From an uncultured beta proteobacterium (GTDB taxonomy: Bacteria; Pseudomonadota; Gammaproteobacteria; Burkholderiales; Burkholderiaceae_C): a DNA stretch of 64,000 nucleotides. The position numbers and the translations under genes were made by a program. Location of the stretch: contig CAIRAW010000043.1 of assembly GCA_903876735.1 (NCBI GenBank), positions 1 to 64,000 of the forward strand, written 5' to 3'. A model generated the notes under the pieces. That model was not told where the DNA came from and made no database searches. It saw only the letters and a list, made by a program, of their open reading frames with translations. Shown in pieces: positions 1-64,000 of the stretch (the stretch's first letter is position 1; each line of letters starts with the position of its first letter).

Positions 1-635
1 AAGCCCTTCATCTTTTCCAGCTTCTCGACGTTGACGTCGATGCCGACAACGACCTTGGCGCCCATGCCTTTGGCCACTTGCACCATGAAGCTGCCGACGC
101 CGCCAGCGGCGCCGACCACCACCACCAGATCGCCGCTACCCAGACGTCCGCGCACCGCCGCCTGGTACGGTGTGGTGACGGCATCGGCCACCACCGCCAT
201 GTGCTCCAGCGGAATGCCCTTGCGGTCACCGACCACGCACAGGAACTTGGCCTGCACCACGATGTGGCTGGAAAAGCCGCCATAGATCCCCATCGAATTG
301 CCGGGCATCTTCTGCGCCAGGCAGCGGTTGCCGCGACCACCTTTGCACAGATCACATTCGCCGCAGGGAATCACAGCCGGAATGATGACCTCTTTGCCGA
401 TCATGCTGGCTTCGCCGCCGATGGCCACGCCGCTGATTTCGTGCCCGAGCGAGAGCGGCGGCTTTTGCACCGTCGGCACGCCCATGTAGAAGTAGGACAG
501 ATCGGTGTGGCAAACGCCACAGCCCTTGATTTCAACCACGACGTCGCCGGCTTGCAGCGCCGGCATCGGGATGCGGGTCTTGACGAGCTTGCCCGGTTCT
601 GACATCTGCCAGGTGTCAATGAATTCTGGAATCAT
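1..635 (-). CDS. bzdX: 6-hydroxycyclohex-1-ene-1-carbonyl-CoA dehydrogenase, C-terminus cut by window edge
   Basis: Zinc-dependent medium-chain alcohol dehydrogenase expected to oxidise the 6-hydroxy product of the dienoyl-CoA hydratase to the 6-oxo-CoA ester with NAD+, in the modified beta-oxidation of anaerobic benzoate breakdown. I translated 211 residues from the ATG at 635. They show the catalytic-zinc region CGVCHTDL (about residue 33), LGHEISG, the structural-zinc cysteines in CGECDLCKGGRGNRC, and a Rossmann motif GAAGGVGSF near the cut end. The start MIPEFIDTWQM resembles known Had proteins, and AAGGA lies about 7 nt upstream. It follows bzdW by 29 nt. About 150 C-terminal residues should lie to the left, with the ring-opening hydrolase (oah/bzdY) probably beyond. 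Assignment rests on family motifs plus gene order. Confidence 0.88.
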   Translation of the reverse strand, partial: MIPEFIDTWQMSEPGKLVKTRIPMPALQAGDVVVEIKGCGVCHTDLSYFYMGVPTVQKPPLSLGHEISGVAIGGEASMIGKEVIIPAVIPCGECDLCKGGRGNRCLAQKMPGNSMGIYGGFSSHIVVQAKFLCVVGDRKGIPLEHMAVVADAVTTPYQAAVRGRLGSGDLVVVVGAAGGVGSFMVQVAKGMGAKVVVGIDVNVEKLEKMKG

Positions 636-664
636 GTTTTTCCTTTGCTTGTGTATTGCCTGGA

Positions 665-1438
665 TCAGCTGTTGCGCCAGACCGGCTTGCGTTTGTCGAG
701 GAAGGCTTGCAGACCTTCCTTGGCGTCGTCGGTTTGCATCAGTTCTTTCAGGTAGATGTGTTCCACGCTGTCGAGTGCGGCGGCGAACGGTTTGCCATCG
801 GCCTCGCGCAGGGCCCGGCGTGTGCTCAGCAGCGCCACGCGTGAGAGCTTGAGGAAGGGCGCGAGAAACGCCTGCACATCGGCGGCAAAGCTCGCGCGCG
901 CAAAGACGCGGTTGATGAGGCCCAGGGCCAGACCTTCTTCGGCCGTGAAGTTCTCGCCGCCGAGCAGCACTTCCATGGCACGCGCCGGTGGCATCAGGCG
1001 CGGCAGCAGCACGGCGGCAATCGGCGGGAAGACGGCAAGCTTGATTTCGGGCTGGCCGAACTTGGCGCCGGCTGCCGCCACGATCATGTCGCAGCCGATG
1101 GCCAGTTCCATGCCGCCGCCCAGCGCCACGCCGTTGACGGCGGCCACGGTGGGCATTGGCATTTGCTGCAGACGACGGAAGATGCCGTGAAAGACCTCGA
1201 TCATCTGGTCCACTTTGTCGGGTGTGTGGTCGGCCACTTCAACGCCAGCCGAGAACGCCTTCTCGCCGCTGCCGGTGAGCACCAGCAGTTTGACCGATAC
1301 ATCGGTGCGGCAGATGTCGAGCGCCTGGTTGATCTCGGCCATCGTGGGGATGTCGAGCACGTTGAAAGGCGCGCGATTCACGGTGAGTGTGGCCAGACCG
1401 TCGCTGACGCCGTAGCGTATGAACTCAAATGTTGGCAT
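665..1438 (-). CDS. bzdW: cyclohexa-1,5-diene-1-carbonyl-CoA hydratase
   Basis: Crotonase-fold hydratase of 257 residues that should add water to the dienoyl-CoA made by benzoyl-CoA reductase, giving 6-hydroxycyclohex-1-ene-1-carbonyl-CoA. The oxyanion-hole segments are visible as GEKAFSAGVEVADH (about residue 70) and NGVALGGGMELAIGCD (about 110). The length fits Dch proteins (about 258 aa); the ring-opening hydrolase Oah is about 120 residues longer, which argues against that alternative. The ATG at 1438 (MPTFEFIRYG) is chosen because the in-frame upstream extension is low-complexity and unlike the family. It lies 43 nt after bzdV and 29 nt before bzdX, so all three are probably co-transcribed. 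Confidence 0.88.
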   Translation of the reverse strand: MPTFEFIRYGVSDGLATLTVNRAPFNVLDIPTMAEINQALDICRTDVSVKLLVLTGSGEKAFSAGVEVADHTPDKVDQMIEVFHGIFRRLQQMPMPTVAAVNGVALGGGMELAIGCDMIVAAAGAKFGQPEIKLAVFPPIAAVLLPRLMPPARAMEVLLGGENFTAEEGLALGLINRVFARASFAADVQAFLAPFLKLSRVALLSTRRALREADGKPFAAALDSVEHIYLKELMQTDDAKEGLQAFLDKRKPVWRNS

Positions 1439-1481
1439 GGGGAAAAGCTTTCTTCTCGTTGGTTTTCGTTGCGGATCGTTC

Positions 1482-4040
1482 TCAGAACAGATCGTCCAAT
1501 TCGTCGCTGCCGCCGCCCGGCATCTTGCCATGTTCTTGCAGATAGGCCTGCATCATTTGCGACTCGCGCGAGGTGTACATGGCGGCTTCTTCGAAGGTGA
1601 ACGAGACCGCGTTGCCGCCGCGCTCGATTTGCTCGGTCAGACCCTGGCGCAGGTTCTCCACGCCCTTGATCATGAGCACGTTCTTGTCGGCGTCGAGCAG
1701 TTGGAACACCCCCGCCTCGGTGCTGATGCCGGCCACTACCGCCGCGCTGAATTCGAGCCAGGACTCGGGCGGCAATAGCGCGTCAGAAATTTTCGGCGCC
1801 AGATTGCACTTGAAGCACCGTGCGGCCTCCAGACGCGCACTGGCGTCGTCAAAACCCTTTTCCACTTCGTCCCAGCCACTTCGCTGCGCGGGCTTGAGCA
1901 TGATCGGATGGAACTTGCGTTGCTGGTTGAAGGCCGGATCTTTACCGAGGAAAGGCTGACTCTCCCAACCGTCGGTCAGCAGCGTTTCCTCGATGTCACC
2001 GTCGCCACCGAGTTGCTTGTCGATCGCCGCCGCCGCAACGCGGCCCTGAGCGATCGATTCGATCAGCGTCGACGGCCCCAGCACGCAGTCGCCACCGGCA
2101 TAGACTGCCGACCGGCTTGAGAGCATGGAGTCGGCGCGCACCGTGATGCGACCTTTCGCGTCGGTCTGCACGCCGAAACCCTCGAAGCGCCGGGGGTGTT
2201 GTCCGACAGCAGCCACCACCAGATCAACGCCTTCGCAGACTTCTTCGCCGGTATCGATTGGGCGGCGCCGTTTCGATGCGTCGGGCTCGCCCAGTGCCAT
2301 GCGGGCGTAGGTGATATTCAAGCGGTGCCCATTCGTGCCGGTTTCGATTCGCTTGGGCGCGAGCAGGTAGCGCATGCTCACGCCTTCTTCAACGCAGCCC
2401 TCAAACTCTTCCAGACGCGCCGGCATTTCTTCACGCGTGCGGCGGTAGACCATGTCCACTGCAGCGCCAAAGCGGCGCGAGGAACGCGCGTTGTCGGTGG
2501 CGACATTGCCGCCGCCGATGACCACCACCTTGGCGCCCGTCTGGATGCCGCCGGGTGTGTTGACCAGGCCCATGGTCGCGGCCTTGAGGTAGCTCGGACT
2601 GTCGACCACGCCGGGCAGATCGTCGCCGGGAATGCCGAGTTTGTCGCCACCCTGCGCGCCGATGCCGATGAAGAGTGCTTCAAAGCCTTGGGCGAACAAG
2701 GTGTCGGCGTTTTCGACGGGCGTGTTGAAGCGAAACGTGACGCCGAGTTTTTCAACCTCGAAGACTTCGCTATCGATCACCCGCGTGGGCACGCGGTATG
2801 ACGGAATGCCATAGCGCGCCATGCCACCGGCAGCCGGTTGCGCGTCGAACACCGTCACGTTGTGGCCCTTCTTCGCGAGGTAATAGGCAACGGTCAATCC
2901 GGCCGGGCCGGCGCCGATGACGCCTACCTTGTGGCCGCTCGCAGGCAACTGCTTGGAGTTCTGGCGCCACAGGCCGGTATCGTTATCAGCGGCGATGCGT
3001 TTGAGGGATCGGATCGAGAGCGGGTCATCGAGTTGGCCGCGCCTGCAGGCCGATTCGCACATCGCAAAACAGGCGCGTCCGACGATGCCGGGGAAGGGCA
3101 GTTTCTCGCGCACCACGGCAATCGCTTCGCCGTATTTGCCTTCAGCAGCCAACTGAACATAGCGCGGCACGTCGATGCCGGCCGGGCAGGCAGATTTGCA
3201 CGGCACCATGCTCTCTTCGCGTTTGGCTGGGTCGAGGGTGCGATCGGTCAGGGCGCCGGTCGGGCAGACCGTGACGCAGGCCTGGCAGAACTTGCAGCCC
3301 GATTCGATCAGCGTGGCGGCGATGGTGCCGACGTAACGCCGCAGGCCTTGCGCGGTTTCGACTTCTTTCACTTCAAGGCAGCCGACGCCGCGCACGTCGT
3401 TGCAGGCCACCAGGCAACGCCGGCAGTCGATGCACAGGTTGTAGTCGCGATCGAAAAACGGTTCGTTCGTGATGACCGGCAGCCTGGCCGGCTTGTAGGG
3501 TGGCGTCGTGTTGGGAATGCCGACGTAATCGGAGACCTTGCGCAGTTCACAACTGGAGAAGATGGAGCAGCAGCGCGTCTCGGGCGGGTTGCCGTAGGAA
3601 CACTGGCTGCGCGAGCAGCCTTCGCGCTGCGGGCAGACCAGGCAGACGTGCGGGTGCCCTCCCAATATTTTGGCCAGATGGTCTTGCCGGGCTTTCTGGA
3701 TGGGTGCTGTGTTGGTGCGCACCACCATACCGGCGCTGACCGTGCTGGAGCAGGCCTTGCTCATACCGGGCGTGCCCTGGATTTCGATCAGGCACAGATT
3801 GCAGCCCGCGCTGCCCTTGTCGGCGCAGCCGCGTTGCTGCGCGGGGGGTAAGTCCGGGTGCGCGCACAGCGCCGGAATGTAGATGCCGGCGACGCTGGCC
3901 GCGTTCAGGATCGATGCACCAATCGGCGCCTGCACGGTTTTGCCGTCAATGCTCAGTTCGATCGTCACGCCGAATTCCGCCGCGTCGCTGGCCCGAGCGG
4001 CCTTCCACCAGGTGATGACTGAAGTTGCTTGGGCACTCAT
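1482..4040 (-). CDS. bzdV: fused iron-sulfur/FAD/NAD(P)H oxidoreductase, putative ferredoxin reductase for benzoyl-CoA reductase
   Basis: 852-residue fusion. Residues about 25-100 form a NuoG-like [2Fe-2S] domain (C59, C80, C83, C97). Residues 121-147 carry a histidine/cysteine cluster ligand set (HPHVCLVCPQREGC). Two [4Fe-4S] motifs follow: CIDCRRCLVAC and CKFCQACVTVCPTGAL. The remainder is GltD/NfnB-like, with FAD motif GVIGAGPAGLTVAYYLAKKG and a second dinucleotide motif VVIGGGNVATDNA, and an extra CFKCN segment before a C-terminal tail. It occupies the position of bzdV of the Azoarcus cluster, proposed to regenerate reduced ferredoxin from NAD(P)H. ATG 4040 overlaps the upstream PHP gene by 4 nt (ATGA) and has AGGAG about 9 nt upstream. 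How so low-potential a reduction is driven cannot be read from sequence. Confidence 0.82.
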   Translation of the reverse strand: MSAQATSVITWWKAARASDAAEFGVTIELSIDGKTVQAPIGASILNAASVAGIYIPALCAHPDLPPAQQRGCADKGSAGCNLCLIEIQGTPGMSKACSSTVSAGMVVRTNTAPIQKARQDHLAKILGGHPHVCLVCPQREGCSRSQCSYGNPPETRCCSIFSSCELRKVSDYVGIPNTTPPYKPARLPVITNEPFFDRDYNLCIDCRRCLVACNDVRGVGCLEVKEVETAQGLRRYVGTIAATLIESGCKFCQACVTVCPTGALTDRTLDPAKREESMVPCKSACPAGIDVPRYVQLAAEGKYGEAIAVVREKLPFPGIVGRACFAMCESACRRGQLDDPLSIRSLKRIAADNDTGLWRQNSKQLPASGHKVGVIGAGPAGLTVAYYLAKKGHNVTVFDAQPAAGGMARYGIPSYRVPTRVIDSEVFEVEKLGVTFRFNTPVENADTLFAQGFEALFIGIGAQGGDKLGIPGDDLPGVVDSPSYLKAATMGLVNTPGGIQTGAKVVVIGGGNVATDNARSSRRFGAAVDMVYRRTREEMPARLEEFEGCVEEGVSMRYLLAPKRIETGTNGHRLNITYARMALGEPDASKRRRPIDTGEEVCEGVDLVVAAVGQHPRRFEGFGVQTDAKGRITVRADSMLSSRSAVYAGGDCVLGPSTLIESIAQGRVAAAAIDKQLGGDGDIEETLLTDGWESQPFLGKDPAFNQQRKFHPIMLKPAQRSGWDEVEKGFDDASARLEAARCFKCNLAPKISDALLPPESWLEFSAAVVAGISTEAGVFQLLDADKNVLMIKGVENLRQGLTEQIERGGNAVSFTFEEAAMYTSRESQMMQAYLQEHGKMPGGGSDELDDLF

Positions 4041-4696
4041 TGGTCTGCACTCCTGATTCTTGACTGCTGCGCGTGCAGGTAACCCGGAAAGTAGAAGCCG
4101 CTGCATTCGCGCGCGCGCACGGCGGCGATGAAGTCGGCCATACAAGTCACGGGGTGTGTGAAGCGGGTGGCGCAGCGCCCGACGGCCGCCGTCTTGTGGC
4201 AGTCGCTGCCACCGAGTGTCGGCAGGTTCATCATTTCGGCGGCGCGCAGCGCGAGTTCGTTGTCGCCATTGCTGTTGTTGCCGTTATGCGATTCGACACC
4301 GGCAATGCCCTCGAGGTCGAGCAGGCCTTCGAGCAGGCAGGCCAGGCCGACCTCGCGAAACGGGTGCGCCGGCACGCAGATGCCGCCCAGCGTGTTGATG
4401 CGCGCTATGACGTCAGCCAGCGGCAGGTAGTTGTCGCGGCCCCAGGTGTTCCAGCCATCATCCTGCACACCGTAGGCCAGCAAATGGCCGCGGTCGGTTG
4501 CGATCTCAACACCGCGCAGCACCAGCAAACCTTCATCGCGACCGACCTGTTCGACCGGTTCCGAGGCCTCGTAAGAGTAGTGCTCGGTGATGCAGACGGC
4601 ATCGATGCCCAGGGCCTTGGCACGCCGCACCAGATCGACCGGCTCAAGCCAGTTGTCATAGGAATACTTCGTATGGCAATGGGTGTCGATCCACAT
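4037..4696 (-). CDS. PHP-domain metal-dependent hydrolase, accessory gene of the bzd operon
   Basis: 219-residue PHP-family protein (polymerase-and-histidinol-phosphatase fold). The metal-binding signature is intact: N-terminal IDTHCHTKYSYD (H6, H8), then CITEHYS, PAHPFRE, ESHNGNN and GSDCHKT. Members are usually phosphoesterases; the substrate here is unknown. The ATG at 4696 (MWIDTHCH) puts the HxH motif at the normal extreme N-terminus. It starts 25 nt after the GNAT gene and overlaps bzdV by 4 nt. By position it belongs to the trio of unknown-function genes (bzdS/T/U) between ferredoxin and bzdV in Azoarcus-type clusters. Family call secure, role unknown. Confidence 0.8.
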   Translation of the reverse strand: MWIDTHCHTKYSYDNWLEPVDLVRRAKALGIDAVCITEHYSYEASEPVEQVGRDEGLLVLRGVEIATDRGHLLAYGVQDDGWNTWGRDNYLPLADVIARINTLGGICVPAHPFREVGLACLLEGLLDLEGIAGVESHNGNNSNGDNELALRAAEMMNLPTLGGSDCHKTAAVGRCATRFTHPVTCMADFIAAVRARECSGFYFPGYLHAQQSRIRSADQ

Positions 4697-4721
4697 GATG
4701 GGGCGCGCTGTGTATCGATGC

Positions 4722-5174
4722 CTATGGCAGTTCGTATTCGAGGTTGACCCGCTTGGAGGGCACAAATTTCTGGCGCGCAAAGAACTTTTCCAGCGCGAAG
4801 TCGTCCCAGTTGACCAGCGTGTAAACCTTCTTCACGCCAGCCGCCTTCATGTTCATCATGAACTGATCGAGCATTTCACTGGCGACACCGTAGTTGCGGA
4901 AATCAGGGTGCACGCCCAGCGTATCGATGGTGGCAGTGGCGTCCGATATTCCGAACTCGCCGAAGAAAACGTAGCCCATCACAAAGCCGACGACCTTGCC
5001 CTCGACCTCGCAGACGATGGAGCAGTTGATATTGGTCTTGCGGTTCAGGATGCCGGCAATCTTGCGCTCGTAGTAGTCGCGGCGGGACTGCTTGCTCGCG
5101 GCTTCATCGATGGCGACGATGGCATCGAGATCTTCCTGCTTGAGTACGCGCAGAATGCGTTCCTTGCTGGCCAT
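4722..5174 (-). CDS. GNAT-family N-acetyltransferase, accessory gene of the bzd operon
   Basis: About 150-residue GNAT acetyltransferase. The acetyl-CoA binding motif A is visible as LGVHPDFRNYGVASEML (R-x-x-G-x-A), preceded by strand VVGFVMGYV and followed by VYTLVNWDDFALEKFFARQKF. The ATG at 5174 (MASKER) is preferred over the one at 5180 because AAGGAGA is then 6 nt away rather than 1-2 nt. It lies between the Cys-rich protein and the PHP gene. GNAT genes recur in anaerobic benzoate clusters; whether this one acetylates a protein (such as a CoA ligase) or a small molecule cannot be decided here. Confidence 0.78.
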   Translation of the reverse strand: MASKERILRVLKQEDLDAIVAIDEAASKQSRRDYYERKIAGILNRKTNINCSIVCEVEGKVVGFVMGYVFFGEFGISDATATIDTLGVHPDFRNYGVASEMLDQFMMNMKAAGVKKVYTLVNWDDFALEKFFARQKFVPSKRVNLEYELP

Positions 5175-5195
5175 ATTCATTCTCCTTGGATATTT

Positions 5196-5585
5196 TTAAG
5201 CAAACAGTTCATCGTTCTTGTCGGCGCCGCGCCCGGGTCGGACGTAGACCGAGCCCCAGACCTGGCTGGGCTTTGATTTGTCTGCGGCGTCAAAACAGAC
5301 CGTGCAGGACTCGGCGTCTGCCTTGCCCGCTGTGTCGGCTGTTGCCGTGCCAAAGCGCTCGACATGGACTTCGTAGCCCATGGCGCGGTAGTTCTCGACC
5401 ACTTCCGTCAACCGTGGCTCGCCGATAGTGGTGCGCAGAATCCAGCCCTGTTGCTGCAGCAAAAAGACCGGGTCGGTGCTGTCGCTCGGTCCGCAGGAAC
5501 TGGCGCTGCAGCTTGAACCGGAGGAACAGCTTGATGCACTGGCGCAGGCATTGCCGGCCTGAACGATGGGAATCACGACTGCCAT
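5196..5585 (-). CDS. conserved small Cys-rich protein of the bzd operon, function unknown
   Basis: 129 residues. An N-terminal cysteine/serine-rich stretch (ACASASSCSSGSSCSASSCG, about residues 13-32) precedes a compact domain beginning STDPVFLLQQQGWILRT and containing VVENYRAMGYEVHVERFG and a CTVCFD motif. The clustered cysteines could hold metal or an iron-sulfur cluster, but the pattern matches no family I recognise. It starts 10 nt after the ferredoxin stop, with GGAGCG upstream of ATG 5585, so it is translated with bzdM. Position suggests one of bzdS/T/U; a role in electron transfer or cluster delivery to benzoyl-CoA reductase is only a guess. Confidence 0.65.
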   Translation of the reverse strand: MAVVIPIVQAGNACASASSCSSGSSCSASSCGPSDSTDPVFLLQQQGWILRTTIGEPRLTEVVENYRAMGYEVHVERFGTATADTAGKADAESCTVCFDAADKSKPSQVWGSVYVRPGRGADKNDELFA

Positions 5586-5595
5586 GAATCGCTCC

Positions 5596-5880
5596 TTACC
5601 AGGAATGCTTGATGGCACCGGGCGTGCAGGCCGCCGTGCAGGGCAGGCTGGCATAACCGGCGGCCGGTTTGCAGGCCGAGCAGTCATAGGCCAGCGTGCG
5701 GCAGTTCGGCTTCTTGACCCAGATGACTTCATCGTCGTAGTCGTCGGTGATGACTTCGAACATCTGCTTCGGACAGGCTTCGAGGCAGGCCCGTCCTGCG
5801 GCGCAGTCTATGCACTTGTCGGTGTCGATGCTGATGTAGTACTCGCCCGAACCGTCCTTGTAACCGTAGTTGGCAATCAT
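5596..5880 (-). CDS. bzdM: 2[4Fe-4S] ferredoxin, electron donor to benzoyl-CoA reductase
   Basis: 94-residue low-potential ferredoxin. The first cluster motif is CIDCAAGRACLEACP, with an enlarged gap between the second and third cysteines. The second cysteine set runs from CSACK to CTAACTPGAI, with an insertion also seen in ferredoxins of benzoate-degrading betaproteobacteria. It should pass electrons, one at a time, to the reductase encoded just upstream (bzdN-Q). It starts 22 nt after bzdQ and is followed after 10 nt by the Cys-rich gene. The start ATG at 5880 is the only sensible one. Confidence 0.88.
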   Translation of the reverse strand: MIANYGYKDGSGEYYISIDTDKCIDCAAGRACLEACPKQMFEVITDDYDDEVIWVKKPNCRTLAYDCSACKPAAGYASLPCTAACTPGAIKHSW

Positions 5881-5902
5881 CTGTTTGCTCCTGTTGTGCT
5901 GC

Positions 5903-6820
5903 TCAGCCGGCCTTGGCGCCCTGCTTTTGCATCAGCGTGTAGCCAAACAGCGCGGCACCCAGCGCACCGGCAATCTGGCTATCGACTTTGGTCTCCATCG
6001 CCTTGATTCCCAGCAGTTTTTCGATACGCTTGACCACGCCCGGGTTCTTGGCAATGCCGCCGGTGATGAAGAAGCCTTCTTCCACGCCAATTCGCTCGAG
6101 CAGCGAGACGACGCGCTCAGCCATCGCCTGGCAGTAAGCGGCAATCACCTTGTTCTTGGTGTAGCCGGCCTTGAGCAGGCCCAGCGCTTCGGACTTGGCA
6201 AACACCACACAGACCGAGGACACGGCGTCGGGTTCGGCATCAATGTCGAAAGAACGCGGTCCCAGTTCTGCGATCGGGATCTGCATCAGGTCCGAGATCA
6301 CTTCCATGCCGCGCCCGGTGCCGGCAGCGCATTTGTCGTTCATCAGGAAGTTGGTGACCTTGCCTTTTTCGTCGCAGTGGATCGCCTTGCAGTCCTGCCC
6401 GCCCATGTCGAGGATGGTGCGCACGCTGTTGCCGCCCATGTAGTTGGCGCCGCGCGCGTGGCAGGCAATTTCGGTGATGGCCTTGTTGGCAAAGGGCACG
6501 TTGACGCGTCCATAGCCGGTGCCGACGACGTAGTGAATGTCAGACTGCTGCATGCCGCATTTGTCCATCACGCCTTGCAGCGCGTTGGTGGCGGAGTCGG
6601 GCGAGTTGTTGCCGGTGCGCATGCTGTTGAAGCCGTACAGTTCGCCGTCCACCACCAGCACGGCCTGCGACGAGACCGAGCCGACGTCGATGCCGCAGGT
6701 GATGATCTTGGCGCTCTTCCAGTCCTTGCTGTCATCGACCCAGACGTTTTCCTGCCAGCGCCAGAATTCCTTCTTGGCCGGCACGGTTTCGACTGCTGTT
6801 TCCACGCTTGTTGAGTTCAT
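5903..6820 (-). CDS. bzdQ: benzoyl-CoA reductase subunit D-type (ATPase subunit)
   Basis: 305-residue BadF/BcrA/ASKHA-fold ATPase subunit of class I benzoyl-CoA reductase. Seen: an about 50-residue N-terminal extension rich in W and charged residues, then phosphate-binding strand GIDVGSVSSQAV, ILDMGGQD, the cluster cysteines NDKCAAGTGRGMEV and SSVCVVFAKSEA, and the adenosine motif FITGGIAKNPGVV. One [4Fe-4S] cluster is expected at the interface of this subunit and BzdP, with ATP hydrolysis lowering the electron potential. ATG 6820 is used because the upstream in-frame part is proline-rich and unlike the family. 25 nt downstream of bzdP. Confidence 0.9.
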   Translation of the reverse strand: MNSTSVETAVETVPAKKEFWRWQENVWVDDSKDWKSAKIITCGIDVGSVSSQAVLVVDGELYGFNSMRTGNNSPDSATNALQGVMDKCGMQQSDIHYVVGTGYGRVNVPFANKAITEIACHARGANYMGGNSVRTILDMGGQDCKAIHCDEKGKVTNFLMNDKCAAGTGRGMEVISDLMQIPIAELGPRSFDIDAEPDAVSSVCVVFAKSEALGLLKAGYTKNKVIAAYCQAMAERVVSLLERIGVEEGFFITGGIAKNPGVVKRIEKLLGIKAMETKVDSQIAGALGAALFGYTLMQKQGAKAG

Positions 6821-6845
6821 TGGGTATCTCCTTGCTTGCGGGTGT

Positions 6846-7655
6846 TCAGTGCTGGCGCTCGGCGGCAATCAGGGCGCAACCGAGCGCGCTGATGTACTCG
6901 GGCATGGCGGGCAGCGAGATCTGGTCAACGCCCATGGCGTTCTTGAGTGACTGCACAAAACCGGCGTTGTGCACCATGCCGCCAATCAGCACCACTTCAC
7001 CTTCGATGCCAACCCGGCGCACCATGGCGCAGACGCGACTGGCAACGGCGTCAAGCACGGCCTTGGCGATGTCGTTTTTGGGTGTGGCCGAGTGGATCAG
7101 CGACACCACCTCGGACTCGGCGAATACCGTGCACTGGGCGTTCATCGGAATCGTCTTGTCCGACAGCAGACTGGCATCGCCAAATTCCTTCAGGTTCATC
7201 TGCAGCGCACGCGACATGGCTTCGGCAAAAGAGCCAGCGCCGGCGGCACACTTTTCATTGCCGGCAAAGTCAATGGCACGACCCTGCTCGTCGGTCTTCA
7301 TGCCGCGGCCTTCTTCGGCGCCGACGTCCACCACGGTGCGCCCGAGTGGGAACATGTAGGAAGCGCCCTTGGCGCCAGCCGTCATCTCGGTGATGCCTTC
7401 GGTGGCGAAGGCCACCTGCTTGCGCCCGGCACCCGTGGCAAACACAGCACTGATCTGGTCGCGTGTCAGTCCGGCTCCGGTGAGTACGTCGTCGTACACC
7501 TTTTCGGCGGCCTGATCCGGGTCCAGATCGCCCGGCATCATGATGTGCGTCTTTCTGATCGCGTACTTGAGTTGCGGCGCGCCTTCCACCTTGATCTCTT
7601 CGAGCAGCACCACCTTGACGGTGCGCGAACCCATGTCTATTCCTGCGGTAATCAT
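6846..7655 (-). CDS. bzdP: benzoyl-CoA reductase subunit A-type (ATPase subunit)
   Basis: 269-residue ASKHA ATPase subunit, partner of BzdQ. Starts directly with MITAGIDMGSRTVKVVLLEE, followed by VVDVGAEEGRGMK, the cysteine motif NEKCAAGAGSFAEA, AQCTVFAESEV and the adenosine-site motif VLIGGMVHNAGFV. Together the two ATPase subunits couple ATP hydrolysis to electron delivery into the BzdN/O active-site dimer. ATG 7655 lies 26 nt after the bzdO stop. Paralogous to bzdQ but lacking its N-terminal extension, as in other reductases of this class. Confidence 0.9.
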   Translation of the reverse strand: MITAGIDMGSRTVKVVLLEEIKVEGAPQLKYAIRKTHIMMPGDLDPDQAAEKVYDDVLTGAGLTRDQISAVFATGAGRKQVAFATEGITEMTAGAKGASYMFPLGRTVVDVGAEEGRGMKTDEQGRAIDFAGNEKCAAGAGSFAEAMSRALQMNLKEFGDASLLSDKTIPMNAQCTVFAESEVVSLIHSATPKNDIAKAVLDAVASRVCAMVRRVGIEGEVVLIGGMVHNAGFVQSLKNAMGVDQISLPAMPEYISALGCALIAAERQH

Positions 7656-7681
7656 TTTTCGGTCTCCTTCGGGTTTCAGGT

Positions 7682-8986
7682 TTAGGCAGCCTGGCGACGT
7701 TGGCCAAGTTGCTCCATGAAAGCATCGACGCGGGCTTGCGTGCGCACTTCATCGAACTCGCGCTCGTCGCCCATATTGCCTTCGTAGGTCATGATGGGCA
7801 CGCCGGCTTTGGCAATGCCCATGCGGTTTTCCATGATGCCCAGTGAGAGGCCTTCGCAACCGCGGTTCAGGTGCAGCATCACGCCGTCGACCTGCCACTC
7901 CTTGACGATGCGCAGCATCATTTCGGTCTTCAGGCGCGGGTCGTAGAAATGCTGCCACTGCGGTTTCGACAAATTCCAGTCGGCGTACAGGCGCAGCGCG
8001 GTCTGGCGGTCATTCATCTCGATGCCCTTGTCCCATGGCAGGGTGCGGCCACCCCAACTGCCATCTTCCTTGGTTTCCCAGATGCCTTCGAGGGCGAAGG
8101 TGTAGAGCGAACCAATCGAGACAGCACCAAAGGTTTCCAGGTAGCGGAAGATCTTCAGGAAGGACCAGGGCGGTTGCGTGTCCGACATCATGCGCACGGT
8201 CTCATTGGGCACGGCGGCGATGCCGCGTGCCACGCGGTCCTTCACCTCGTCGTACAACTCGTCGTAGAAGTCGGCGCACCACTGCGAAGATTTCGACAGC
8301 GTTGCCAGCACGTAGAGCGAGTACATGGTCTTCTCGTCGAGCGGCGCCGGCTTGACCTTGTTGAGTGCGCAGATGTCGGCCCAGCGGCTGGTCGAGCGCA
8401 TCTCGTTTTTCACCGCCTTGATGAAGAGTTCGTCGTTGAATTGGCGGCCGGTGGACTTTTCGAGAAACTCGATGCCTTCGTTGAGCTGTCCGACGACGTA
8501 GTCCAGCCGCGCCGTCGTCATGTCCTTGTAGGGGCCGACGCCGACGTCGACGTAGAACTGCGGCACCTGCTCGGCCACCGCCACATGCTGGTACCACTTG
8601 GAATGCGAGCAGCAGATCTGCGACTGGAAGATGAAGTCGGGCTTCGGAAATTTTCCGCCGAACAGGTACTTGTCCAGATGCATGCCGCCCCAGTAGATGC
8701 GCATGTAAGAGCACAGGTCGCGTGCAAAGCCGTAGGATTCGGCCGCGTCCATGCACTCCTTGGCAAATTTGCGGTCGTGCGACACGGCTGCGGCGTAGGG
8801 CTCGCCGGTGAGCGAGTAAACGTCTTCACCGAGGCCGGCCGGCAGCGCGTCCAGCGCCCAGGCAGAACCCGACCAGCGCAGGCCGCCGTTGTCCTTGGCG
8901 CGGGCGTAGTTCAGGTAGTACTGCTCGCGCAGTTCTTTGGCTTTTTTCCAGAGCTTCAGGGGCTCGGATGGGTATTTGTTTTGCAT
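7682..8986 (-). CDS. bzdO: benzoyl-CoA reductase subunit B-type (catalytic subunit)
   Basis: 434 residues of the 2-hydroxyacyl-CoA dehydratase D-component superfamily (HgdB/BcrB type). With BzdN it should form the active-site module that binds benzoyl-CoA and reduces the ring to cyclohexa-1,5-diene-1-carbonyl-CoA. Visible signatures: [14 protein letters not shown] (cluster cysteines, about residue 120), [33 protein letters not shown] (conserved C-terminal cysteine) and [21 protein letters not shown] 8986 follows the bzdN stop by 20 nt. Length matches the family. Confidence 0.9.
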
Positions 8987-9006
8987 GGACTGTGTCTCCC
9001 GTCAAT

Positions 9007-10146
9007 TCAGAAAAGGTCTTCTTCGCTCATCGTTTCGAGGAAAGCCTCGACCCGGATGCGGAAGGGGCCAATCGGGTTGGTGATGTCAAATTCCAGGAAC
9101 AGCGTCGGGATGCCGTTGGCTTCCAGGTGCCGTTTCAAGTCCGGGTAGTCGCCCTCGTGCGGGTCGCAGAATTTCTGTTGCAAAAAGATCGCGGCGCGCG
9201 CGTTGAACTCCTTGGCCAGACCCAGTACATGGTCGAAACGCGTGTGGTCGGGATAGTCCTTGGTTGGGCAGGCCGGGCGGTCGCAGTAGCGCTCGGCGAT
9301 GGCTTTGATCACGTCCGCGTCGGGCTTGGACTCGTTCCAGAAGTAGCGCGTGCCGGAACACTGGTCGTCAATAACGATGGTGGAGCCGACCGACTCGACC
9401 ATGGCCATGAAGGCGATATCGTCGTTCTCGGAGCCGATCGTCATGAAGCGCACGCCTTCCGGGCGCTTGAGATTGCGCGCCGGCAGGGCGGCGAGCACCT
9501 TCTTGAGTTCTTCGTTGTGTTCGCGCTTGTCGACAAACTGCGCCGTCAGAGACGCGTAGATCGCCTCCACACCGCTGACCTGCGGGTCGGTCGCCTTGCG
9601 GTATTCAAACAGCTCGCGCAGCAGGCGGCGGTTTTCGTCGACCACGGCCAGTGCTTCCTTGAGCTTGGCGTCAGTCAGTTCCTTGCCGGTCAGGGCTTGC
9701 AGGAAGACGCGGAAGGATTGCAGTTCGGCGTGGTGCGCCTTGCGGGCGTGGGGTGACTGCACCTCGTTGGGCATGGGCACGTAGTAGTCCCACTGCACGC
9801 TGGGCACGTTGCTGCGCCAGGAACTGAAGGTCTGGCGGTACTGGATGCAGGACTGCGTCAGCGTGACACCGTCGCAGTAGTCAAAGCGCCCCAGCAGCCC
9901 TTGCGCCAGCGAGTCGCGGCAGAACGGGCAGAACATGCCAAAGATATGGGGCTCGGTGACGTTCTGCGGCTCGTGCGCGCCAAGCACGCGAACCGGCAGC
10001 ATGTCGGCTGCAATCAGCAACTCCTCCGCTGTATACGTGCACATGGTTGCCACTACCTGACCGCCGGTGCGCTGTTTCCAGGCCCGCGCATAGTCATGCC
10101 GCTTTTCGTACCAGTTCTTGAACTGGTCAAATAAACCGTCGCTCAT
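9007..10146 (-). CDS. bzdN: benzoyl-CoA reductase subunit C-type (catalytic subunit)
   Basis: 379-residue second catalytic subunit, also HgdB/BcrC superfamily. Visible: QVVATMCTYTAEELLIAAD and a nearby FGMFCPFCRDSLAQG, DYCDGVTLTQSCIQYRQTF, IVIDDQCSGTRYFWNE, and the C-terminal FLQQKFCDPHEGDYPDL with FLEFDITNPIGPFRIR. First gene of the catabolic operon, so its promoter controls the pathway. ATG 10146 is chosen because the family starts here (MSDGLFDQFKNWYEKRH) and GGAGAT lies upstream; the in-frame extension further upstream would run through the promoter. Gene order N-O-P-Q-M followed by accessory genes identifies the Azoarcus bzd type. Confidence 0.9.
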   Translation of the reverse strand: MSDGLFDQFKNWYEKRHDYARAWKQRTGGQVVATMCTYTAEELLIAADMLPVRVLGAHEPQNVTEPHIFGMFCPFCRDSLAQGLLGRFDYCDGVTLTQSCIQYRQTFSSWRSNVPSVQWDYYVPMPNEVQSPHARKAHHAELQSFRVFLQALTGKELTDAKLKEALAVVDENRRLLRELFEYRKATDPQVSGVEAIYASLTAQFVDKREHNEELKKVLAALPARNLKRPEGVRFMTIGSENDDIAFMAMVESVGSTIVIDDQCSGTRYFWNESKPDADVIKAIAERYCDRPACPTKDYPDHTRFDHVLGLAKEFNARAAIFLQQKFCDPHEGDYPDLKRHLEANGIPTLFLEFDITNPIGPFRIRVEAFLETMSEEDLF

Positions 10147-10234
10147 CGGGAAATCTCCTTTTGCACAGAATGGGTTCAAGCCGGTACTGGGCCCTGCGGA
10201 ACATGCAATATACCGCAATAGTTGCACTATAGAA

Positions 10235-10262
10235 CATAACATGCTGTATAGCGCATGTTATG
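10235..10262. promoter_or_regulatory. inverted repeat overlapping the bzdN -10/+1 region, likely repressor operator
   Basis: CATAACATGC and GCATGTTATG are perfect 10-nt arms separated by 8 nt (TGTATAGC). The repeat covers the inferred -10 box and start site, where a bound BzdR would block RNA polymerase. BzdR operators in Azoarcus are built around TGCA-containing repeats; assigning this repeat to BzdR is inference. Confidence 0.6.
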
Positions 10263-10281
10263 TGCAAATAAAGTGATGGCG

Positions 10282-10295
10282 TTGATTTGCATCAA
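10282..10295. promoter_or_regulatory. FNR/AcpR-type binding site
   Basis: TTGATTTGCATCAA is a perfect match to the FNR consensus TTGAT-N4-ATCAA. It sits about 41.5 nt upstream of the inferred bzdN start point, so an oxygen-sensing FNR-family activator (AcpR in Azoarcus) probably switches on the reductase operon without oxygen. Confidence 0.8.
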
Positions 10296-10360
10296 GCAAT
10301 AGGAGCTGTCAGGCTGCGCCTGAGCGGTCTACAGGGGATTCGCGACGCGCGACTAAGGCG

Positions 10361-11245
10361 TCAAACAGCGATCTGCTTCAGAAGTTCGGCAAGGCTTTGC
10401 CCGACATCGAGCCCGGAGGTATTGACCGTGGCGTCGGCCTTGCGGTACATGGGTTCGCGCCCGACCAGAATCCGCTCCAGGTCTTGCATCGCCTCATGGT
10501 TGTCACCCATGGGTCGGCGGTCGCCCTGGGCGACAACACGGGCCATGTGCTCGGCTGGACTGGCCTTGATCCAGACCGTGAAACAGGCGGTGAGCAATTC
10601 GTCAAAAGTCGCCGGCTCGGTTGAGATACTGCCGCCGGTCGAGAGCACAAAGCGGTCCTGCGTTTCGAGCAGTTCCTCCAGCGCACGCCGCTCATAGCGC
10701 CGGTAAGCCGACTGCCCATACAGCGCGAATACCTCGGCCAGCGGCATGCCGGCGGTCTGTTCAATACGCTTGTCGAGTTCGATGAAGGGAACCTGCAACT
10801 GCGCCGCCAGCATCCGGCCCAGGCTGGTCTTGCCGGCGCCGCGCAACCCGACCAGGGCGATGCGCTGACGCCGACCGATCTTCTCAAAAGCACCGCGCAG
10901 AAGATTTCCGGCCTCGACCAACTGAGCCGCAGACAGACGGGCCAAAAACTGCCCGAGCAAGGTGAGTTCCGCCGGCTGCTCGGGTCCGACCCGAACAATC
11001 TCTTCCAGCGGCATGGCCATGGCCTGCGCAACCTGGCGCAGGCGAAGAATGGAGATGTTGCCCGCGCCGCCTTCGAGTTGCGCCAGGTAACGCAGCGAAA
11101 CACCGGAGTCGCGTGCCAGGATCGCACGCGTCATGCCACGGCGCACACGCAAATCACGGACGTGCTCGCCCAAGGCGCGCAGGTATTCGCTGTCGTCGGC
11201 CTCCAGTCTTGGCGTTTGGTCGGGCTCAGCTTGGGCGGTGGTCAT
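10361..11245 (-). CDS. bzdR: BzdR-type repressor: XRE helix-turn-helix fused to shikimate-kinase-like domain
   Basis: 294-residue regulator. Residues about 25-85 are an XRE/Cro HTH (MTRAILARDSGVSLRYLAQL). A linker follows, then from about residue 125 a shikimate-kinase-like domain with P-loop LVGLRGAGKTSLGRML. The known homologue represses the bzd promoter and releases it on binding benzoyl-CoA through the kinase-like domain. The gene precedes bzdN on the same strand, as in Azoarcus. No strong Shine-Dalgarno is seen before ATG 11245, and a GCACTAT half-site lies 30 nt upstream, compatible with low, autoregulated expression. A clear paralogue (boxR) lies 7 kb away. Confidence 0.9.
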   Translation of the reverse strand: MTTAQAEPDQTPRLEADDSEYLRALGEHVRDLRVRRGMTRAILARDSGVSLRYLAQLEGGAGNISILRLRQVAQAMAMPLEEIVRVGPEQPAELTLLGQFLARLSAAQLVEAGNLLRGAFEKIGRRQRIALVGLRGAGKTSLGRMLAAQLQVPFIELDKRIEQTAGMPLAEVFALYGQSAYRRYERRALEELLETQDRFVLSTGGSISTEPATFDELLTACFTVWIKASPAEHMARVVAQGDRRPMGDNHEAMQDLERILVGREPMYRKADATVNTSGLDVGQSLAELLKQIAV

Positions 11246-11424
11246 TGACTAGGGTTTTACCCGAATTAAGCAATATAGTGCTTGACTTCTATTGGTTCAA
11301 GACTTACGGTCTATCTCGTGCATGATATTTCATGTCGCTATTTGGCGTCAGAGCAGAATAATACCCACAAATCTCAGGGCATGCCGGCTGATCCCGTTGG
11401 CAGTCAAACGAGCAGGAGACGAGA
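11246..11424. promoter_or_regulatory. divergent bzdR / bzdA control region
   Basis: 179 nt between the two divergent starts. For the plus strand a -35-like TTGACT (11282-11287) with a weak TACGGT 17 nt further on is the best candidate. On the minus strand GCACTAT (11281-11275) runs straight into TATATT, so the shared operator motif overlaps a possible -10 of bzdR. CTTGA/TCAAG (11281-11301) form a short inverted pair. AGGAG precedes the bzdA ATG. Promoter positions are estimates by eye. Confidence 0.5.
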
Positions 11425-13011
11425 ATGAACAATCCAGCGGCCCAACTTGCGCCACCTGGCGAGCATTTCAACTTTGCGCAGCATCTGCTGGCCTGCAATG
11501 CCCAGCGGCCGGACAAGATTGCCTTCATCGACGACCTTGGCTCGCTCAGTTACGGCCAGCTTGACGAGCGGGTGCGCCGCGTCGCGGCCGCCCTGCAGGC
11601 CTTGGGCATCAAACGCGAGGAGCGCGTGCTGCTCCTGATGCACGATTGCCGGGACTGGCCGGTGAGCTTTCTGGGCGCCATGTACGCCGGACTGGTGCCG
11701 GTGGCGGTAAACACCCTGCTCACGGTCGATGACTTCGCCTACATGCTGGAACATTCGCGCGCCCAGGCCGTACTGGTCTCCGGCGCCTTGTTGCCGGCGC
11801 TCAATGCCGCCATGATCAAATCCGATCACGAGGTGCACAAGGTCATCGTCTCGCATCCCGCCTCGCCGCTACACCCCTCGGAGATTGAATTCGAAGCCTT
11901 TGTGCAGTCGCAACCTCCGGCGCAAAAACCGGCCAGCACCCATGGCGACGACCCCGGCTTCTGGCTTTACTCCTCAGGCTCCACCGGTCGCCCCAAGGGC
12001 ACGGTGCACTCGCACGCCAACCCTTACTGGACGGCCGAACTCTACGGCAAGGCGGTGCTCGGCCTGACCGAGCAGGACGTCTGCTTTTCCGCTGCCAAAC
12101 TGTTCTTTGCCTACGGCCTGGGCAATGGCTTGAGCTTTCCCATGAGCGTGGGCGCCACCACCCTGCTGATGGCCGAGCGGCCAACCCCTGATGCCACCTT
12201 CAAGCGCTGGCGCGGCGAAGTTGGCGGCCTGCAACCCACCGTGTTCTTCGGTGCCCCGACCGGCTTTGCCGGCATGCTGGCCTCGCCGGCGCTGCCAGAC
12301 AAGAAGGACCTCAAACTGCGTCTGGCCTCCTCCGCCGGCGAAGCGCTGCCAGCCGAACTGGGGATGCGTTTTACCGCGCAGTTCGGCATCGAGGTGATCG
12401 ATGGCATCGGCTCGACCGAAATGCTGCATATTTTCTTGAGCAATATCCCGGGGAAGGTCCGCTACGGCACAACGGGTTGGCCGGTGCCGGGCTATGTCGT
12501 TGAATTGCGCGGCGACGACAACCAGCCCGTGGCCGACGGCGAGACCGGCGACCTCTACATCCAGGGGCCATCGGCCGCCATGATGTACTGGGGCAACCGT
12601 GACAAGACGCGCGAAACATTCCAGGGCGGCTGGACCAAGAGCGGCGACAAGTACGTGCGCAACGCTGATGGCACTTACACCTACAGCGGCCGCAGCGACG
12701 ACATGCTCAAGGTCAGCGGCATCTATGTCTCGCCGTTTGAAGTCGAGGCGACGCTGGTACAGCATCCGGCTGTGCTGGAAGCGGCGGTCATCGGACTGGT
12801 CGACGCCGAGGGCCTGACCAAGACCAAGGCTTTTGTTGTACTCAAGGACGGCGCGCAGGCGAGCGAGGATGAACTCAAGGCCTTCGTGAAAGACCGACTC
12901 GCGTCCTACAAATACCCGCGCCTGATCGAGTTCATCAGCGAGTTGCCGAAAACCGCCACCGGCAAGATCCAGCGCTTCAAACTGCGTGAACGCGATGCAA
13001 GGCCCAAGTGA
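11425..13011 (+). CDS. bzdA: benzoate-CoA ligase
   Basis: 528-residue AMP-forming ligase expected to activate benzoate to benzoyl-CoA, the common intermediate of the bzd and box routes. Seen: phosphate loop YSSGSTGRPKGTVHSHANPY (about residue 177), the motif GIGSTEMLHIFLSN, DGTYTYSGRSDDMLKVSGIY, and the C-terminal catalytic lysine in KTATGKIQRFKLRE. The substrate region YGLGNGLSFPMSVGATT is typical of benzoate-CoA ligases. AGGAG precedes ATG 11425. The stop overlaps the next gene (GTGA). First gene of a long transport/activation operon. The same enzyme is called bclA in other genera. Confidence 0.9.
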   Translation: MNNPAAQLAPPGEHFNFAQHLLACNAQRPDKIAFIDDLGSLSYGQLDERVRRVAAALQALGIKREERVLLLMHDCRDWPVSFLGAMYAGLVPVAVNTLLTVDDFAYMLEHSRAQAVLVSGALLPALNAAMIKSDHEVHKVIVSHPASPLHPSEIEFEAFVQSQPPAQKPASTHGDDPGFWLYSSGSTGRPKGTVHSHANPYWTAELYGKAVLGLTEQDVCFSAAKLFFAYGLGNGLSFPMSVGATTLLMAERPTPDATFKRWRGEVGGLQPTVFFGAPTGFAGMLASPALPDKKDLKLRLASSAGEALPAELGMRFTAQFGIEVIDGIGSTEMLHIFLSNIPGKVRYGTTGWPVPGYVVELRGDDNQPVADGETGDLYIQGPSAAMMYWGNRDKTRETFQGGWTKSGDKYVRNADGTYTYSGRSDDMLKVSGIYVSPFEVEATLVQHPAVLEAAVIGLVDAEGLTKTKAFVVLKDGAQASEDELKAFVKDRLASYKYPRLIEFISELPKTATGKIQRFKLRERDARPK

Positions 13012-13817
13012 GCGACGCAGCAAATTTTGTCGAAATCGACTGGCTCGGCCGCGCGGTGCGCGTCGAGACCCGGTGGGTCGCCCCCGAGAAGTCGGCGGTG
13101 CGCTTGCTGGTCTTTCTGCACGAAGGCCTGGGCTCGGTGGCGATGTGGAAGGATTTCCCGCAGCGCCTGTGCGCGGCCGTTGGCTGTCGCGGCCTGGTCT
13201 ATTCGCGCCCGGGCTATGGTCGCTCGACGCCACGCGAGCCCGACGAAACCTGGGGCCCTGATTTCATGCACCGCCAGGCGTTTGAGGTGCTGCCGGCCTT
13301 GCTCGAAGCCCTGCGCATTGACGAGCCCGTCTGGCTCTTCGGCCACAGCGATGGCGGCTCGATCGCGCTGCTGTACGCGGCGCGCTTCCCGCAGCGGGTC
13401 GCAGGGGCCGTCGTCCTTGCACCGCACATCATGGTCGAAGACCTGTCGGTGCAGAGCATTGCCGCAGCCCGCAAGACCTATCTGGAAACCGACTTGCGCG
13501 AGCGACTGGGCGCCTACCACGACGACCCCGATTCGCCCTTCTGGGGCTGGAACCGGATCTGGCTGGCACCGGAATTTCGCAACTGGTCGATCGAGAAAGA
13601 GATTGAATCCATCGTCTGCCCGCTGCTCGCGCTGCAGGGCGCGCGCGACGAATACGGGACGATGAAACAGATTCAGGGCATTGCGCAGGCGGTGGCGCAG
13701 GCTGAACTGGTCGAATTGCCTGATTGCGGCCACTCGCCGCAGCGCGACCAGCCAGATCTGCTGATCGCGGCAGTCACCCGATTTATGCAACAACACAACC
13801 CAGGAGACCCACCATGA
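13008..13817 (+). CDS. alpha/beta hydrolase
   Basis: 269-residue alpha/beta hydrolase with oxyanion region FLHEGLGSVAMW, nucleophile elbow GHSDGG (serine about residue 116), and late acid/histidine regions LLALQGARDEYGT and LPDCGHSPQRDQP. The GTG start (13008) overlaps the ligase stop, and the ATGA at its end overlaps the binding-protein gene, so it is translationally embedded in the operon. A thioesterase or ester/lactone hydrolase acting on benzoyl-CoA-related compounds, or release of benzoate from an imported ester, are both possible. The substrate is not evident. Confidence 0.78.
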   Translation: MSDAANFVEIDWLGRAVRVETRWVAPEKSAVRLLVFLHEGLGSVAMWKDFPQRLCAAVGCRGLVYSRPGYGRSTPREPDETWGPDFMHRQAFEVLPALLEALRIDEPVWLFGHSDGGSIALLYAARFPQRVAGAVVLAPHIMVEDLSVQSIAAARKTYLETDLRERLGAYHDDPDSPFWGWNRIWLAPEFRNWSIEKEIESIVCPLLALQGARDEYGTMKQIQGIAQAVAQAELVELPDCGHSPQRDQPDLLIAAVTRFMQQHNPGDPP

Positions 13818-14974
13818 ATTTACTTCGTACCAGCCTGATTGCAACCTGTGTCATCGCAGCGCCCCTGGCCATGGCCCAGAACACCGGCAAACTCAAGGTC
13901 GGCCTGATGCTGCCCTACACCGGAACCTACGCTGCGCTTGGCACGGCGATCGAAAACGGCTTTCGCCTTTTTGTTGCCGAGCAAGGCGGCAAAATCGGTG
14001 GACGCGAGATCGAGTACGTGAAAGTGGACGACGAATCCGACCCGTCCAAAGCCACCGACAACGTGAACAAACTGGTCAAGCGTGATCACGTCGATGTGCT
14101 GGTCGGCTCCGTGCACTCGGGCGTGGCCATGGCGATGGCCAAAGTCGCCAAAGACACCAACACCTTGCTCATCGTTCCCAATGCGGGCGCCGATGCAGTG
14201 ACGGGGCCCATGTGCGCACCCAACATCTTCCGCAGTTCTTTTTCCAGCTGGCAGCCGGCTTATGCCATGGGCGAGGTCGCGGCCAAGAAGGGCGCCAAGA
14301 AGGCCGTCACCATCACGCACAAGTACGCTGCGGGCGACGAGTCGGTACGCGCGTTTCGCGAAGCGTTTGAAAAGGGCGGCGGCCAGGTTGTCAAGGACCT
14401 CAACCTGCCCTTTCCCGGTGTTGAGTTCCAGGCCTTGCTGACAGAGATTGCCGCCCTCAAGCCGGACGTTGTTTACACATTCTTCGCTGGTGGTGCTGCC
14501 GTCAAGTTTGTGAAGGACTATGCCGCTGCCGGGTTGAAGAAAAGCATCCCGCTGTATGGCGCCGGTTTCCTGACCGACGGCACGCTCGATGCGCAAGGTG
14601 CTGACGCAGACGGTCTGCTGACCACCCTGCACTACGCCGACAGCCTGAACACGCCGCGTGACAACAGCTTCCGTCTGGCCTACGCCAAGACCTACAAGCT
14701 GCAGCCCGACGTGTATGCCGTGCAGGGTTACGACGCGGCGCAGATTCTGGCCATCGGAACCAATGCGGTCAAGGGTGACCTGAACAAGAAAGCCGAGTTT
14801 GCGGCCGCTGTGGAAAAGACCAAGATCGACAGCCCGCGCGGCGCCTTCATGCTGTCCAAAGCGCACAACCCGGTGCAGGACATTTACCTGCGCCAGGTGG
14901 TGGGCAAGGAAAACAAGATGCTGAGTGTGGCGAGCAAGGCACTGGCCGATCCGGCGCGCGGTTGCAAGATGTAA
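13814..14974 (+). CDS. branched-chain-type ABC transporter substrate-binding protein, probably for benzoate/aromatic acids
   Basis: 386-residue periplasmic LivK-type binding protein with a clear signal peptide (residues 1-21, cleavage after AMA). The mature part starts KLKVGLMLPYTGTYAALGTA and contains VDVLVGSVHSGVAMAMAK and DVYAVQGYDAAQILA. It lies directly downstream of benzoate-CoA ligase and upstream of two permeases and two ATPases, forming a complete importer. The context makes an aromatic acid the likely cargo. ATG 13814 overlaps the hydrolase stop by 4 nt, with AGGAGA upstream. Confidence 0.85.
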   Translation: MNLLRTSLIATCVIAAPLAMAQNTGKLKVGLMLPYTGTYAALGTAIENGFRLFVAEQGGKIGGREIEYVKVDDESDPSKATDNVNKLVKRDHVDVLVGSVHSGVAMAMAKVAKDTNTLLIVPNAGADAVTGPMCAPNIFRSSFSSWQPAYAMGEVAAKKGAKKAVTITHKYAAGDESVRAFREAFEKGGGQVVKDLNLPFPGVEFQALLTEIAALKPDVVYTFFAGGAAVKFVKDYAAAGLKKSIPLYGAGFLTDGTLDAQGADADGLLTTLHYADSLNTPRDNSFRLAYAKTYKLQPDVYAVQGYDAAQILAIGTNAVKGDLNKKAEFAAAVEKTKIDSPRGAFMLSKAHNPVQDIYLRQVVGKENKMLSVASKALADPARGCKM

Positions 14975-15003
14975 CTCAACATTAATTGCAGCTAACCAGC
15001 CCG

Positions 15004-15885
15004 ATGGACGTCGCCACTTTTTTGATCCAGTGCCTCAACGCGCTGCAATACGGTCTGCTGCTGTTTCTGGTGGCCTCCGGCTTGACGCTGATCTTCGGCA
15101 TCATGGGCGTCATCAATCTGGCGCATGGCAGTTTCTACATGATCGGCGCCTACATGGCATTCGCCCTGGCGCCCATCGTGGCGACCACCTTCGGCGGCGG
15201 CTTCTTTGCGACCCTGCTGCTTGGCACCGTGTTGGCCGTGCTACTGGGCTACCTGCTGGAGTGGGCCTTCTTCAGCTTCCTCTACGAGCGCGAGCATCTG
15301 CAGCAGGTGCTCATGACCTATGGCCTGATCCTGGTATTCGAGGAGTGCCGCAGCCTCTTGCTGGGCGACACCGTGCACGGCGTGGCGCCGCCCGACGCGC
15401 TGGCCGGCACCATCGCGCTGGGCCAGATGATGACCTACCCGGTATACCGGCTTTTCGTTTCGGGCGTCTGCCTGCTGCTGGCCCTGGCCATGTACCTGGT
15501 GCTCAGCCGCACGCGCATCGGCATGATGATCCGCGCCGGCAGCACGAACCGCGAGATGGTGCAGTCGCTCGGCATCGACATCAAGTTTCTGTACCGCATC
15601 GTGTTTGCCGCCGGGGTTGCGATTGCGGTGTTTGCCGGCATGATCGCGGCGCCGGTGTCATCGGTCTACCCGGGCATGGGCAACTCGGTGCTCATCATCT
15701 GTTTTGTCGTGGTCGTGATCGGTGGCATCGGCTCGGTGCGCGGCGCGCTGCTGGCAGCGCTGCTGATCGGCGTCGTCGACACCTTCGGCAAGGTGCTGCT
15801 GCCGCAGGCCTCGGGCGTGCTGGTCTATGTGCTGATGGCGCTGATCCTGCTGTGGAAACCCGATGGCCTGTTCAAGGCGGGCTAG
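15004..15885 (+). CDS. ABC transporter permease, LivH type
   Basis: 293-residue inner-membrane permease. Typical LivH features: N-terminal FLIQCLNALQYGLLLFLVAS, FGIMGVINLAHGSFYMIGAY (about residue 35), and the coupling region LGIDIKFLYRIVFAAGVAIA with IGGIGSVRGALLAALLIG. About eight hydrophobic segments. An in-frame TTG lies 18 nt further upstream; ATG 15004 is preferred because family members begin with MD-x-x-TFL-type sequences. No strong ribosome site is seen, so coupling to the binding-protein gene 29 nt upstream is likely. Confidence 0.85.
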   Translation: MDVATFLIQCLNALQYGLLLFLVASGLTLIFGIMGVINLAHGSFYMIGAYMAFALAPIVATTFGGGFFATLLLGTVLAVLLGYLLEWAFFSFLYEREHLQQVLMTYGLILVFEECRSLLLGDTVHGVAPPDALAGTIALGQMMTYPVYRLFVSGVCLLLALAMYLVLSRTRIGMMIRAGSTNREMVQSLGIDIKFLYRIVFAAGVAIAVFAGMIAAPVSSVYPGMGNSVLIICFVVVVIGGIGSVRGALLAALLIGVVDTFGKVLLPQASGVLVYVLMALILLWKPDGLFKAG

Positions 15886-15888
15886 TCC

Positions 15889-16890
15889 ATGAAGCGAACC
15901 AGTTTTCTCTTCGTGCTGTTCATTTTCGCGGCGCTGGCGCTGTTTCCGCTGGTGGCGGAGCCTTATGGCATCGACCGTGTCACCAAAATCATGGTGTTCT
16001 GCATTTTCGCGCTCAGTCTGGAGTTGCTCGTGGGCAGCACCGGCCTCGTGTGTTTCGGGCAGGCCGCCTTTCTCGGCATCGGCGCCTATGCGGCCGTACT
16101 GTTGTCGCCGCAGGACGGCCCCGCTTCGCTGATTTGGCTGCTGCCGGCCTGCATGCTGGCGGCGGCGGCTTATGCGCTGTTCATGGGTGCGCTCTCGCTG
16201 CGCACGCGTGGCGTTTACTTCATCATGGTGACGCTGGCGTTTTCGCAGATGGCTTTCTACGTGGTGCATGACACGCCGCTGGGCGGTGGTACTGACGGCA
16301 TTTACCTGAACAACAAACCGGTGCTGGGCACACTGCTGGACCTGGACCGCTCGCTGCCGATGTACGGATTCACCCTGGCCTGCCTGCTGGCAGTGTTCGT
16401 TTTCCTCGCCCTTGTGCTGCGCTCGCGCTTTGGCCGCGCGCTGGCGGGCATCCGGGTCAACGAGCAGCGCATGCGTGCCACCGGCTTTTCCACCTACCCG
16501 TACAAGCTGGCGGCCTTTGTTATCTCAGGCGCCATCGCGGGGCTGGCTGGCTTCCTGTTCGCGGTGAAGGACGGTTTTGTGAACCCGGAACTGATGAGCT
16601 GGCACCTCTCGGGCGAGGTCCTGATCATGATCATCCTGGGCGGTCTCGGTCACTTGCGCGGCGCCCTGCTCGGCGCTTTTGCTTTTGCCATGCTGCAGGA
16701 GTTCTTCAAGTCGGAAGCCGTCTTTGGCGACTTTGCCAAGCACTGGCACCTGGGCCTGGGCCTGTCCATCATCGCCAGCGTGGCACTGCTGCCGCGCGGA
16801 CTGGTGGACGTGCCGCAGCAGGTGCTGGCACGTCTTCGCGGCGCGACGCCGGGGCGTAACCGGCACACCGACAGGGATGCCGCACCATGA
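15889..16890 (+). CDS. ABC transporter permease, LivM type
   Basis: 333-residue inner-membrane permease, partner of the LivH-type subunit. Seen: FALSLELLVGSTGLVCFGQA (about residue 43), the family signature LALVLRSRFGRALAGIRVNE with the coupling helix (about residue 175), and MIILGGLGHLRGALLGAFAF. Starts 3 nt after the previous stop and overlaps the next ATPase gene by 4 nt (ATGA). Confidence 0.85.
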   Translation: MKRTSFLFVLFIFAALALFPLVAEPYGIDRVTKIMVFCIFALSLELLVGSTGLVCFGQAAFLGIGAYAAVLLSPQDGPASLIWLLPACMLAAAAYALFMGALSLRTRGVYFIMVTLAFSQMAFYVVHDTPLGGGTDGIYLNNKPVLGTLLDLDRSLPMYGFTLACLLAVFVFLALVLRSRFGRALAGIRVNEQRMRATGFSTYPYKLAAFVISGAIAGLAGFLFAVKDGFVNPELMSWHLSGEVLIMIILGGLGHLRGALLGAFAFAMLQEFFKSEAVFGDFAKHWHLGLGLSIIASVALLPRGLVDVPQQVLARLRGATPGRNRHTDRDAAP

Positions 16891-17639
16891 GCGCGCCTGA
16901 ATTGCTGCTGCGAGCCAAGGGGCTGAGCCGCCGCTGGGGCGGTCTGCTGGCGGTCGACCAGGTCTCGCTTGAGCTGCAGCGCGGCAGCGTGCACGCCGTC
17001 ATCGGCACCAATGGCGCGGGCAAGTCCACCCTCATCAACATGCTCTCGGGCGAATTGGCGCCAAGCGCCGGCCGTGTCGAATTGCTGGGCCAGGATGTGA
17101 CAACCTGGTCGCAGCCGCGCCGCGCCCGCGCGGGTCTGGGCCGCAGCTACCAGCGCAACACCATCTACCCGAGCTTCACCGTGTTCGAGAACTGCCGGCT
17201 CGCGGCCCAGGCCCGCACGCCACGGCCCTGGGCCTGGTGGCAGGATGCGCGCCAATGCAGGATCAGCATGGCGGCCGCCAACACCAGTGTGGCGCGCGCC
17301 GGACTGACGGACTTGCGTGAACTGGCGGCTGGCCTGCTCTCGCACGGACAAAAGCGCCAGCTTGAAATCGCCATGTGCCTGGCCACCGAACCCGATGTGC
17401 TGCTGCTGGACGAACCGCTGGCCGGCATGGGCGCGGAGGAAACCGAACGCATGCTGACGCTGCTGGCCGATTTGAAGACGAAGCACGCGATCCTGCTGGT
17501 CGAGCACGACATGGACGCCGTGTTTCGGATTGCCGACTGCATCACGGTGATGGTCAACGGCAGCGTCATCGCTTCAGGCACACCGGATTTCGTGCGCAAC
17601 AGCCCGGAAGTGCGCGTGGCTTATCTGGGGGAACACTGA
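16887..17639 (+). CDS. ABC transporter ATP-binding protein, LivG type
   Basis: 250-residue ATPase. Walker A is GTNGAGKSTLINMLSG (about residue 41). The signature region reads LLSHGQKRQLEIAMCLA, so the canonical LSGG is LSHG as often seen in LivG proteins. Walker B is VLLLDEPLAGMG, and the switch histidine lies in LLVEHDMDAVF. Energises the aromatic-acid importer together with the LivF-type subunit next door. Confidence 0.86.
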   Translation: MSAPELLLRAKGLSRRWGGLLAVDQVSLELQRGSVHAVIGTNGAGKSTLINMLSGELAPSAGRVELLGQDVTTWSQPRRARAGLGRSYQRNTIYPSFTVFENCRLAAQARTPRPWAWWQDARQCRISMAAANTSVARAGLTDLRELAAGLLSHGQKRQLEIAMCLATEPDVLLLDEPLAGMGAEETERMLTLLADLKTKHAILLVEHDMDAVFRIADCITVMVNGSVIASGTPDFVRNSPEVRVAYLGEH

Positions 17640-17640
17640 C

Positions 17641-18390
17641 ATGCTGCCAGCACCGACCCTGGCGCCAGTGAGCGCCAACGACACCGATCTGATTGTTGAC
17701 GCGCAGGGCCTGCACGCCTGGTACGGATCGAGCCACGTGTTGCACGGTGTCGATCTGCAGATCGGACGCGGCCAGACCGTGGGCCTGCTCGGGCGCAACG
17801 GCATGGGCAAGAGCACACTGATCCGCACCCTGCTCGGCCATGTGCCGCAGCGCAGCGGCCGCATCGTGGTATTCGGGCAGGACGCCTCCCACTTCAAGCC
17901 GTACCAGGTGGCACGGCTGGGGGTGGCCTACGTGCCCGAGGGACGCGGCGTGTTTGCGAACCTGTCGGTGCGCGAGAACCTGGTGATGGCCGCGCGTGCC
18001 GGCCGCAACGGGCGCAACGACTGGCCACTGGCACGCGTGCTGCAGACCTTCCCGCGCCTGCAGGAACGGCTCTCGAATCAGGGCGGCGAAATCTCGGGCG
18101 GCGAGCAGCAGATGCTCTCCATTGGCCGCGCCCTGATGACGCACCCGGAGCTGATCGTGCTCGATGAAGCCACCGAAGGCCTGGCGCCGCTGATCGTGGA
18201 CGAGATTTGGCGCGTCGTCGCCGAGATCCGTGCCAGCGGCATTGCCACGCTGATCGTGGACCGCGACTACCGCCGCGTGCTGCGCTGCTCGGACCGTGCG
18301 CTGGTGCTGCAAAAGGGCCAAGTGGTGCTGCAGGGCAAGGCTGCCGACGTAGCGGACAGCGCGGAGTTGTCGGCCTACCTCGGCGTTTAA
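17641..18390 (+). CDS. ABC transporter ATP-binding protein, LivF type
   Basis: 249-residue ATPase, second nucleotide-binding subunit. Walker A LLGRNGMGKSTLIRTL (about residue 58), Q-loop and YVPEGRGVFANLSVRENL (typical LivF), signature ISGGEQQMLSIGRAL, Walker B LIVLDEATEGLAP. The usual switch histidine position reads TLIVDRDYRRVL, with D in place of H, which is common in LivF-type subunits. Starts 1 nt after the LivG stop; 55 nt separate it from boxR. Confidence 0.86.
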   Translation: MLPAPTLAPVSANDTDLIVDAQGLHAWYGSSHVLHGVDLQIGRGQTVGLLGRNGMGKSTLIRTLLGHVPQRSGRIVVFGQDASHFKPYQVARLGVAYVPEGRGVFANLSVRENLVMAARAGRNGRNDWPLARVLQTFPRLQERLSNQGGEISGGEQQMLSIGRALMTHPELIVLDEATEGLAPLIVDEIWRVVAEIRASGIATLIVDRDYRRVLRCSDRALVLQKGQVVLQGKAADVADSAELSAYLGV

Positions 18391-18445
18391 CGGCCTGATG
18401 ACAGGGATAATGGCTTACTTTTAATCGCAAGAAAGTAACAGCCCA

Positions 18446-19366
18446 ATGCCCAGCGCCGAAGAAACTGCCCTGCCCAGCGCGGAAAGCCTGACGCAGGATC
18501 CCAAGAATCCGTTTCTGGCGGCCCTGGGCGAGCGCGTGCGGGCTCTGCGCTCGCGCCGCGGCATGACGCGCAAGGCCACGGCGCTGGCCGCCGAAGTGTC
18601 CGAGCGCCATCTGGCCAACCTCGAATACGGTGTCGGCAACGCCTCCATCCTGGTGCTGCTGCAAGTGGCAAACGCGCTGCAGTGCTCGCTCGGTGAACTC
18701 ATTGGTGACGTCACCACGTCCTCGCCCGAGTGGCTGATGATCCGCGAGTTGCTGGAACAGCGCGACGACGCCACGCTGCAGCGGGTGCGCGTGGCCATCA
18801 GTGAAATGCTGGGCACGGGCGGCGGTAATGCGGCGCGCGGTTCGCGTGTGGCCTTGATCGGCTTGCGCGGCGCCGGCAAGTCGACGCTGGGCCAGATGCT
18901 GGCCGATGACCTGGGTTTTCCGTTTGTCGAACTGAGCCGGGAAATCGAAAAGTTTGCCGGCTGCAGCGTCGCCGAAATTCAAGCCCTGTACGGCGTCAAC
19001 GCCTACCGGCGCTACGAGCGTCGCGCGCTTGAAGAAACGATTCAGACCCACCCTGAGGCGGTCATCGCCATACCCGGCGGACTGGTGTCCGATGCCACCA
19101 CCTTCAACCAGCTGCTGGCGCACTGCAGCACGGTCTGGCTCAAAGCCATCCCCGAAGACCACATGCGCCGCGTCATGGCGCAGGGCGACTTGCGCCCGAT
19201 GGCCGCCAGCAAGGAAGCGATGGACGATCTCAAAGGCATCCTCGCCGGTCGCGCCGCTTTCTATTCCAAGGCTCAGTTCAAGGTCGACACCAGCGCCCAG
19301 CCGCTGGAGCCCAGTTTTCAACTCTTGCGCCATACCGTGCGCAAGGCGCTGGGTTTGCCGAACTGA
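18446..19366 (+). CDS. boxR: BoxR-type regulator: XRE helix-turn-helix fused to shikimate-kinase-like domain
   Basis: 306-residue paralogue of BzdR. HTH at about residues 30-85 (MTRKATALAAEVSERHLANL), kinase-like domain from about residue 130 with P-loop LIGLRGAGKSTLGQML. The two regulators share long identical patches, including LRGAGK and AYRRYERRALEE. In Azoarcus BoxR represses the box operon and responds to benzoyl-CoA. It is transcribed with the importer rather than next to boxC, which lies 2.8 kb away. The box promoter carries a perfect pair of the TGCACTAT motif found in the bzd control regions. Confidence 0.88.
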   Translation: MPSAEETALPSAESLTQDPKNPFLAALGERVRALRSRRGMTRKATALAAEVSERHLANLEYGVGNASILVLLQVANALQCSLGELIGDVTTSSPEWLMIRELLEQRDDATLQRVRVAISEMLGTGGGNAARGSRVALIGLRGAGKSTLGQMLADDLGFPFVELSREIEKFAGCSVAEIQALYGVNAYRRYERRALEETIQTHPEAVIAIPGGLVSDATTFNQLLAHCSTVWLKAIPEDHMRRVMAQGDLRPMAASKEAMDDLKGILAGRAAFYSKAQFKVDTSAQPLEPSFQLLRHTVRKALGLPN

Positions 19367-19402
19367 GCGCCCCCGCTTCAATTTAGACAGGGAGACGTTT
19401 TT

Positions 19403-20209
19403 GTGAAAATGGCCGCCATCCAGATGGTTTCGGAAACCAGCGTTGAGCGCAACCTTGTGCAAGCCGGTCAATTGCTGGAGCAGGCTGCTGCACAAGGCGC
19501 CGAGCTGGCTGTTTTGCCTGAATACTTTTGTCTCATGGGATTGCAGGACACGGACAAACTCAAGGTTCAGGAACAGTTTGGCAGCGGGCCCATCCAGGAC
19601 TTCTTGTGTCGAAGCGCCCAAAAACTCGGGCTATGGATTGTCGGGGGCACGCTGCCTTTGGCGACGACGGACGCGGCGCGGGCCCGCAACAGCTCACTGG
19701 TGTTTGACCCGCGCGGTCAATGCGTTGCGCGCTACGACAAGATTCATTTGTTCCGGTTTGAAAACGAGAAGGAAAGTTACGACGAATCATGCGTGCTGGA
19801 ACGGGGTGCGCATCCGGTGACTTTTGACCTGCCATCGATCGACGGCAACAGCTACCGCATCGGCATGAGCATCTGCTACGACCTGCGGTTTCCGGAGTTG
19901 TATCGCCAATTGAAGGCGGATATTCTGCTGGTGCCCAGCGCGTTTACCTTCACGACCGGGCAGGCGCACTGGGAGATACTGCTGCGTGCGCGGGCCGTCG
20001 AGAACCTGGCCTTTGTGCTGGCGTCTGCGCAGGGTGGTGTTCACGAAAACAAGCGCAAGACCTGGGGCCACAGCATGATTGTCGGACCCTGGGGCCAGAT
20101 CCTGGCCGAGCAGGCGCAAGGCAATGGCGTCGTTGTGGCAGAGGTCATCAAGGAGACTCTGCAAACCGCAAGAAAGCGCCTGCCTGCGCTGGACCATGCG
20201 GTGCTTTGA
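19403..20209 (+). CDS. carbon-nitrogen hydrolase of the nitrilase superfamily (Nit1/Nit2-like amidase)
   Basis: 268 residues with the full Glu-Lys-Cys triad: AVLPEYF (about residue 42), YDKIHLF, and GMSICYDLRFPELYRQ (catalytic Cys about residue 155). This pattern and length fit the Nit-type amidases that hydrolyse deaminated glutathione and related omega-amides. A GTG at 19403 with GGGAG upstream is the best start. It sits in the boxR operon, 36 nt after boxR. A metabolite-repair enzyme is the likeliest role; a link to benzoate catabolism is only positional. Confidence 0.8.
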   Translation: MKMAAIQMVSETSVERNLVQAGQLLEQAAAQGAELAVLPEYFCLMGLQDTDKLKVQEQFGSGPIQDFLCRSAQKLGLWIVGGTLPLATTDAARARNSSLVFDPRGQCVARYDKIHLFRFENEKESYDESCVLERGAHPVTFDLPSIDGNSYRIGMSICYDLRFPELYRQLKADILLVPSAFTFTTGQAHWEILLRARAVENLAFVLASAQGGVHENKRKTWGHSMIVGPWGQILAEQAQGNGVVVAEVIKETLQTARKRLPALDHAVL

Positions 20210-20685
20210 TGTCAATGAGCCAGACGCCTGAAGACACCCGACCTGAGAGTTGGCATCGTTTCTTTGGTGCCAGTGCGAACAATTTTGCCTGGGCGCTGGC
20301 TGAACTTCCTGCGGTCGAAGTGAACCATCGCGAGTTGCTCAACGCAGCCCATGCCGCCGCCTGGCACTGGCAGCAGATCGGCAATGAACTGCAGCGTATG
20401 CGTGCCCTCATGCTGCTGGCCCAGGCGCATGCGCAGGTGGGGCTGGGTACGACAGCACTCGCCTACGCTGACGAAATGCGGGCCTATTTTCTTGGCGCTC
20501 CAGGTACGCCTGACTGGGAACTCGCCTTCGCCCATGTCGTCCATGCGCATGCGGCCAGTGCAGCCGGCGCCACCGAGCAGCACGCCCTCTCTTACGCCCA
20601 GGCGGTTCAGGCCGTAGCGGCCATCGCCGATGAAGAAGACCGTGCCATCGTCCAGCGCGTCTTGCGTAACGTTCCAGCACCTTGA
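20209..20685 (+). CDS. small all-helical (TPR-like) hypothetical protein
   Basis: 158 residues rich in alanine and predicted helix, with repeated hydrophobic/Ala patterns (ELLNAAHAAAWHWQQIG, LMLLAQAHAQVGLGTTALAY, ALSYAQAVQAVAAI) like degenerate tetratricopeptide repeats. No signal peptide or catalytic motif. ATG 20209 overlaps the amidase stop by one base (TGATG), so the two are translated together. I do not recognise a characterised homologue. Confidence 0.6.
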   Translation: MSMSQTPEDTRPESWHRFFGASANNFAWALAELPAVEVNHRELLNAAHAAAWHWQQIGNELQRMRALMLLAQAHAQVGLGTTALAYADEMRAYFLGAPGTPDWELAFAHVVHAHAASAAGATEQHALSYAQAVQAVAAIADEEDRAIVQRVLRNVPAP

Positions 20686-21270
20686 CTGCGGCATGGCAGC
20701 CCAACACCAGCATTGAACGTCGGCTGTTAATCAGCCTGATGTTGACAAACAATCCGCCTGCACCAGCAAGTTCTGTGGCGGATGACGAAAAAACTAACGA
20801 CCGGTTCGGAGAGGATTCTGGGTCCGGAGGGCAGCGGGAGCGGTCTTCCATGCTGGATGGTTTGCGTGGGCCGATGACACTGCCGCAGACGGTCCCGCTC
20901 ATGTCCCCCGGAGCGGGCTGCGCCCACTCCTCCTCCTTGACTTCGCTGCACCATCCGCGACAGTGTCATCGTCAACTAGCCGCGTTGGCATGCAATGCGT
21001 CAATACCATTGGTCCCCACAGCGCTGGCGGACTCAGGACGGCGTGGCGCTCAGCGAAGTGAGGTCAAGGAGGAGGCCGAAGGCCGGGGGACACGAACGGA
21101 GCTGAGTGCCGCGTCGTCCGGAGTCCTGACGTGCCTGGTCCCGAGGTCTGAAATCCATTTGGAAAGACCGCTATGTGTCTACCTAAGTCATCAAACTCAC
21201 TTGGCTGAATTCAAGCGCAAAGACTGGCGAGGTTGCGGCGCGGTGCTTGATCGCGTTCTACCGCCAGCCC
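20686..21270. other. 585-nt intergenic region rich in inverted repeats, no convincing gene
   Basis: Between the boxR operon and vapC. An open frame crosses it, but its composition is low-complexity and it resembles no protein I know. The main content is the nested inverted repeat listed separately. It may be where the boxR operon ends; no simple hairpin plus T-tract terminator was found. Confidence 0.5.
20873..21091. repeat. long imperfect inverted repeat (Burkholderiales-type intergenic element)
   Basis: The arm at 20903-20948 begins GTCCCCCGG and ends TTGACTTCGCTG. The opposing arm at 21051-21091 reads CAGCGAAG...GGAGGAGG...CGGGGGAC, its near reverse complement over about 40 nt. A second pair brackets part of it: GATGACACTG (20873-20882) and CAGTGTCATC (20961-20970). 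From memory, sequences of the GTCCCCCGG...CTCCTCCTTGAC kind are scattered between genes in Comamonadaceae; this would have to be confirmed by search. Could fold as a large cruciform or end a transcript. Confidence 0.6.
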
Positions 21271-21681
21271 CTATTCAACCCAGTTCGCCAGTTTGAGATT
21301 CGGCACACGTTCGAATTCACGTGTGTTGTTGCTGACCAGGGTCACGCCCAAAGCCAGGGCATGGGCGGCAATCCACAAATCGTTGTTGCCTATGGGCGTG
21401 CCGGCACGCTCCAGTTGCGCCCGGATTACGCCATAGCTTGCGCCCACCGCGGCGTCTGGTGCGACAACCGGAATCAGCGCTTGCAAACTGTCCAAGATGG
21501 CCAGTGCCTCCGCACGCTGCCGGCTCTTTTCTGCACCGTAGCGCAGCTCACCGAACGTGATCAAGGACATCGCGACCGAACCGGTTACCAATTTTGCAAA
21601 GCGCTGCGCCACAGACGGTGGACGCTGCTTGGCAATGTAGAGGCAGATATTGGTGTCGAGCAGGTAACGCAAAGTGCTCAT
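21271..21681 (-). CDS. vapC: VapC-type PIN-domain toxin
   Basis: 136-residue PIN-domain ribonuclease toxin. Acidic metal ligands are visible in YLLDTNICLYIAK (D9), FGELRYGAEKS (E about 45) and GNNDLWIAAHAL (D about 102), with a final VSNNTREFERVPNLKLANW strand typical of VapC. It overlaps the antitoxin by 4 nt (ATGA). VapC toxins cut tRNA or rRNA when freed from VapB. Confidence 0.85.
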   Translation of the reverse strand: MSTLRYLLDTNICLYIAKQRPPSVAQRFAKLVTGSVAMSLITFGELRYGAEKSRQRAEALAILDSLQALIPVVAPDAAVGASYGVIRAQLERAGTPIGNNDLWIAAHALALGVTLVSNNTREFERVPNLKLANWVE

Positions 21682-21920
21682 AAGCCCTCGCGCACTTGCG
21701 CCGGCGTGTCGTTGCGCCCGTCCTGCATGAAGTCATCGGGCAAAGCCGCCAACAGGTCAAACGCCGCTGCCAGGTTGCTCGGAATCCGGCGCAACACCAC
21801 GTCGTTGCCGCGCCGCAGTATCTCGACGTGGCTCACATCGAACTGGAATTCCTTGGGCAAGCGCACCGCCTGTGAATTGCCTGATTTGAAAACTGCTGCT
21901 GTTTTGATAGCGTGGGACAT
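21678..21920 (-). CDS. vapB: VapB-type (AbrB/MazE-fold) antitoxin
   Basis: 80-residue antitoxin. The N-terminal swapped-hairpin DNA-binding domain is clear (TAAVFKSGNSQAVRLPKEF), followed by a toxin-binding tail (ALPDDFMQDGRNDTPAQVREGL). GGAGAGGTGCTGCC precedes ATG 21920. The module is wedged between boxR and boxC, divergent from boxC, so it splits the box regulator from its structural genes. Confidence 0.85.
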   Translation of the reverse strand: MSHAIKTAAVFKSGNSQAVRLPKEFQFDVSHVEILRRGNDVVLRRIPSNLAAAFDLLAALPDDFMQDGRNDTPAQVREGL

Positions 21921-22186
21921 GGCAGCACCTCTCCTTTAATGTTGATACAAAAAGTATATACACAAATGCTTGGGCATGCTGACTGCTCAAGCCGATGACT
22001 ACCTGCCAAGGCGACAGCCTGACAACACCAAGTGAACGGGTGATCTTGATCGCGCTGCCGAGCCAAAACCCCAGCCCCAGCTCTAATATGAAGCATAGTG
22101 CTGCAAACAATTTAAACATGCACTATCATGCGCAATCAATAGTGCAACACATGCACTTTTTTGCGCAGAATCAAGGAGAAACGCCC
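21921..22186 (+). promoter_or_regulatory. box operon promoter/operator region (divergent from vapB)
   Basis: 266 nt, AT-rich towards boxC. From 22095 to 22160 it is crowded with TGCA-type elements: ATAGTGC (22095-22101), TGCACTAT (22119-22126), ATAGTGCA (22139-22146) and TGCACT (22152-22157). AAGGAGAA (22173-22180) precedes the boxC GTG by 6 nt. On the vapB side ATACAAAAAGTATAT (21946-21960) is an AT-rich near-palindrome suitable for VapBC autoregulation. No FNR box was found here, unlike the bzdN promoter. Confidence 0.6.
22119..22146. promoter_or_regulatory. paired TGCACTAT/ATAGTGCA operator, likely BoxR/BzdR site
   Basis: TGCACTAT and its exact reverse complement ATAGTGCA are separated by 12 nt. 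The same octamer occurs at 10223-10230 in the bzdN promoter, and 7 of 8 bases occur at 11275-11282 before bzdR. Known BzdR/BoxR operators contain TGCA. Binding has not been shown for this genome. Confidence 0.6.
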
Positions 22187-23845
22187 GTGACCCACCCAAA
22201 CCGTGTCGAATACCAGACCGACCCTTCCCGCTACCGGCACTGGAAACTCACGTTTGACGGCCCGGTGGCCACGCTCAAGGCCGACTTTGACGAAGACGGT
22301 GGTCTGCGCCCGGGCTACAAGCTCAAGCTCAACAGCTACGACCTGGGTGTTGACATCGAGCTGAACGACGCCATTGCGCGCATCCGTTTCGAGCATCCGG
22401 AGGTGCGCACTGTGGTGCTGACCAGCGCCAAGGACAAGGTGTTCTGCTCCGGCGCCAATATCTTCATGCTCGGGGTTTCCAGCCACGCCTGGAAGGTGAA
22501 CTTCTGCAAGTTCACCAACGAGACACGCAACGGCCTCGAAGACTCCTCGGCGCACAGCGGCCTGAAGTTCCTGGCGGCGGTCAACGGTGCCTGCGCTGGC
22601 GGCGGTTACGAACTGGCGCTGGCCTGCGACGAGATCATGCTGGTCGATGACCGCTCCTCGTCGGTCAGCCTGCCCGAAGTGCCGCTGCTCGGTGTGCTGC
22701 CCGGCACCGGTGGTCTGACGCGCGTCACCGACAAGCGCCATGTGCGCCACGACCTGGCCGACCTGTTCTGTACCAGCGTTGAAGGTGTGCGCGGCGAGAA
22801 AGCCGTGGCCTGGCGCCTGGTCGACGCCATCGCCAAGCCGGCCGTTTTTGCGCAAAAGGTGCAGGAGCGCGCGCTGGCGCTGGCAGCCAAGAGCGACCGC
22901 CCCGCCGATGGCAAGGGCGTGTTGCTCGCGCCGCTGCAGCGCACGATTGAAGCCGATGCGCTGCGCTATTCACACGTCAGCGTCGAGATCGACCGCGCCA
23001 AGCGCAGCGCCATCTTTACGGTGCAAGGTCCAAGCGGCGCGCAGCCGGCTGACATCGCTGGCATTGAGGCGGCAGGTGCCGCCTGGTACCCGCTGCTGCT
23101 GGCGCGTGAACTCGAAGACGCGATCCTGCAAATGCGCACCAACGAGACCGAGATCGGCACCTGGCTGATCAAGACCACGGGTGACGCGCCAGCGGTTCTG
23201 GCGCTCGATGCCACGCTGCTGGCGCAGCAGAAGCACTGGTTGGTACGCGAGACCATCGGCCTGCTGCGCCGCACCTTGAGCCGGCTCGACGTGTCATCGC
23301 GCAGCCTGTTCGCGCTGATCGAACCCGGCTCCTGCTTTGCCGGCACCCTGCTGGAACTCGCGCTGGCCTGCGACCGCAGCTACCAGTTGCAGTTGCCCGA
23401 CGACGAAGCCGGCACGCCCCGGATTGCCGTGAGCGAGGCCAACTTCACGCTCTACCCCATGATCACCGGGCAGAGCCGGCTGGCGCGGCGTTTCTACGAC
23501 GAGCAGCCGGCCCTGGCGGCGGTGCGCGCGCAACTCGGTCAGGCGCTCGACGCCAACGCCGCCAACGCGTTGGGCCTGATCACAAGCAACCCGGACGACA
23601 TCGATTGGGCCGACGAAGTGCGCCTGGCGGTTGAGGAGCGCGTCAGCATGTCGCCCGACGCACTTACCGGACTCGAAGCCAATCTGCGCTTCAACGGCCC
23701 GGAAAACCTGTTCACGCGCGTCTTTGCCCGCCTCTCCGCCTGGCAGAACTGGATCTTCCAGCGCCCCAACGCAGTCGGCGAAAAGGGCGCACTCAAGGTT
23801 TACGGCAAGGGAGACAAAGCCGTCTTCGACTGGAACCGCGTGTGA
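22187..23845 (+). CDS. boxC: 2,3-epoxybenzoyl-CoA dihydrolase / benzoyl-CoA-dihydrodiol lyase
   Basis: 552-residue tandem crotonase-fold enzyme that hydrolyses 2,3-epoxybenzoyl-CoA and cleaves the non-aromatic ring to 3,4-dehydroadipyl-CoA semialdehyde plus formate. First half: SAKDKVFCSGANIFMLGVSS (about residue 90) and ACAGGGYELALACDEIMLVD. Second half: IEPGSCFAGTLLELALACDR. The GTG at 22187 is chosen because AAGGAGAA lies 6 nt upstream and the protein then starts THPNRVEYQTDPSRYRHW at family length (about 555 aa). The open frame reaches further up through the operator region, which cannot be coding. First gene of the box operon. Confidence 0.92.
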   Translation: MTHPNRVEYQTDPSRYRHWKLTFDGPVATLKADFDEDGGLRPGYKLKLNSYDLGVDIELNDAIARIRFEHPEVRTVVLTSAKDKVFCSGANIFMLGVSSHAWKVNFCKFTNETRNGLEDSSAHSGLKFLAAVNGACAGGGYELALACDEIMLVDDRSSSVSLPEVPLLGVLPGTGGLTRVTDKRHVRHDLADLFCTSVEGVRGEKAVAWRLVDAIAKPAVFAQKVQERALALAAKSDRPADGKGVLLAPLQRTIEADALRYSHVSVEIDRAKRSAIFTVQGPSGAQPADIAGIEAAGAAWYPLLLARELEDAILQMRTNETEIGTWLIKTTGDAPAVLALDATLLAQQKHWLVRETIGLLRRTLSRLDVSSRSLFALIEPGSCFAGTLLELALACDRSYQLQLPDDEAGTPRIAVSEANFTLYPMITGQSRLARRFYDEQPALAAVRAQLGQALDANAANALGLITSNPDDIDWADEVRLAVEERVSMSPDALTGLEANLRFNGPENLFTRVFARLSAWQNWIFQRPNAVGEKGALKVYGKGDKAVFDWNRV

Positions 23846-23871
23846 TTAGTTTTGTGGCGATCAAGCCCTGG

Positions 23872-23947
23872 TTTGTCATGCCGGACTTGATCCGGCATCC
23901 AGTGGCCCGCGTGGCATGGATTGCGGGTCGGGGCCCGCAATGACAAA
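23872..23947. repeat. 76-bp palindromic repeat element inside the box operon (copy 1)
   Basis: Ends are TTTGTCAT and ATGACAAA (perfect 8-bp inverted termini). Inside are two hairpins: ATGCCGGACTTGATCCGGCAT and ATTGCGGGTCGGGGCCCGCAAT. A second copy lies at 46594-46681. It fills most of the gap between boxC and boxB, where an RNA hairpin could alter mRNA stability or relative expression. Confidence 0.8.
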
Positions 23948-23991
23948 TCATGCAAATGAAATTAGCGTTTGAACACCAATCAGGAGACATC

Positions 23992-25419
23992 ATGACCACC
24001 ATCAATTACACCGACAAGATTCCGAACAACGTCAATCTGAGCGAAGACCGCACGCTGCAGCGCGCGCTGGAGCAGTGGCAGCCCAACTACCTGAAATGGT
24101 GGGGCGACATGGGGCCGGACCACTCGCAGAATTTTGATGTCTATCTGCGCACGGCGGTCAGCGTCGACCCGCAGGGCTGGGCCCAGTTTGGCCACGTCAA
24201 GATGCCTGACTACCGCTGGGGCATCTTCCTGAACCCGGCCGAGAAAGACCGCAAGATCCATTTCGGCGATCACCTGGGGCAGGACGCCTGGCAGGACGTT
24301 CCCGGCGAGTACCGCGCCAACCTGCGCCGCATCATCGTGACGCAGGGCGACACCGAGCCGGCATCGGTCGAGCAGCAGCGCCATCTGGGCCTGACCGCGC
24401 CCAGCCAGTACGACCTGCGCAACCTGTTTCAGGTCAACGTCGAAGAAGGCCGGCAGCTGTGGGCCATGGTCTATCTGCTGCACAAGTACTTTGGCCGCGA
24501 CGGGCGCGAAGAGGGCGAAGCATTGCTGCAACGGCGCAGCGGCCAGGAAGACAACCCGCGCATCCTGCAGGCCTTCAACGAAGAGACACCCGACTGGCTG
24601 AGCTTCTTCATGTTCACCTACTTCACCGACCGCGACGGCAAGTTCCAGCTCTGCGCGCTGGCCGAATCCAGCTTTGACCCGCTGGCGCGCACCACCAAGT
24701 TCATGCTGACCGAAGAGGCGCACCACATGTTCGTCGGCGAGAGCGGTATCTCGCGCATCATCGCACGCACCTGCGCGGCCATGAACGAGCTGAAAACCGA
24801 CGACGTGACCACGCTGCGCGCTGCGGGCGTCATCGATCTGCCCACGCTGCAGCGCTACCTGAACTTCCATTTCAGCGTCACCATCGACCTGTTCGGCGCC
24901 GACGAATCGAGCAACGCTGCCACCTTCTACACCACCGGTCTGAAAGGCCGCTACGAGGAGGGCAAGCGCACCGACGACCATCTGCTCAAAAGCGGAACCT
25001 ACAAGGTGCTGGTGATGCAGGGCGGCCAATTGGTGGAGAAAGAAGTGCCGATGCTCAATGCGCTCAACGAAGTGCTGCGCGACGACTACATCAAGGATTC
25101 CATCGGCGGCGTCGAACGCTGGAACAAGGTGATCGAAAAGGCCGGCATCCCGTTCCGGCTGAAAACGCCGCACAAGGCGTTTCACCGCAACATCGGCGCA
25201 CTGGCCAACGTCAAGGTGTCACCGGATGGCAGGGTGCTGAGCGAGGCCGAATGGGCTGCGCACGTGGACCAGTGGCTGCCCAGCGCCACCGACCGCGCTT
25301 TTGTCGCCAGCCTGATGGGCCGCGTTGTCGAGCCGGGCAAGTTTGCCAACTGGATCGCGCCGCCGCTGATCGGCATCAACCGCCAGGCTCCTGATTTCGA
25401 GTACGTGCGTTTCAATTAA
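23992..25419 (+). CDS. boxB: benzoyl-CoA 2,3-epoxidase, oxygenase subunit
   Basis: 475-residue class I di-iron oxygenase that inserts oxygen into benzoyl-CoA using electrons from BoxA. The iron-ligand region is visible around [40 protein letters not shown] and [12 protein letters not shown]. Length equals known BoxB. ATG 23992 has CAGGAGAC upstream and starts [13 protein letters not shown] as in the family. Follows boxC after the palindromic repeat; 11 nt before boxA. Confidence 0.93.
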
Positions 25420-25430
25420 GCGCTGGCGTC

Positions 25431-26705
25431 ATGGCGGAGTCCCAAGTCATCCAGCAGCACCTGATCGACCCCGAGGTCTGCATTCGCTGCAATACCTGCG
25501 AGGCGATCTGCCCGGTCAAGGCGATCACGCATGACTCACGGAACTACGTGGTCGATGCGGCCAAGTGCGATCTGTGCATGGCTTGCATCGCGCCCTGCCC
25601 GACCGGTTCCATTGACAACTGGCGCAGCATGCCGCGCGCCAGTGCCTACACGGTCGAGGCACAGTTGCTGTGGGATGAGTTGCCGGTGGCACTGGAGCCC
25701 GAGCGCCTGGCCGAGTTGGGCGCAAGCGAAGTACCCGCCGCGCCGCTCACCCCCGCGCTGACAAATACACCTGAGGACGCAGCGCCTGAGCCAGTCTTGC
25801 AGGCATCAAGCTACGGCGCCAGCGTACCGCCCTGGTCGGCGGCGCACGCCTACACCAACCTCTATGGTCCGAAGGCGCAGCAGAAGTCGATCCGCGCCCG
25901 GGTCGCGGGAAATGTGCGCGTGACCGCACTCGGCCATGACTACGACACGCACCACATCGTGCTTGATTTCGGTGTCATGCCATTCCCGGTGCTCGAAGGC
26001 CAATCCATCGGTGTACTGCCGCCAGGCACCGATGACCAGGGCCGCGCCCACCATGCGCGCCAGTACTCGGTCGCCAGCGCGCGCAACGGTGAGCGAGCCG
26101 GCTATAACAACCTGGCGCTGACCGTCAAGCGCGTGTTGCAAGACCATCAGGGCCGGCCGGTGCGCGGTGTGGCATCGAACTACCTGTGCGATCTGCAGGT
26201 CGGCGCCAGCGTCGAGGTCATCGGGCCGTTTGGCGCAAGCTTTCTGATGCCGAACCACCCTCGTTCCAGCATCGTCATGATCTGCACCGGAACCGGCAGC
26301 GCGCCGATGCGCGCCATGACCGAATGGCGGCGTCGCTTGCACCAATCAGATAAATTCGTGGGTGGAAGGCTCATGTTATTTTTTGGCGCGCGCAGCCAGG
26401 AAGAACTGCCTTACTTCGGCCCGCTGCAAAAGCTGCCGCGCGATTTCATCGACATCAACTTTGCCTTCTCGCGCACACCTGGCCAGCCCAAGCGCTACGT
26501 GCAGGACCTGATGCGCGAGCGCGCCAGCGACCTGGGTCTTTTGCTGGCGGATCCGGACAGCTACTTCTATGTCTGCGGCCTCAAGAGCATGGAAGAAGGC
26601 GTGCTGCTGGCGCTGCGCGATGTGGCGCAGCAGGCGGGCCTGTCCTGGGAAGTTCTGGGCGCGGCGCTCAAGGCGCAGGGCCGGCTGCACCTGGAAACCT
26701 ATTGA
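25431..26705 (+). CDS. boxA: benzoyl-CoA 2,3-epoxidase, reductase subunit
   Basis: 424-residue NADPH-dependent reductase of the epoxidase. Two N-terminal [4Fe-4S] motifs ([32 protein letters not shown], residues about 18-65), a spacer, then an FNR-type flavin domain with [24 protein letters not shown] motif [13 protein letters not shown] and C-terminal [14 protein letters not shown]. It transfers electrons to BoxB. Last gene of the box operon; its 3' end overlaps the convergent radical SAM gene by 38 nt. The semialdehyde dehydrogenase boxD is not in the window. Confidence 0.92.
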
Positions 26706-27930
26706 CGCCCAGGCGGCGCGCCAGTTCAGCGCGCGCTGACGTGGCCTTGGCATAAAACTGCTTGAGGCCTGTGCACAGGTAGTTCAGGCCGGCCTCGCCG
26801 TCTGGTGTTCTGAGGAAGCGACTCTTGGGGCATTCACCCCAGCACAGATCAAGGTAGCTGCAGCTCCGACAGTACTGCGGTAGCGTATCGCTTTTGGCAT
26901 AGGCAAACTTCTTTTGCTGCTCCGAGAAAGCCAGGTCGCCCTCGTGCGTCTGCAGGATGTTGCCAAGCTTGTATTCGGGGTAGACAAAATGGTCGCAGCT
27001 GTAGAGGTCGCCGTTGTGCTCGAGCGCCAAAGCCTTGCCGCAGATCTGGCTGCTCACGCATTTTTGCGCACCGTGGCCAAACATCTGCGAGATGACGTTC
27101 TCGAACTGGTCGACGAAGACCTTGCCGTAGTCCCGGCGCAGCCACTCGTCCCAGATGCGGCCCAGAAAATAGCCCCAATCCTGCGCCGCCACCGACCAGT
27201 CGGTCACTGACGATTCAGCGCTGCCGGGCGCCGCGGTGCGAAAGTCCAGAGGCTCGACGCAGGGGATGAACTGGATGATGCGCGGGCGGACCTGGTCGCG
27301 CAGAAAGCGGTAGACATCGGTCGGGCGTTTCGCGTTTTTGCGGTTCACCACACACAGGGCGCCAAACGGGATCTGGTACTGGTGCAGCAGGGCCACTGCC
27401 GCCATCACGCGCTCGAAGGTCGGCGTGCCGCCCTTGCTGTAGCGGTATTCGTCGTGCAGGACGGCTGGCCCATCAATCGACAGGCCAACCAAAAAGTTGT
27501 TCTGCTTGAGAAAATTGCACCACGCATCGTCGAGCAGGATGCCATTGGTCTGCAAGTCGTTTTCAATCGCCTGCCCGGGTTTTCGGTAGCGCGTCTGCAA
27601 TTCGATCACGCGCACAAAGAAGTCCAGCCCCATCAGGGTTGGCTCGCCGCCCTGCCAGGAAAAAACCACTTCGGGCCCGCTGTGCGCTTCAATGTACTGG
27701 CGGATGTGCTGCTCCAGCAGGGCCTCGCTCATGCGCGACTTTTTCGGCTGGCGCAGCAGGTCTTCCTTGTGCAGATAAAAGCAGTAGGCGCAGTCCAGAT
27801 TGCACTGCGAGCCGCTCGGCTTCACCATGGCGTGAAAGCGGTAAAAGTCACCCTTGGGCAGACTCGGCAGTTTCAGGCTCGGCCCCTCGGCGGCGGCGGA
27901 GTGGATCGGAATAACAGCTTGTTGGCGCAT
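26668..27930 (-). CDS. anaerobic sulfatase-maturating enzyme (radical SAM/SPASM)
   Basis: 420-residue radical SAM enzyme expected to oxidise the active-site cysteine of sulfatases to formylglycine without oxygen. Core motif [10 protein letters not shown] (about residue 36), then [18 protein letters not shown], the SPASM cysteines [20 protein letters not shown] and YSCDH, and [19 protein letters not shown] near the end. ATG 27930 gives the usual N-terminus; the open frame upstream is arginine-rich and non-homologous. It ends the operon of sulfatase 1, its likely substrate. Convergent with boxA, overlapping 38 nt. Confidence 0.9.
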
Positions 27931-27961
27931 CAGCGGTATTTGATCACGATGGCCGGATGCT

Positions 27962-29038
27962 TTAAAAGCGCCGGCCGGCCTTGATCTGTTTTGACCCCGC
28001 CGGCAGGCTGATGAAGTCGCCATCGGAACCGACCCGGATCGGCCCGTCGTAGAGTTGGGTCGCATCGCCCAGGAAAGCCTTTTCCAGACCAGGAATAGGC
28101 AAAGGCGGCGCGATGTGGTTGAGCAGCAGGTAGCCCACCTTGGCCTCAGCTGCGGTCTGTGCGGCCTGTTCCGGCGAGCTGTGGTAGTCGACGATGTCGG
28201 CAAACAGTTGTTTCAGATTCGTTCGCTGCGCCTGGGCCGCGGTTTCGCCCAGCATGGCCATCAGCGGCGCGGACAGGGCCTCGTGCACCAGCAAATCAAC
28301 GCCCATGGCTTCGCGCTGCACGGCGGCCGACCTCTTGGTGTCGCCGCTGAGCACCACGCTGCGCCCCTTGTAGGTGATGCGGTAACCGACCGCCGGGTGC
28401 ACCGGTGCGTGGTCGACCGAGAATGCTGCGATCTCCAACTCGCCATCCTTAAGCAGCACGACGCGGCCCGTTGCTTGCGTGACGAAGGGCAGGGCTTTGC
28501 CGCCGCTGCCAATCGATGGCATCACCGCTTCGCCATGGTGCGCCACGCGGTAATGCTGGTCCTGCGCGTAGGCCTGCCTGAAACCCGCAACAACCGCCTC
28601 AACTCCGGCCGGCCCAAAAACGGGAACCGGCATGGTATTGGACGCCGATACCCAGCGCTGCAGCATCAGTTCACCCAGGCCGTCGATGTGGTCGGAATGA
28701 AAATGCGTCAGAAAAATGGCTTCGATGCGGCCATGGTTGAAACCCATCTTGCCAATGTTGCGCGCGCTGCCAGCGCCGGCATCGAACACGAACAAGCGCT
28801 TGCCCGCCACCACCAGCGTGCACGGACCTGAACGCTGCTCATCGGGAAAGGGCGAGCCGGCGCCGCACAGGCCGACGTGCAAGCCATCGGGCAGTTCCAG
28901 CAGCGGATCGGCGGCCAGGTGCCGCGCCGCGACCCGCTTCACCAACGCCACGGCCAGCGGCGCGCGCAAGGCATAGGTGGCAACCGCGAGCACTGCAAGC
29001 AGCAGACCGACTGCCAACAGGAGGTTTCTTTTTTTCAT
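27962..29038 (-). CDS. membrane-anchored metallo-beta-lactamase-fold hydrolase
   Basis: 358 residues. A signal-anchor at 3-23 is followed by an MBL domain of the RNase Z/arylsulfatase-like group: FLTHFHSDHIDGLGEL (zinc motif HxHxDH), VAHHGE, SGDTKRSAAV, and late histidines in VDYHSS and LLNHIAPPLP. Likely faces the periplasm. Lying between a sulfatase and its maturase, it may hydrolyse a sulfate ester, lactone or phosphodiester; a sulfatase role is context-based only. 31 nt upstream of the maturase gene, 49 nt after the propeller gene. Confidence 0.8.
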   Translation of the reverse strand: MKKRNLLLAVGLLLAVLAVATYALRAPLAVALVKRVAARHLAADPLLELPDGLHVGLCGAGSPFPDEQRSGPCTLVVAGKRLFVFDAGAGSARNIGKMGFNHGRIEAIFLTHFHSDHIDGLGELMLQRWVSASNTMPVPVFGPAGVEAVVAGFRQAYAQDQHYRVAHHGEAVMPSIGSGGKALPFVTQATGRVVLLKDGELEIAAFSVDHAPVHPAVGYRITYKGRSVVLSGDTKRSAAVQREAMGVDLLVHEALSAPLMAMLGETAAQAQRTNLKQLFADIVDYHSSPEQAAQTAAEAKVGYLLLNHIAPPLPIPGLEKAFLGDATQLYDGPIRVGSDGDFISLPAGSKQIKAGRRF

Positions 29039-29087
29039 TTCATTCCTTTGCTTCTCTCGCCTTGCTTCAAATATGTCGGCGCAACGC

Positions 29088-30341
29088 TCACGCCACGAAA
29101 ACCCGTGTCAGCCGGTCCATCGAGGACCAGTAAAAATCGCGGCCCCAGCCCGGGCTCGGAAACACCACGCCCTGCATGAGCCCGCCGCAGCGCACGCGAG
29201 CCAGTTCGGCGCCGGACTCGACCGCCAGCAGCACCACCTCCTCGCCACCCCGGCGGTAATCGTTGATGACCAGCTCGCCGGTCTGCGGGTACAAGAGCAT
29301 GTGGCTGGCGCAGCCGAAGGCGCTCCTGTGCCACAAGGGCGTCAAGCGCTTTGCCGCGTCGTCATAGCGCCAGGCTTGCAGGTGACGATTCGCGGAGTCG
29401 TAGCCGATCACGATGCTGCGTTGCAGGTCGATCAACGGCGGATTGGTGATGCTGCCGCCGGCCAGCCCGCAGACGTCGAGCGTCTGATGGTCTGTGGCGT
29501 CGTGCAGCGAGACCCGGATCAGCCGGTTCGGTGACGCGTTGACGCCATTGCCAATCATCTTGATGGCGTAACTGTGTTTGCCGTTGTCCATGAACCAGGC
29601 GTTACGCCCGTCCAGCACCACGTCCCAGCCATAGCTCTGCTGGCGCTGGCCGATGTAGTCAAAACGCCAGTCGGCGTCCAACACCAGCGCAGCACAGCCA
29701 TCGCGCCAGTGGTAGCGAAAGATGCTGCGCACGCCCACCACGTAAACCGTGTTGCCGCTGGCGCTCAGGCGCGCGATCGAGGGCTCTGCACACACGGTGT
29801 CGGCGCAAACTGGCTGCAGCGTCCCGGCATCGATCACGCTCAGCTGTGCCGGGGTTTTCTCTGACAGATTCTTGGTGACGATCAGACCGTTGTCGAGAAT
29901 GACAAAGGAGTTGTAGGGCTCATCCAGCGGCAACTTCAACTGGCCCTTTGGCTGGCAGGAACGATCGAGGCGGTGCAGGTAACGGCCATAGACCACGTAG
30001 ATGTCGCCATTGCGGTGCAGCGCCATGCCACCGGGCCACATCGGCCCGCCGGCCAGACGCGGCGAGCGCTCCATCGTCTTCAGGGTCTGCGGGTCAATGC
30101 GCTCGACGCGGGCTGTCGTCGGCAATCCCAGTCTGGCGCGCAGCACGGAGTGCGTGAGCAGATAGACCTCACCCGGCGCGCCCAGCAGCGTCATGGTCGA
30201 CATCCAGGTTCTCCGGCTGACGTGGCGCAGTTTCTCGGTTGCGCGCAGACCCAGCGCGTTGCCACCACGCGGCAACTGCAAACGCTGCGCTCCACCATCT
30301 TCACCCGGCCACGGTGTGGCCAGGTAGCCCGTCTGACTCAT
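29088..30341 (-). CDS. putative beta-propeller protein of the sulfatase operon
   Basis: 417 residues with repeated strand-rich units (VERIDPQTLKTMERSPRLAG, GGMALHRNGDIYVVYGRYLH, SFVILDNGLIVTKNLSEK, AWRYDDAAKRLTPLWHRS) resembling a PQQ/SMP-30-like propeller. No signal peptide is obvious with ATG 30341, so either the protein is cytoplasmic or the start is misjudged. Four cysteines cluster in the middle (VCADTVCAE and CGLAGG). The start overlaps the sulfatase stop by 4 nt (ATGA). Function unknown; binding or hydrolysing the sulfatase substrate is a guess. Confidence 0.65.
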   Translation of the reverse strand: MSQTGYLATPWPGEDGGAQRLQLPRGGNALGLRATEKLRHVSRRTWMSTMTLLGAPGEVYLLTHSVLRARLGLPTTARVERIDPQTLKTMERSPRLAGGPMWPGGMALHRNGDIYVVYGRYLHRLDRSCQPKGQLKLPLDEPYNSFVILDNGLIVTKNLSEKTPAQLSVIDAGTLQPVCADTVCAEPSIARLSASGNTVYVVGVRSIFRYHWRDGCAALVLDADWRFDYIGQRQQSYGWDVVLDGRNAWFMDNGKHSYAIKMIGNGVNASPNRLIRVSLHDATDHQTLDVCGLAGGSITNPPLIDLQRSIVIGYDSANRHLQAWRYDDAAKRLTPLWHRSAFGCASHMLLYPQTGELVINDYRRGGEEVVLLAVESGAELARVRCGGLMQGVVFPSPGWGRDFYWSSMDRLTRVFVA

Positions 30342-32098
30342 GCGCGCCTGTTCCACCGGCGCCGGTGCGCCAGGCCGAGGCCTGCGATCAGCAACGCCAG
30401 AACCATCAACACCGGCTTGCGGTACGCTGGGATCCAATAATTGACAAAGCTGTTGATCAGCACCTGGCGCGTCGGGCTGTAGCCATCGGGCATGTTCAGC
30501 ACACCGTGCGACTGGGCATAAGCCGCGTAGTCGCGCTGCATGGACTGAAAGATTTCCGGCATCTGGCGCTGCAAATCAAGGGTCTCGCCCGGGTCGGTGC
30601 GCAGGTCATACAAATGCCACTGGCCGTCACCGACCGGTGCCATGTTCTGCACCAGTTTGAGATCGCCCTTGAACAGCGCCAGGTTGCCCGACAACTCATA
30701 GCCAATCGCCTCATCCGCCGGGTGCACCTGCTGCGCTTGGCCCGTAAGCACCGGCATCAGACTGCGGCCCATCATGGCTTCGATCGGCTCACCCTTGTAG
30801 CTGCTGCCGGGGTGCGCGATGCCGGCCAGCTCCAGCAGCGTGGGCGCAATGTCGGTCACGTGGGTCAGGCTGCCCTGAACCTGGTTTTGAGCAGCGCCGG
30901 GAATGCCTGAGATGATCAGCGGCGTGCGGATGCCGCCCTCGCCGGCATAGAACTTGTAACCGCTCAGCGGCGAAGCCGCCGCGCTGGCCCAGCTCGGCCC
31001 CATGATGGTGTAGGCGCCCTTGTCGCCGAGTTTCTCCAGGGCCTGCGAGTACTGTGTCCAGAGCCAGGGCTGGGCGTCGGCGTAGTCCGAGCCTTCGGGT
31101 CCGTTGTCGGAGAGGAAGACGAACACCGTGTTGTCGTACTCGCCGCTCTGTTTCAGGTGCGCGATCAAACGGCCAACGTGGTAGTCCATGGCCTCGGCCA
31201 TCGCGGCGTAAACCTCCATGCGCCGTTCCTGGTACTGCTTGTCGCCGGGACTCAGGGCCTCCCAGTTCGCCGTGCTGGCCATGGTCGCCAGCGGCGTGTC
31301 CTTCGCAATCAGACCCAGCGCAGCCGCCTTATCGCGCCGGGCCTGACGCAGTGCGGTCCAGCCGTCCTTGTAGCGCCCCTTGTACTTGTCGATAAAAGCG
31401 CGCGGCGCCTGCAGCGGCACATGGTTGGCCTGGAATCCGACGTAGGCGAAAAACGGCTTGCCGCTGCCAGCGCCGTCGCGCAGGTACTCAATCGCCTTGT
31501 CAACAAAAAATTCTGACGAGTAGTAGTCGGCCGGCATGGCCGCGGGCTTGCCGTCCTCGAACCAGCTGACCTTGTCGGTATGCGGCAGGTAACGCTGGTG
31601 CGGCTCCCAGTTGTCGGAACCGGTATCGCCCTGGATCAGAGATCGGTCAAAGCCGCGCCGGTTGGGCAGGTTGTGCGGTTCGGTTCCCACGTTCCACTTG
31701 CCCGCGATCGATGTACGGTAGCCGCTGTCCTGCAGCAGATTGGCAACCGTCACCACGCGCGTGTTGAGCGAGCCCAGGTAGCCCGGTTTGCCCAAGTGCG
31801 CCTGCGGCATGGTTTCGATCAGGTTGCCAACGCCGTTGCGGTGGTTGTCGACGCCGGTCAGCAGCATGGAGCGCGTCGGCGCGCAGGATGCAGCCACGTG
31901 GAAATTCGAGAAACGCACGCCCTGTTGCGCCAGGGCGTCGATGTTGGGTGTGGCGATCTCGCCGCCAAAGGCGCCGACATCGGTAAAGCCCCAGTCATCG
32001 GCCACAAGCACCACGATGTTGGGTCGCGCCGGCGTGGCGGAAAGTGCCGCCACGCTCGTCGTCAAACCGATTGCCAGAATCAGAGCCCGGTATTTCAT
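30338..32098 (-). CDS. type I (formylglycine) sulfatase, secreted, Cys-type
   Basis: 586-residue arylsulfatase-family enzyme. Signal peptide residues 1-21; metal aspartates in VLVADDWGF (D34, D35); maturation motif C72-A-P-T-R, i.e. C-x-P-x-R. Later VFLSDNGPEGSDYADAQPW and SWASAAASPLSGYKFYAGEG complete the active site. A C-terminal hydrophobic helix followed by arginines (about 562-586) probably anchors it in the membrane facing the periplasm. A maturase is encoded in the same operon. The substrate is unknown; the surrounding beta-oxidation genes suggest a sulfated hydrophobic compound. ATG 32098 follows the small membrane gene by 10 nt. Confidence 0.88.
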   Translation of the reverse strand: MKYRALILAIGLTTSVAALSATPARPNIVVLVADDWGFTDVGAFGGEIATPNIDALAQQGVRFSNFHVAASCAPTRSMLLTGVDNHRNGVGNLIETMPQAHLGKPGYLGSLNTRVVTVANLLQDSGYRTSIAGKWNVGTEPHNLPNRRGFDRSLIQGDTGSDNWEPHQRYLPHTDKVSWFEDGKPAAMPADYYSSEFFVDKAIEYLRDGAGSGKPFFAYVGFQANHVPLQAPRAFIDKYKGRYKDGWTALRQARRDKAAALGLIAKDTPLATMASTANWEALSPGDKQYQERRMEVYAAMAEAMDYHVGRLIAHLKQSGEYDNTVFVFLSDNGPEGSDYADAQPWLWTQYSQALEKLGDKGAYTIMGPSWASAAASPLSGYKFYAGEGGIRTPLIISGIPGAAQNQVQGSLTHVTDIAPTLLELAGIAHPGSSYKGEPIEAMMGRSLMPVLTGQAQQVHPADEAIGYELSGNLALFKGDLKLVQNMAPVGDGQWHLYDLRTDPGETLDLQRQMPEIFQSMQRDYAAYAQSHGVLNMPDGYSPTRQVLINSFVNYWIPAYRKPVLMVLALLIAGLGLAHRRRWNRRA

Positions 32099-32108
32099 TG
32101 CCAAAGCC

Positions 32109-32375
32109 TCATGCCTGCTTGCTGCCCTGCGCCTTGGCCAGCGGCCTCCAGTGCAGCAGGCCAAAGAGTAGCGTCAGCAGCACGCTGACCAGCAGCGCTC
32201 CGCGGTACTTGCGCACGTGCTTGAACATGAAAACGACTTCGAGCGCATGCAGGATCAGCAGCACGGCCGCGACGTTTTGCATCCTGCTCGCGAGCTCGCT
32301 ACTGAGCAGGCCCGCCAATCCGGCCAGCGCCAGCGCATAAGCGGCCAGACAGCCGATCTTCAAAATCAAGAACAT
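32109..32375 (-). CDS. small membrane protein (DUF1145-like)
   Basis: 88 residues with three hydrophobic helices (ILKIGCLAAYALALAGLAGL, MQNVAAVLLILHALEVVFMF, LLVSVLLTLLFGLLHW) and the basic segment KHVRKYRG. The pattern resembles the DUF1145/YhhL group. ATG 32375 overlaps the upstream stop by one base (TGATG); a TTG one codon earlier is also possible. Embedded in the sulfatase operon, function unknown. Confidence 0.65.
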   Translation of the reverse strand: MFLILKIGCLAAYALALAGLAGLLSSELASRMQNVAAVLLILHALEVVFMFKHVRKYRGALLVSVLLTLLFGLLHWRPLAKAQGSKQA

Positions 32376-33661
32376 CAAACCGCTCCCTTCAACAATTCTT
32401 CTTCAATCGCCCACAAGCGGTCCTGCCCCCAGACCGCCACATCACGCACCCGAAACGAAGGCACGCCCCAGAGCCCGAGCCCGAACAACTCGGCGCGGTT
32501 CTGCTCTGCCACCACGCGCCAGGCTTCATCCTTCAAGGCCATGCGGGCCGCTTCCCAGTCCAGCCCGGCGCGCTCGGCAATGGTGCGCAAGCCGCGCTCG
32601 CTGCCGGCATCAATGCCCTCGGCCCAGACACCGTGCATGAAGGACAGCACATAGTCCTGCGCCTTGCCCACGCTTTGCGCCAGAGGTATCAGGGCCAACC
32701 CGCGCTCCGCCGGGCGACCGACCGGGTCGTTCAAGCGGCCAAAAGGGATGCCCCGCAAGAAAGCTTCGCGCGCCGCATCCGTGCTGATGTAGCTGCGCTT
32801 CTCGGATGGCACGGGCAAGCCGCGCATCACCATCGGCAGCACATAGCGCAGCCGCACGGGTGCGCCGGTGCGCCGGCCCAACTCAAAAACCCGTTTCGCC
32901 ACGATGGCCGAATACGGACTGCGCAGCGAAAAATAAAAGTCGATAGGCGCAGGGTCGCTCATTGCCTGCGCTGTTTGCAGATCCGCCTCAGGCGGGAACA
33001 TCAGGTCCGCGACGCCGCTCCTGTGTGCGCCGAGTTGCTGCAGGCGCTGCTCCAGATGGTGCAGGCGGTCAATACCCCAGTACCACTCTCCCGCGTAGAA
33101 GAAGGTGGCACCCAGGTAATGCCCGAGGCGCTGGCGCAAGGCGTCCGCTGCGCGCTGGTGCACCAGGATGAGCGCCGGCGACGGCGGCTCAAAAGGCGCA
33201 GCATTGAGTGTGCCGTTCCAGAGCGCGGCCGACAACACGCCCGCTACCGCGACAAAGCTGCCGTCCTCGGCCGCCGCCACCAGACGCGCTGTCACGCGCT
33301 GCACGGCCTGCGGCGCCGGCTGTCTGCACTTGTCGTGAAATTCCAGGCCCCAGTGCCCTGCCAGCAACTGCGCATCGCGCCGGCTGTAGGCAATCAGCTT
33401 CTCGCGCTCGGGCGCTGCGCTGTCCGGGGGTGGGCCCACCACATGGGCGGCAATATCGATGTCGTAACGCGACTGCAGACGGGGCAAGACCGAGGCCGTG
33501 AGCGCACTGTAGGGGTCGTCGACCTGGTGAAAGTAATGCAACAAATGGCGCGCGCCGGACCGCACCCGGAGCTGCTCGGCCTTGGCGCGTCTTTCAAGCA
33601 GGCGCTGTCTGGAAAGAAGACGCTGGCTGATGACCGGCATCAGCCAGCTCTTGATCGACAT
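32375..33661 (-). CDS. tandem DsbA-fold protein (2-hydroxychromene-2-carboxylate isomerase / GST-kappa-like)
   Basis: 428 residues made of two thioredoxin-like DsbA-fold halves. The first has HYFHQVDDPYSALTASVLPR (about residue 40). The second begins DFYFSLRSPYSAIVAKRVFE (about residue 220) and ends with the family signature FGLGLWGVPSFRV near the C-terminus. HCCA isomerases have a single such domain of about 200 aa and use glutathione, so this is a duplication/fusion. A glutathione-dependent isomerisation or transfer is possible. Begins 16 nt after the outer-membrane protein gene. Confidence 0.75.
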   Translation of the reverse strand: MSIKSWLMPVISQRLLSRQRLLERRAKAEQLRVRSGARHLLHYFHQVDDPYSALTASVLPRLQSRYDIDIAAHVVGPPPDSAAPEREKLIAYSRRDAQLLAGHWGLEFHDKCRQPAPQAVQRVTARLVAAAEDGSFVAVAGVLSAALWNGTLNAAPFEPPSPALILVHQRAADALRQRLGHYLGATFFYAGEWYWGIDRLHHLEQRLQQLGAHRSGVADLMFPPEADLQTAQAMSDPAPIDFYFSLRSPYSAIVAKRVFELGRRTGAPVRLRYVLPMVMRGLPVPSEKRSYISTDAAREAFLRGIPFGRLNDPVGRPAERGLALIPLAQSVGKAQDYVLSFMHGVWAEGIDAGSERGLRTIAERAGLDWEAARMALKDEAWRVVAEQNRAELFGLGLWGVPSFRVRDVAVWGQDRLWAIEEELLKGAV

Positions 33662-33677
33662 TGATCCGGTCCGCTGC

Positions 33678-34856
33678 CTACCAGGCTTTGACGAAGCGCA
33701 ACTGCAGCGACTGGACCACAATCGCATTGCGGGCGCCGAAGTTGTCGCTGTACTGCAGATTGAAGCCGGCGTCCTTGCCCGGGAGCTTGTACGAAAGGAA
33801 GGGGCCGATGCCGTAGCTGCGATAGCGGTTGCCATCTGCCAGCGGCGTCACCGCCCGGATGTCATCGGTCACCTGCTGGGTCAGGAGCAGGTTGCTGCCA
33901 AAGGCCCAATCACCCATGACCTTGACGATGCCGATTTCACCGTACAGAAAATTGCCGCTGCGGTAGTCGGTCTCCTTGTTGGTGGTATTGATGCCGAAAG
34001 ACAGTCGCCCCGCCACGGTGACGCCGGCATCCCAGGCCGCATCGGTGTGATTGGGATTGAGCGCGTAGGTCACGGCAACGCCCGGGCGCAGGGTGTAGAA
34101 ATTGCCAAAGCCAGGGTTGGGGCCGCGATCCTTGTCGTAGACGCCGGTCGGCACAAACAGGGAGACACCAGCGGCCACTTTGAGGCGATCCTTGTGGCGT
34201 ATCCAGACCATTGACAGTTCGGTGTCGCCAATGCCGGAGACTTCGGCGTTTTGGCTCGCAGCCATGGCAGCGATGCCGGCTTGAACCGCTGCGTTGGTTG
34301 CCGCCGCCACCGCGGCAATCGCACCGCGCGCTGGGGCGGGCAGAGCCGCAGGCGGCGTTGGCGACACCGTGCCGGCAGCCTGCACCGCGACAAAGCTGCG
34401 GCTCTGTTTGATCAGGGGAACATTGATGGCGAATGCCAGATGTCCATCCCCATACAGGCCCTCGCTGAGGTAGCCACCGACCAGATTCAATTGCGTCTGC
34501 TTCTGGTTGAAGTCGATGGTGCCGACCGGCACATTGAGGGTGTACGTTCCGTTCGGTATGGCGCCGCCGGTGGGTGTGCCCGTGGCCAAGGGAACGGCTC
34601 GCCCGGCAACGCCAAGCGCATCACCGTTGCCATCAACCACCTTGTAGATATTCAGGTAGCTCAGGCTGGCGGTGCCGAACAAGCCGGGGTTGTCGGCCGA
34701 CGCCGCGATCTCGCCGCCAAAGGCGCCAACCGGCGACTGGCGCAACTTGGAGCTTTCAGCTGCCTGCGCGTTCATGCCAACGGCGATCAGCGCCAGGCAT
34801 GAAGCAACTTTGAATTTCCCGAGGCCGGGGGCGCTGCGATGGACTGTTTTCTTCAT
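33678..34856 (-). CDS. outer-membrane transporter of the phenol-degradation MetA-pathway (SphA-like) family
   Basis: 392-residue protein with a signal peptide (residues 1-33, cleavage near NAQA). Repeated amphipathic strands (LSMVWIRHKDRLKVAAGVSL, FGINTTNKETDYRSGNFLYG) and a terminal aromatic strand (QLRFVKAW) indicate a beta barrel. An alanine-rich loop (about residues 180-215) is unusual. This family is linked to uptake of hydrophobic aromatics. First gene of the sulfatase operon, divergent from a TetR regulator whose presumed operator lies between. GGAG precedes ATG 34856. Confidence 0.82.
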   Translation of the reverse strand: MKKTVHRSAPGLGKFKVASCLALIAVGMNAQAAESSKLRQSPVGAFGGEIAASADNPGLFGTASLSYLNIYKVVDGNGDALGVAGRAVPLATGTPTGGAIPNGTYTLNVPVGTIDFNQKQTQLNLVGGYLSEGLYGDGHLAFAINVPLIKQSRSFVAVQAAGTVSPTPPAALPAPARGAIAAVAAATNAAVQAGIAAMAASQNAEVSGIGDTELSMVWIRHKDRLKVAAGVSLFVPTGVYDKDRGPNPGFGNFYTLRPGVAVTYALNPNHTDAAWDAGVTVAGRLSFGINTTNKETDYRSGNFLYGEIGIVKVMGDWAFGSNLLLTQQVTDDIRAVTPLADGNRYRSYGIGPFLSYKLPGKDAGFNLQYSDNFGARNAIVVQSLQLRFVKAW

Positions 34857-35048
34857 GGGAGGTCTCCGATTTTTTGTGGGCAGGAAGGCAATTCGCAAAG
34901 TATTTTCAACACAGTGTTTACCCTGTGTTCCATACATCTATGTATGGACGAGTTAATATAGCATCCGCATCCAACTATGGGGTCGGGGTTTTCACTAGGT
35001 GAGGCAGCGACACCGGAAAGAAATGAGAAGACAACGGAGAGACAAGGC
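34857..35048. promoter_or_regulatory. divergent control region of the sulfatase operon and tetR
   Basis: 192 nt, AT-rich. The key elements are two abutting palindromes at 34908-34947 (listed separately). TTAATA (34953-34958) and GTTTAC/TATTTT around 34900-34920 could be promoter hexamers, but spacing does not single out one promoter by eye. Confidence 0.5.
34908..34947. promoter_or_regulatory. two adjacent palindromes, likely TetR-family operator
   Basis: AACACAG (34908-34914) pairs with CTGTGTT (34923-34929) across 8 nt. CCATACAT (34930-34937) pairs with ATGTATGG (34940-34947) across 2 nt. Both are perfect and lie back to back between the divergent genes, the usual place for a TetR-family repressor to control itself and its neighbour. 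Confidence 0.65.
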
Positions 35049-35693
35049 ATGACGTCGGCAAGCAAGACTAGAAAGCGCTCGGAAACACCGCGCCTGAACC
35101 GCGAGGACTGGCTCGACGCCGCCTTCAAGGCCGTGGTCGATGGTGGCTTCGACAAGGTGCGCGTGCTGCTGATCGCCGATGCGCTGGGCGTGACACGCGG
35201 GAGTTTTTACTGGCATTTCACTGATCACGCGGAACTGGTTTTCGCCCTGCTGGCGCGCTGGAAGAACCGCGAGATCGAGATTGACCAGATTCTGAAATCA
35301 CAGTCCACGGCCGACCCGCAAGCCGATCTGCTGCGCCTGCTCGATGCGGCTCTGGCGCATGGCGGCGCCGACCTGGAAAACATCCGCTTCGAGTTGGCCT
35401 TGCGCGGCCTGGGACGGCGCGACCCGGTCGTTGCCACGATGCTGGTCGAGGTTGATGAAATGCGCATGAGCCTGTTTGCGTACAAGTTTGAGCGACTGAC
35501 GGGCGATGCCAAAGCGGCGCTGGAACTCGCAGCGCTGTTCTACCTGGCGATTGTCGGCAGCCACCAGGCCTTGAGCCGACCGGTGAGCCCGCCGCAGGTC
35601 AAGGAATTCTTGAAAGACATCATCGCCAACTACCTGATCCACCGGCAAACGCCGCCGCCCGCCAAAGCCAAGGCCTATCCAAAGGCAAAGTGA
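35049..35693 (+). CDS. TetR-family transcriptional regulator
   Basis: 214 residues. N-terminal HTH at about 20-65 (FKAVVDGGFDKVRVLLIADA then LGVTRGSFYWHF, the TetR recognition helix), and a helical ligand domain rich in acidic/leucine patterns (LLRLLDAALAHGGADLENIR). Lysine-rich tail. The only plus-strand gene in a 22-kb minus-strand catabolic block; it probably controls the divergent outer-membrane protein/sulfatase operon and perhaps the acyl-CoA operon it faces. Its 3' end overlaps the acyl-CoA dehydrogenase gene by 19 nt. Confidence 0.85.
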   Translation: MTSASKTRKRSETPRLNREDWLDAAFKAVVDGGFDKVRVLLIADALGVTRGSFYWHFTDHAELVFALLARWKNREIEIDQILKSQSTADPQADLLRLLDAALAHGGADLENIRFELALRGLGRRDPVVATMLVEVDEMRMSLFAYKFERLTGDAKAALELAALFYLAIVGSHQALSRPVSPPQVKEFLKDIIANYLIHRQTPPPAKAKAYPKAK

Positions 35694-37498
35694 TCCTTGT
35701 CGATTTGCATAACCGAGCGCGTCGGCGCCAAAGCACCCTTGCGGTGGCCATCGGCACGCGGCAGCAGGCGCTCAAAATAGAACTCTGCCGTTTGCAACTT
35801 GGCGCGGTAGAAGGTCGGTTCTTCAGCACCTTTCCCACTGTCCAACGAGGCAGCGGCACGTGATGCCTGCAAAGCCCAGAAGTAGGCCATCATCACGTAG
35901 CCCGAGTACATCAGGTAATCCACGCTGGCCGAACCCACCAGTTCGCGGTCTTTGACTGCGCGCAGCATGATGCGCGTCGTCAGGACGTTCCATTGCAGCG
36001 CACGTTTTGCCAGCGAGCGTGCCATGCGGCCCACAGGCCCGCGGCTCAGAAGATGCGGTCTTGAGAACTGCCACATCGTTGCCGTGAAGTCGCGCACGCA
36101 GCCACCCCGGCTGCCCAGCAGCACCTTGCGACCCAGCAGGTCGAGCGCCTGGATGCCGGTTGTTCCTTCGTACAAGGTCGAGATGCGGGCATCGCGTGCA
36201 ATCTGCTCCATGCCGTGTTCGCGGATGTAGCCGTGGCCACCGAAAACCTGCACCCCGAGGTTGGCCGCTTCGAGCCCCATTTCGGTCAGAAAGCCTTTGA
36301 GAATCGGCGTGTAAAAACCCAGCTCGCCATCGAGCCGCTTGTACTCGGCATCCCGGCCGTCGGTCACCGCATTGAACATCTTGTCGGCCAGTTGCGCCAC
36401 GCTGTAAATCATGGCACGGCCACCTTCGGCGATGGCTTTCTGCGTCAGCAACATGCGACGTACGTCGGGGTGCCAGATCAGGGCATCGGCCACCTGGTCG
36501 GCGTCCTTTTTGCCGGAGAGCGCGCGCATCGAGCGCCGCTCGCGCGCGTAAGGCAGAGCGCCCTGAAAAGATGCCTCGGCGTGGCAGATACCCTGGATCG
36601 CGGTGCCGATGCGCGCCGTGTTCATGAAGGTGAACATGGCTTCCAGGCCCTTGTTGGGCTCGCCGATCAGGTAGCCGATTGCTGCGTCAAAGTTGAGCAC
36701 GGCGGTGGCCGAGCCGCGTATGCCCATCTTGTGTTCGAGGGCGCCACAAACCACGCCATTGCGCGCGCCGAGTTCGCCCTTGTCATCGACCAGAACCTTG
36801 GGCACGATGAAAAGTGAAATGCCGCGCGTGCCGGCCGGTGCGCCGGGCAGGCGCGCCAGCACGATGTGGATGATGTTGTCGGTCAGGTCGTGCTCGCCTG
36901 AGGAGATGAAAATCTTGGTTCCGGCAATCTGGTAACTGCCGTCGGCCAGCGGCTCGGCGCGGGTCTTGACCTGCGCCAGATCGGTGCCGCACTGGGCCTC
37001 GGTCAGGCACATGGTGCCGGCCCACGTTCCCGCCACCAGATCGGGCAGGTACTGCTTTTTTTGCGCTTCGGTGCCGTACTGGAGGATGGTGTTGATGCAA
37101 CCGACGCTCAGCCCCGGGTACATGTTGAAAGACCAGTTGGCGCTGCCCATCATTTCAGACTTGAAAACATTGACCGACATCGGCAGGCCCTGGCCGCCGT
37201 ACTCTGGCGGAAACGACAAACCCTGCCAACCACCGGCCACAAACTGCGCGTAAGCAGCCTTGAAGCCCGCCGGCGTCGTCACCGCGCCATCGCGGATTTG
37301 ACAGCCTTCCTGATCGCCCGACAGGTTCAGGGGCGCCAGCACTTCCTCACAGAGTGTGGCCGCACCCTGAAGAATGGCGTCAAGCGTGTCGGGCGTGGCG
37401 TCGGCGCCATTGCTGAGACGGGCGTAATGCGCCGGGTAGTCCAGCACCTCGTTCATCAAAAAGCGCATGTCGCGCAACGGGGCTTTGTAGTTCGGCAT
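35675..37498 (-). CDS. acyl-CoA dehydrogenase, FadE5-like (about 600 aa type)
   Basis: 607-residue FAD-dependent acyl-CoA dehydrogenase with the long C-terminal extension of the FadE5/DmdC group. Seen: MCLTEAQCGTDLAQVKTRAE (FAD/substrate region), KIFISSGEHDLTDNIIHIVL, KMGIRGSATAVLNFD, and QVFGGHGYIREHGMEQIARD (flavin-binding region) with YEGTTGIQALDLLGRK after it. Catalyses the first beta-oxidation step. Starts 2 nt after the thiolase stop, so they are translated as a unit. Confidence 0.88.
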   Translation of the reverse strand: MPNYKAPLRDMRFLMNEVLDYPAHYARLSNGADATPDTLDAILQGAATLCEEVLAPLNLSGDQEGCQIRDGAVTTPAGFKAAYAQFVAGGWQGLSFPPEYGGQGLPMSVNVFKSEMMGSANWSFNMYPGLSVGCINTILQYGTEAQKKQYLPDLVAGTWAGTMCLTEAQCGTDLAQVKTRAEPLADGSYQIAGTKIFISSGEHDLTDNIIHIVLARLPGAPAGTRGISLFIVPKVLVDDKGELGARNGVVCGALEHKMGIRGSATAVLNFDAAIGYLIGEPNKGLEAMFTFMNTARIGTAIQGICHAEASFQGALPYARERRSMRALSGKKDADQVADALIWHPDVRRMLLTQKAIAEGGRAMIYSVAQLADKMFNAVTDGRDAEYKRLDGELGFYTPILKGFLTEMGLEAANLGVQVFGGHGYIREHGMEQIARDARISTLYEGTTGIQALDLLGRKVLLGSRGGCVRDFTATMWQFSRPHLLSRGPVGRMARSLAKRALQWNVLTTRIMLRAVKDRELVGSASVDYLMYSGYVMMAYFWALQASRAAASLDSGKGAEEPTFYRAKLQTAEFYFERLLPRADGHRKGALAPTRSVMQIDKDHFAFG

Positions 37499-37500
37499 GC

Positions 37501-38793
37501 TTAGCGCTCCACAATCGCCACCACGCCCTGGCCACCGGCGGCGCAGATGGAGATCAGGCCTCGGCCCGATCCCTTTTGCGCAAGCAGTTTGGCCAGCGTG
37601 GCAATCAGACGGCCGCCGGTTGCAGCAAAGGGATGGCCAGCGGCCAGTGAGCTGCCGTTGACGTTGAGTTTGTCAAGGTCGATGGCACCCAGAGGCTGCG
37701 CCAGGCCGAGGCGCTCGCCGCAATAGGTCGGGTCTTCCCAGGCCTTGAGCGTGCACAGAACCTGCGCAGCAAAGGCTTCGTGAATTTCGTAGAAATCAAA
37801 ATCCTGCAGCGTCAAGCCGGCGCGCTGCAACATGCGCGGCACGGCGTAGGCCGGTGCCATCAGCAGACCCTCCTTTTTGTCAAAGAAATCGACCGCCGCA
37901 ACTTCGCTCCAGCTGAGGTAAGCCAGCACCGGCAGCTGGCGCGCGCGCGCCCAGTCCTCGCTGGCCAGCAGCACAGCCGATGCGCCATCGGTCAGCGGCG
38001 TCGAGTTGCCGGCGGTCAACGTGCCCTGCTCCGGCGCAACTTTTCTGTCGAATGCGGGTTTGAGGGCGCGCAGCTTTTCCATGCTCAGTTCCGCGCGCAG
38101 GTTGTTGTCGCGGGTCACCCCCTTGAAGCTCGTCATCAGGTCGGTGAAGAAGCCCTCGTCATAGGCGCGCGCAAGGTTCTGATGGCTTTTGAGCGCCAGC
38201 GCATCCTGCGCCTCGCGGCTGATGCCCCACTCGCGCGCCATCAGTTCGGCGTGCTCGCCCATCGAGTAGCCGGTACGCGGCTCGCCATTGCGCGGCAAGG
38301 CCGGACGGAACAACATGCCCGGGCGCAGACGCGAGAGCGCCGCCAGACGTTGGCCGGTGCTGCGCGCGCGGCTGGCGTCGAGCAGGATGCGGCGCATCTT
38401 CTCGTTGAGTCCGATCGGCGCGTCCGATGTGGTGTCGACACCACCGGCGATGCCGCACTCGATCTGGCCCAGCGCGATCTTGTTGGCCACAACGATCGCC
38501 GCCTCCAGCCCCGTGCCGCAGGCCTGCTGCAGATCGAAGGCCGGCGTCTCGCGCGAGAGCGTGGTCGAGAGCACGCTCTCGCGCACCAGATTGAAATCGC
38601 GCGAATGCTTCATCACAGCACCAGCCGCCACATCGCCCAGGCGCTCGCCATGCAGATTGAAGCGGTCCACCAGGCCCTGCAGCGTGGCGGTCAGCATCTC
38701 GTGGTTGCTGGCGTGGGAATAGACCGTGTTGGAGCGCGCAAAGGGGATGCGGTTGCCACCGATGATGGCGACGCGGCGAATGGTGGTGTTCAT
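37501..38793 (-). CDS. acetyl-CoA acyltransferase (thiolase), FadA2/FadI-like
   Basis: 430-residue thiolase. Nucleophile cysteine in LQQACGTGLEAAIV (about residue 95). The catalytic histidine regions are EIHEAFAAQVL and NGSSLAAGHPFAATGGR, and the C-terminal cysteine/glycine loop is SICAAGGQG. Performs the final thiolytic step of beta-oxidation. ATG 38793 starts MNTTIRRVAIIGGNRIPF; a further in-frame ATG 18 nt upstream is possible. Lies between the MaoC and acyl-CoA dehydrogenase genes. Confidence 0.88.
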   Translation of the reverse strand: MNTTIRRVAIIGGNRIPFARSNTVYSHASNHEMLTATLQGLVDRFNLHGERLGDVAAGAVMKHSRDFNLVRESVLSTTLSRETPAFDLQQACGTGLEAAIVVANKIALGQIECGIAGGVDTTSDAPIGLNEKMRRILLDASRARSTGQRLAALSRLRPGMLFRPALPRNGEPRTGYSMGEHAELMAREWGISREAQDALALKSHQNLARAYDEGFFTDLMTSFKGVTRDNNLRAELSMEKLRALKPAFDRKVAPEQGTLTAGNSTPLTDGASAVLLASEDWARARQLPVLAYLSWSEVAAVDFFDKKEGLLMAPAYAVPRMLQRAGLTLQDFDFYEIHEAFAAQVLCTLKAWEDPTYCGERLGLAQPLGAIDLDKLNVNGSSLAAGHPFAATGGRLIATLAKLLAQKGSGRGLISICAAGGQGVVAIVER

Positions 38794-38839
38794 GGTGTGA
38801 CTTGCAATCAATTGTTGAATCGGCGGTGCTGCATACCGC

Positions 38840-39718
38840 CTACCGGTAAGCCAGCAAGCCGCGCAGATGCAGCTTGTCGCCTTTGGCGTTGCGTACTTCG
38901 AACAGGGCTGCCCGCTGCAGCGAGCCCTTGATCTCGCGGGTGTTCCACAGCGTTGCGCGCGCCGGTAGAAACAAGGGCGTCTTGAATTCCACCGTGAGTT
39001 CGGCCTGCGTCAGCGCCTCGCGCGGCAGCAGCGCCGCCAGTGCGCGCGCCTGCGTCCACAGACCATGCGCGATGGCGCGACGGAACCCGAACAGGCGCGC
39101 CGACAGCGCAGACAAATGGATCGGATTCATATCGTCCGAGACCCCTCCGTAGCGCCGCCCGATGTTGGCCGGCGCCAGAAAATCGGCCTGGTGCGAAAGC
39201 GGCAGGTCCTGCGTCAGGCTGCTGGCATACGCCGGTCCTGCGGGCGCCTTGACGCCAATGCGCAACAGGGTTTGCGTGGCTTCCCACACCAGTTCCTCTG
39301 CGCGCAGGATACGCAGATCGAGTTCGAAAATCTGGCCCTTTTCATGCGCAAGCAGGCGCCCGGTTTGAACCTCCACACGCAGACTGTCACCCGCGTTCAG
39401 ACGCTGGTGCTGCACGATCCGGTTCGCCAGATGCACGGTGCCCATGGCGGGCCAGGGACAGTCGCCGGAGGCAAAAAACGCCATCAGCAGCGGGAACGTC
39501 AGCATCTGCGGGTAGCTCAGCGGTACACCCTGCGCTGCGTGGAAGCCGCAGATCTGCGCGTAGCGCGCGATCTGCGCAACGTCCAGCACCACTTGCGGAC
39601 GCACCAGCGTCACTTCGGGTAGCGCGTCGACCGCCGTCGCTTGCTTGCGACTCGCCAGCAAGACCCCCAGAAAGCTGGCAGCAGCGCTTGGGGGCTGGTT
39701 GATTTCTATCGTTTTCAT
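38840..39718 (-). CDS. MaoC-like (R)-specific enoyl-CoA hydratase, HtdX-like
   Basis: 292-residue double-hotdog hydratase. The catalytic hydratase-2 motif is GGVSDDMNPIHLSALSARLF (Asp/His) followed by RRAIAHGLW in the C-terminal half; the N-terminal half is the degenerate hotdog. This size fits HtdX/HtdY-type dehydratases. Starts 6 nt after the FabG-like gene. It should interconvert trans-2-enoyl-CoA and (R)-3-hydroxyacyl-CoA, matching the reductase next to it. Confidence 0.85.
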   Translation of the reverse strand: MKTIEINQPPSAAASFLGVLLASRKQATAVDALPEVTLVRPQVVLDVAQIARYAQICGFHAAQGVPLSYPQMLTFPLLMAFFASGDCPWPAMGTVHLANRIVQHQRLNAGDSLRVEVQTGRLLAHEKGQIFELDLRILRAEELVWEATQTLLRIGVKAPAGPAYASSLTQDLPLSHQADFLAPANIGRRYGGVSDDMNPIHLSALSARLFGFRRAIAHGLWTQARALAALLPREALTQAELTVEFKTPLFLPARATLWNTREIKGSLQRAALFEVRNAKGDKLHLRGLLAYR

Positions 39719-39724
39719 CGGGCT

Positions 39725-41134
39725 TCAGGCGCCAATCAGGCTCTGGCCGCAGACGCGCACCAAATTGCCGGTGAGTCCGCTGGAGGCCGGGCTGGCAAAC
39801 CAGGCGATGGCTTCGGCCACATCCTGCGGCAAGCCGCCCTGGCTCATGGCATTCATGCGCCGTCCCGCTTCGCGTATCGCAAAGGGGATCGCCGCCGTCA
39901 TCTGCGTTTCGATAAAGCCCGGCGCTACCGCGTTGATGGTGATACCGTGCGCCGCAAGAACGGGGGCCATGCTTTGCACCATGCCGACGACGCCAGCCTT
40001 GGACAGCGCGTAGTTGGTCTGCCCCAGATTGCCGGCAATGCCCGAGATCGAGGAGACGCAAACAATGCGCCCGCCGCGCTTGATGGCACCCGCTGCGATC
40101 AGCGCGTCGTTGATGCGTTCCTGCGCCGACAGATTGACATCGACCACCATTTGCCAGAAGTGTTCTTTCATGTTCGCAATGGTCTTGTCGCGCGTGATGC
40201 CGGCGTTGTGCACCACGACGTCCCAGCCGCCCTGCGCCAAGGCGGCGTCTACCAGTTGCTGCGGCGCATCCGCTGCCACGATGTCCAGCGCCAGTGCCGT
40301 GCCGCCGACTTTTGCCGCGATCTCGTCGAGCCCGGCCTGCGCCTGCGGCACATCGAGACAAATGACGGTAGCGCCCTCGCGCGAGAGCACTTCGGCAATC
40401 GAGGCGCCAATGCCGCGCGAGGCCCCGGTCACCAGAATCTTCTTGCCCGCCAGCGGCTGCGTCCAATCGGCCGGCAGGGTGCGCGGACCCACCGCCTGCC
40501 CAATCCGGATCACCTGGGCCGAGACATAGGCCGAGCGCGGCGACAGCAAAAAGCGCAGCGTCGACTCCATCTGGTCTTCAGCGCCCTCGGCCACATAGAC
40601 CAGTTGCACCGTGATCGCTTTTTTCAGCTCCTTGGCCAGCGAGCGGCTCAGGCCTTCGAGCGCACGCTGCAGCGTGGCCTTGCGCGGCGTCTTGCAGTCT
40701 TGCGGCGGACGCCCGATGATGACGACGCGACCACAGGGCAGGATGGAACGCGCCGTGTCGTGAAAGAACTGGTACAGCGCGCCGGACTGGCTGCTGTCAT
40801 CCATGCCGCTGGCATCGAACACCAAGGCCTTGAGCTTTTCACCGGGCTGGCCCTCCAGGCCCCAGCGACCCGTCAGCAGGCCCGCTGCGTTGGCCACCGG
40901 CGTCCACTGCGGCAGTTGCGCGTGCGCCAGGGTTTGCGCATCCATTGACTTCAGCACCGCAGCCAGTGCCGGCAACAGTTGCGGCTCGCCGCCGCCACCG
41001 AGCAGCACCGTGCCCTTGATCGGGCTCTGACCCGTTTCGAAGCGCTCCAGCACGCTGGGCTTGGGCAGGCCCAGTGCCTGGGTCAGCTTCGCGCCCAGGG
41101 GGGAATTGGCAAAGTTGAGGTAAGAGTCGGTCAT
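39725..41134 (-). CDS. high-molecular-weight 3-oxoacyl-(ACP/CoA) reductase, FabG4-like
   Basis: 469 residues: an N-terminal flavodoxin-like non-catalytic half (about 1-215) and a C-terminal SDR half with ILVTGASRGIGASIAEVLSR, VVHNAGITRDKTIANM, catalytic VSSISGIAGNLGQTNYALSK (S-Y-K) and APGFIETQMTAAIP. This two-part architecture defines the FabG4 type, NADH-dependent reductases acting on acyl-CoA. The usual FabG is only about 245 aa. Upstream of maoC, with which it should form a functional pair. Confidence 0.88.
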   Translation of the reverse strand: MTDSYLNFANSPLGAKLTQALGLPKPSVLERFETGQSPIKGTVLLGGGGEPQLLPALAAVLKSMDAQTLAHAQLPQWTPVANAAGLLTGRWGLEGQPGEKLKALVFDASGMDDSSQSGALYQFFHDTARSILPCGRVVIIGRPPQDCKTPRKATLQRALEGLSRSLAKELKKAITVQLVYVAEGAEDQMESTLRFLLSPRSAYVSAQVIRIGQAVGPRTLPADWTQPLAGKKILVTGASRGIGASIAEVLSREGATVICLDVPQAQAGLDEIAAKVGGTALALDIVAADAPQQLVDAALAQGGWDVVVHNAGITRDKTIANMKEHFWQMVVDVNLSAQERINDALIAAGAIKRGGRIVCVSSISGIAGNLGQTNYALSKAGVVGMVQSMAPVLAAHGITINAVAPGFIETQMTAAIPFAIREAGRRMNAMSQGGLPQDVAEAIAWFASPASSGLTGNLVRVCGQSLIGA

Positions 41135-41179
41135 GCTTGGCTTTCTTTCAGCAAGTGCGCTGCATTGAATAGTAGTGTT

Positions 41180-41653
41180 TTACTCGACACGGACCCAAGT
41201 CAAGCTGCGGCCCAGCATCGGCGTGCCCAGATAACCGCGCACCTCCAGCCTTCGGCCGCCATCCACCGGCGTCAATCGCACCGAGAAAATTTTGCCATTG
41301 TGCGGGTCGATGATCTCGCCGCCGTCCCACACGGCCGGGTCACCGCGGCTTTGACGCACAGCGCGCACGACCGTCATGCCGACGATCGGCTTGTCGCGCA
41401 ACTCGTCCTTGCAGCGCGAACACAGTTCATCGGGCTTGAACGCCGGGTCCAGCAGTTTCTCGACCCGGCCGCTGAGAACACCGTTTGTTTCCGTGACACG
41501 AACCAGCGAGCGCGCGACCTGGCTCTCTTCATGAAAGGTCTTCCACAGGCCCAGCGGCGTCAGTTGCGCCTGGGCCAGGCTCGCGCACAGCGCCCACGGT
41601 GCGAGCGTGGCCAGCAGCCGGGATGCGAGACGGGTCCAAGTGCTCCGTGGCAT
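41180..41653 (-). CDS. exported DUF2147-family protein
   Basis: 157 residues. An N-terminal signal peptide (about 1-30, ending LAQAQ) precedes a small beta-rich domain starting TPLGLWKTFHEESQVARSLV, with CSRCKDELRDKPIVGM (paired cysteines) and GEIIDPHNGKIFSVRL, the hallmark of DUF2147. ATG 41653 is preferred over an in-frame TTG at 41668 that would overlap the upstream gene. Periplasmic, function unknown; such proteins often accompany lipid or aromatic catabolism genes. Confidence 0.8.
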   Translation of the reverse strand: MPRSTWTRLASRLLATLAPWALCASLAQAQLTPLGLWKTFHEESQVARSLVRVTETNGVLSGRVEKLLDPAFKPDELCSRCKDELRDKPIVGMTVVRAVRQSRGDPAVWDGGEIIDPHNGKIFSVRLTPVDGGRRLEVRGYLGTPMLGRSLTWVRVE

Positions 41654-41660
41654 GGCCGGA

Positions 41661-43013
41661 TCAATCAAGGCGCTCGACGCCCGGCATGCCCCAGGCGCCG
41701 CTCAAAGCAGCGGGCTTGGGCCAGTAAAGCCGGGCGTTGAGCAGAAAGGGTTCGCCCGCTCGCACCGGCAGCCAGTTCTTGAGTTGCTCACCGGCTGGCG
41801 GCGTCGCCTGCACCAGCAGATCGAGCGAGCCGTCGGCGTTGAACGTCAGCGCATCGCGGTCTCCCAAGGCGTAACGCTGCAGCGGGTTGTCGATGAAAAA
41901 GTCCTGCGCGTTGTACGCCGTCACCGACCAGAAAGCGTTCACCGGCGGCAGTTCAGCGGCCTTGAAGCGCAGGCGATAACGGTGGCTGCCATCGAGCGCA
42001 CGGCCATCCTGATCGACGCGCGTATTGGGGTAGGTCGCGTCGGCCGCAAGATTGGCGCCCAAGCCCACCATGGCGACCGCAGCGCGCGTGCCGTAGTCGG
42101 TACCGTAGTTGCCCAGATGGGCCGGCGGCGCGGACCAGCCGTGCAGCAGCTCGCGCGGATTTTTCAGCTCTCGCGCGACGCGCCAATCGGCGATCCAGCG
42201 CCCCAGGCTGACACTCCATTGGTCCAGCACATTCCAGTGCGGCGGCTGCCCCGGTGTGATGCCAATGCGCGCAAGTTTGGCCTGCATCGGCGCGTCGGCT
42301 GTGGCGCTCGGATTCTCGACCAGCAAGCCGGCCAGTCGCTCAAAGAATTCGGTTGCCGCCATGGCCTGCATCTGCAGAATCGGGGGCGCTGGCTGCTGTA
42401 TCGCGCGCTGCCAGGCCGGTTGCGCGTCGTCGCGGCCAGCCTGCCACGCAGCCAGTGAGCGCAGCGTCAAACCATCCTGCAAGGCATGCACCAGCGGGTA
42501 ATCCGCCACACCATTGGTTTGCGTGCGCCCGATCAGCCAGACGATGCGAGTCGGCGCGCGCAACAGCGTCAAGCCCGCCGGAGCAAGGCCCTGCCAGTAC
42601 GGCCCCGCCAGCAGGAACTTGCCACCCGCCGTGCCGGTGCTGCGGCTGCCGGGCGCGGCGAAGACGTTGGTCCAGGCGTCCATGAAGGGCATCACTTCAA
42701 AGCGCTGGTCGTTGGCCGGCATCTCGAACACCCACGGCCCCTGGCCCATGTCGATGAAGGCGCTGGTGTAGAGCGTGTCCACATTGGGCCGCACCACTTC
42801 CCGAAAGCTGGCGTCGGGAAAACGGCGCACGCGGTGCAACTGGTTTGGCGGGCCCAGCGTCTGCGCGGAATTGGCTCGCGTCAGGTCCATCATGACCAGG
42901 GGATAGCCGAAGACATAGGCCTCGGCGCCGAGCCTGATCTGCTCGGCCTTGAGGTACAGCACAGCCACCAGGCCGGCAAGCGCCATCAGTACGGCCAACA
43001 AAAACCGCTTCAT
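41661..43013 (-). CDS. DUF1254/DUF1214 exported protein
   Basis: 450 residues. An N-terminal signal-anchor (MKRFLLAVLMALAGLVAVLY) is followed by DUF1254 (AEAYVFGYPLVMMDLTRANS, REVVRPNVDTLYTSAFIDMG) and a C-terminal DUF1214 (VNAFWSVTAYNAQDFFIDNP, YALGDRDALTFNADGSLDLL). Biochemical function of the family is unclear; it is usually envelope-located and common in degraders of hydrophobic compounds. ATG 43013 overlaps the GST stop by 4 nt. Confidence 0.85.
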   Translation of the reverse strand: MKRFLLAVLMALAGLVAVLYLKAEQIRLGAEAYVFGYPLVMMDLTRANSAQTLGPPNQLHRVRRFPDASFREVVRPNVDTLYTSAFIDMGQGPWVFEMPANDQRFEVMPFMDAWTNVFAAPGSRSTGTAGGKFLLAGPYWQGLAPAGLTLLRAPTRIVWLIGRTQTNGVADYPLVHALQDGLTLRSLAAWQAGRDDAQPAWQRAIQQPAPPILQMQAMAATEFFERLAGLLVENPSATADAPMQAKLARIGITPGQPPHWNVLDQWSVSLGRWIADWRVARELKNPRELLHGWSAPPAHLGNYGTDYGTRAAVAMVGLGANLAADATYPNTRVDQDGRALDGSHRYRLRFKAAELPPVNAFWSVTAYNAQDFFIDNPLQRYALGDRDALTFNADGSLDLLVQATPPAGEQLKNWLPVRAGEPFLLNARLYWPKPAALSGAWGMPGVERLD

Positions 43014-44119
43014 GCGGGGATCTCGGGGCGTACGCGCAAGCCCTCGCGGCTCAGCCGTGGAATGTCGAGCGCCAGCAGCCGTTCACCACCGAGCGCGCGC
43101 AGCCAGTCCTGCACCTGGCGCTGGTCTTCAGGGTTCATCGCGCGGTAGACATCCAGCGTGCGCTGCGCCATCCACAGCGTGTAGGGCAAGGCGGCGCGCC
43201 GAAAGCGCCCCGCGCCCATGGGCACTTCGACGTCTTTGAGCACGCGCGCCAAGGCCTTGCCCGCCGGCAGATCGGCCAGCCTGGCCTTGAGCTGTTCATT
43301 GATGCCTTCGAGCAGCGGCAGGAATTCATCGAAGATGGCGCGCAGCACTGGCAGCAGCGTAGGCGCAATCTGGTCGTCTGCCAGCAACGCAGCGTCTGCA
43401 GCCAGCGGCACTGGATTGGCCATGCGATCAATCCAGGCGCGCAGGTGCACACGCCTGGCGATGAGTTCGCGCGCCGGCCAGGGGTCGCGCCCAAGATGGC
43501 CGTACATGGTGCCGACCAGCCCGAAGTCGGCCAGCGTCGGACGGCCACCCAGCAGAAAGGGGGCTTGCGCGAAATGCGCATCAAGCAGGTCGAGCAGGTG
43601 CGCGGTCCAGGCATCCATCACGGCGAACTGCTCTGGCCGAACACCGACCGAGGGCAGCATGCGGCGCAGTTTGGCCGCGATAAAGCGCACGGCGCGGCGC
43701 TGGATGAAGCCGGGCCAATGCGGCAGCAGCGCGCTGCCGGCGTCGTGCTCGAACAGCGCGTAGTTCTCCGGATACGACCAGCGCGTATGCATGGCAATTG
43801 GCACCCACCATTCGTCGCCCCAGGCTTCGATCAGGTAGGCGGCGAAGCGTTGCACCGGTGTCGCCGGAATGATGCTGGGCTCTGGATAACGCGCTTCGAT
43901 GTGGTCGATGATGACGCTCGAATCCTGAATCCACTCGCCCTGCGGCGTCACCATCACCGGCATCACGACGGCGCCGGTCTCGCGTTTGATGCGCTGCGTC
44001 AGCGTGTACAGGTTGACCGGTTGCAAAACAAAAGGCGCCTGCTTGTAACGCAGGTAGCACAAGACCTTGCCGGTGAAATACGACAGGTGCCAGCCATACA
44101 GCGTGTACTTGCTTTTCAT
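43010..44119 (-). CDS. glutathione S-transferase-family protein with extended C-terminus
   Basis: 369 residues. N-terminal thioredoxin-like domain: YTLYGWHLSYFTGKVLCYLR with a cis-proline VVMPVMVTPQGEWIQDSSVI (residues about 55-75) and IEARYPEPSIIP. Helical C-domain: FLLGGRPTLADFGLVGTMYG (about residue 180). The last 120 residues exceed the usual GST length (about 210-250). Together with the DsbA-type protein 10 kb away it hints at glutathione-dependent chemistry. Starts 4 nt after the SDR stop. Confidence 0.8.
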   Translation of the reverse strand: MKSKYTLYGWHLSYFTGKVLCYLRYKQAPFVLQPVNLYTLTQRIKRETGAVVMPVMVTPQGEWIQDSSVIIDHIEARYPEPSIIPATPVQRFAAYLIEAWGDEWWVPIAMHTRWSYPENYALFEHDAGSALLPHWPGFIQRRAVRFIAAKLRRMLPSVGVRPEQFAVMDAWTAHLLDLLDAHFAQAPFLLGGRPTLADFGLVGTMYGHLGRDPWPARELIARRVHLRAWIDRMANPVPLAADAALLADDQIAPTLLPVLRAIFDEFLPLLEGINEQLKARLADLPAGKALARVLKDVEVPMGAGRFRRAALPYTLWMAQRTLDVYRAMNPEDQRQVQDWLRALGGERLLALDIPRLSREGLRVRPEIPA

Positions 44120-44123
44120 GAAA

Positions 44124-44873
44124 CTAAGCCAGCTTACGCCACAGCGCATCCGGAATATGGCCAAAGAAGGGGCGCAGCCAGCGCCACGGGAAAGCCGGCA
44201 CAACACCGACAGCCTTGCGCTGCTCTATCAGGGTCACGGCTTCCCGGGCCGCTTGCGCTGCGCTGACGGCGAACGGGTACTTGTCCATCTTGGGCATGAT
44301 CTCGGTCAGCACAAAGCCCGGCAGGATCTGGCAGACGGCGATGTTCTTGCGCTTGAGCTCCATGCGCGCGGCGTCCAGGTACATCGAAAAGCCGGCCTTG
44401 CTGGCGCAGTACGCGCCCTGCTTGGGTATCGCCTGCAGCGAGGCCAGCGAGGAAATACCAACCAGTTGACCGGCACCGCGGCCCAGAAAATGTTCCACCG
44501 CCGCCTCGGTCGTCGCAATGGCGCCGATCAGATTGGTCTGAATCAACTGCGCCGCCTGCGCCAGTTCGCCCCGGCCCACGGGCGTGAAGCGGTTCACGCC
44601 GGCGTTCACCACCACGATGTCAACGCCGCCCAAGGCCTCGAACAGGGGACGCAGCGTGGGCGCAACGGCGTCGGGCTGATCGACATCGAGCGCGACGATC
44701 TCGATGCGCCGCGCCGGGTCCGGGTATTTGGCCTGCACTTCATCGCGCAATTGCGCCAGCAGGTCGAGTCGCCTGGCCGCGAGTCCCAGGTGGTAGCCGC
44801 GCGCGGCGAACTCCAAGGCCAGCGCGAGGCCAATGCCACTCGATGCGCCGGTGATCACAACAGTTTTCGCCAT
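44124..44873 (-). CDS. short-chain dehydrogenase/reductase
   Basis: 249-residue classical SDR with cofactor motif VVITGASSGIGLALALEFAA, VVVNAGVNRF (NAG motif), catalytic GISSLASLQAIPKQGAYCAS (S, Y) with K five residues on, and ILPGFVLTEIM. The arginines after strand 2 (LAARRLD) suggest NADP(H). ATG 44873 begins 1 nt after the stop of the upstream sulfatase gene. Substrate unknown; oxidation of an alcohol released by desulfation is plausible. Confidence 0.85.
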   Translation of the reverse strand: MAKTVVITGASSGIGLALALEFAARGYHLGLAARRLDLLAQLRDEVQAKYPDPARRIEIVALDVDQPDAVAPTLRPLFEALGGVDIVVVNAGVNRFTPVGRGELAQAAQLIQTNLIGAIATTEAAVEHFLGRGAGQLVGISSLASLQAIPKQGAYCASKAGFSMYLDAARMELKRKNIAVCQILPGFVLTEIMPKMDKYPFAVSAAQAAREAVTLIEQRKAVGVVPAFPWRWLRPFFGHIPDALWRKLA

Positions 44874-44874
44874 G

Positions 44875-46539
44875 TCAGTTGTACCAGTAGGTGTACTCAT
44901 CCTGTGCCGTTTGCTTCTGGTCCAGCGTCTTGTCGATGGCAATTGGAAACTGGATGAATGAAGGCCAGAGTGGCGCCGGCATCTGGGCATGGTGGGCTGT
45001 GAGCGTCGCCTTCATCTGCGCCAGTTTCCCGGGCTGCTGCTCAGCCAGATTGGTCTTCTCGGTCGGGTCGTCCTTGAGCTTGAAGAGCCAGTCCTTCTTT
45101 GGCTGTTCCGAGACAATCAGCTTCCAGCCGTCTTCCTGCACCGCCCGATACGGGCCGTCGCGCCAGAACAGCGCGCGCTGCGGCTGCGTGGATGCATTCT
45201 TGCCCAGATAGGGCAGCAAGTTGACGCCGTCGATCGGTCGATCGATTGGCAATTTGCCGCCAGCGGCGGCGACCACGGTGGGCAGAATGTCGATGCTGGA
45301 AACCGGCTGCTGGTACTGCGTGCCCGCAGCGATATGGCCCGGCCATTTGGCGACATAGGGCACGCGCAGTCCACCCTGGAACTGCGTCAGCTTCCAGCCA
45401 CGGTAGGGGCGATTCACATCGGGGATGCCGATGTAGCCGGGTGCGCCGTTGTCACTTGTGAAGATGACGATGGTGTTGTCGTCAAGCCCCTCCTCACGCA
45501 GCGTCTGCAGCACGCGCCCGACGCTGCGGTCGATGGAGCGAATCATGGCGGCGTAGACGCGGCGCCGGTGATCGGGAATGTTGGCGAGGGCGTCGTAATC
45601 TTCCTTGCTTGCCTGCAGCGGCGTGTGCACGCCCCAGTGCGCCAGGAACATGAAGAAGGGCTGGTTCTTGTTCTTCTTGATGGCGCTGACTGCCTCGTCG
45701 GTGAAGTAATCCGTCAGGTACTTGCTGGGCTCAAACCACTTGCCGGCGTTGTAGCTCACGCCAAAGCGCATATTGGGCCAGAGGAACTTGTCGATCGGGT
45801 CGAAGTCCTGTTTCGAGTTGACCACGCGCGGGTCTTTCTCCGGCAGATAGAGTCCGCTTTCCATGAACAGGCTCTCATCGAAGCCCTGGTTGTTGGGGCG
45901 CATCTCGGGCGTGCTGCCCAGATGCCATTTGCCAATGTGGATGGTGTGGTAACCGCGCGGCTTGAGCAGCTTGGCCACGGTCTGCTCGGTCGGCGGCATG
46001 CCCAGGTCGTTGAAGTCCTTGGACGCGCTGGCTTTTTCCTGGTCGATCACGACCGGGTAGAGCCGGTCCGGGTCGGCGTAGAGCGCGCCGGCGACACGCG
46101 CCATGGGGCCGGGTGTGGGCGTGAACTCGACACCAAAGCGCCAGGGGTAGCGCCCGGTCAGCATGGCCGCACGCGAGACCGTGCACACGGCTGCTGCTGC
46201 ATAACCCTGGTCGAAGCGCACACCATCGCGCGCAATGGCGTCGATGTTGGGGGTGGGTACGCCTTCAGCGGTGTGGCCACCGCCAAAAGTGCTGACGTCG
46301 TTGCTGCCCAGGTCGTCGGCCAGGATCACGATGATGTTCGGCGGCCGTTGCGACACGGCTTGCACGGCCGTTGCCGGACCTTCGATCCAAGGCACCGGGT
46401 GGTTTGCCTCGCGTGGGTTCTTGAAGTCGGTCGTCCAGCCCAGCGAGTACTGCAGGATCAGCAAGCGATTGGCGTAGACGCCAACGGCCAGCGCTGCGGT
46501 CACCGCCAGCGAGATCGCCAGTTTCTTTTTAATTTTCAT
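44875..46539 (-). CDS. type I sulfatase with atypical maturation motif (CTVSR)
   Basis: 554-residue sulfatase-family protein anchored or exported by an N-terminal hydrophobic segment (7-30). Metal aspartates in VILADDLGSNDVSTFGG (D75, D76). The maturation site reads C119-T-V-S-R; the usual proline (C-x-P-x-R) is valine, though the following AAMLTGRYPWRFG is normal. Later TIVIFTSDNGAPGYIG and WRDGPYRAVQEDGWKLIVSE complete the fold. About 30% like sulfatase 1 by eye and clearly a separate subfamily. Whether it is matured by the maturase 17 kb away is open. Heads the SDR-GST-DUF1254 run. Confidence 0.85.
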   Translation of the reverse strand: MKIKKKLAISLAVTAALAVGVYANRLLILQYSLGWTTDFKNPREANHPVPWIEGPATAVQAVSQRPPNIIVILADDLGSNDVSTFGGGHTAEGVPTPNIDAIARDGVRFDQGYAAAAVCTVSRAAMLTGRYPWRFGVEFTPTPGPMARVAGALYADPDRLYPVVIDQEKASASKDFNDLGMPPTEQTVAKLLKPRGYHTIHIGKWHLGSTPEMRPNNQGFDESLFMESGLYLPEKDPRVVNSKQDFDPIDKFLWPNMRFGVSYNAGKWFEPSKYLTDYFTDEAVSAIKKNKNQPFFMFLAHWGVHTPLQASKEDYDALANIPDHRRRVYAAMIRSIDRSVGRVLQTLREEGLDDNTIVIFTSDNGAPGYIGIPDVNRPYRGWKLTQFQGGLRVPYVAKWPGHIAAGTQYQQPVSSIDILPTVVAAAGGKLPIDRPIDGVNLLPYLGKNASTQPQRALFWRDGPYRAVQEDGWKLIVSEQPKKDWLFKLKDDPTEKTNLAEQQPGKLAQMKATLTAHHAQMPAPLWPSFIQFPIAIDKTLDQKQTAQDEYTYWYN

Positions 46540-46593
46540 TGCGTCGGTTCCGGTTCGCTCAAATTGTGCGCACGCCTAGGCCTGCAGCCAGTC

Positions 46594-46681
46594 GTTGTCA
46601 TGCCGGACCCGATCCGGCATCCATGCATTTCGACCGTGGCACGCAGAGCATGGATTGCGGGTCGGAGCCCGCAATGACAGA
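46594..46681. repeat. 88-bp palindromic repeat element (copy 2)
   Basis: Starts GTTGTCATGCCGGACC and ends GCCCGCAATGACAGA, with two hairpins: ATGCCGGACCCGATCCGGCAT and ATTGCGGGTCGGAGCCCGCAAT. The sequence and two-hairpin layout match the element at 23872-23947, with a different, slightly longer centre. It lies between the second sulfatase gene and the preceding membrane-protein gene and occupies most of that gap. Confidence 0.8.
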
Positions 46682-46708
46682 GCAATATTGTCATGGTTCA
46701 TGGAAGTC

Positions 46709-47329
46709 TCACCCAGCACACAGCAGCGTCAAAACAAAACCAATCAGCGCCAGAACGCCGCCGACGGCAGCGCGTACAAAGATCAAGCTTGCCAGCGGTT
46801 TGAGCGGTGTGATGTGGGTCTCTTCAATCGCCGCCCATTTGTGGATGGCAATGTCCTGGCTTTCGATGGCCACGGCAAAACGCAGAAAATCACGCCGGCT
46901 GCGGTAACGCACCATGGCGACGTAATTCCAAGGCGGGGCGTCCTCGGGCTGGACGAAGCGCCCGGCACACCTGGCCAGAAAAATCGGAACCGCGCCGCAG
47001 CGCAGCAAGGGCCACAGCACAGCGCGGCCGTAACGCTTGTCAGCGTCGCGCGCACTGTCGCCATAGGCGTGGCCCGGCGGATACAAAGCCTTGGCACGGT
47101 AGCGCACCAGGTTGTGCATGACGAACTCGCAACCGTCGTCGTTGGCCGCCAAGCGGCTCACCAACTCAGACGTGGCCTGGCCCTGCGTAGCGCGGCTGAG
47201 TTGACCCAACACGCGCTCAAACTCGGTGATTTCGGCCTGACTCAAAGGCTTGCCACGTCCGCCGTACCAAAGCAGGAACAACCCATAGAGCACCACCAGC
47301 CCCAGCACAATCAACAGCGTCTTGCTCAT
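46709..47329 (-). CDS. membrane-anchored hypothetical protein
   Basis: 206 residues with hydrophobic segments at both ends (SKTLLIVLGLVVLYGLFLLW at 2-21, and about 183-204) enclosing a soluble part with VMHNLVRYRAKALYPPGH and NYVAMVRYRSRRDFLRFAVA. The latter looks like a dimeric alpha/beta-barrel (ABM-like) segment, but the match is weak. Starts 12 nt after the acyl-CoA ligase stop. Function unknown. Confidence 0.6.
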   Translation of the reverse strand: MSKTLLIVLGLVVLYGLFLLWYGGRGKPLSQAEITEFERVLGQLSRATQGQATSELVSRLAANDDGCEFVMHNLVRYRAKALYPPGHAYGDSARDADKRYGRAVLWPLLRCGAVPIFLARCAGRFVQPEDAPPWNYVAMVRYRSRRDFLRFAVAIESQDIAIHKWAAIEETHITPLKPLASLIFVRAAVGGVLALIGFVLTLLCAG

Positions 47330-47341
47330 GGGGTCTGGGCC

Positions 47342-49012
47342 TCAGGCCAGGTCGCGCAGTTCGCGGCGCAGGATCTTGCCAACATTGCTCTTGGGAAGCT
47401 CGGCCATGAAAACGATCTCGCGCGGAATCTTATAGGCGGTCAGGTTCTCGCGGCAATGCGCGATCAGCACTTCTTCGGTCAGTGCGGCCGACTTCTTGAC
47501 GACGAAGATCTTCACCATCTCGCCCGAGTTCGCGCTGGCCTTGCCCACGGCGGCGACTTCGAGCACATCGGGGTGCATCATCACCACCTCTTCGATCTCG
47601 TTCGGGTAGACATTGAAACCCGAGACCAGGATCATGTCTTTCAAGCGATCAACAATCTTGAGAAAACCTCTCTCGTCGATCGTCGCCACATCGCCGGTTC
47701 GCAAATAGCCGTCATGCGTCATCACGGCAGCGGTCTCGTGCGGTCGATTCCAGTAACCCCGCATCACTTGCGGCCCCCTGACGCAGAGCTCGCCGGCTTG
47801 GCCGATAGGCAACTCGTGCCCCTCGCGATTGCGGATTGAAACCTCGGTCGATGGCACCGGCAAGCCGATACTGCCGCTGAACTCTTTCAGATCAAACGGA
47901 TTGACCGTCACCGTCGGCGAGCACTCCGTCAGCCCGTAGCCTTCGACCAGCGGCGAGCCGGTGATTTTTTCCCAGCGCTCGGCCACCGGGCGCTGCACGG
48001 CGGCACCACCGCCGATGGCAAAACGCAGCTTGCTGAAATCAATCTTCGCAAAACCAGGGTCGTTGATCAAACCGTTGAACAAGGTGTTGACCGCCGGCAT
48101 CGAAGTAAACCGGTACTGACTCAGCACTTTGACAAAGGCCGGTATGTTGCGCGGGTCGGCGACCAGCACGTTGGTGCCGCCCATTCCGACCATGCCCAGG
48201 CAGCCGCCCAGCGCAAAGATGTGATAGAGCGGAATCGCGGTGATGCTGATCAGTTCCTCCTTCTTGTCAAGGAAGGGCTCGCTCCAGACCTGGCCCTGCT
48301 TGACGTTGGCCAGCACGTTGCGGTGCGTCAGCATCGCGCCTTTGGAAACACCGGTGGTGCCGCCGGTGTACTGCAGAAACGCCAGTTCCTCGGATTGGAT
48401 CGCAACCGGCTTGAACTTTGCCGTCTCGCCCTGCGCGAGCATGTCCAGAAAATCCACGCTGCCCGGTAGCGAATACGCGGGCACGGCTTTCTTGACTTTG
48501 CGGATCAGGAAGTTGCCCAGCATGCGCTTGGGCCAGGGCATCATGTCGGCCAGACCGGTGACGACGACATGCTTGACCTGCGTGCTGGCGATGACTTTGG
48601 CCAGCGTATGGGCAAAGACCTCGACCACGATCATGGCCTGCGCACCCGAATCGTTCAACTGGTGTTGCAACTCGCGCGCCGTGTACATCGGGTTCACGTT
48701 GACCACCACATAACCGGCGCGCAGCAGGCCGAACAGGCACACCGGGTATTGCAGCAGATTGGGCATCATCAGCGCCACGCGCGTGCCCGGTGGCAATTGC
48801 AGAACCGACTGGAAGTAAGCGGCCAACTGGCGCGTCAACTGATCGAGCGCGCGGTAGGTGATCGCCACCCCGGTGGAGCCGCTGACGAAAGCGCGGCGCT
48901 CGCCAAACGCTTGCACGGCGGCGTCGAAATAGTCAGCGATGGAGCCCAGTGCGTGGACGTCAATCTCGGCCGGAACGCCGGATGAATAGCTCTGGAGCCA
49001 GATTTTTTCCAT
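47342..49012 (-). CDS. long-chain acyl-CoA ligase (FadD-like)
   Basis: 556-residue AMP-forming CoA ligase. Phosphate loop FLQYTGGTTGVSKGAMLTHR (about residue 215), VEGYGLTECSPTVTVNPFD (about 355), adenylate motif YLRTGDVATIDERGFLKIVD, FACS motif DRLKDMILVSGFNVYPNEIE, and catalytic lysine in SNVGKILRREL. Activates a carboxylic acid for the beta-oxidation enzymes downstream. First gene of the minus-strand run. The chain-length specificity cannot be read. Confidence 0.87.
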   Translation of the reverse strand: MEKIWLQSYSSGVPAEIDVHALGSIADYFDAAVQAFGERRAFVSGSTGVAITYRALDQLTRQLAAYFQSVLQLPPGTRVALMMPNLLQYPVCLFGLLRAGYVVVNVNPMYTARELQHQLNDSGAQAMIVVEVFAHTLAKVIASTQVKHVVVTGLADMMPWPKRMLGNFLIRKVKKAVPAYSLPGSVDFLDMLAQGETAKFKPVAIQSEELAFLQYTGGTTGVSKGAMLTHRNVLANVKQGQVWSEPFLDKKEELISITAIPLYHIFALGGCLGMVGMGGTNVLVADPRNIPAFVKVLSQYRFTSMPAVNTLFNGLINDPGFAKIDFSKLRFAIGGGAAVQRPVAERWEKITGSPLVEGYGLTECSPTVTVNPFDLKEFSGSIGLPVPSTEVSIRNREGHELPIGQAGELCVRGPQVMRGYWNRPHETAAVMTHDGYLRTGDVATIDERGFLKIVDRLKDMILVSGFNVYPNEIEEVVMMHPDVLEVAAVGKASANSGEMVKIFVVKKSAALTEEVLIAHCRENLTAYKIPREIVFMAELPKSNVGKILRRELRDLA

Positions 49013-49334
49013 GGTCGGTGTTCAGCTCCTTGCGTTCAATACACAAGTGTACTGTCGTCAAGGAAGGCAGCTATCGGTAAATACCCGAATCGGCGAGTCC
49101 GGTGGTGGTTTGACGTTCTGCCGTCGCTGCGGGGCGAAGGAGCCCGTGTGCATCAGCTGACTATGTGGCTACTGGGTAGCGCTAAGAGCCAGTCGAGATT
49201 CAGGTCAGCAATTGCGTGATTGACGATTGCAGTCCTTCGTCAAAGACCGGTTCGGAGCCGTGGAAAATCAGACTGCTGACGCAAGCCGTTGAAAACGGCA
49301 CCAACAAATGGTAACGTATGTGTTACCATAAGCC
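49013..49334. other. 322-nt intergenic region with a toxin-antitoxin-type operator
   Basis: No gene is evident. It contains ACACAAGTGTACTGT just upstream of fadD, probably part of its promoter, and near the right end a palindrome at 49309-49328 (listed separately). The rest shows nothing I recognise. Confidence 0.5.
49309..49328. promoter_or_regulatory. palindromic operator before the toxin-antitoxin pair
   Basis: TGGTAAC (49309-49315) and GTTACCA (49322-49328) are perfect inverted arms with a 6-nt spacer. The site ends 6 nt before the toxin ATG, as expected for an autorepressing HigA-type antitoxin. Confidence 0.65.
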
Positions 49335-49781
49335 ATGCCGATCAAAGTCGAGGAATACATTCAGGAAGACGCGTCAACCCCCTACAAGAAGTAGTTTGAC
49401 AGCTTGCCAGTTCAAGCTGCAGCGAAGGTCACGGTCGCCAAGCTGCGTATGGAGTTGGGCAACACATCGAGCATCAAGTGGTTCGATGGAATGGGTGAGT
49501 ACGTTATCGACTGGGGACCTGGCTATCGAATTTACTTGGCCCAAGATGGTGACAAACTGATCGTACTGTTTGGAGGCAGCACCAAGCGCGGGCAGCAGCA
49601 GGATATCAACCGGGCAAGGGAGTTGCTCGCTGAATACAAATCGCGCAAGAAGGCTCAGACGGCCAAGACAAACGTGAGCAAAAACAAGAGGCAAACCAAT
49701 GGCACTGACACGAAGCTTCAAAGAAACAGTTGTTCAACGCGTGCAAAGCGATGCATCCTTCGCGCAGGCGCTGCTGGATGA
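49335..49781 (+). pseudogene. RelE/HigB-like toxin interrupted by an in-frame amber codon
   Basis: From ATG 49335 the frame reads MPIKVEEYIQEDASTPYKK, then TAG at 49392-49394, then continues FDSLPVQAAAKVTVAKLRME without frame change. Family members have KWFDSL-like sequence here, so a TGG-to-TAG change is the simplest explanation. After the stop the toxin fold is intact: ELGNTSSIKWFDGMGEYVID, GPGYRIYLAQDGDKLIVLFG and DINRARELLAEYKSRKK. The frame stays open 83 nt into the antitoxin, which is not typical and may mean the original stop is lost. Probably inactive unless the amber codon is read through. Confidence 0.75.
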
Positions 49782-50019
49782 AGCCGGGACATTGTTTCTG
49801 AACGGTGAGCCCGAAACGGCGCGACTGATTCTGCGTGACTTGGTGAATGCAACAATGGGTTTTGAGCAACTCGCCACGCTGACAGGCAAACCCAGCAAGA
49901 GCCTGCACCGCATGTTGTCGCCTACTGGCAATCCAAGCATGGACAACCTGGCAGCAATTTTTCGAGTTGTTCGTGATCGACTGAAAGTCAATTTTGAAGC
50001 GCACTCGGTTGCAGCGTGA
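49699..50019 (+). CDS. HigA-like XRE-family antitoxin
   Basis: 106 residues: N-terminal MALTRSFKETVVQRVQSDAS, an arm ALLDEAGTLFLNGEPETARL, then an HTH (FEQLATLTGKPSKSLHRMLS) and NPSMDNLAAIFRVVRDRLKV, the pattern of antitoxins paired with phage Gp49/HigB-type toxins. AAGAGG precedes ATG 49699. It looks intact although its toxin is broken, so it may persist as an orphan antitoxin protecting against related toxins. Confidence 0.78.
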   Translation: MALTRSFKETVVQRVQSDASFAQALLDEAGTLFLNGEPETARLILRDLVNATMGFEQLATLTGKPSKSLHRMLSPTGNPSMDNLAAIFRVVRDRLKVNFEAHSVAA

Positions 50020-50321
50020 AGCGCTGCTACTGCTCAGCACCACCGGTGCGCAGATGACTCACTTTCGGTAGTTAATCCAAACGAATCCACGGTATCGGCG
50101 ACCTCCTGCCTCGCAACACTCAGCGGACTTTGCCCTATGTTTTGGGTTGCTCTATTCCGGCCTGTCGTCATGGGCTCTGATGTGCCCTAAACGGTCATCG
50201 GCGACTGTGGCGAGCAGACGTTCGCAGGCGCGGTCCGGGATGCAAAAGCTGACCTTCAGTTGCAGGTTCAACTTTCTTTATTAAGGGCTATGGTTACCCA
50301 CTAACGTCGGGCGTCAACAAT
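50020..50321. other. 302-nt intergenic region, nothing recognised
   Basis: Between the antitoxin and the convergent LacI gene. No open frame with plausible coding character, no clear hairpin with T-tract, no repeat shared with the rest of the window was found. Confidence 0.4.
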
Positions 50322-51371
50322 TTAACTCTGTCGGGGAGGTGCAGAAGTGTCGCGACGAATAAGTTCCACCGGCATCACGTCGCGAGTCGGCGGAGTCAGC
50401 GCGCCGTTTCGAATTCTATCCAGCATTCGTCGGCAGGCAACGCGTGCCATATCCTTGGCCGAAGAATTGATCGTAGTCAGGCTAATCAACCGTGAACCCG
50501 CCAGCGGAATGTTGTCAAAGCCCACCACAGACAACTGGCCTGGCACATCAATATTCTTAGCGCGAGCAGCTTCAAGCACACCCAATGCAATCGAATCGCC
50601 ACCGGCCATGATGGCTGTGACTGGATCTTGAAGCTCAAGCATCTGGGTTGAGCCCGAGTAGCCAGACTCGTAGCTGAATGTGTTCCACACAACTGGCGTG
50701 TTTTCCGGCGGCACACCCTTTTCGCGGAGGAAATTAAGGGCTCCCCTGGCACGATCTCGACTGGTTGATGAGTTCTCGGGCCCCATCACTAATCCAATTC
50801 GACGATGGCCGAGTTCATACAGGTGCCGCATGATTTCAGCGCCACCAGAAAAGTTGTCGGATTCAACGATGTCGACCTTCGAGTCATCCATCGAACGCAC
50901 GGCTAGGACAACGGGAACGCCCAACCTTTGTAGTTCGCGAACCATGAATGAGTCGGTCGTAGCCGAAAGTAAGATCATTCCCTCCAAGTATTCATCGATG
51001 ATCGGACGAAAACTCGAGAGGTGTGCAGCGTCATTCGCCGAGTTCATCGGATCAATGAGCACCATGACGTGGTATTGAAACTCCAACATATCGTGATGAA
51101 TATTTTCCAGCACCATCGTCATGAAGCGGTTATGCAATTGATCCACACTGAGCAAAACACCGACTGTGCGTGTGGGAAGGTTCCTTTTCTTCTTGCCGGG
51201 GCGCTTGGACGCATAGCCCATTGAAACCGCAGCGCGTTGCACCGCATCTCGCGTCTCTTCGCTAATTGTCTGGTGCCCCGCCAGTGCTCGCGAAATTGTT
51301 GATGTGGAAAGTTTGAGCGCGTCAGCGATGTCCTGTAACAGAACACTCTTCTTCGGATTTGAACTGGCCAT
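50322..51371 (-). CDS. LacI/GalR-family transcriptional regulator
   Basis: 349 residues. N-terminal LacI HTH: VLLQDIADALKLSTSTISRA then LAGHQTISEETRDAVQRAAV and hinge GYASKRPG. The effector domain starts RTVGVLLSVDQLHNRFMTMV, with ALGVLEAARAKNIDVPGQLS and VVGFDNIPLAGSRLISLTTI. Divergent from the sugar-type ABC importer, which it presumably controls in response to the imported compound. 336 nt separate the two starts and contain two palindromes. Confidence 0.88.
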   Translation of the reverse strand: MASSNPKKSVLLQDIADALKLSTSTISRALAGHQTISEETRDAVQRAAVSMGYASKRPGKKKRNLPTRTVGVLLSVDQLHNRFMTMVLENIHHDMLEFQYHVMVLIDPMNSANDAAHLSSFRPIIDEYLEGMILLSATTDSFMVRELQRLGVPVVLAVRSMDDSKVDIVESDNFSGGAEIMRHLYELGHRRIGLVMGPENSSTSRDRARGALNFLREKGVPPENTPVVWNTFSYESGYSGSTQMLELQDPVTAIMAGGDSIALGVLEAARAKNIDVPGQLSVVGFDNIPLAGSRLISLTTINSSAKDMARVACRRMLDRIRNGALTPPTRDVMPVELIRRDTSAPPRQS

Positions 51372-51707
51372 AAAGCGTCTTCGGTGGCGTAGAAAATAGG
51401 AATATTATGTCGCAACATCTATGCAAATTGCATAAAACTTGATTGCTAGTTTGCGTCGATTCTTTGATGAACTGGGTAAATCGGTGGAAATTTCTATGCG
51501 TTGCCTCCCTTAATAGCCTTATTGTCTTCTTGTTATTCATTGGTGAAAACAGAAAAATCAAGGGAGTGAGGCAATCTAGGGAATTTCCCTAATGTTTGCA
51601 CTGCAATTGCGTCTTCTTTGCACGTACATTTAGCCTCGGTAGGCAGACTAGGGCTGCAGACCGTGATGGTGATGCGATGTCCGCGACCACACAAACTAGG
51701 AGACCAA
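51372..51707. promoter_or_regulatory. lacI / ABC-importer divergent control region with two palindromes
   Basis: 336 nt, clearly AT-rich. ATGCAA-A-TTGCAT (51421-51433) has 6-nt arms; TAGGGAA-T-TTCCCTA (51577-51591) has 7-nt arms; both have a single central base. LacI-family operators are usually even-length palindromes with a central CG, so neither is textbook, but they are the only strong symmetric sites. TAGGAGACC (51697-51705) is the ribosome site of the binding-protein gene. No other gene is seen. Confidence 0.55.
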
Positions 51708-52886
51708 ATGAAGCTGAGCCTGAAGCGATTTGCGACGCTGTGCGTCGCGTCTGCACTCCTGGCTGGCGGCGTCGCAAACGCTGCCGGTCTGGATGAAATA
51801 CCTGCTGATGTTGCGAAACGCCTGTACTCGAAGGACGTACTGGATCCGGCGCAACCGATTGGCCCAAGTGCCTACAGGGATTGGAAACCTAAGAAGGGCC
51901 CACCTTGGACCATCGGCTATGCGAGCTCTTACGCCGGCAACACTTGGCGTGCTGCCGCGATGGACAGACTGCAAAACGAGATCATCCCTAAGTGGAAAAA
52001 ACTCGGTTTAATCAAGGAAGTCATCATCACTCAGTCGAATCTGAAGGACGCAACGCAAATTCAACAGATGCGCCAGTTGGTTGATCAAGGGGTAGACGCA
52101 ATCATTGTTTGTTGCTCCAACCCTACCGCACTCAATCAGACCATTAAATACGCGCATGACAAAGGTGTTCCAACGTTCTCCTTCACGGGCTATTTGACTT
52201 CGCCGTACGCAATAAACTCTTCTGTCAACTACCAAGCGGGTGGCCGTGAGTTGGGTCTGTGGATGGGTGAGCAAATTGGCAAAAAGGGCAATGTCCTGGT
52301 CGTGCAAGGTATCCCTGGCACATCAGGCTCCGACTCGCAAGACCGCGGAATCAAGTCTGGCTTAGCAAGCTTCCCCGACATCAAAGTCGTCGGTGACGTT
52401 GCCGGCATGTGGACCGATCAGGTTGCACAGGCCGAAGTGCAAAAGTGGTTGGCAACGAACCCGGGGCAGCTTGACGGCATCGTTGTCCAGTCAGCAGCCG
52501 AACTCGGCGTACTGCGGGCTGTCCAGCAGTCAGGTCGCAAGATGATACCGATTGCCATCGGCGGTGAAGTCGGCGCCCTGTGCTACTGGCGCAAGAATCC
52601 CGGCTACATCAGCAGCGCTATCCAACTGTGGCCTCCAGGTGACGACATCGAACTGGCGTGGAACATCATGATGCGCACGCTCGAAGGTCAGGGCCCCAAG
52701 ATGCAATCGGTGCTGGTTGATGCGGTCAAGTTCACGATTGAAGATGTCAAGAAGCTTGTTCCAGAGAACTGTAGTCAAGATTCGGACAAATGGGTGAACG
52801 TTGGAACGGACAAATGGGGCAGCAGTTTGGCCTATCTCGACAAGTTCTTCTTGCGCCCGGCCGATCCGGAAAAATTTAAGCGCTAA
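51708..52886 (+). CDS. ABC transporter substrate-binding protein, sugar-binding (RbsB-like) family
   Basis: 392-residue periplasmic binding protein with signal peptide (residues 1-25, cleavage after ANA). The mature part has WTIGYASSYAGNTWRAAAMD, LVDQGVDAIIVCCSNPTALN, VLVVQGIPGTSGSDSQDRGI and DGIVVQSAAELGVLRAVQQS, the type I sugar-binding fold. About 70 residues longer than RbsB. ATG 51708 has TAGGAGACC upstream. Starts the long plus-strand operon with the opsin-like gene. The ligand is not evident; the downstream hydrolase and SCP2-like gene make a non-sugar ligand possible. Confidence 0.86.
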   Translation: MKLSLKRFATLCVASALLAGGVANAAGLDEIPADVAKRLYSKDVLDPAQPIGPSAYRDWKPKKGPPWTIGYASSYAGNTWRAAAMDRLQNEIIPKWKKLGLIKEVIITQSNLKDATQIQQMRQLVDQGVDAIIVCCSNPTALNQTIKYAHDKGVPTFSFTGYLTSPYAINSSVNYQAGGRELGLWMGEQIGKKGNVLVVQGIPGTSGSDSQDRGIKSGLASFPDIKVVGDVAGMWTDQVAQAEVQKWLATNPGQLDGIVVQSAAELGVLRAVQQSGRKMIPIAIGGEVGALCYWRKNPGYISSAIQLWPPGDDIELAWNIMMRTLEGQGPKMQSVLVDAVKFTIEDVKKLVPENCSQDSDKWVNVGTDKWGSSLAYLDKFFLRPADPEKFKR

Positions 52887-52900
52887 TTCGCTTCCGCCAG

Positions 52901-52939
52901 TTGCATCGAGCATCATGAGTTTTCATGATCTCGATGCAA
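52901..52939. other. strong RNA hairpin between binding-protein and ATPase genes
   Basis: TTGCATCGAG (52901-52910) pairs with CTCGATGCAA (52930-52939), and the inner ATCATGA pairs with TCATGAT, giving about 17 base pairs with a 4-nt loop. No T-tract follows, so it is more likely an mRNA-stabilising or processing hairpin that keeps the binding protein more abundant than the downstream subunits than a full terminator. Confidence 0.65.
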
Positions 52940-53027
52940 TCCTAAAGTAGGGTTTGCCGATGTCCATCGCGGTACACAGCGGTGTTCGCCGAGCAAACTA
53001 TCTTTGACTCTCTATCGGTAAATTATT

Positions 53028-55019
53028 GTGCCTCACTCAGTGATCGACGAGAGCCGTGCGCATGCCGCCGCCGCGCCTCCTACCGCAACCCGGGGGATCG
53101 CTATCGTCGGTGTACGCAAGTCTTTTGGCATGACCAAAGCACTCAATGGATGCAACTTCAGCGCCAACCTGGGTGAAATCCATGCCATCGTAGGCGGCAA
53201 TGGCTGTGGCAAGAGCACGCTTGCAAAAGTTATATCTGGTGTGATACCAATCGATGCGGGTCAAGTCTCGGTTCTTGGCCGCAGTCCAGCGGCGCCACAC
53301 GAAGCGCGCGCTGCGGGAATCGCCACCGTATTTCAGGAAGTCCTTGTTGCGGACGATTGCTCAGTGGTCGAAAACTTGTACCTTGGCGCCGACAGTTTGT
53401 GGTCACGCGCCCTGAGTACGACGGAAAAATATGAAACCGCCAAATCCTTGATGAAGGAATTGACGGGCTTACCGATTGATCCCGATACATTGGTCGGGAT
53501 GCTGCCATTGAACATCAAGCAATGGATCACCATTGGTCGGGCCTTGCTCTGCAAGCCTCGGGTGCTGATACTTGATGAATCCTCGGCAGCGCTTGATCTG
53601 GATTCCACGGAACGACTGTTTGCCAAGATGCGTTCCATGCGCGACGCCGGTGCTGCGGTCATTATTGTTACCCACCGCATTGCGGAATTAATACGCGTCT
53701 GCGATCGCGCCACGGTATTGCGTGATGGTAAGGACGTTGGCGTCCTCGAAAAGGGTGAAATAACCGAAAAGAATCTGCTGCGCTTGATGACCGGAAAAGG
53801 TGATTCACCGGCTGAAGGAGCGCCAAACAAAGCGGCAACACCACTCGGCGGCGTGGTCATGCGCGCACGCCAAATGAAGGTTTGGCCGCAGGCCGTCCCC
53901 GTGAATTGTCAACTGCGCCAAGGTGAGATCTTGGGCGTGGCCGGACTCGACGGGCAGGGCCAGAGTGAATTCGTGCGCATGCTGGCTGGCGTCGATCCCA
54001 CTTTCCAATCAGCACCACAAGTACAAAATGAGCAGGGCGAGTTTGTCGACATTACCGACCTGAAATCAGCCGTCAACCGGGGTGTTTCCTACGTGTCGGG
54101 TGACCGCAAGCGCGAAGGCATCTTTGCCAATCTGAGCATTTTCGAGAATCTCCTGATGCCGCTTTACCGGCGCAAGACGCGGGGCGGGAAACTGGCACTG
54201 ATTGACTGGTCCAGTCTGGATGGCATCTTTGATTGGGAAGTTGAGCGACTCGCCATTCGGATGGGTGAGCGTGGAAACAAGATCACCTCGCTGAGCGGCG
54301 GCAACCAACAAAAAGTTCTTATTGGCCGCGCCTTCGCGCTCAACCCCAGTATTCTGATACTGAACGATCCAGCTCGAGGCATTGACGTGGGTGCCAAGGC
54401 GGAGTTGTACCGGCACTTGCGTGACTTTGCGAGTATTGGCAAATCTGTCGTCTACCTCTCAAGTGAAATAGAGGAATTTGTCGGCTTTTGCTCGCGGGTT
54501 TTGGTGTTTCGAAATGGCAGCATTTTCGACGAGTTCAGCGGCGTTGACATCCACCCCAAGCCAATCTTGGAAGCGATGTTTGGGCAGACCCGCGTCAATC
54601 AATTGCCCACCCAATATGACGACTCGGTAACACAGGAGAACGACAGCATGAAGATCGTTGAGTTTGATAAAGACGAAAAAGCTGATTCACCGCGCAGGTC
54701 CGATAGTTGGAAAGACAGAACCAGCGCCTACCCCAACTTTGACAGTAAATCTGAGGTGGCGCCCAAACCGCGCAGTCTCGATGCGTTTCGAACTTCTCCC
54801 TACCCTCACGTCGGTACAGAGGACATCAAGCCGGGGTTGTCATCCGGCCAGAGGTCCATTGTGGCCAAGGAGTTCAGTGAGATAGCCGCTCCAGCGGACC
54901 CGCGCGGGCTTGATGGACGCACTGTGAAAGCCGATACAACACCGACCGCTTCCACGCCACGCTCGTCAATCAAGATCATCGAGTTCGGGCAAGACGTCTC
55001 AGCACGGCCACGTCGATGA
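53028..55019 (+). CDS. sugar-type ABC transporter ATPase (RbsA-like, two NBDs) with C-terminal extension
   Basis: 663 residues, about 160 longer than RbsA. NBD1 has Walker A GGNGCGKSTLAKVISG (about 55-70) and Walker B VLILDESSAALD, but its signature region reads MLPLNIKQWITIGRAL instead of LS-G-Q. NBD2 has the degenerate Walker A usual in the family (VAGLDGQGQSEFVRMLAG), a normal LSGGNQQKVLIGRAF and LILNDPARGIDVGAKAEL. Residues about 541-663 are an extra, probably disordered, proline/serine/charge-rich tail bounded by MKIVEFDKDE and IKIIEFGQD. The start is GTG 53028. Within the gene, AGGAG (54634-54638) lies 9 nt before an in-frame ATG (54648) at the beginning of the tail. Confidence 0.85.
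   Translation: MPHSVIDESRAHAAAAPPTATRGIAIVGVRKSFGMTKALNGCNFSANLGEIHAIVGGNGCGKSTLAKVISGVIPIDAGQVSVLGRSPAAPHEARAAGIATVFQEVLVADDCSVVENLYLGADSLWSRALSTTEKYETAKSLMKELTGLPIDPDTLVGMLPLNIKQWITIGRALLCKPRVLILDESSAALDLDSTERLFAKMRSMRDAGAAVIIVTHRIAELIRVCDRATVLRDGKDVGVLEKGEITEKNLLRLMTGKGDSPAEGAPNKAATPLGGVVMRARQMKVWPQAVPVNCQLRQGEILGVAGLDGQGQSEFVRMLAGVDPTFQSAPQVQNEQGEFVDITDLKSAVNRGVSYVSGDRKREGIFANLSIFENLLMPLYRRKTRGGKLALIDWSSLDGIFDWEVERLAIRMGERGNKITSLSGGNQQKVLIGRAFALNPSILILNDPARGIDVGAKAELYRHLRDFASIGKSVVYLSSEIEEFVGFCSRVLVFRNGSIFDEFSGVDIHPKPILEAMFGQTRVNQLPTQYDDSVTQENDSMKIVEFDKDEKADSPRRSDSWKDRTSAYPNFDSKSEVAPKPRSLDAFRTSPYPHVGTEDIKPGLSSGQRSIVAKEFSEIAAPADPRGLDGRTVKADTTPTASTPRSSIKIIEFGQDVSARPRR
54634..54650 (+). promoter_or_regulatory. 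possible internal ribosome site and start for the ATPase tail
   Basis: AGGAG at 54634-54638 is followed 9 nt later by ATG 54648, in frame with the ATPase. Translation from here would give a separate 123-residue protein consisting of exactly the extra C-terminal tail. Other ribosome sites in this operon are no better. Whether it is used is unknown. Confidence 0.45.
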
Positions 55020-55050
55020 GACACGACCGAACCTCCCCGGAGCGCTCTGC

Positions 55051-56442
55051 ATGAACGACAGCTGCACGGAAACACAGGGCGGATCAGCTTCCAACACCTA
55101 TTTGTTGGTTCCGATCCTGCTGTTGTTTCTTTTGCTCATCATCGCGGTGCTGCGCAGCCCCAATCTGGTCTCCAGTGCCGGTATTGGCAGCGCAGTGATC
55201 GTGATGACGCCTTTGGTGCTGGCAACTTATTCGCTGATGGCATTGGCCATGGCGGGACGCGGAACGGTGGACCTCTCGGTTGGGCCGCTCATGGGATTTG
55301 TCAATGTCACCCTGGTCGTTCTGAATGGCCTTGGTGCGCTGGAGTCACCGCTGCTCTTCTTTCTTTATGCGATCGCCGTCGGTGTCGCCTACCAGTTGCT
55401 CATGGGGTTGATCATTGTGTATGTGCGGGTGCAGCCGATCATCGTGGCGCTCAGCGGTTACCTTGCGTTGTCCGGCATCAACCTGGTCATCCTGCCGCGC
55501 CCGGGCGGCACGGCTCCCGAATGGATGTCGGCCTGGGGTTTGGGTACAACGATCGACTCTCCGATCCTGGTCATCCTCGTGCTTTGCACGGCTGCCTGGT
55601 TGATCTTTACGCGCACTGCGTTTTACGGACACCTGCGACTGATGGGCTCGGATGAACGCGCGGCCTACACCAGTGGCGTGCGCATCACCATCGTTCGCCT
55701 GGGTGCGCATTGCATTGCAGGGATCTTCAGCGCCCTTGCGGCGTTGACCTATACCGCGCTCATTGGATCCGGTGACCCGACCCAGGGAACTACCTATACC
55801 CTGATCTCGGTTACTGCACTCGTTCTCGGCGGCACCAGTCTGGCCGGGGGACGTGGTGGTGCAATCGGGTCCCTACTGGGTGCAGTAAATCTGTTCCTGA
55901 TCGGTTACGTGCTGGCAACCTTCAGTTTTGGCGCAGTACAGGGCTTTGTTACCGACCTTGCCTATGGTGCAATTCTTGTACTTTCGTTGCTGCTGACCAT
56001 AGCCATTCCATGGTTGCAAAGGCGCATCCGCCACGTTTCTCCGGCCTTGATCTTTATCGTCCTGTCGATGCTTTTTGTGGGCGTCATTCTGCATGCCAAA
56101 TATGACTACGCCGCTCCGGCGAAACTGGCTGAAGTCGCGATAGCAAGCAAGGCAGCCACGCCTGTCCATTCGGTCGACTTTGTATTCGAGCGCTGGGAAG
56201 ACGGAACGCAAGCCAGCAGTGGCACGCTGGCAAAACCCATCACGCTGTTTAGCCTGCTGATTCTGTCGGTACTCGTGATTGCCAGAGCCCTTGTGCTACA
56301 GAGCCAGCAGCGCCGCTGGTCACCGCGGATGATCATCATCATGCTGGTGTTGCTGGGTTTCGCTGCTTACCTTGTCGCAACCTACGTTGACGCACGGCAA
56401 ATGCCTGCGGCGGCTACGAAACCAGTGAAGGCGACGCCGTGA
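55051..56442 (+). CDS. sugar-type ABC transporter permease 1 (RbsC-like), enlarged
   Basis: 463-residue inner-membrane permease of the BPD_transp_2 family. Core: SLMALAMAGRGTVDLSVGPL, VRVQPIIVALSGYLALSGIN, LRLMGSDERAAYTSGVRITI (coupling segment) and LVLGGTSLAGGRGGAIGSLL. RbsC-type permeases have about 330 residues; this has an added C-terminal part (about 320-463) with a periplasmic-size loop (YDYAAPAKLAEVAIASKAAT) and two further membrane helices. Ends overlapping the next permease (GTGA). Confidence 0.84.
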   Translation: MNDSCTETQGGSASNTYLLVPILLLFLLLIIAVLRSPNLVSSAGIGSAVIVMTPLVLATYSLMALAMAGRGTVDLSVGPLMGFVNVTLVVLNGLGALESPLLFFLYAIAVGVAYQLLMGLIIVYVRVQPIIVALSGYLALSGINLVILPRPGGTAPEWMSAWGLGTTIDSPILVILVLCTAAWLIFTRTAFYGHLRLMGSDERAAYTSGVRITIVRLGAHCIAGIFSALAALTYTALIGSGDPTQGTTYTLISVTALVLGGTSLAGGRGGAIGSLLGAVNLFLIGYVLATFSFGAVQGFVTDLAYGAILVLSLLLTIAIPWLQRRIRHVSPALIFIVLSMLFVGVILHAKYDYAAPAKLAEVAIASKAATPVHSVDFVFERWEDGTQASSGTLAKPITLFSLLILSVLVIARALVLQSQQRRWSPRMIIIMLVLLGFAAYLVATYVDARQMPAAATKPVKATP

Positions 56443-57833
56443 ACCCGGTCGCCAACAAGTTGAACACGGTGCGTGCCCGCCTATCCAACCTGCAGTGGGC
56501 GGGTCTCATTGTGGCCGTCCTGATCGTTGGATTGGGCTTCATTCTCGGTCTGTACCAGAAGACACCGTGGCAGCAACTGATCTTTTATGCGGCGGCAACT
56601 TTTGCGCTTGTCATCTGGGTTTGGAATGCCTACCTGGCTCCCGGGGCCCAACATGCGGATGACGCCCCTCATGAGGGGCCCAGCGGTCTGGCGGTATTTC
56701 GCGCCTTCATTCGCCGGCACTTGTCCTTGGTGATTTCCCTAGCGATTTTGGTGGGCATTTTCCTGATCGCCTCAGCCACGGTGCCCGGCTTTTTCAGCTG
56801 GCTGAACACTCTCACTTTCCTTGCGCTGGTGGCCTTACTGATTTTTACCGTGCAGGTCAGTCAGTTGTTTGTTGACAACCGCAGTGCTTTTATCGGGCTG
56901 ATGGTGCTGGTGACCATGTTTGCCATCGGTTCGATTTTTATTGACGGATTTTCATCCGGGCAAAACATCAAATCGATGTTGCTCTTTGCGTCATTTCTCG
57001 GCCTGGCCTGCGTCGGGCAGACTATGGTGGCACTTTTGGGGGGGCTGGACCTTTCCATTCCCTTCGTGATCGGTGCCTCCAACGTGTTCCTGCTTTACCT
57101 CATCGGATTGGGCGTTTACTCGTGGATCGCGGTCATCATCGTGCTTTTGCTTGGTGCCTTGGTTGGGTGGATCAACGGCATCCTGAGTTATCGCCTGCAG
57201 GGACAAGCGCTGATCCTGTCTCTCGGTGTCGGTTTTGCGATTTCGGGCCTGACTCAAATCGTCACTAGCATAGGAACCGCCTTTGCCGGTAATGTGTTCG
57301 GCACCGTTCCACCTTGGTTGAAGAACCTGGCGGCCATGAATGGCACAACCTTGGGGCTGGACGTTCCGCCTGTCATTTTCATTTGGGCCGTTGTCGCGGT
57401 GTTGTTGATCTACGGCATGAAGAGCACGGTGTACGGTCGGTTTTTGTACGCTCTGGGCGGCAACCGCACTTCTGCCGCGCGCCTTTCGATCAGCGAGCGC
57501 CGTTACTGGGTAGGCGCCTACCTTATCAGCGGGACGGTTTCAGCTCTCACTGGCATTCTGTTACTGGGCTGGAGCGGTGGTGGCTTCATTGGCGTTGGTC
57601 AGCCTTACTTGTTCATGACACTCGCCGCCGTGGTCATGGGTGGCACATCGTTGCTGGGGGGGCAAGGTGGCTACGGCTTTACGGTGATTGGCGTGCTGGT
57701 GCTGCAGGTATTGACTTCGTTCCTTGTCGGCATCGGTCTTAAATTTGAATGGCAGCAATTCATCTTCGGATTGCTGATCCTTCCGATGGTGGCCTTGTAT
57801 GCCCGTTCGCCCCACATCCGAACCCAAATTTGA
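56439..57833 (+). CDS. sugar-type ABC transporter permease 2 (RbsC-like), enlarged
   Basis: 464-residue BPD_transp_2 permease, GTG start 56439 overlapping the previous stop. An added N-terminal part (about 1-125, with hydrophobic helices at 17-36, 45-62 and 88-110) precedes the core: VGQTMVALLGGLDLSIPFVI, GWINGILSYRLQGQALILSL, LYALGGNRTSAARLSISERR (coupling segment) and VVMGGTSLLGGQGGYGFTVI. Permeases 1 and 2 are enlarged at opposite ends and presumably form a heterodimer. 55 nt precede the opsin-like gene. Confidence 0.84.
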   Translation: MNPVANKLNTVRARLSNLQWAGLIVAVLIVGLGFILGLYQKTPWQQLIFYAAATFALVIWVWNAYLAPGAQHADDAPHEGPSGLAVFRAFIRRHLSLVISLAILVGIFLIASATVPGFFSWLNTLTFLALVALLIFTVQVSQLFVDNRSAFIGLMVLVTMFAIGSIFIDGFSSGQNIKSMLLFASFLGLACVGQTMVALLGGLDLSIPFVIGASNVFLLYLIGLGVYSWIAVIIVLLLGALVGWINGILSYRLQGQALILSLGVGFAISGLTQIVTSIGTAFAGNVFGTVPPWLKNLAAMNGTTLGLDVPPVIFIWAVVAVLLIYGMKSTVYGRFLYALGGNRTSAARLSISERRYWVGAYLISGTVSALTGILLLGWSGGGFIGVGQPYLFMTLAAVVMGGTSLLGGQGGYGFTVIGVLVLQVLTSFLVGIGLKFEWQQFIFGLLILPMVALYARSPHIRTQI

Positions 57834-57888
57834 AATATCGAGAAACCAACCATGACCGCACTGTTACTGACCCCTATGGAGACTATTT

Positions 57889-58590
57889 ATGAACATCAAG
57901 TTGCTTGAGGCAACCGACGTCGCCAGCGGCACATTTTCCTTGTTGCTGCTGACCACCGTGGCAGCGACAGTTCTACTTTTAATGGGCACGGCCTGGGTAT
58001 CGCGCAAGTGGAAGCTGCCGCTGGCCATGGCGGCCATGGTCACGCTGGTGAGTGCCGGCCATTATTTTGAAGCCAGCCAGGTCTGGCAGGCCAGCAACCA
58101 GATGCCGGCAATCTACCGCTACGTTGCGTGGTTCATCACCATGCCACTGCAGGTGATGGTGATGTATTTCTTCGTGAACGCGATGGCGCCCCTGTCTACC
58201 TGGTTGTTCTGGCGCCTAATGGTGGCGTCGGTTGTGATGGTGTTGGCGCGTTACCTGGGTGAATCCAACCTGATGTACCCGACGCTTGGCTTTCTCATCG
58301 GTCTGGCATGCTGGCTTTACGTGTTGGGCGAAGTGTTCTTTGGCCGCATGGCCGAGGTCAGCGCCAGAAGTTCAAACTTCAGTGTGCACCGGGGCTATTT
58401 TTGGATGCGGCTGATCATCTCAATTGGCTGGGCGGTCTACCCACTGTGCTACTTCATCATTGGTTTTGCCGGCGGCGTGTCGCCGGGCAAGTTGAGTGTT
58501 GTCTACAACCTGTCGGATCTGGTGAACCAGGTGGCGTTTTGCCTGACGGTCCTTTCGGCGTCGATTCGTGACTCAGGAAACACCCGATGA
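57889..58590 (+). CDS. type-1 (microbial) opsin homologue lacking the retinal-binding lysine
   Basis: 233 residues, seven predicted helices, alignable by eye to proteorhodopsin over its length. Helix C reads YRYVAWFITMPL where proteorhodopsin has FRYIDWLLTVPL: the arginine is kept (R77) but the proton-acceptor Asp is Ala (A80), and the donor Glu position is Val (V91). Helix F keeps GWAVYP (W181, Y184, P185). Helix G reads VVYNLSDLVNQVAF against IYNLADFVNKILF: the counterion Asp is kept (D210) but the Schiff-base lysine is Gln (Q214, codon CAG at 58528-58530). H58, near the Asp in helix C of proteorhodopsins, is also kept. A covalent retinal pigment is therefore not expected. GGAG lies 8 nt before ATG 57889. 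No retinal or carotenoid genes are in the window. Confidence 0.88.
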   Translation: MNIKLLEATDVASGTFSLLLLTTVAATVLLLMGTAWVSRKWKLPLAMAAMVTLVSAGHYFEASQVWQASNQMPAIYRYVAWFITMPLQVMVMYFFVNAMAPLSTWLFWRLMVASVVMVLARYLGESNLMYPTLGFLIGLACWLYVLGEVFFGRMAEVSARSSNFSVHRGYFWMRLIISIGWAVYPLCYFIIGFAGGVSPGKLSVVYNLSDLVNQVAFCLTVLSASIRDSGNTR

Positions 58591-58697
58591 ATGCACTTCA
58601 CACGACCGGTCCCCTGGGACTGGCTGCTTATTTCTTGTCAGAAAACGCGCAAGCCTGCGCTGCACTTGTTAACTGGTTTGAAGGGATTGAATCATGA
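58587..58697 (+). CDS. 36-residue small ORF coupled to opsin-like and flotillin genes
   Basis: ATG 58587 overlaps the opsin-like stop (ATGA) and its own TGA (58695-58697) overlaps the flotillin ATG (ATGA), so it fills the gap exactly. The product begins MNALHTTGPLGLAAYFLSEN and continues AQACAALVNWFEGIES, a short alanine-rich, probably amphipathic helix with acidic ends. Its Shine-Dalgarno would be AGGAAAC inside the opsin-like gene, 8 nt upstream. Such double overlap is typical of translational coupling, but 36 codons can stay open by chance. Function unknown. Confidence 0.55.
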   Translation: MNALHTTGPLGLAAYFLSENAQACAALVNWFEGIES

Positions 58698-60400
58698 ACG
58701 GCGCCGACATCATTGCCATCGTTATCCTGGCCGCAATTGTCATTGCGATCATTGTCTATTTGTTGCACTGGCTGTACCGACATTCGTCGAAAGATCTATC
58801 CTTTGTTCGCACCGGTTTCGGAGGAGAGCGCGTGGTAATGGGAGGTGGCGCCTTGGTGCTGCCGATCGTGCACGACATCACCGAGGTCAGCATGAATACG
58901 CTGCGAATTGATGTGCGTCGCGCCGGCGAAAAGTCGCTCATCACACGAAACCGAATGCGTATTGAAGTCAACGTCGAGTTCTTTGTGCGCGTGATCCCCT
59001 CGCCGGAAGCAGTTGCAGCCGCGGCCCGAACTTTGGGCAACCGCACGCTTAACCCCGACAGCTTGAAAGACCTGGTGCAGGGCCGCTTTGTTGATGCCAT
59101 GGGGTCAGTGGCTGCGCGCATGACGATGGAAGAGATCCATGAAAACCGCAGCGACTACATCAAGAGCGTGAAGGCTCTGGTTGCCGATTCACTCACTGCC
59201 AATGGCCTGGAACTCGAAGCGGTTTCGCTCACCGGGTTGGATCAAACGGACATGAAGTTGTTTAACCCCTCCAATGCGTTTGACGCTGAGGGTTTGACAC
59301 GCTTGACAGAAGAAATAGAGACGCGCAAGAAGAAACGTAACGACATAGAGCAGGACACGATGATTGCGATTCGCAAGAAAAACCTTGAATCCGAAAAGCT
59401 TGCGCTCAGCATCGATCAGGAGAGCGAATTTGCTCGCTTGAGTCAAGAAAGTGAAGTAGCCATGCGCCGCGCACAGCAGAAAACCGAAATTGCGCTGGAG
59501 AAGACCGATCGTGAGCGTGACATTGAAGAAGCGCAGATTCGGTCAGCGGAAATTGTTCAGAAGAGTCGCATCAACCAGACCCGGGCAATTGATTCAGAGC
59601 GTATTTTGCAGGAGCAAAAAACTTCACACCTGGAAATCCAGCGCCGCCGCGCCCTTGAACTCGAAGAGCAGGAGCGCGTGATCGCGGTGGCAGCCAAGTC
59701 CAAGGATGAGTCAGAAGCACAAGCTCAGGCTGAATCAGCACGCGCCCTTATGATTGCCGCGCAGGAAAGAGTGATTACGGTGCGCGAAACTGAAATCGCC
59801 GAACGCCGCAAATCGATTGATTTAATTGAAGCGACGCAAGAAGCAGAACGTGACGCAATCATGCAAACCAAGCGAGCCGAAGCGGGTTTGATTGCTGCAG
59901 TGGATCAGGCCAAGGCCGAGCGTACCAACGCCGAGGCGGCGGCTTATCGCTACGACGTGGATGCAGAGGGTAAGCGAAAGCTCAACGAAGCGGAGAATTT
60001 GCGTTCCGACGCATCACGGCGCAGCAGTTTTAACCAGAAATTGATCGATACCCTGCCGAGCATCATCCGCGAGAGCGTCAAGCCGATGGAAAACATCGAG
60101 TCGATCCGAATCCTGCAGGTCGACGGTGTGCCCGGCCTGAGCGGCGCTGTTGGTGGCGGCGGTTCGGGAGCCGGCAGCAGCGACGGCGGTCCGCGCGCCG
60201 GTGGCTTGAGCGACAACGTGGTGAATTCAGCCCTGCGCTACCGAGCCCAGGCGCCGTTCATTGACACCTTGCTGCAGGAGATTGGCGTATCACCGAGTTC
60301 CATCACTAGCCTGGGTCATCTGGGCAGCGTGATGGCCTTGCCAGTTACCGATAACAAGGAAGGCAACTCCGCAGCAGGTGGCAGTGCCGGCAAGCCCTGA
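58694..60400 (+). CDS. flotillin-like membrane scaffold protein (YqiK type)
   Basis: 568 residues. N-terminal membrane helix (IIAIVILAAIVIAIIVYLLH, 5-24), then an SPFH/PHB domain (about 30-210: FVRTGFGGERVVMGGGALVL, EVNVEFFVRV), then a long charged coiled coil (about 215-460) with repeated E/A/R-rich heptads, and a C-terminal part with a Gly/Ser-rich stretch (about 483-500). Flotillins oligomerise in ordered membrane domains and gather membrane proteins. AAGGGA precedes ATG 58694. The opsin-like protein or the transporters encoded around it are the obvious clients, by inference. Confidence 0.86.
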   Translation: MNGADIIAIVILAAIVIAIIVYLLHWLYRHSSKDLSFVRTGFGGERVVMGGGALVLPIVHDITEVSMNTLRIDVRRAGEKSLITRNRMRIEVNVEFFVRVIPSPEAVAAAARTLGNRTLNPDSLKDLVQGRFVDAMGSVAARMTMEEIHENRSDYIKSVKALVADSLTANGLELEAVSLTGLDQTDMKLFNPSNAFDAEGLTRLTEEIETRKKKRNDIEQDTMIAIRKKNLESEKLALSIDQESEFARLSQESEVAMRRAQQKTEIALEKTDRERDIEEAQIRSAEIVQKSRINQTRAIDSERILQEQKTSHLEIQRRRALELEEQERVIAVAAKSKDESEAQAQAESARALMIAAQERVITVRETEIAERRKSIDLIEATQEAERDAIMQTKRAEAGLIAAVDQAKAERTNAEAAAYRYDVDAEGKRKLNEAENLRSDASRRSSFNQKLIDTLPSIIRESVKPMENIESIRILQVDGVPGLSGAVGGGGSGAGSSDGGPRAGGLSDNVVNSALRYRAQAPFIDTLLQEIGVSPSSITSLGHLGSVMALPVTDNKEGNSAAGGSAGKP

Positions 60401-60438
60401 ATGTGCACTGGCTCAAAACACTCGATTCAACCTAAACC

Positions 60439-60885
60439 ATGTCCCTCACGCCAAACGACCCGGCCATTGTGATCGTTGAAAAACGATTGGCAGTGGTTAC
60501 CAATTGGAGTCTTTTTGCTTCATTTGGCATGTGCTTTTTGTTGTCCGGTTTCAGTGCTGCGAACTGGGCCTTGGGCCTGCTGGGATATGGGCTATTGGTG
60601 CTGGGATTTGTCGGGCATCTGGTCATCAACCATGTCTTCGAGCAAGGATTCAGTCCGGGCGAAGTGGCCCTGGGTCTGGTGTTATTCGGCATCTCTGCTT
60701 TGAGTTTCATTGCCAGTGCCTTGTTCAGTGCGCGCTTTGGTCCAGAAAACCTGGGCTTGGGTCTGGCCGGTTTTGGCGCTCTTGCGGCATGCCTCGTGTT
60801 CTATCTGGTGATCCGCTATGGCATGCGCGGCACCTGGGAACTAATCCACACCTTGCGCCATCGCCAAAAGGAATCGTCGTCATGA
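60439..60885 (+). CDS. four-helix small membrane protein
   Basis: 148 residues with four hydrophobic helices (about 22-42, 45-66, 75-97, 105-126) and a basic C-terminus (LIHTLRHRQKESSS). Short conserved-looking N-terminus MSLTPNDPAIVIVEKRLAVV. It overlaps the symporter gene by 4 nt (ATGA), so it may be an accessory subunit of that transporter, like the small partners of some sodium:solute symporters (DUF4212 type). No specific family recognised. Confidence 0.65.
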   Translation: MSLTPNDPAIVIVEKRLAVVTNWSLFASFGMCFLLSGFSAANWALGLLGYGLLVLGFVGHLVINHVFEQGFSPGEVALGLVLFGISALSFIASALFSARFGPENLGLGLAGFGALAACLVFYLVIRYGMRGTWELIHTLRHRQKESSS

Positions 60886-62855
60886 CGGAGCAAATGGTTT
60901 GGCTGTTCGCCTTTATCGCGCTCTATTGGGCCTACTGCATGCAGTGGGGTGTCAGCAGCGCGCGCTTGACGCAAGGGTCGAGCGACTTCTTCCTTGCCAG
61001 CCGTAGTTTGCCGGCATGGGTATTTGTGCTGTGCGCCACTGGTGCTTCGTTTGCTGGTTGGGCAATGCTGGGCTACCCCTCACTGGTGATGCGCGACGGA
61101 CTTGCATTTGCCCAACTTGCGCTGGCTGCCGTGACGATTCCGCTCACCGGTGTCTTGTTCATGAAACGCCAGTGGCTATTGAGCAAACGTTTTGGTTACA
61201 TCACGCCTGGCGAGATGCTCAGCGACTACTTTGGTGGGGACGCACTGCGCATTTTGGTGGTTGGCATTGCCCTGGTGTGCGCCGTACCCTACGTGGGCAT
61301 GCACCTCAGCGCAACCGGTTACCTGATTCAATGGCTCAGCGCAGGTGTGGTGCCGGCCCGACTGGCGATGTGGTTGCTGACGGCCGTGGTGTTCCTGTAT
61401 GTCTCGATTGGTGGTCTGCGTGCGGTAGCCTACGTTGGTAGCCTGCAGGGTTTGATGTTGGGTGCAGGCATGTTGGCCCTCGGGTGGCTTGCGATGTGGC
61501 ACCTCGGCGGCGTCGAAGGTTTCAATGCTTTCATCCAAGGTTTGACCAAACTGGGTGCCAGTACGCTCGGATCATGGGGTAATTCTGCTGAGGGTTACAA
61601 CGCATACCTGCACATCCCTGGGGTTGTGCAATTCACTGCAGGAATGGGCCGGGAAGAACCGGTTGCAGGAATGTGGACCAGCGCCATGATTCTTTCAACC
61701 TGCTTTGCCCTGATGGGAATACAGGCTTCGCCGGCGTTTTCCATGCTGGCGTTTAGTTGCCGCGACCCGAGAGGCTTCGGGCCACAGCAGGTCTGGGTTT
61801 CCGCTGCCGGGGTTGGCCTGCTGCTGGTTTTCTTTGGTCTGGTCCAGGGTCTGGGCGCAAACTTCCTGGGTGCTTCTGCAGCGTTGCGTGAAGCGGGCTT
61901 GGCGCTTGGCTCGGTACTGCCGGATCTTGGGCGGGGCAAAGAAGCCCAACTCTACGCGCGCTATCTGCTAACTCTGGCCGAATCGGCCCCTTGGTTCATG
62001 GCTTTGCTTGCGGTTTGCGCTTTGGCAGCGATTCACTCCATGGTGTCGCTGTTCACTGCGACCACAGGTACCATCATCGTGCGCGACGTTTTTCTGCGTT
62101 ACCTGACGCCCCGTGCCGATATGACGCAACAAAAGCTCTATGCCCGCTGCAGCATGGCGGCGATCATCTTTGCCGCTTTGCTGTTGGCAACCTTTGCACC
62201 GAGCGCGCAAGCACAAATGGGTTCGCTTGCCTTGGGTTTTTCCCTTCAACTGTGGCCAGCATTGGCAGGCGTTTGCTGGTTTCCCTGGATTACACGTCAA
62301 GGAACCAGTGTCGGTCTGATCGCCGGCCTACTGGGTGTATTGTTCACGGAGACACTGGGCAACACCGTCTGCAGTTTTCTGGGCTTCGATCTACCTTGGG
62401 GGCGTTGGCCGTGGACCATCCACTCAGCCGGATGGGGTATCTTCCTGAACATTGTTTCTTGCACGGTGGTGTCCTGGATTTCCGCCGACAGGCATGACCG
62501 TGTTCGCCGCGCGCAGTTCCATGCCCTGTTCGCGCAGACCGTCGCTATTGCACCGAAGAAGCGCTTTCTGCGCCCGGTCGCATGGTCATTGACCCTCATC
62601 TGGTTTTTCTTTGCCATGGGTCCGGGGGCAATTTTGGGAAATGATCTATTGGGCGCGCCCAATGTCGGTCCCAAAGGCTGGATCATGGGTGTGCCTTCGC
62701 TTTGGGCTTGGCAAATGATGTGGTGGGCCTTGGGTGTTTTGATCCTCTGGTTTTTGGCCTATCGGATGCAGATGTCCACCCCGCTCCAGGGCGACAACTT
62801 ATTCTACGAAGCCGTTCCAACCCATTCCATTTCAATTTCGAAGGAGTCTTCATGA
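60882..62855 (+). CDS. sodium:solute symporter-family transporter
   Basis: 657 residues, about 13 membrane helices, SSSF/LeuT-fold. Seen: SDFFLASRSLPAWVFVLCAT with GASFAGWAMLGYPSLVMRDG (helix 1-2 region with sodium-site residues), SKRFGYITPGEMLSDYFGGD (family signature), YVSIGGLRAVAYVGSLQGLM, and LLAVCALAAIHSMVSLFTAT. About 150 residues longer than PutP, with three to four extra C-terminal helices. Substrate unknown. ATG 60882 overlaps the small membrane gene; its stop overlaps the SCP2-like gene (ATGA). Confidence 0.83.
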   Translation: MTEQMVWLFAFIALYWAYCMQWGVSSARLTQGSSDFFLASRSLPAWVFVLCATGASFAGWAMLGYPSLVMRDGLAFAQLALAAVTIPLTGVLFMKRQWLLSKRFGYITPGEMLSDYFGGDALRILVVGIALVCAVPYVGMHLSATGYLIQWLSAGVVPARLAMWLLTAVVFLYVSIGGLRAVAYVGSLQGLMLGAGMLALGWLAMWHLGGVEGFNAFIQGLTKLGASTLGSWGNSAEGYNAYLHIPGVVQFTAGMGREEPVAGMWTSAMILSTCFALMGIQASPAFSMLAFSCRDPRGFGPQQVWVSAAGVGLLLVFFGLVQGLGANFLGASAALREAGLALGSVLPDLGRGKEAQLYARYLLTLAESAPWFMALLAVCALAAIHSMVSLFTATTGTIIVRDVFLRYLTPRADMTQQKLYARCSMAAIIFAALLLATFAPSAQAQMGSLALGFSLQLWPALAGVCWFPWITRQGTSVGLIAGLLGVLFTETLGNTVCSFLGFDLPWGRWPWTIHSAGWGIFLNIVSCTVVSWISADRHDRVRRAQFHALFAQTVAIAPKKRFLRPVAWSLTLIWFFFAMGPGAILGNDLLGAPNVGPKGWIMGVPSLWAWQMMWWALGVLILWFLAYRMQMSTPLQGDNLFYEAVPTHSISISKESS

Positions 62856-63241
62856 CGACAGACATCAAAAGCTGGGCGATCAAGTTCAAGAACCTGTCTG
62901 ACAGCGACAAGACGATTGCCGCGATGGCGAAGTATTACACCTGTACCTACATGTGGGACATGGGCGAGAAAAAACTCATCATTGAAATGCACGACGGTAA
63001 GGTCAAGCACATCAACACCGATCCGGCACCGCTGGACGCCTATGACTTTGCACTGCGGGCCAGTGCCCAGACCTGGCGTGAGTTTGGCAGGCCGATGCCA
63101 CGCCCGATGTTCCACGGTATCTGGGCGGCGAGTTTCCGGGAAGACCTGAAGCTTGAAGGCAACATCCTGGTATTGATGCAGCACTTACGCAATTTCACTG
63201 TGCAGTTCGAGTTGCTGCGCAAGTGCGGCGTACCTGTTTAA
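62852..63241 (+). CDS. SCP2-like (sterol-carrier-protein-2 fold) small protein
   Basis: 129 residues beginning MTTDIKSWAIKFKNLSDSDK. It continues through a beta-sheet segment (CTYMWDMGEKKLIIEMHDGK, then VKHINTDPAPLDAYDFALRA) and ends with helices (FGRPMPRPMFHGIWAASFRE, then LVLMQHLRNFTVQFELLRKC), a pattern like SCP2-domain lipid-binding proteins. GAAGGAG precedes ATG 62852. It lies between the symporter and the alpha/beta hydrolase and may carry the hydrophobic substrate of that hydrolase. The fold call is moderate. Confidence 0.6.
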   Translation: MTTDIKSWAIKFKNLSDSDKTIAAMAKYYTCTYMWDMGEKKLIIEMHDGKVKHINTDPAPLDAYDFALRASAQTWREFGRPMPRPMFHGIWAASFREDLKLEGNILVLMQHLRNFTVQFELLRKCGVPV

Positions 63242-63288
63242 GCACGGGATTTAACACCGGTCATTTTCTACACGAAGGAGCTCAATCC

Positions 63289-64000
63289 ATGGCACGCCAT
63301 TCACCTGTTACCGGACGTTACGTCACGATCGACGTCGACGGCATGGAATACAAGGTCTTTTACTTGCAGAACGGCAAAGGCCAGCCGCTGATATGCCAGC
63401 ACACGGCGGGATGTCACAACCACCAGTGGCGCGGATTGCTGGAAGATGAAGAGATCACCAAGAACTACAGCGTCATTGCCTATGATCTTCCGCGCCACGG
63501 CAAATCGGATCCGCCGCTGAACACCAAGTGGTGGGAGTCCGAATACAAACTCACTGCTGACCACTACGTCAACTTCATCGTTAAGCTATGCGACGCGCTG
63601 GAGTTGCGCGACCCGATCTTCATGGGTTCTTCGTTCGGCGGCAATGTAGCCCTGCAACTCGCGCTGCGGCATCCGGAGCGCTTCAAGGCCGTGATACCGG
63701 TCGAGGCCGGCGACTACGCGCCTGGCTTTTACCTGGATTGGTGGCGTCACCCGATGGCCAATGCGGCGCAGGTCTGCGCCAGTGGTGTGTGGGATCTGAT
63801 GGCGCCGCAGTCACCCGACAAGGACCGCTGGCTGACCTGGTTTTACTACACCCAAGGCTCAGAGGCTTTCAAAGGCGACCTCTATTTCTACTCTGTTGAT
63901 CACGACTTGCGCGAAGAGCTGGGGCGTATCGATGGCCGCAAGTGCCCGGTGATCATGATGACCGGCACCTACGACTATCTGACTACGCCAGAGATGACCG
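63289..64000 (+). CDS. alpha/beta hydrolase, C-terminus cut by window edge
   Basis: 237 residues visible. Oxyanion region LICQHTAGCHNHQWRG (about 35-50), VIAYDLPRHGKSDPP, nucleophile elbow FMGSSFGGNVALQLA (serine about 115), and the start of the acid region KCPVIMMTGTYDYLT near the edge. The catalytic histidine must lie to the right. Similar in outline to MhpC-type and carboxylester hydrolases. CGAAGGAG precedes ATG 63289; 47 nt after the SCP2-like gene. It suggests that the operon imports and hydrolyses an ester or C-C bonded compound. Confidence 0.82.
   Translation, partial: MARHSPVTGRYVTIDVDGMEYKVFYLQNGKGQPLICQHTAGCHNHQWRGLLEDEEITKNYSVIAYDLPRHGKSDPPLNTKWWESEYKLTADHYVNFIVKLCDALELRDPIFMGSSFGGNVALQLALRHPERFKAVIPVEAGDYAPGFYLDWWRHPMANAAQVCASGVWDLMAPQSPDKDRWLTWFYYTQGSEAFKGDLYFYSVDHDLREELGRIDGRKCPVIMMTGTYDYLTTPEMT

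What the first reader, a model, noticed from the sequence alone, without database searches (positions are those of the whole stretch)
57889..58590. Microbial opsin homologue without retinal lysine, embedded in a transport operon
The protein aligns with proteorhodopsin through all seven helices, keeping R77, H58, D210 and the GWAVYP and YNL-D-VN cores, yet the three residues needed for light-driven proton pumping are replaced: Schiff-base Lys by Gln214, acceptor Asp by Ala80, donor Glu by Val91. Lysine-less type-1 opsin homologues are known from genome surveys, so the class is not wholly new. Their function is unclear, and this context (ABC importer, small ORF, flotillin, symporter) may reveal it. 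The intact pocket aromatics suggest a non-covalent ligand or a structural role rather than pseudogene decay.
Basis: partly seen in the sequence, partly recalled or inferred. Interest (0 to 1): 0.93.

Follow-up and report, generated by a model that had tools for sequence, protein, structure and literature searches.

The report
Blind opsin in an importer operon
A relative of light-driven bacterial pumps that lacks the lysine that holds the light-absorbing pigment sits in a nutrient-import operon of a bacterium in which no second rhodopsin was found, and it likely works without light as a built-in part of that importer.

Summary
The intact 233-aa ORF at 57889-58590 is a type-1 opsin with Gln214 in place of the retinal lysine. 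It is a lysine-less flotillin-associated rhodopsin (FArhodopsin), a group printed in 2023 from freshwater contigs, so the protein is a new member of a known kind.

What is added here:
(1) Its 97.8%-complete genome shows no second type-1 opsin, heliorhodopsin, Blh or RPE65-type oxygenase. All 44 lysine-less hosts tested (of 80 loci, 50 genomes tested) show exactly one type-1 opsin, so the published idea that FArhodopsins assist a proton pump finds no pump to act on.
(2) All 60 lysine-less sequences with known context carry Arg121; none of 28 lysine-bearing ones does. It aligns with Glu120 of PsFAR, a site mutated in PDB entry 9r23.
(3) In 62 of 62 long loci the opsin travels with an ABC importer, flotillin, symporter, SCP2-like protein and alpha/beta hydrolase. 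Opsin-linked permeases carry extensions that opsin-free relatives lack.
(4) It is under strong purifying selection and occurs in records of named rhizobial strains.

Most likely it is a light-independent membrane subunit of the importer. This is inferred; substrate and contact are unknown.

The parts
57889..58590 (+). lysine-less FArhodopsin (opsin fold, Q214 at the lysine site, R121 by inference at the ring end of the pocket)
58694..60400 (+). flotillin (Band_7 + Flot domains)
   Evidence: Pfam PF15975 3.1e-36 and PF01145 1.2e-14; beside the opsin in 78 of 80 loci, the other two being contig ends
56439..57833 (+). importer permease 2, with an N-terminal extension of about 134 residues not found in opsin-free relatives
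   Evidence: PF02653 at 177-448; alignment ranges; low-confidence model
55051..56442 (+). importer permease 1, with a C-terminal extension after about residue 330
   Evidence: PF02653 at 57-312; opsin-free relatives align no further than residue 331
53028..55019 (+). importer ATPase with two ABC domains (sugar-importer type)
   Evidence: PF00005, two stretches; nearest NCBIfam YtfR, XylG and AraG, all below cut-off
51618..52886 (+). periplasmic substrate-binding protein; the true start codon is uncertain
   Evidence: PF13407 2.9e-41; best PDB hits are CUT2-family sugar-binding proteins
50322..51371 (-). LacI-type regulator, divergent
   Evidence: PF00356 and PF13377; homologue found in 6 of 62 long loci
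60439..60885 (+). small hydrophobic protein o148 of unknown family
   Evidence: no Pfam or NCBIfam match; found in 43 of 43 lysine-less and 0 of 19 lysine-bearing long loci
60882..62855 (+). sodium:solute symporter family protein
   Evidence: PF00474 (scanned with a longer upstream start); in 62 of 62 long loci
62852..63241 (+). small protein, weakly SCP2-like
   Evidence: PF02036 in 5 of 12 members, best E 0.022, this member 0.047, below the cut-off; gene in 62 of 62 long loci
63223..64000 (+). alpha/beta hydrolase; runs past the window end (to 64140 on the contig)
   Evidence: L090:724-1641, PF00561 1.1e-20; in 62 of 62 long loci
58587..58697 (+). 36-codon bridging ORF that overlaps the opsin stop and the flotillin start; peptide not conserved between lineages, likely translational coupling

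Best explanation
This is a lysine-less flotillin-associated rhodopsin (FArhodopsin) that is predicted to bind no retinal and likely works without light, as a fixed membrane subunit of the ABC importer encoded in its own operon. Shown: the opsin fold by sequence and model, the missing lysine, Arg121 in all 60 lysine-less sequences with known context, strong purifying selection, no second opsin and no retinal-making gene found in this genome, and constant linkage to importer, flotillin, symporter, SCP2-like protein and alpha/beta hydrolase. Inferred: Arg121 lies at the ring end of the old retinal pocket. Also inferred: the opsin docks in the membrane on the extra segments that both permeases carry only in opsin-linked operons; its clade-specific invariant aromatic residues (W36, F94, F151, W172), at or near the cytoplasmic helix ends, face flotillin or the importer; and flotillin gathers importer and symporter into one membrane patch. 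Not known: the imported substrate, and whether the opsin only stabilises the complex or also gates it.
For: Linkage: permease 2 lies upstream in 80 of 80 loci and flotillin downstream in 78 of 80, the other two being contig ends. ABC, both permeases, opsin, flotillin, SSF, SCP2-like and hydrolase genes are in 62 of 62 loci of 18 kb or more. No light partner: one PF01036 match in the own genome. 44 of 44 lysine-less hosts show exactly one, while 3 of 6 lysine-bearing hosts show two, and the same 3 hold Blh. The own genome shows no heliorhodopsin, RPE65 family or Blh; its only two SQS_PSY matches are HpnC and HpnD. Pocket: R121 in 60 of 60 lysine-less and 0 of 28 lysine-bearing sequences, and in 120 of 121 in the database set, in which none has the lysine. 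It aligns with Glu120 of PsFAR, mutated together with His84 in 9r23 (title). Co-inheritance: all 4 permease-2 homologues at E 1e-90 or better in 369 genomes of the class, own included, sit beside an opsin and a flotillin. The 10 opsin-free relatives in the phylum sample also lack flotillin in the flanks held and lack the permease extensions. Opsin linkage needs one change on the permease tree (94/95). Constraint: dN/dS 0.012-0.117.
Against: No contact between opsin and permease was shown. The permease extensions arose once on the tree, so their match with the opsin is one event, not many. They could equally serve flotillin, the symporter or o148, which are also missing from the two nearest opsin-free operons. 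The permease-2 model is weak (mean pLDDT 63.6). Genomes reached through loci carry no completeness figures. A few lysine-less hosts do hold a Blh (1 of 44 over cut-off, one more below it), RPE65 family genes (4 of 46) or a heliorhodopsin (1 of 46). Trees disagree on order: lysine-bearing operons nest inside lysine-less ones on the permease tree, while the opsin tree puts all 60 lysine-less on one side (with a long-branch warning). A bridge by flotillin alone would explain the linkage without any opsin-permease contact.
Confidence: 0.5

Rival explanations
1. The opsin is a light-independent receptor: its altered pocket binds a small ligand (for instance a carboxylate held by Arg121) and reports it to the importer or flotillin.
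For: Retinal-free proteoopsin holds decanoate in the same pocket with its carboxylate on the lysine (PMC11322631, passages; entry 8cnk is also the fourth structural hit). The pocket aromatics W81, W181 and Y184 are kept in 121, 119 and 118 of 121 sequences. An Arg near an acidic residue (E or D at 125 in 60 of 60) would suit an acid.
Against: No transducer gene was seen among the neighbours scanned. Position 214 varies (Q, L, V, R, E, T), as does the acceptor site, so no ligand anchor other than R121 stands out.
Confidence: 0.25
2. The opsin is a scaffold partner of flotillin that organises a membrane microdomain, and the importer is only a client of that patch.
For: Flotillin is the constant downstream neighbour. 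Haro-Moreno 2023 proposed microdomain formation (PMC10308929, section 18). The own genome encodes HpnC and HpnD, so hopanoids that could enrich such patches are plausible.
Against: It does not account for the equally constant upstream permease 2 or for the permease extensions seen only with the opsin.
Confidence: 0.15
3. The opsin binds retinal or a carotenoid without a Schiff base and modulates a light-driven pump in the same cell, as proposed for marine FArhodopsins and Rh-noK.
For: The heterocomplex idea is published for hosts with a proteorhodopsin (PMC10308929, section 18). Three marine lysine-bearing hosts here do have a second opsin and Blh.
Against: No second type-1 opsin was found in the own genome or in any of the 44 lysine-less hosts tested; no heliorhodopsin, Blh or RPE65 in the own genome; R121 in place of the Gly or Glu of lysine-bearing kin.
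Confidence: 0.04
4. A decaying relic kept by hitchhiking in a useful operon.
For: All three pump residues are replaced.
Against: dN/dS 0.012-0.117 in the six comparisons where dS could be estimated; an open frame of at least 200 residues in all 80 loci, one of them (L018) cut by a contig end; invariant residues specific to the lysine-less clade.
Confidence: 0.02

Closest known systems
Lysine-less freshwater FArhodopsins (Haro-Moreno et al. 2023, PMC10308929)
   Different: Those were short contigs whose host genomes could not be read. Here no second opsin and no retinal synthesis gene was found in the host genome, and the opsin is shown to be part of a constant importer operon that also occurs in records of named rhizobial strains.
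Marine lysine-bearing FArhodopsins, e.g. PsFAR (PDB 9r21, 9r23)
   Same: Best structural and sequence match (35% identity, TM 0.95); lysine-bearing loci hold the same permease, flotillin, symporter, SCP2-like and hydrolase genes.
   Different: They keep the lysine, have Glu or Gly instead of Arg121, lack W36, F94, F151 and W172, lack a detectable o148, and some live with a second opsin and Blh.
Proteorhodopsin proton pumps
   Same: Fold, helix count, W81, W181, Y184, P185, D210, N213.
   Different: No lysine, no acceptor Asp (Ala80), no donor Glu (Val91), Arg instead of Gly at 121.
Rh-noK of marine betaproteobacteria (Yamauchi 2019, known here only as cited in PMC10308929)
   Same: A betaproteobacterial opsin without the lysine.
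   Different: Rh-noK is xanthorhodopsin-related and in tandem with a working rhodopsin gene; no second opsin was found in this genome.
Haloarchaeal opsin-related proteins (Becker 2016, PMC4915679, passages only)
   Same: Lysine replaced by Arg or a hydrophobic residue.
   Different: Sensory-opsin kin; group A lies beside chemotaxis transducers, none of which was seen among the neighbours scanned here; they lost pocket aromatics that this protein keeps.

Membership tests
Lysine-less (freshwater-type) FArhodopsin | type-1 opsin of the proteorhodopsin family | tested here: met
   PF01036 80.7 bits; best PDB hits are FArhodopsin and proteorhodopsins
Lysine-less (freshwater-type) FArhodopsin | no lysine in helix G; Gln, Thr, Leu or Arg there | tested here: met
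   Gln214
Lysine-less (freshwater-type) FArhodopsin | flotillin gene next to the opsin on the same strand | tested here: met
   flotillin 58694-60400
Lysine-less (freshwater-type) FArhodopsin | branches with the published freshwater sequences | not testable with these tools
Marine lysine-bearing FArhodopsin | retinal lysine present; DTT, DTL or DNI motif | tested here: not met
   Gln214; motif positions read A80, T84, V91
Proteorhodopsin proton pump | lysine, acceptor Asp, donor Glu | tested here: not met
   Q214, A80, V91
Rh-noK | in tandem with a working rhodopsin gene | tested here: not met
   one type-1 opsin found in the genome
Haloarchaeal opsin-related proteins, group A | adjacent HAMP/MCP transducer gene | tested here: not met
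   neighbour genes scanned hold no such domain
CUT2-type ABC importer (the importer itself) | periplasmic binding protein, double-ABC ATPase, BPD_transp_2 permease | tested here: met
   Pfam, PDB kin of the binding protein
Importer subunit (the opsin) | physical contact with the permeases | not testable with these tools
   only single-chain folds could be run

The most novel reading that the evidence does not exclude
A light-driven pump fold has been recruited as a permanent, non-photochemical subunit of an ABC importer: both permeases grew extra membrane segments to hold it, flotillin holds the whole in one patch, and loss of the lysine came with a new Arg in the old retinal pocket. This would be the first transport-complex role for a type-1 opsin.
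Probability: 0.42. Interest if true: 0.88.

Novelty: new member of a known kind. Interest (0 to 1): 0.63.

Why it matters
What FArhodopsins do is an open question, and the published guess ties them to a light-driven pump in the same cell. Genomes that hold only the lysine-less form separate the two: the gene is kept under strong selection where no pump and, in this genome, no retinal synthesis was found. Eleven of the 80 loci lie in records titled with a strain name and not marked as MAGs (for example Ensifer adhaerens Lc04, Rhizobium sp. BK313, Hoeflea alexandrii, Tistlia consotensis), so a deletion test looks practical.

Tried and rejected
Neutral decay: rejected by dN/dS and by clade-specific invariant residues. 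Light-pump helper: no partner found in this genome. Carotenoid synthesis from the two SQS_PSY genes: they pass the HpnD and HpnC cut-offs and not those of CrtB. A conserved small protein between opsin and flotillin: the bridging ORF exists, but its peptide is not conserved between lineages, so it was kept as a coupling signal only. Naming the substrate: the aldehyde dehydrogenase passes the cut-off for succinate-semialdehyde dehydrogenase (861.8 over 828), but the iron alcohol dehydrogenase, metallo-hydrolase and alpha/beta hydrolase pass no NCBIfam cut-off among the families shown, and these enzymes are not constant (FeADH in 34, ALDH in 29, MBL in 7 of 62 loci; only the hydrolase is in all). 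No substrate is claimed. Likeness to the blcABC lactone operon is recalled, not tested. SCP2 label: weak only (no PDB match). The first gene-calling attempt lost 24 of 81 opsins to longer overlapping ORFs and was replaced by tblastn. Reading lysine loss as one event on both genes: the two trees disagree, so no order of events is claimed. The permease-2 model was too weak for a fold search. Literature: searches listed no paper on the PsFAR entries 9r21-9r23 and none that by title or abstract describes the opsin as an importer part; the library holds open-licence PMC papers only and no preprints.

Full report
WHAT IS THERE. The ORF 57889-58590 encodes 233 residues that match Pfam Bac_rhodopsin well over its cut-off. 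The closest chains of known structure are entries named flotillin-associated rhodopsin (9r21, E 3.9e-50). An AlphaFold2 model from 24 sequences (mean pLDDT 89.9) matches 9r21 best, TM-score 0.95, 35% identity. The entry titles name 9r21 PsFAR, 9r23 its double mutant H84V/E120G and 9r22 the pump PsPR. I saw only titles and sequences, no paper.

A KNOWN KIND. PMC10308929 (abstract, passages and sections 14, 15, 17 and 18 read) describes FArhodopsins: proteorhodopsin kin beside a flotillin. Most of its freshwater sequences lack the lysine and show Gln, Thr, Leu or Arg. Its authors could not tell whether the freshwater hosts had other rhodopsins, always saw a standard pump in the marine hosts, and suggested that FArhodopsins complement the pump. 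The window protein fits that lysine-less group.

NO LIGHT PARTNER. The own genome (97.82% complete) has one PF01036 match, this gene. It shows no Blh (where nothing rang anywhere; the same model did ring over its cut-off in four genomes), no heliorhodopsin and no RPE65-type oxygenase. Its two phytoene/squalene synthase relatives pass the HpnD and HpnC cut-offs, so they are hopanoid genes. I then tested the genomes of 50 of the 80 loci: 44 lysine-less hosts and 6 lysine-bearing ones. All 44 lysine-less hosts show exactly one PF01036 match; 3 of the 6 lysine-bearing hosts show two. Blh is over its cut-off in 1 of 44 (a partial match in Lichenifustis; one more, in L017's genome, is below the cut-off) and in 3 of 6. 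In some searches, of 46 lysine-less hosts (own genome, two of its genus and 43 reached through loci), 1 has a heliorhodopsin (Bauldia) and 4 have RPE65-family genes. No completeness was given for genomes reached through loci.

THE POCKET. In 121 sequences (the window and the 120 listed of 351 found) none has the lysine: 101 Gln, 7 Leu, 6 Val, 4 Arg, 2 Glu, 1 Thr. In 88 sequences with known context (60 lysine-less, 25 lysine-bearing FArhodopsins, 3 second opsins of marine hosts taken as proteorhodopsins) five residues are in all the lysine-less and in none of the lysine-bearing: W36, F94, R121, F151 and W172. In the 121-sequence set R121 is in 120 (one Gln, P0091). R121 aligns with Glu120 of PsFAR (alignment). 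PMC11322631 (passages) places L136 and P202 of green proteorhodopsin beside the ring of retinal. L136 corresponds to V118 here, three residues before R121, so R121 lies about one turn on, at the ring end (mapping by constant offset, inferred). With the usual type-1 topology, recalled, W36, F94 and F151 lie at the cytoplasmic ends of helices A, C and E, and W172 in the cytoplasmic half of helix F. That would suit a partner on the inner face, such as flotillin (inference).

CONSTRAINT. My Nei-Gojobori script gave dN/dS for the opsin of 0.012 (L010), 0.038 (L011), 0.117 (L013), 0.078 (L049), 0.117 (L017) and 0.106 (L015), with dS from 0.30 to 2.11. Two further comparisons (L019, L062) were saturated.

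THE OPERON. From 5' to 3': binding protein, double-ABC ATPase, permease 1, permease 2, opsin, flotillin, o148, symporter, weakly SCP2-like protein, alpha/beta hydrolase, and beyond the window a 188-aa protein, a metallo-hydrolase, an iron alcohol dehydrogenase and a succinate-semialdehyde-type dehydrogenase. Permease 2 precedes the opsin in 80 of 80 loci, and flotillin follows in 78; the other two contigs end there. In 62 loci of at least 18 kb, the ATPase, both permeases, opsin, flotillin, symporter, SCP2-like and hydrolase genes are in 62, the binding protein in 60, o148 in 43 (all 43 lysine-less, none of 19 lysine-bearing). By record titles, hosts span beta-, alpha- and gammaproteobacteria and one Desulfobacterales MAG, with named strains of Ensifer, Rhizobium, Hoeflea, Metarhizobium, Mesorhizobium, Stappia, Zhengella, Tistlia, Lichenifustis and Taklimakanibacter. 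The scan kept the best 80 of 109 hits.

OPSIN-FREE RELATIVES. In 89 genomes of the genus, permease 2 occurs in 3, the same three that carry the opsin among the 40 relatives searched. In 369 genomes of the class, 4 (own included) have a permease 2 at E 1e-90 or better, and all 4 have opsin and flotillin beside it. In 398 genomes of the phylum at a looser cut-off, 12 match: the own genome and G694 have the opsin and flotillin; ten have neither in the flanks held, about 1.5 kb a side. For three of the ten, 12-15 kb were read, with neither found. The two nearest (59% identical) still carry binding protein, ATPase, hydrolase and ALDH homologues, so an import and catabolic core exists without opsin, flotillin, o148 and symporter. 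In every opsin-linked locus with a complete gene, permease 2 aligns from residue 40 or earlier. The exceptions are four contig-end fragments and L040, whose frame is broken. All ten opsin-free permeases align only from 135-181. Opsin-linked permease 1 has an open frame of 450 residues or more (one contig-end fragment apart); opsin-free ones have 313-363, with one of 416 whose start is not held (frames taken from the first start codon, so some are too long). On the permease-2 core tree the opsin-linked rows form one side of a branch (94/95; one change) with the 59% pair as nearest outside rows. Extensions and opsin thus appear to have come together once and stayed together. A low-confidence model (mean pLDDT 63.6) shows helices at 17-39, 44-66, 95-114 and 121-141 in or at the extension.

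HOW IT LIKELY WORKS. The opsin keeps its fold but likely not its photochemistry, and is inherited as part of an importer whose permeases carry extra segments. I take it as a light-independent membrane subunit that joins the importer to the flotillin patch. The receptor rival (pocket ligand, for instance an acid on Arg121) is next. That retinal-free proteoopsin binds decanoate in this pocket shows that such binding is possible in the fold.

AGAINST. No contact was shown; the linked traits are one evolutionary event; flotillin, symporter and o148 are missing from the nearest opsin-free operons just as the opsin is; the opsin tree (all lysine-less on one side, 100/100) and the permease tree (lysine-bearing nested inside) disagree, and the tool warned of long branches.

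VERDICT. The protein is a new member of a printed group. The genome context leaves the published pump-helper explanation without a pump in this group, and points to an importer role that can be tested in named strains.

Noticed in passing
window 58587-58697: A 36-codon ORF overlaps the opsin stop and the flotillin start by 4 bases each. Bridging ORFs of 17-53 codons with unrelated peptides occur in 9 of 18 representatives (random mean 1.6, highest 5 in 300 shuffles), which suggests translational coupling.
   Followed up: partly
L142 and L143 (G755, G555): An opsin-free, flotillin-free version of the operon: binding protein, ATPase, two short permeases, hydrolase and aldehyde dehydrogenase.
   Followed up: yes
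L065, L066, L126: Lysine-bearing FArhodopsins outside the marine single-cell genomes; in the genomes of L065 and L066 they are the only type-1 opsin found and no Blh was found.
   Followed up: no
L065-L068, L071, L073-L078, L080, L081, L083-L089: Permease 1 of the lysine-bearing operons has an open frame of 735-757 residues, against 463 here; the extra C-terminal part is unexplained.
   Followed up: no
L040: Permease 2 of the Yoonia MAG is broken into a 303-residue frame; assembly error or real loss is not known.
   Followed up: no
L090 2259-5797 (contig beyond the window): Metallo-hydrolase, iron alcohol dehydrogenase and succinate-semialdehyde-type dehydrogenase follow the operon and recall a lactone or hydroxy-acid pathway; the substrate is unproven.
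   Followed up: partly
L005 and L009 (own genome, contig C61): HpnC and HpnD genes in tandem: squalene for hopanoids, lipids that could support flotillin patches.
   Followed up: no
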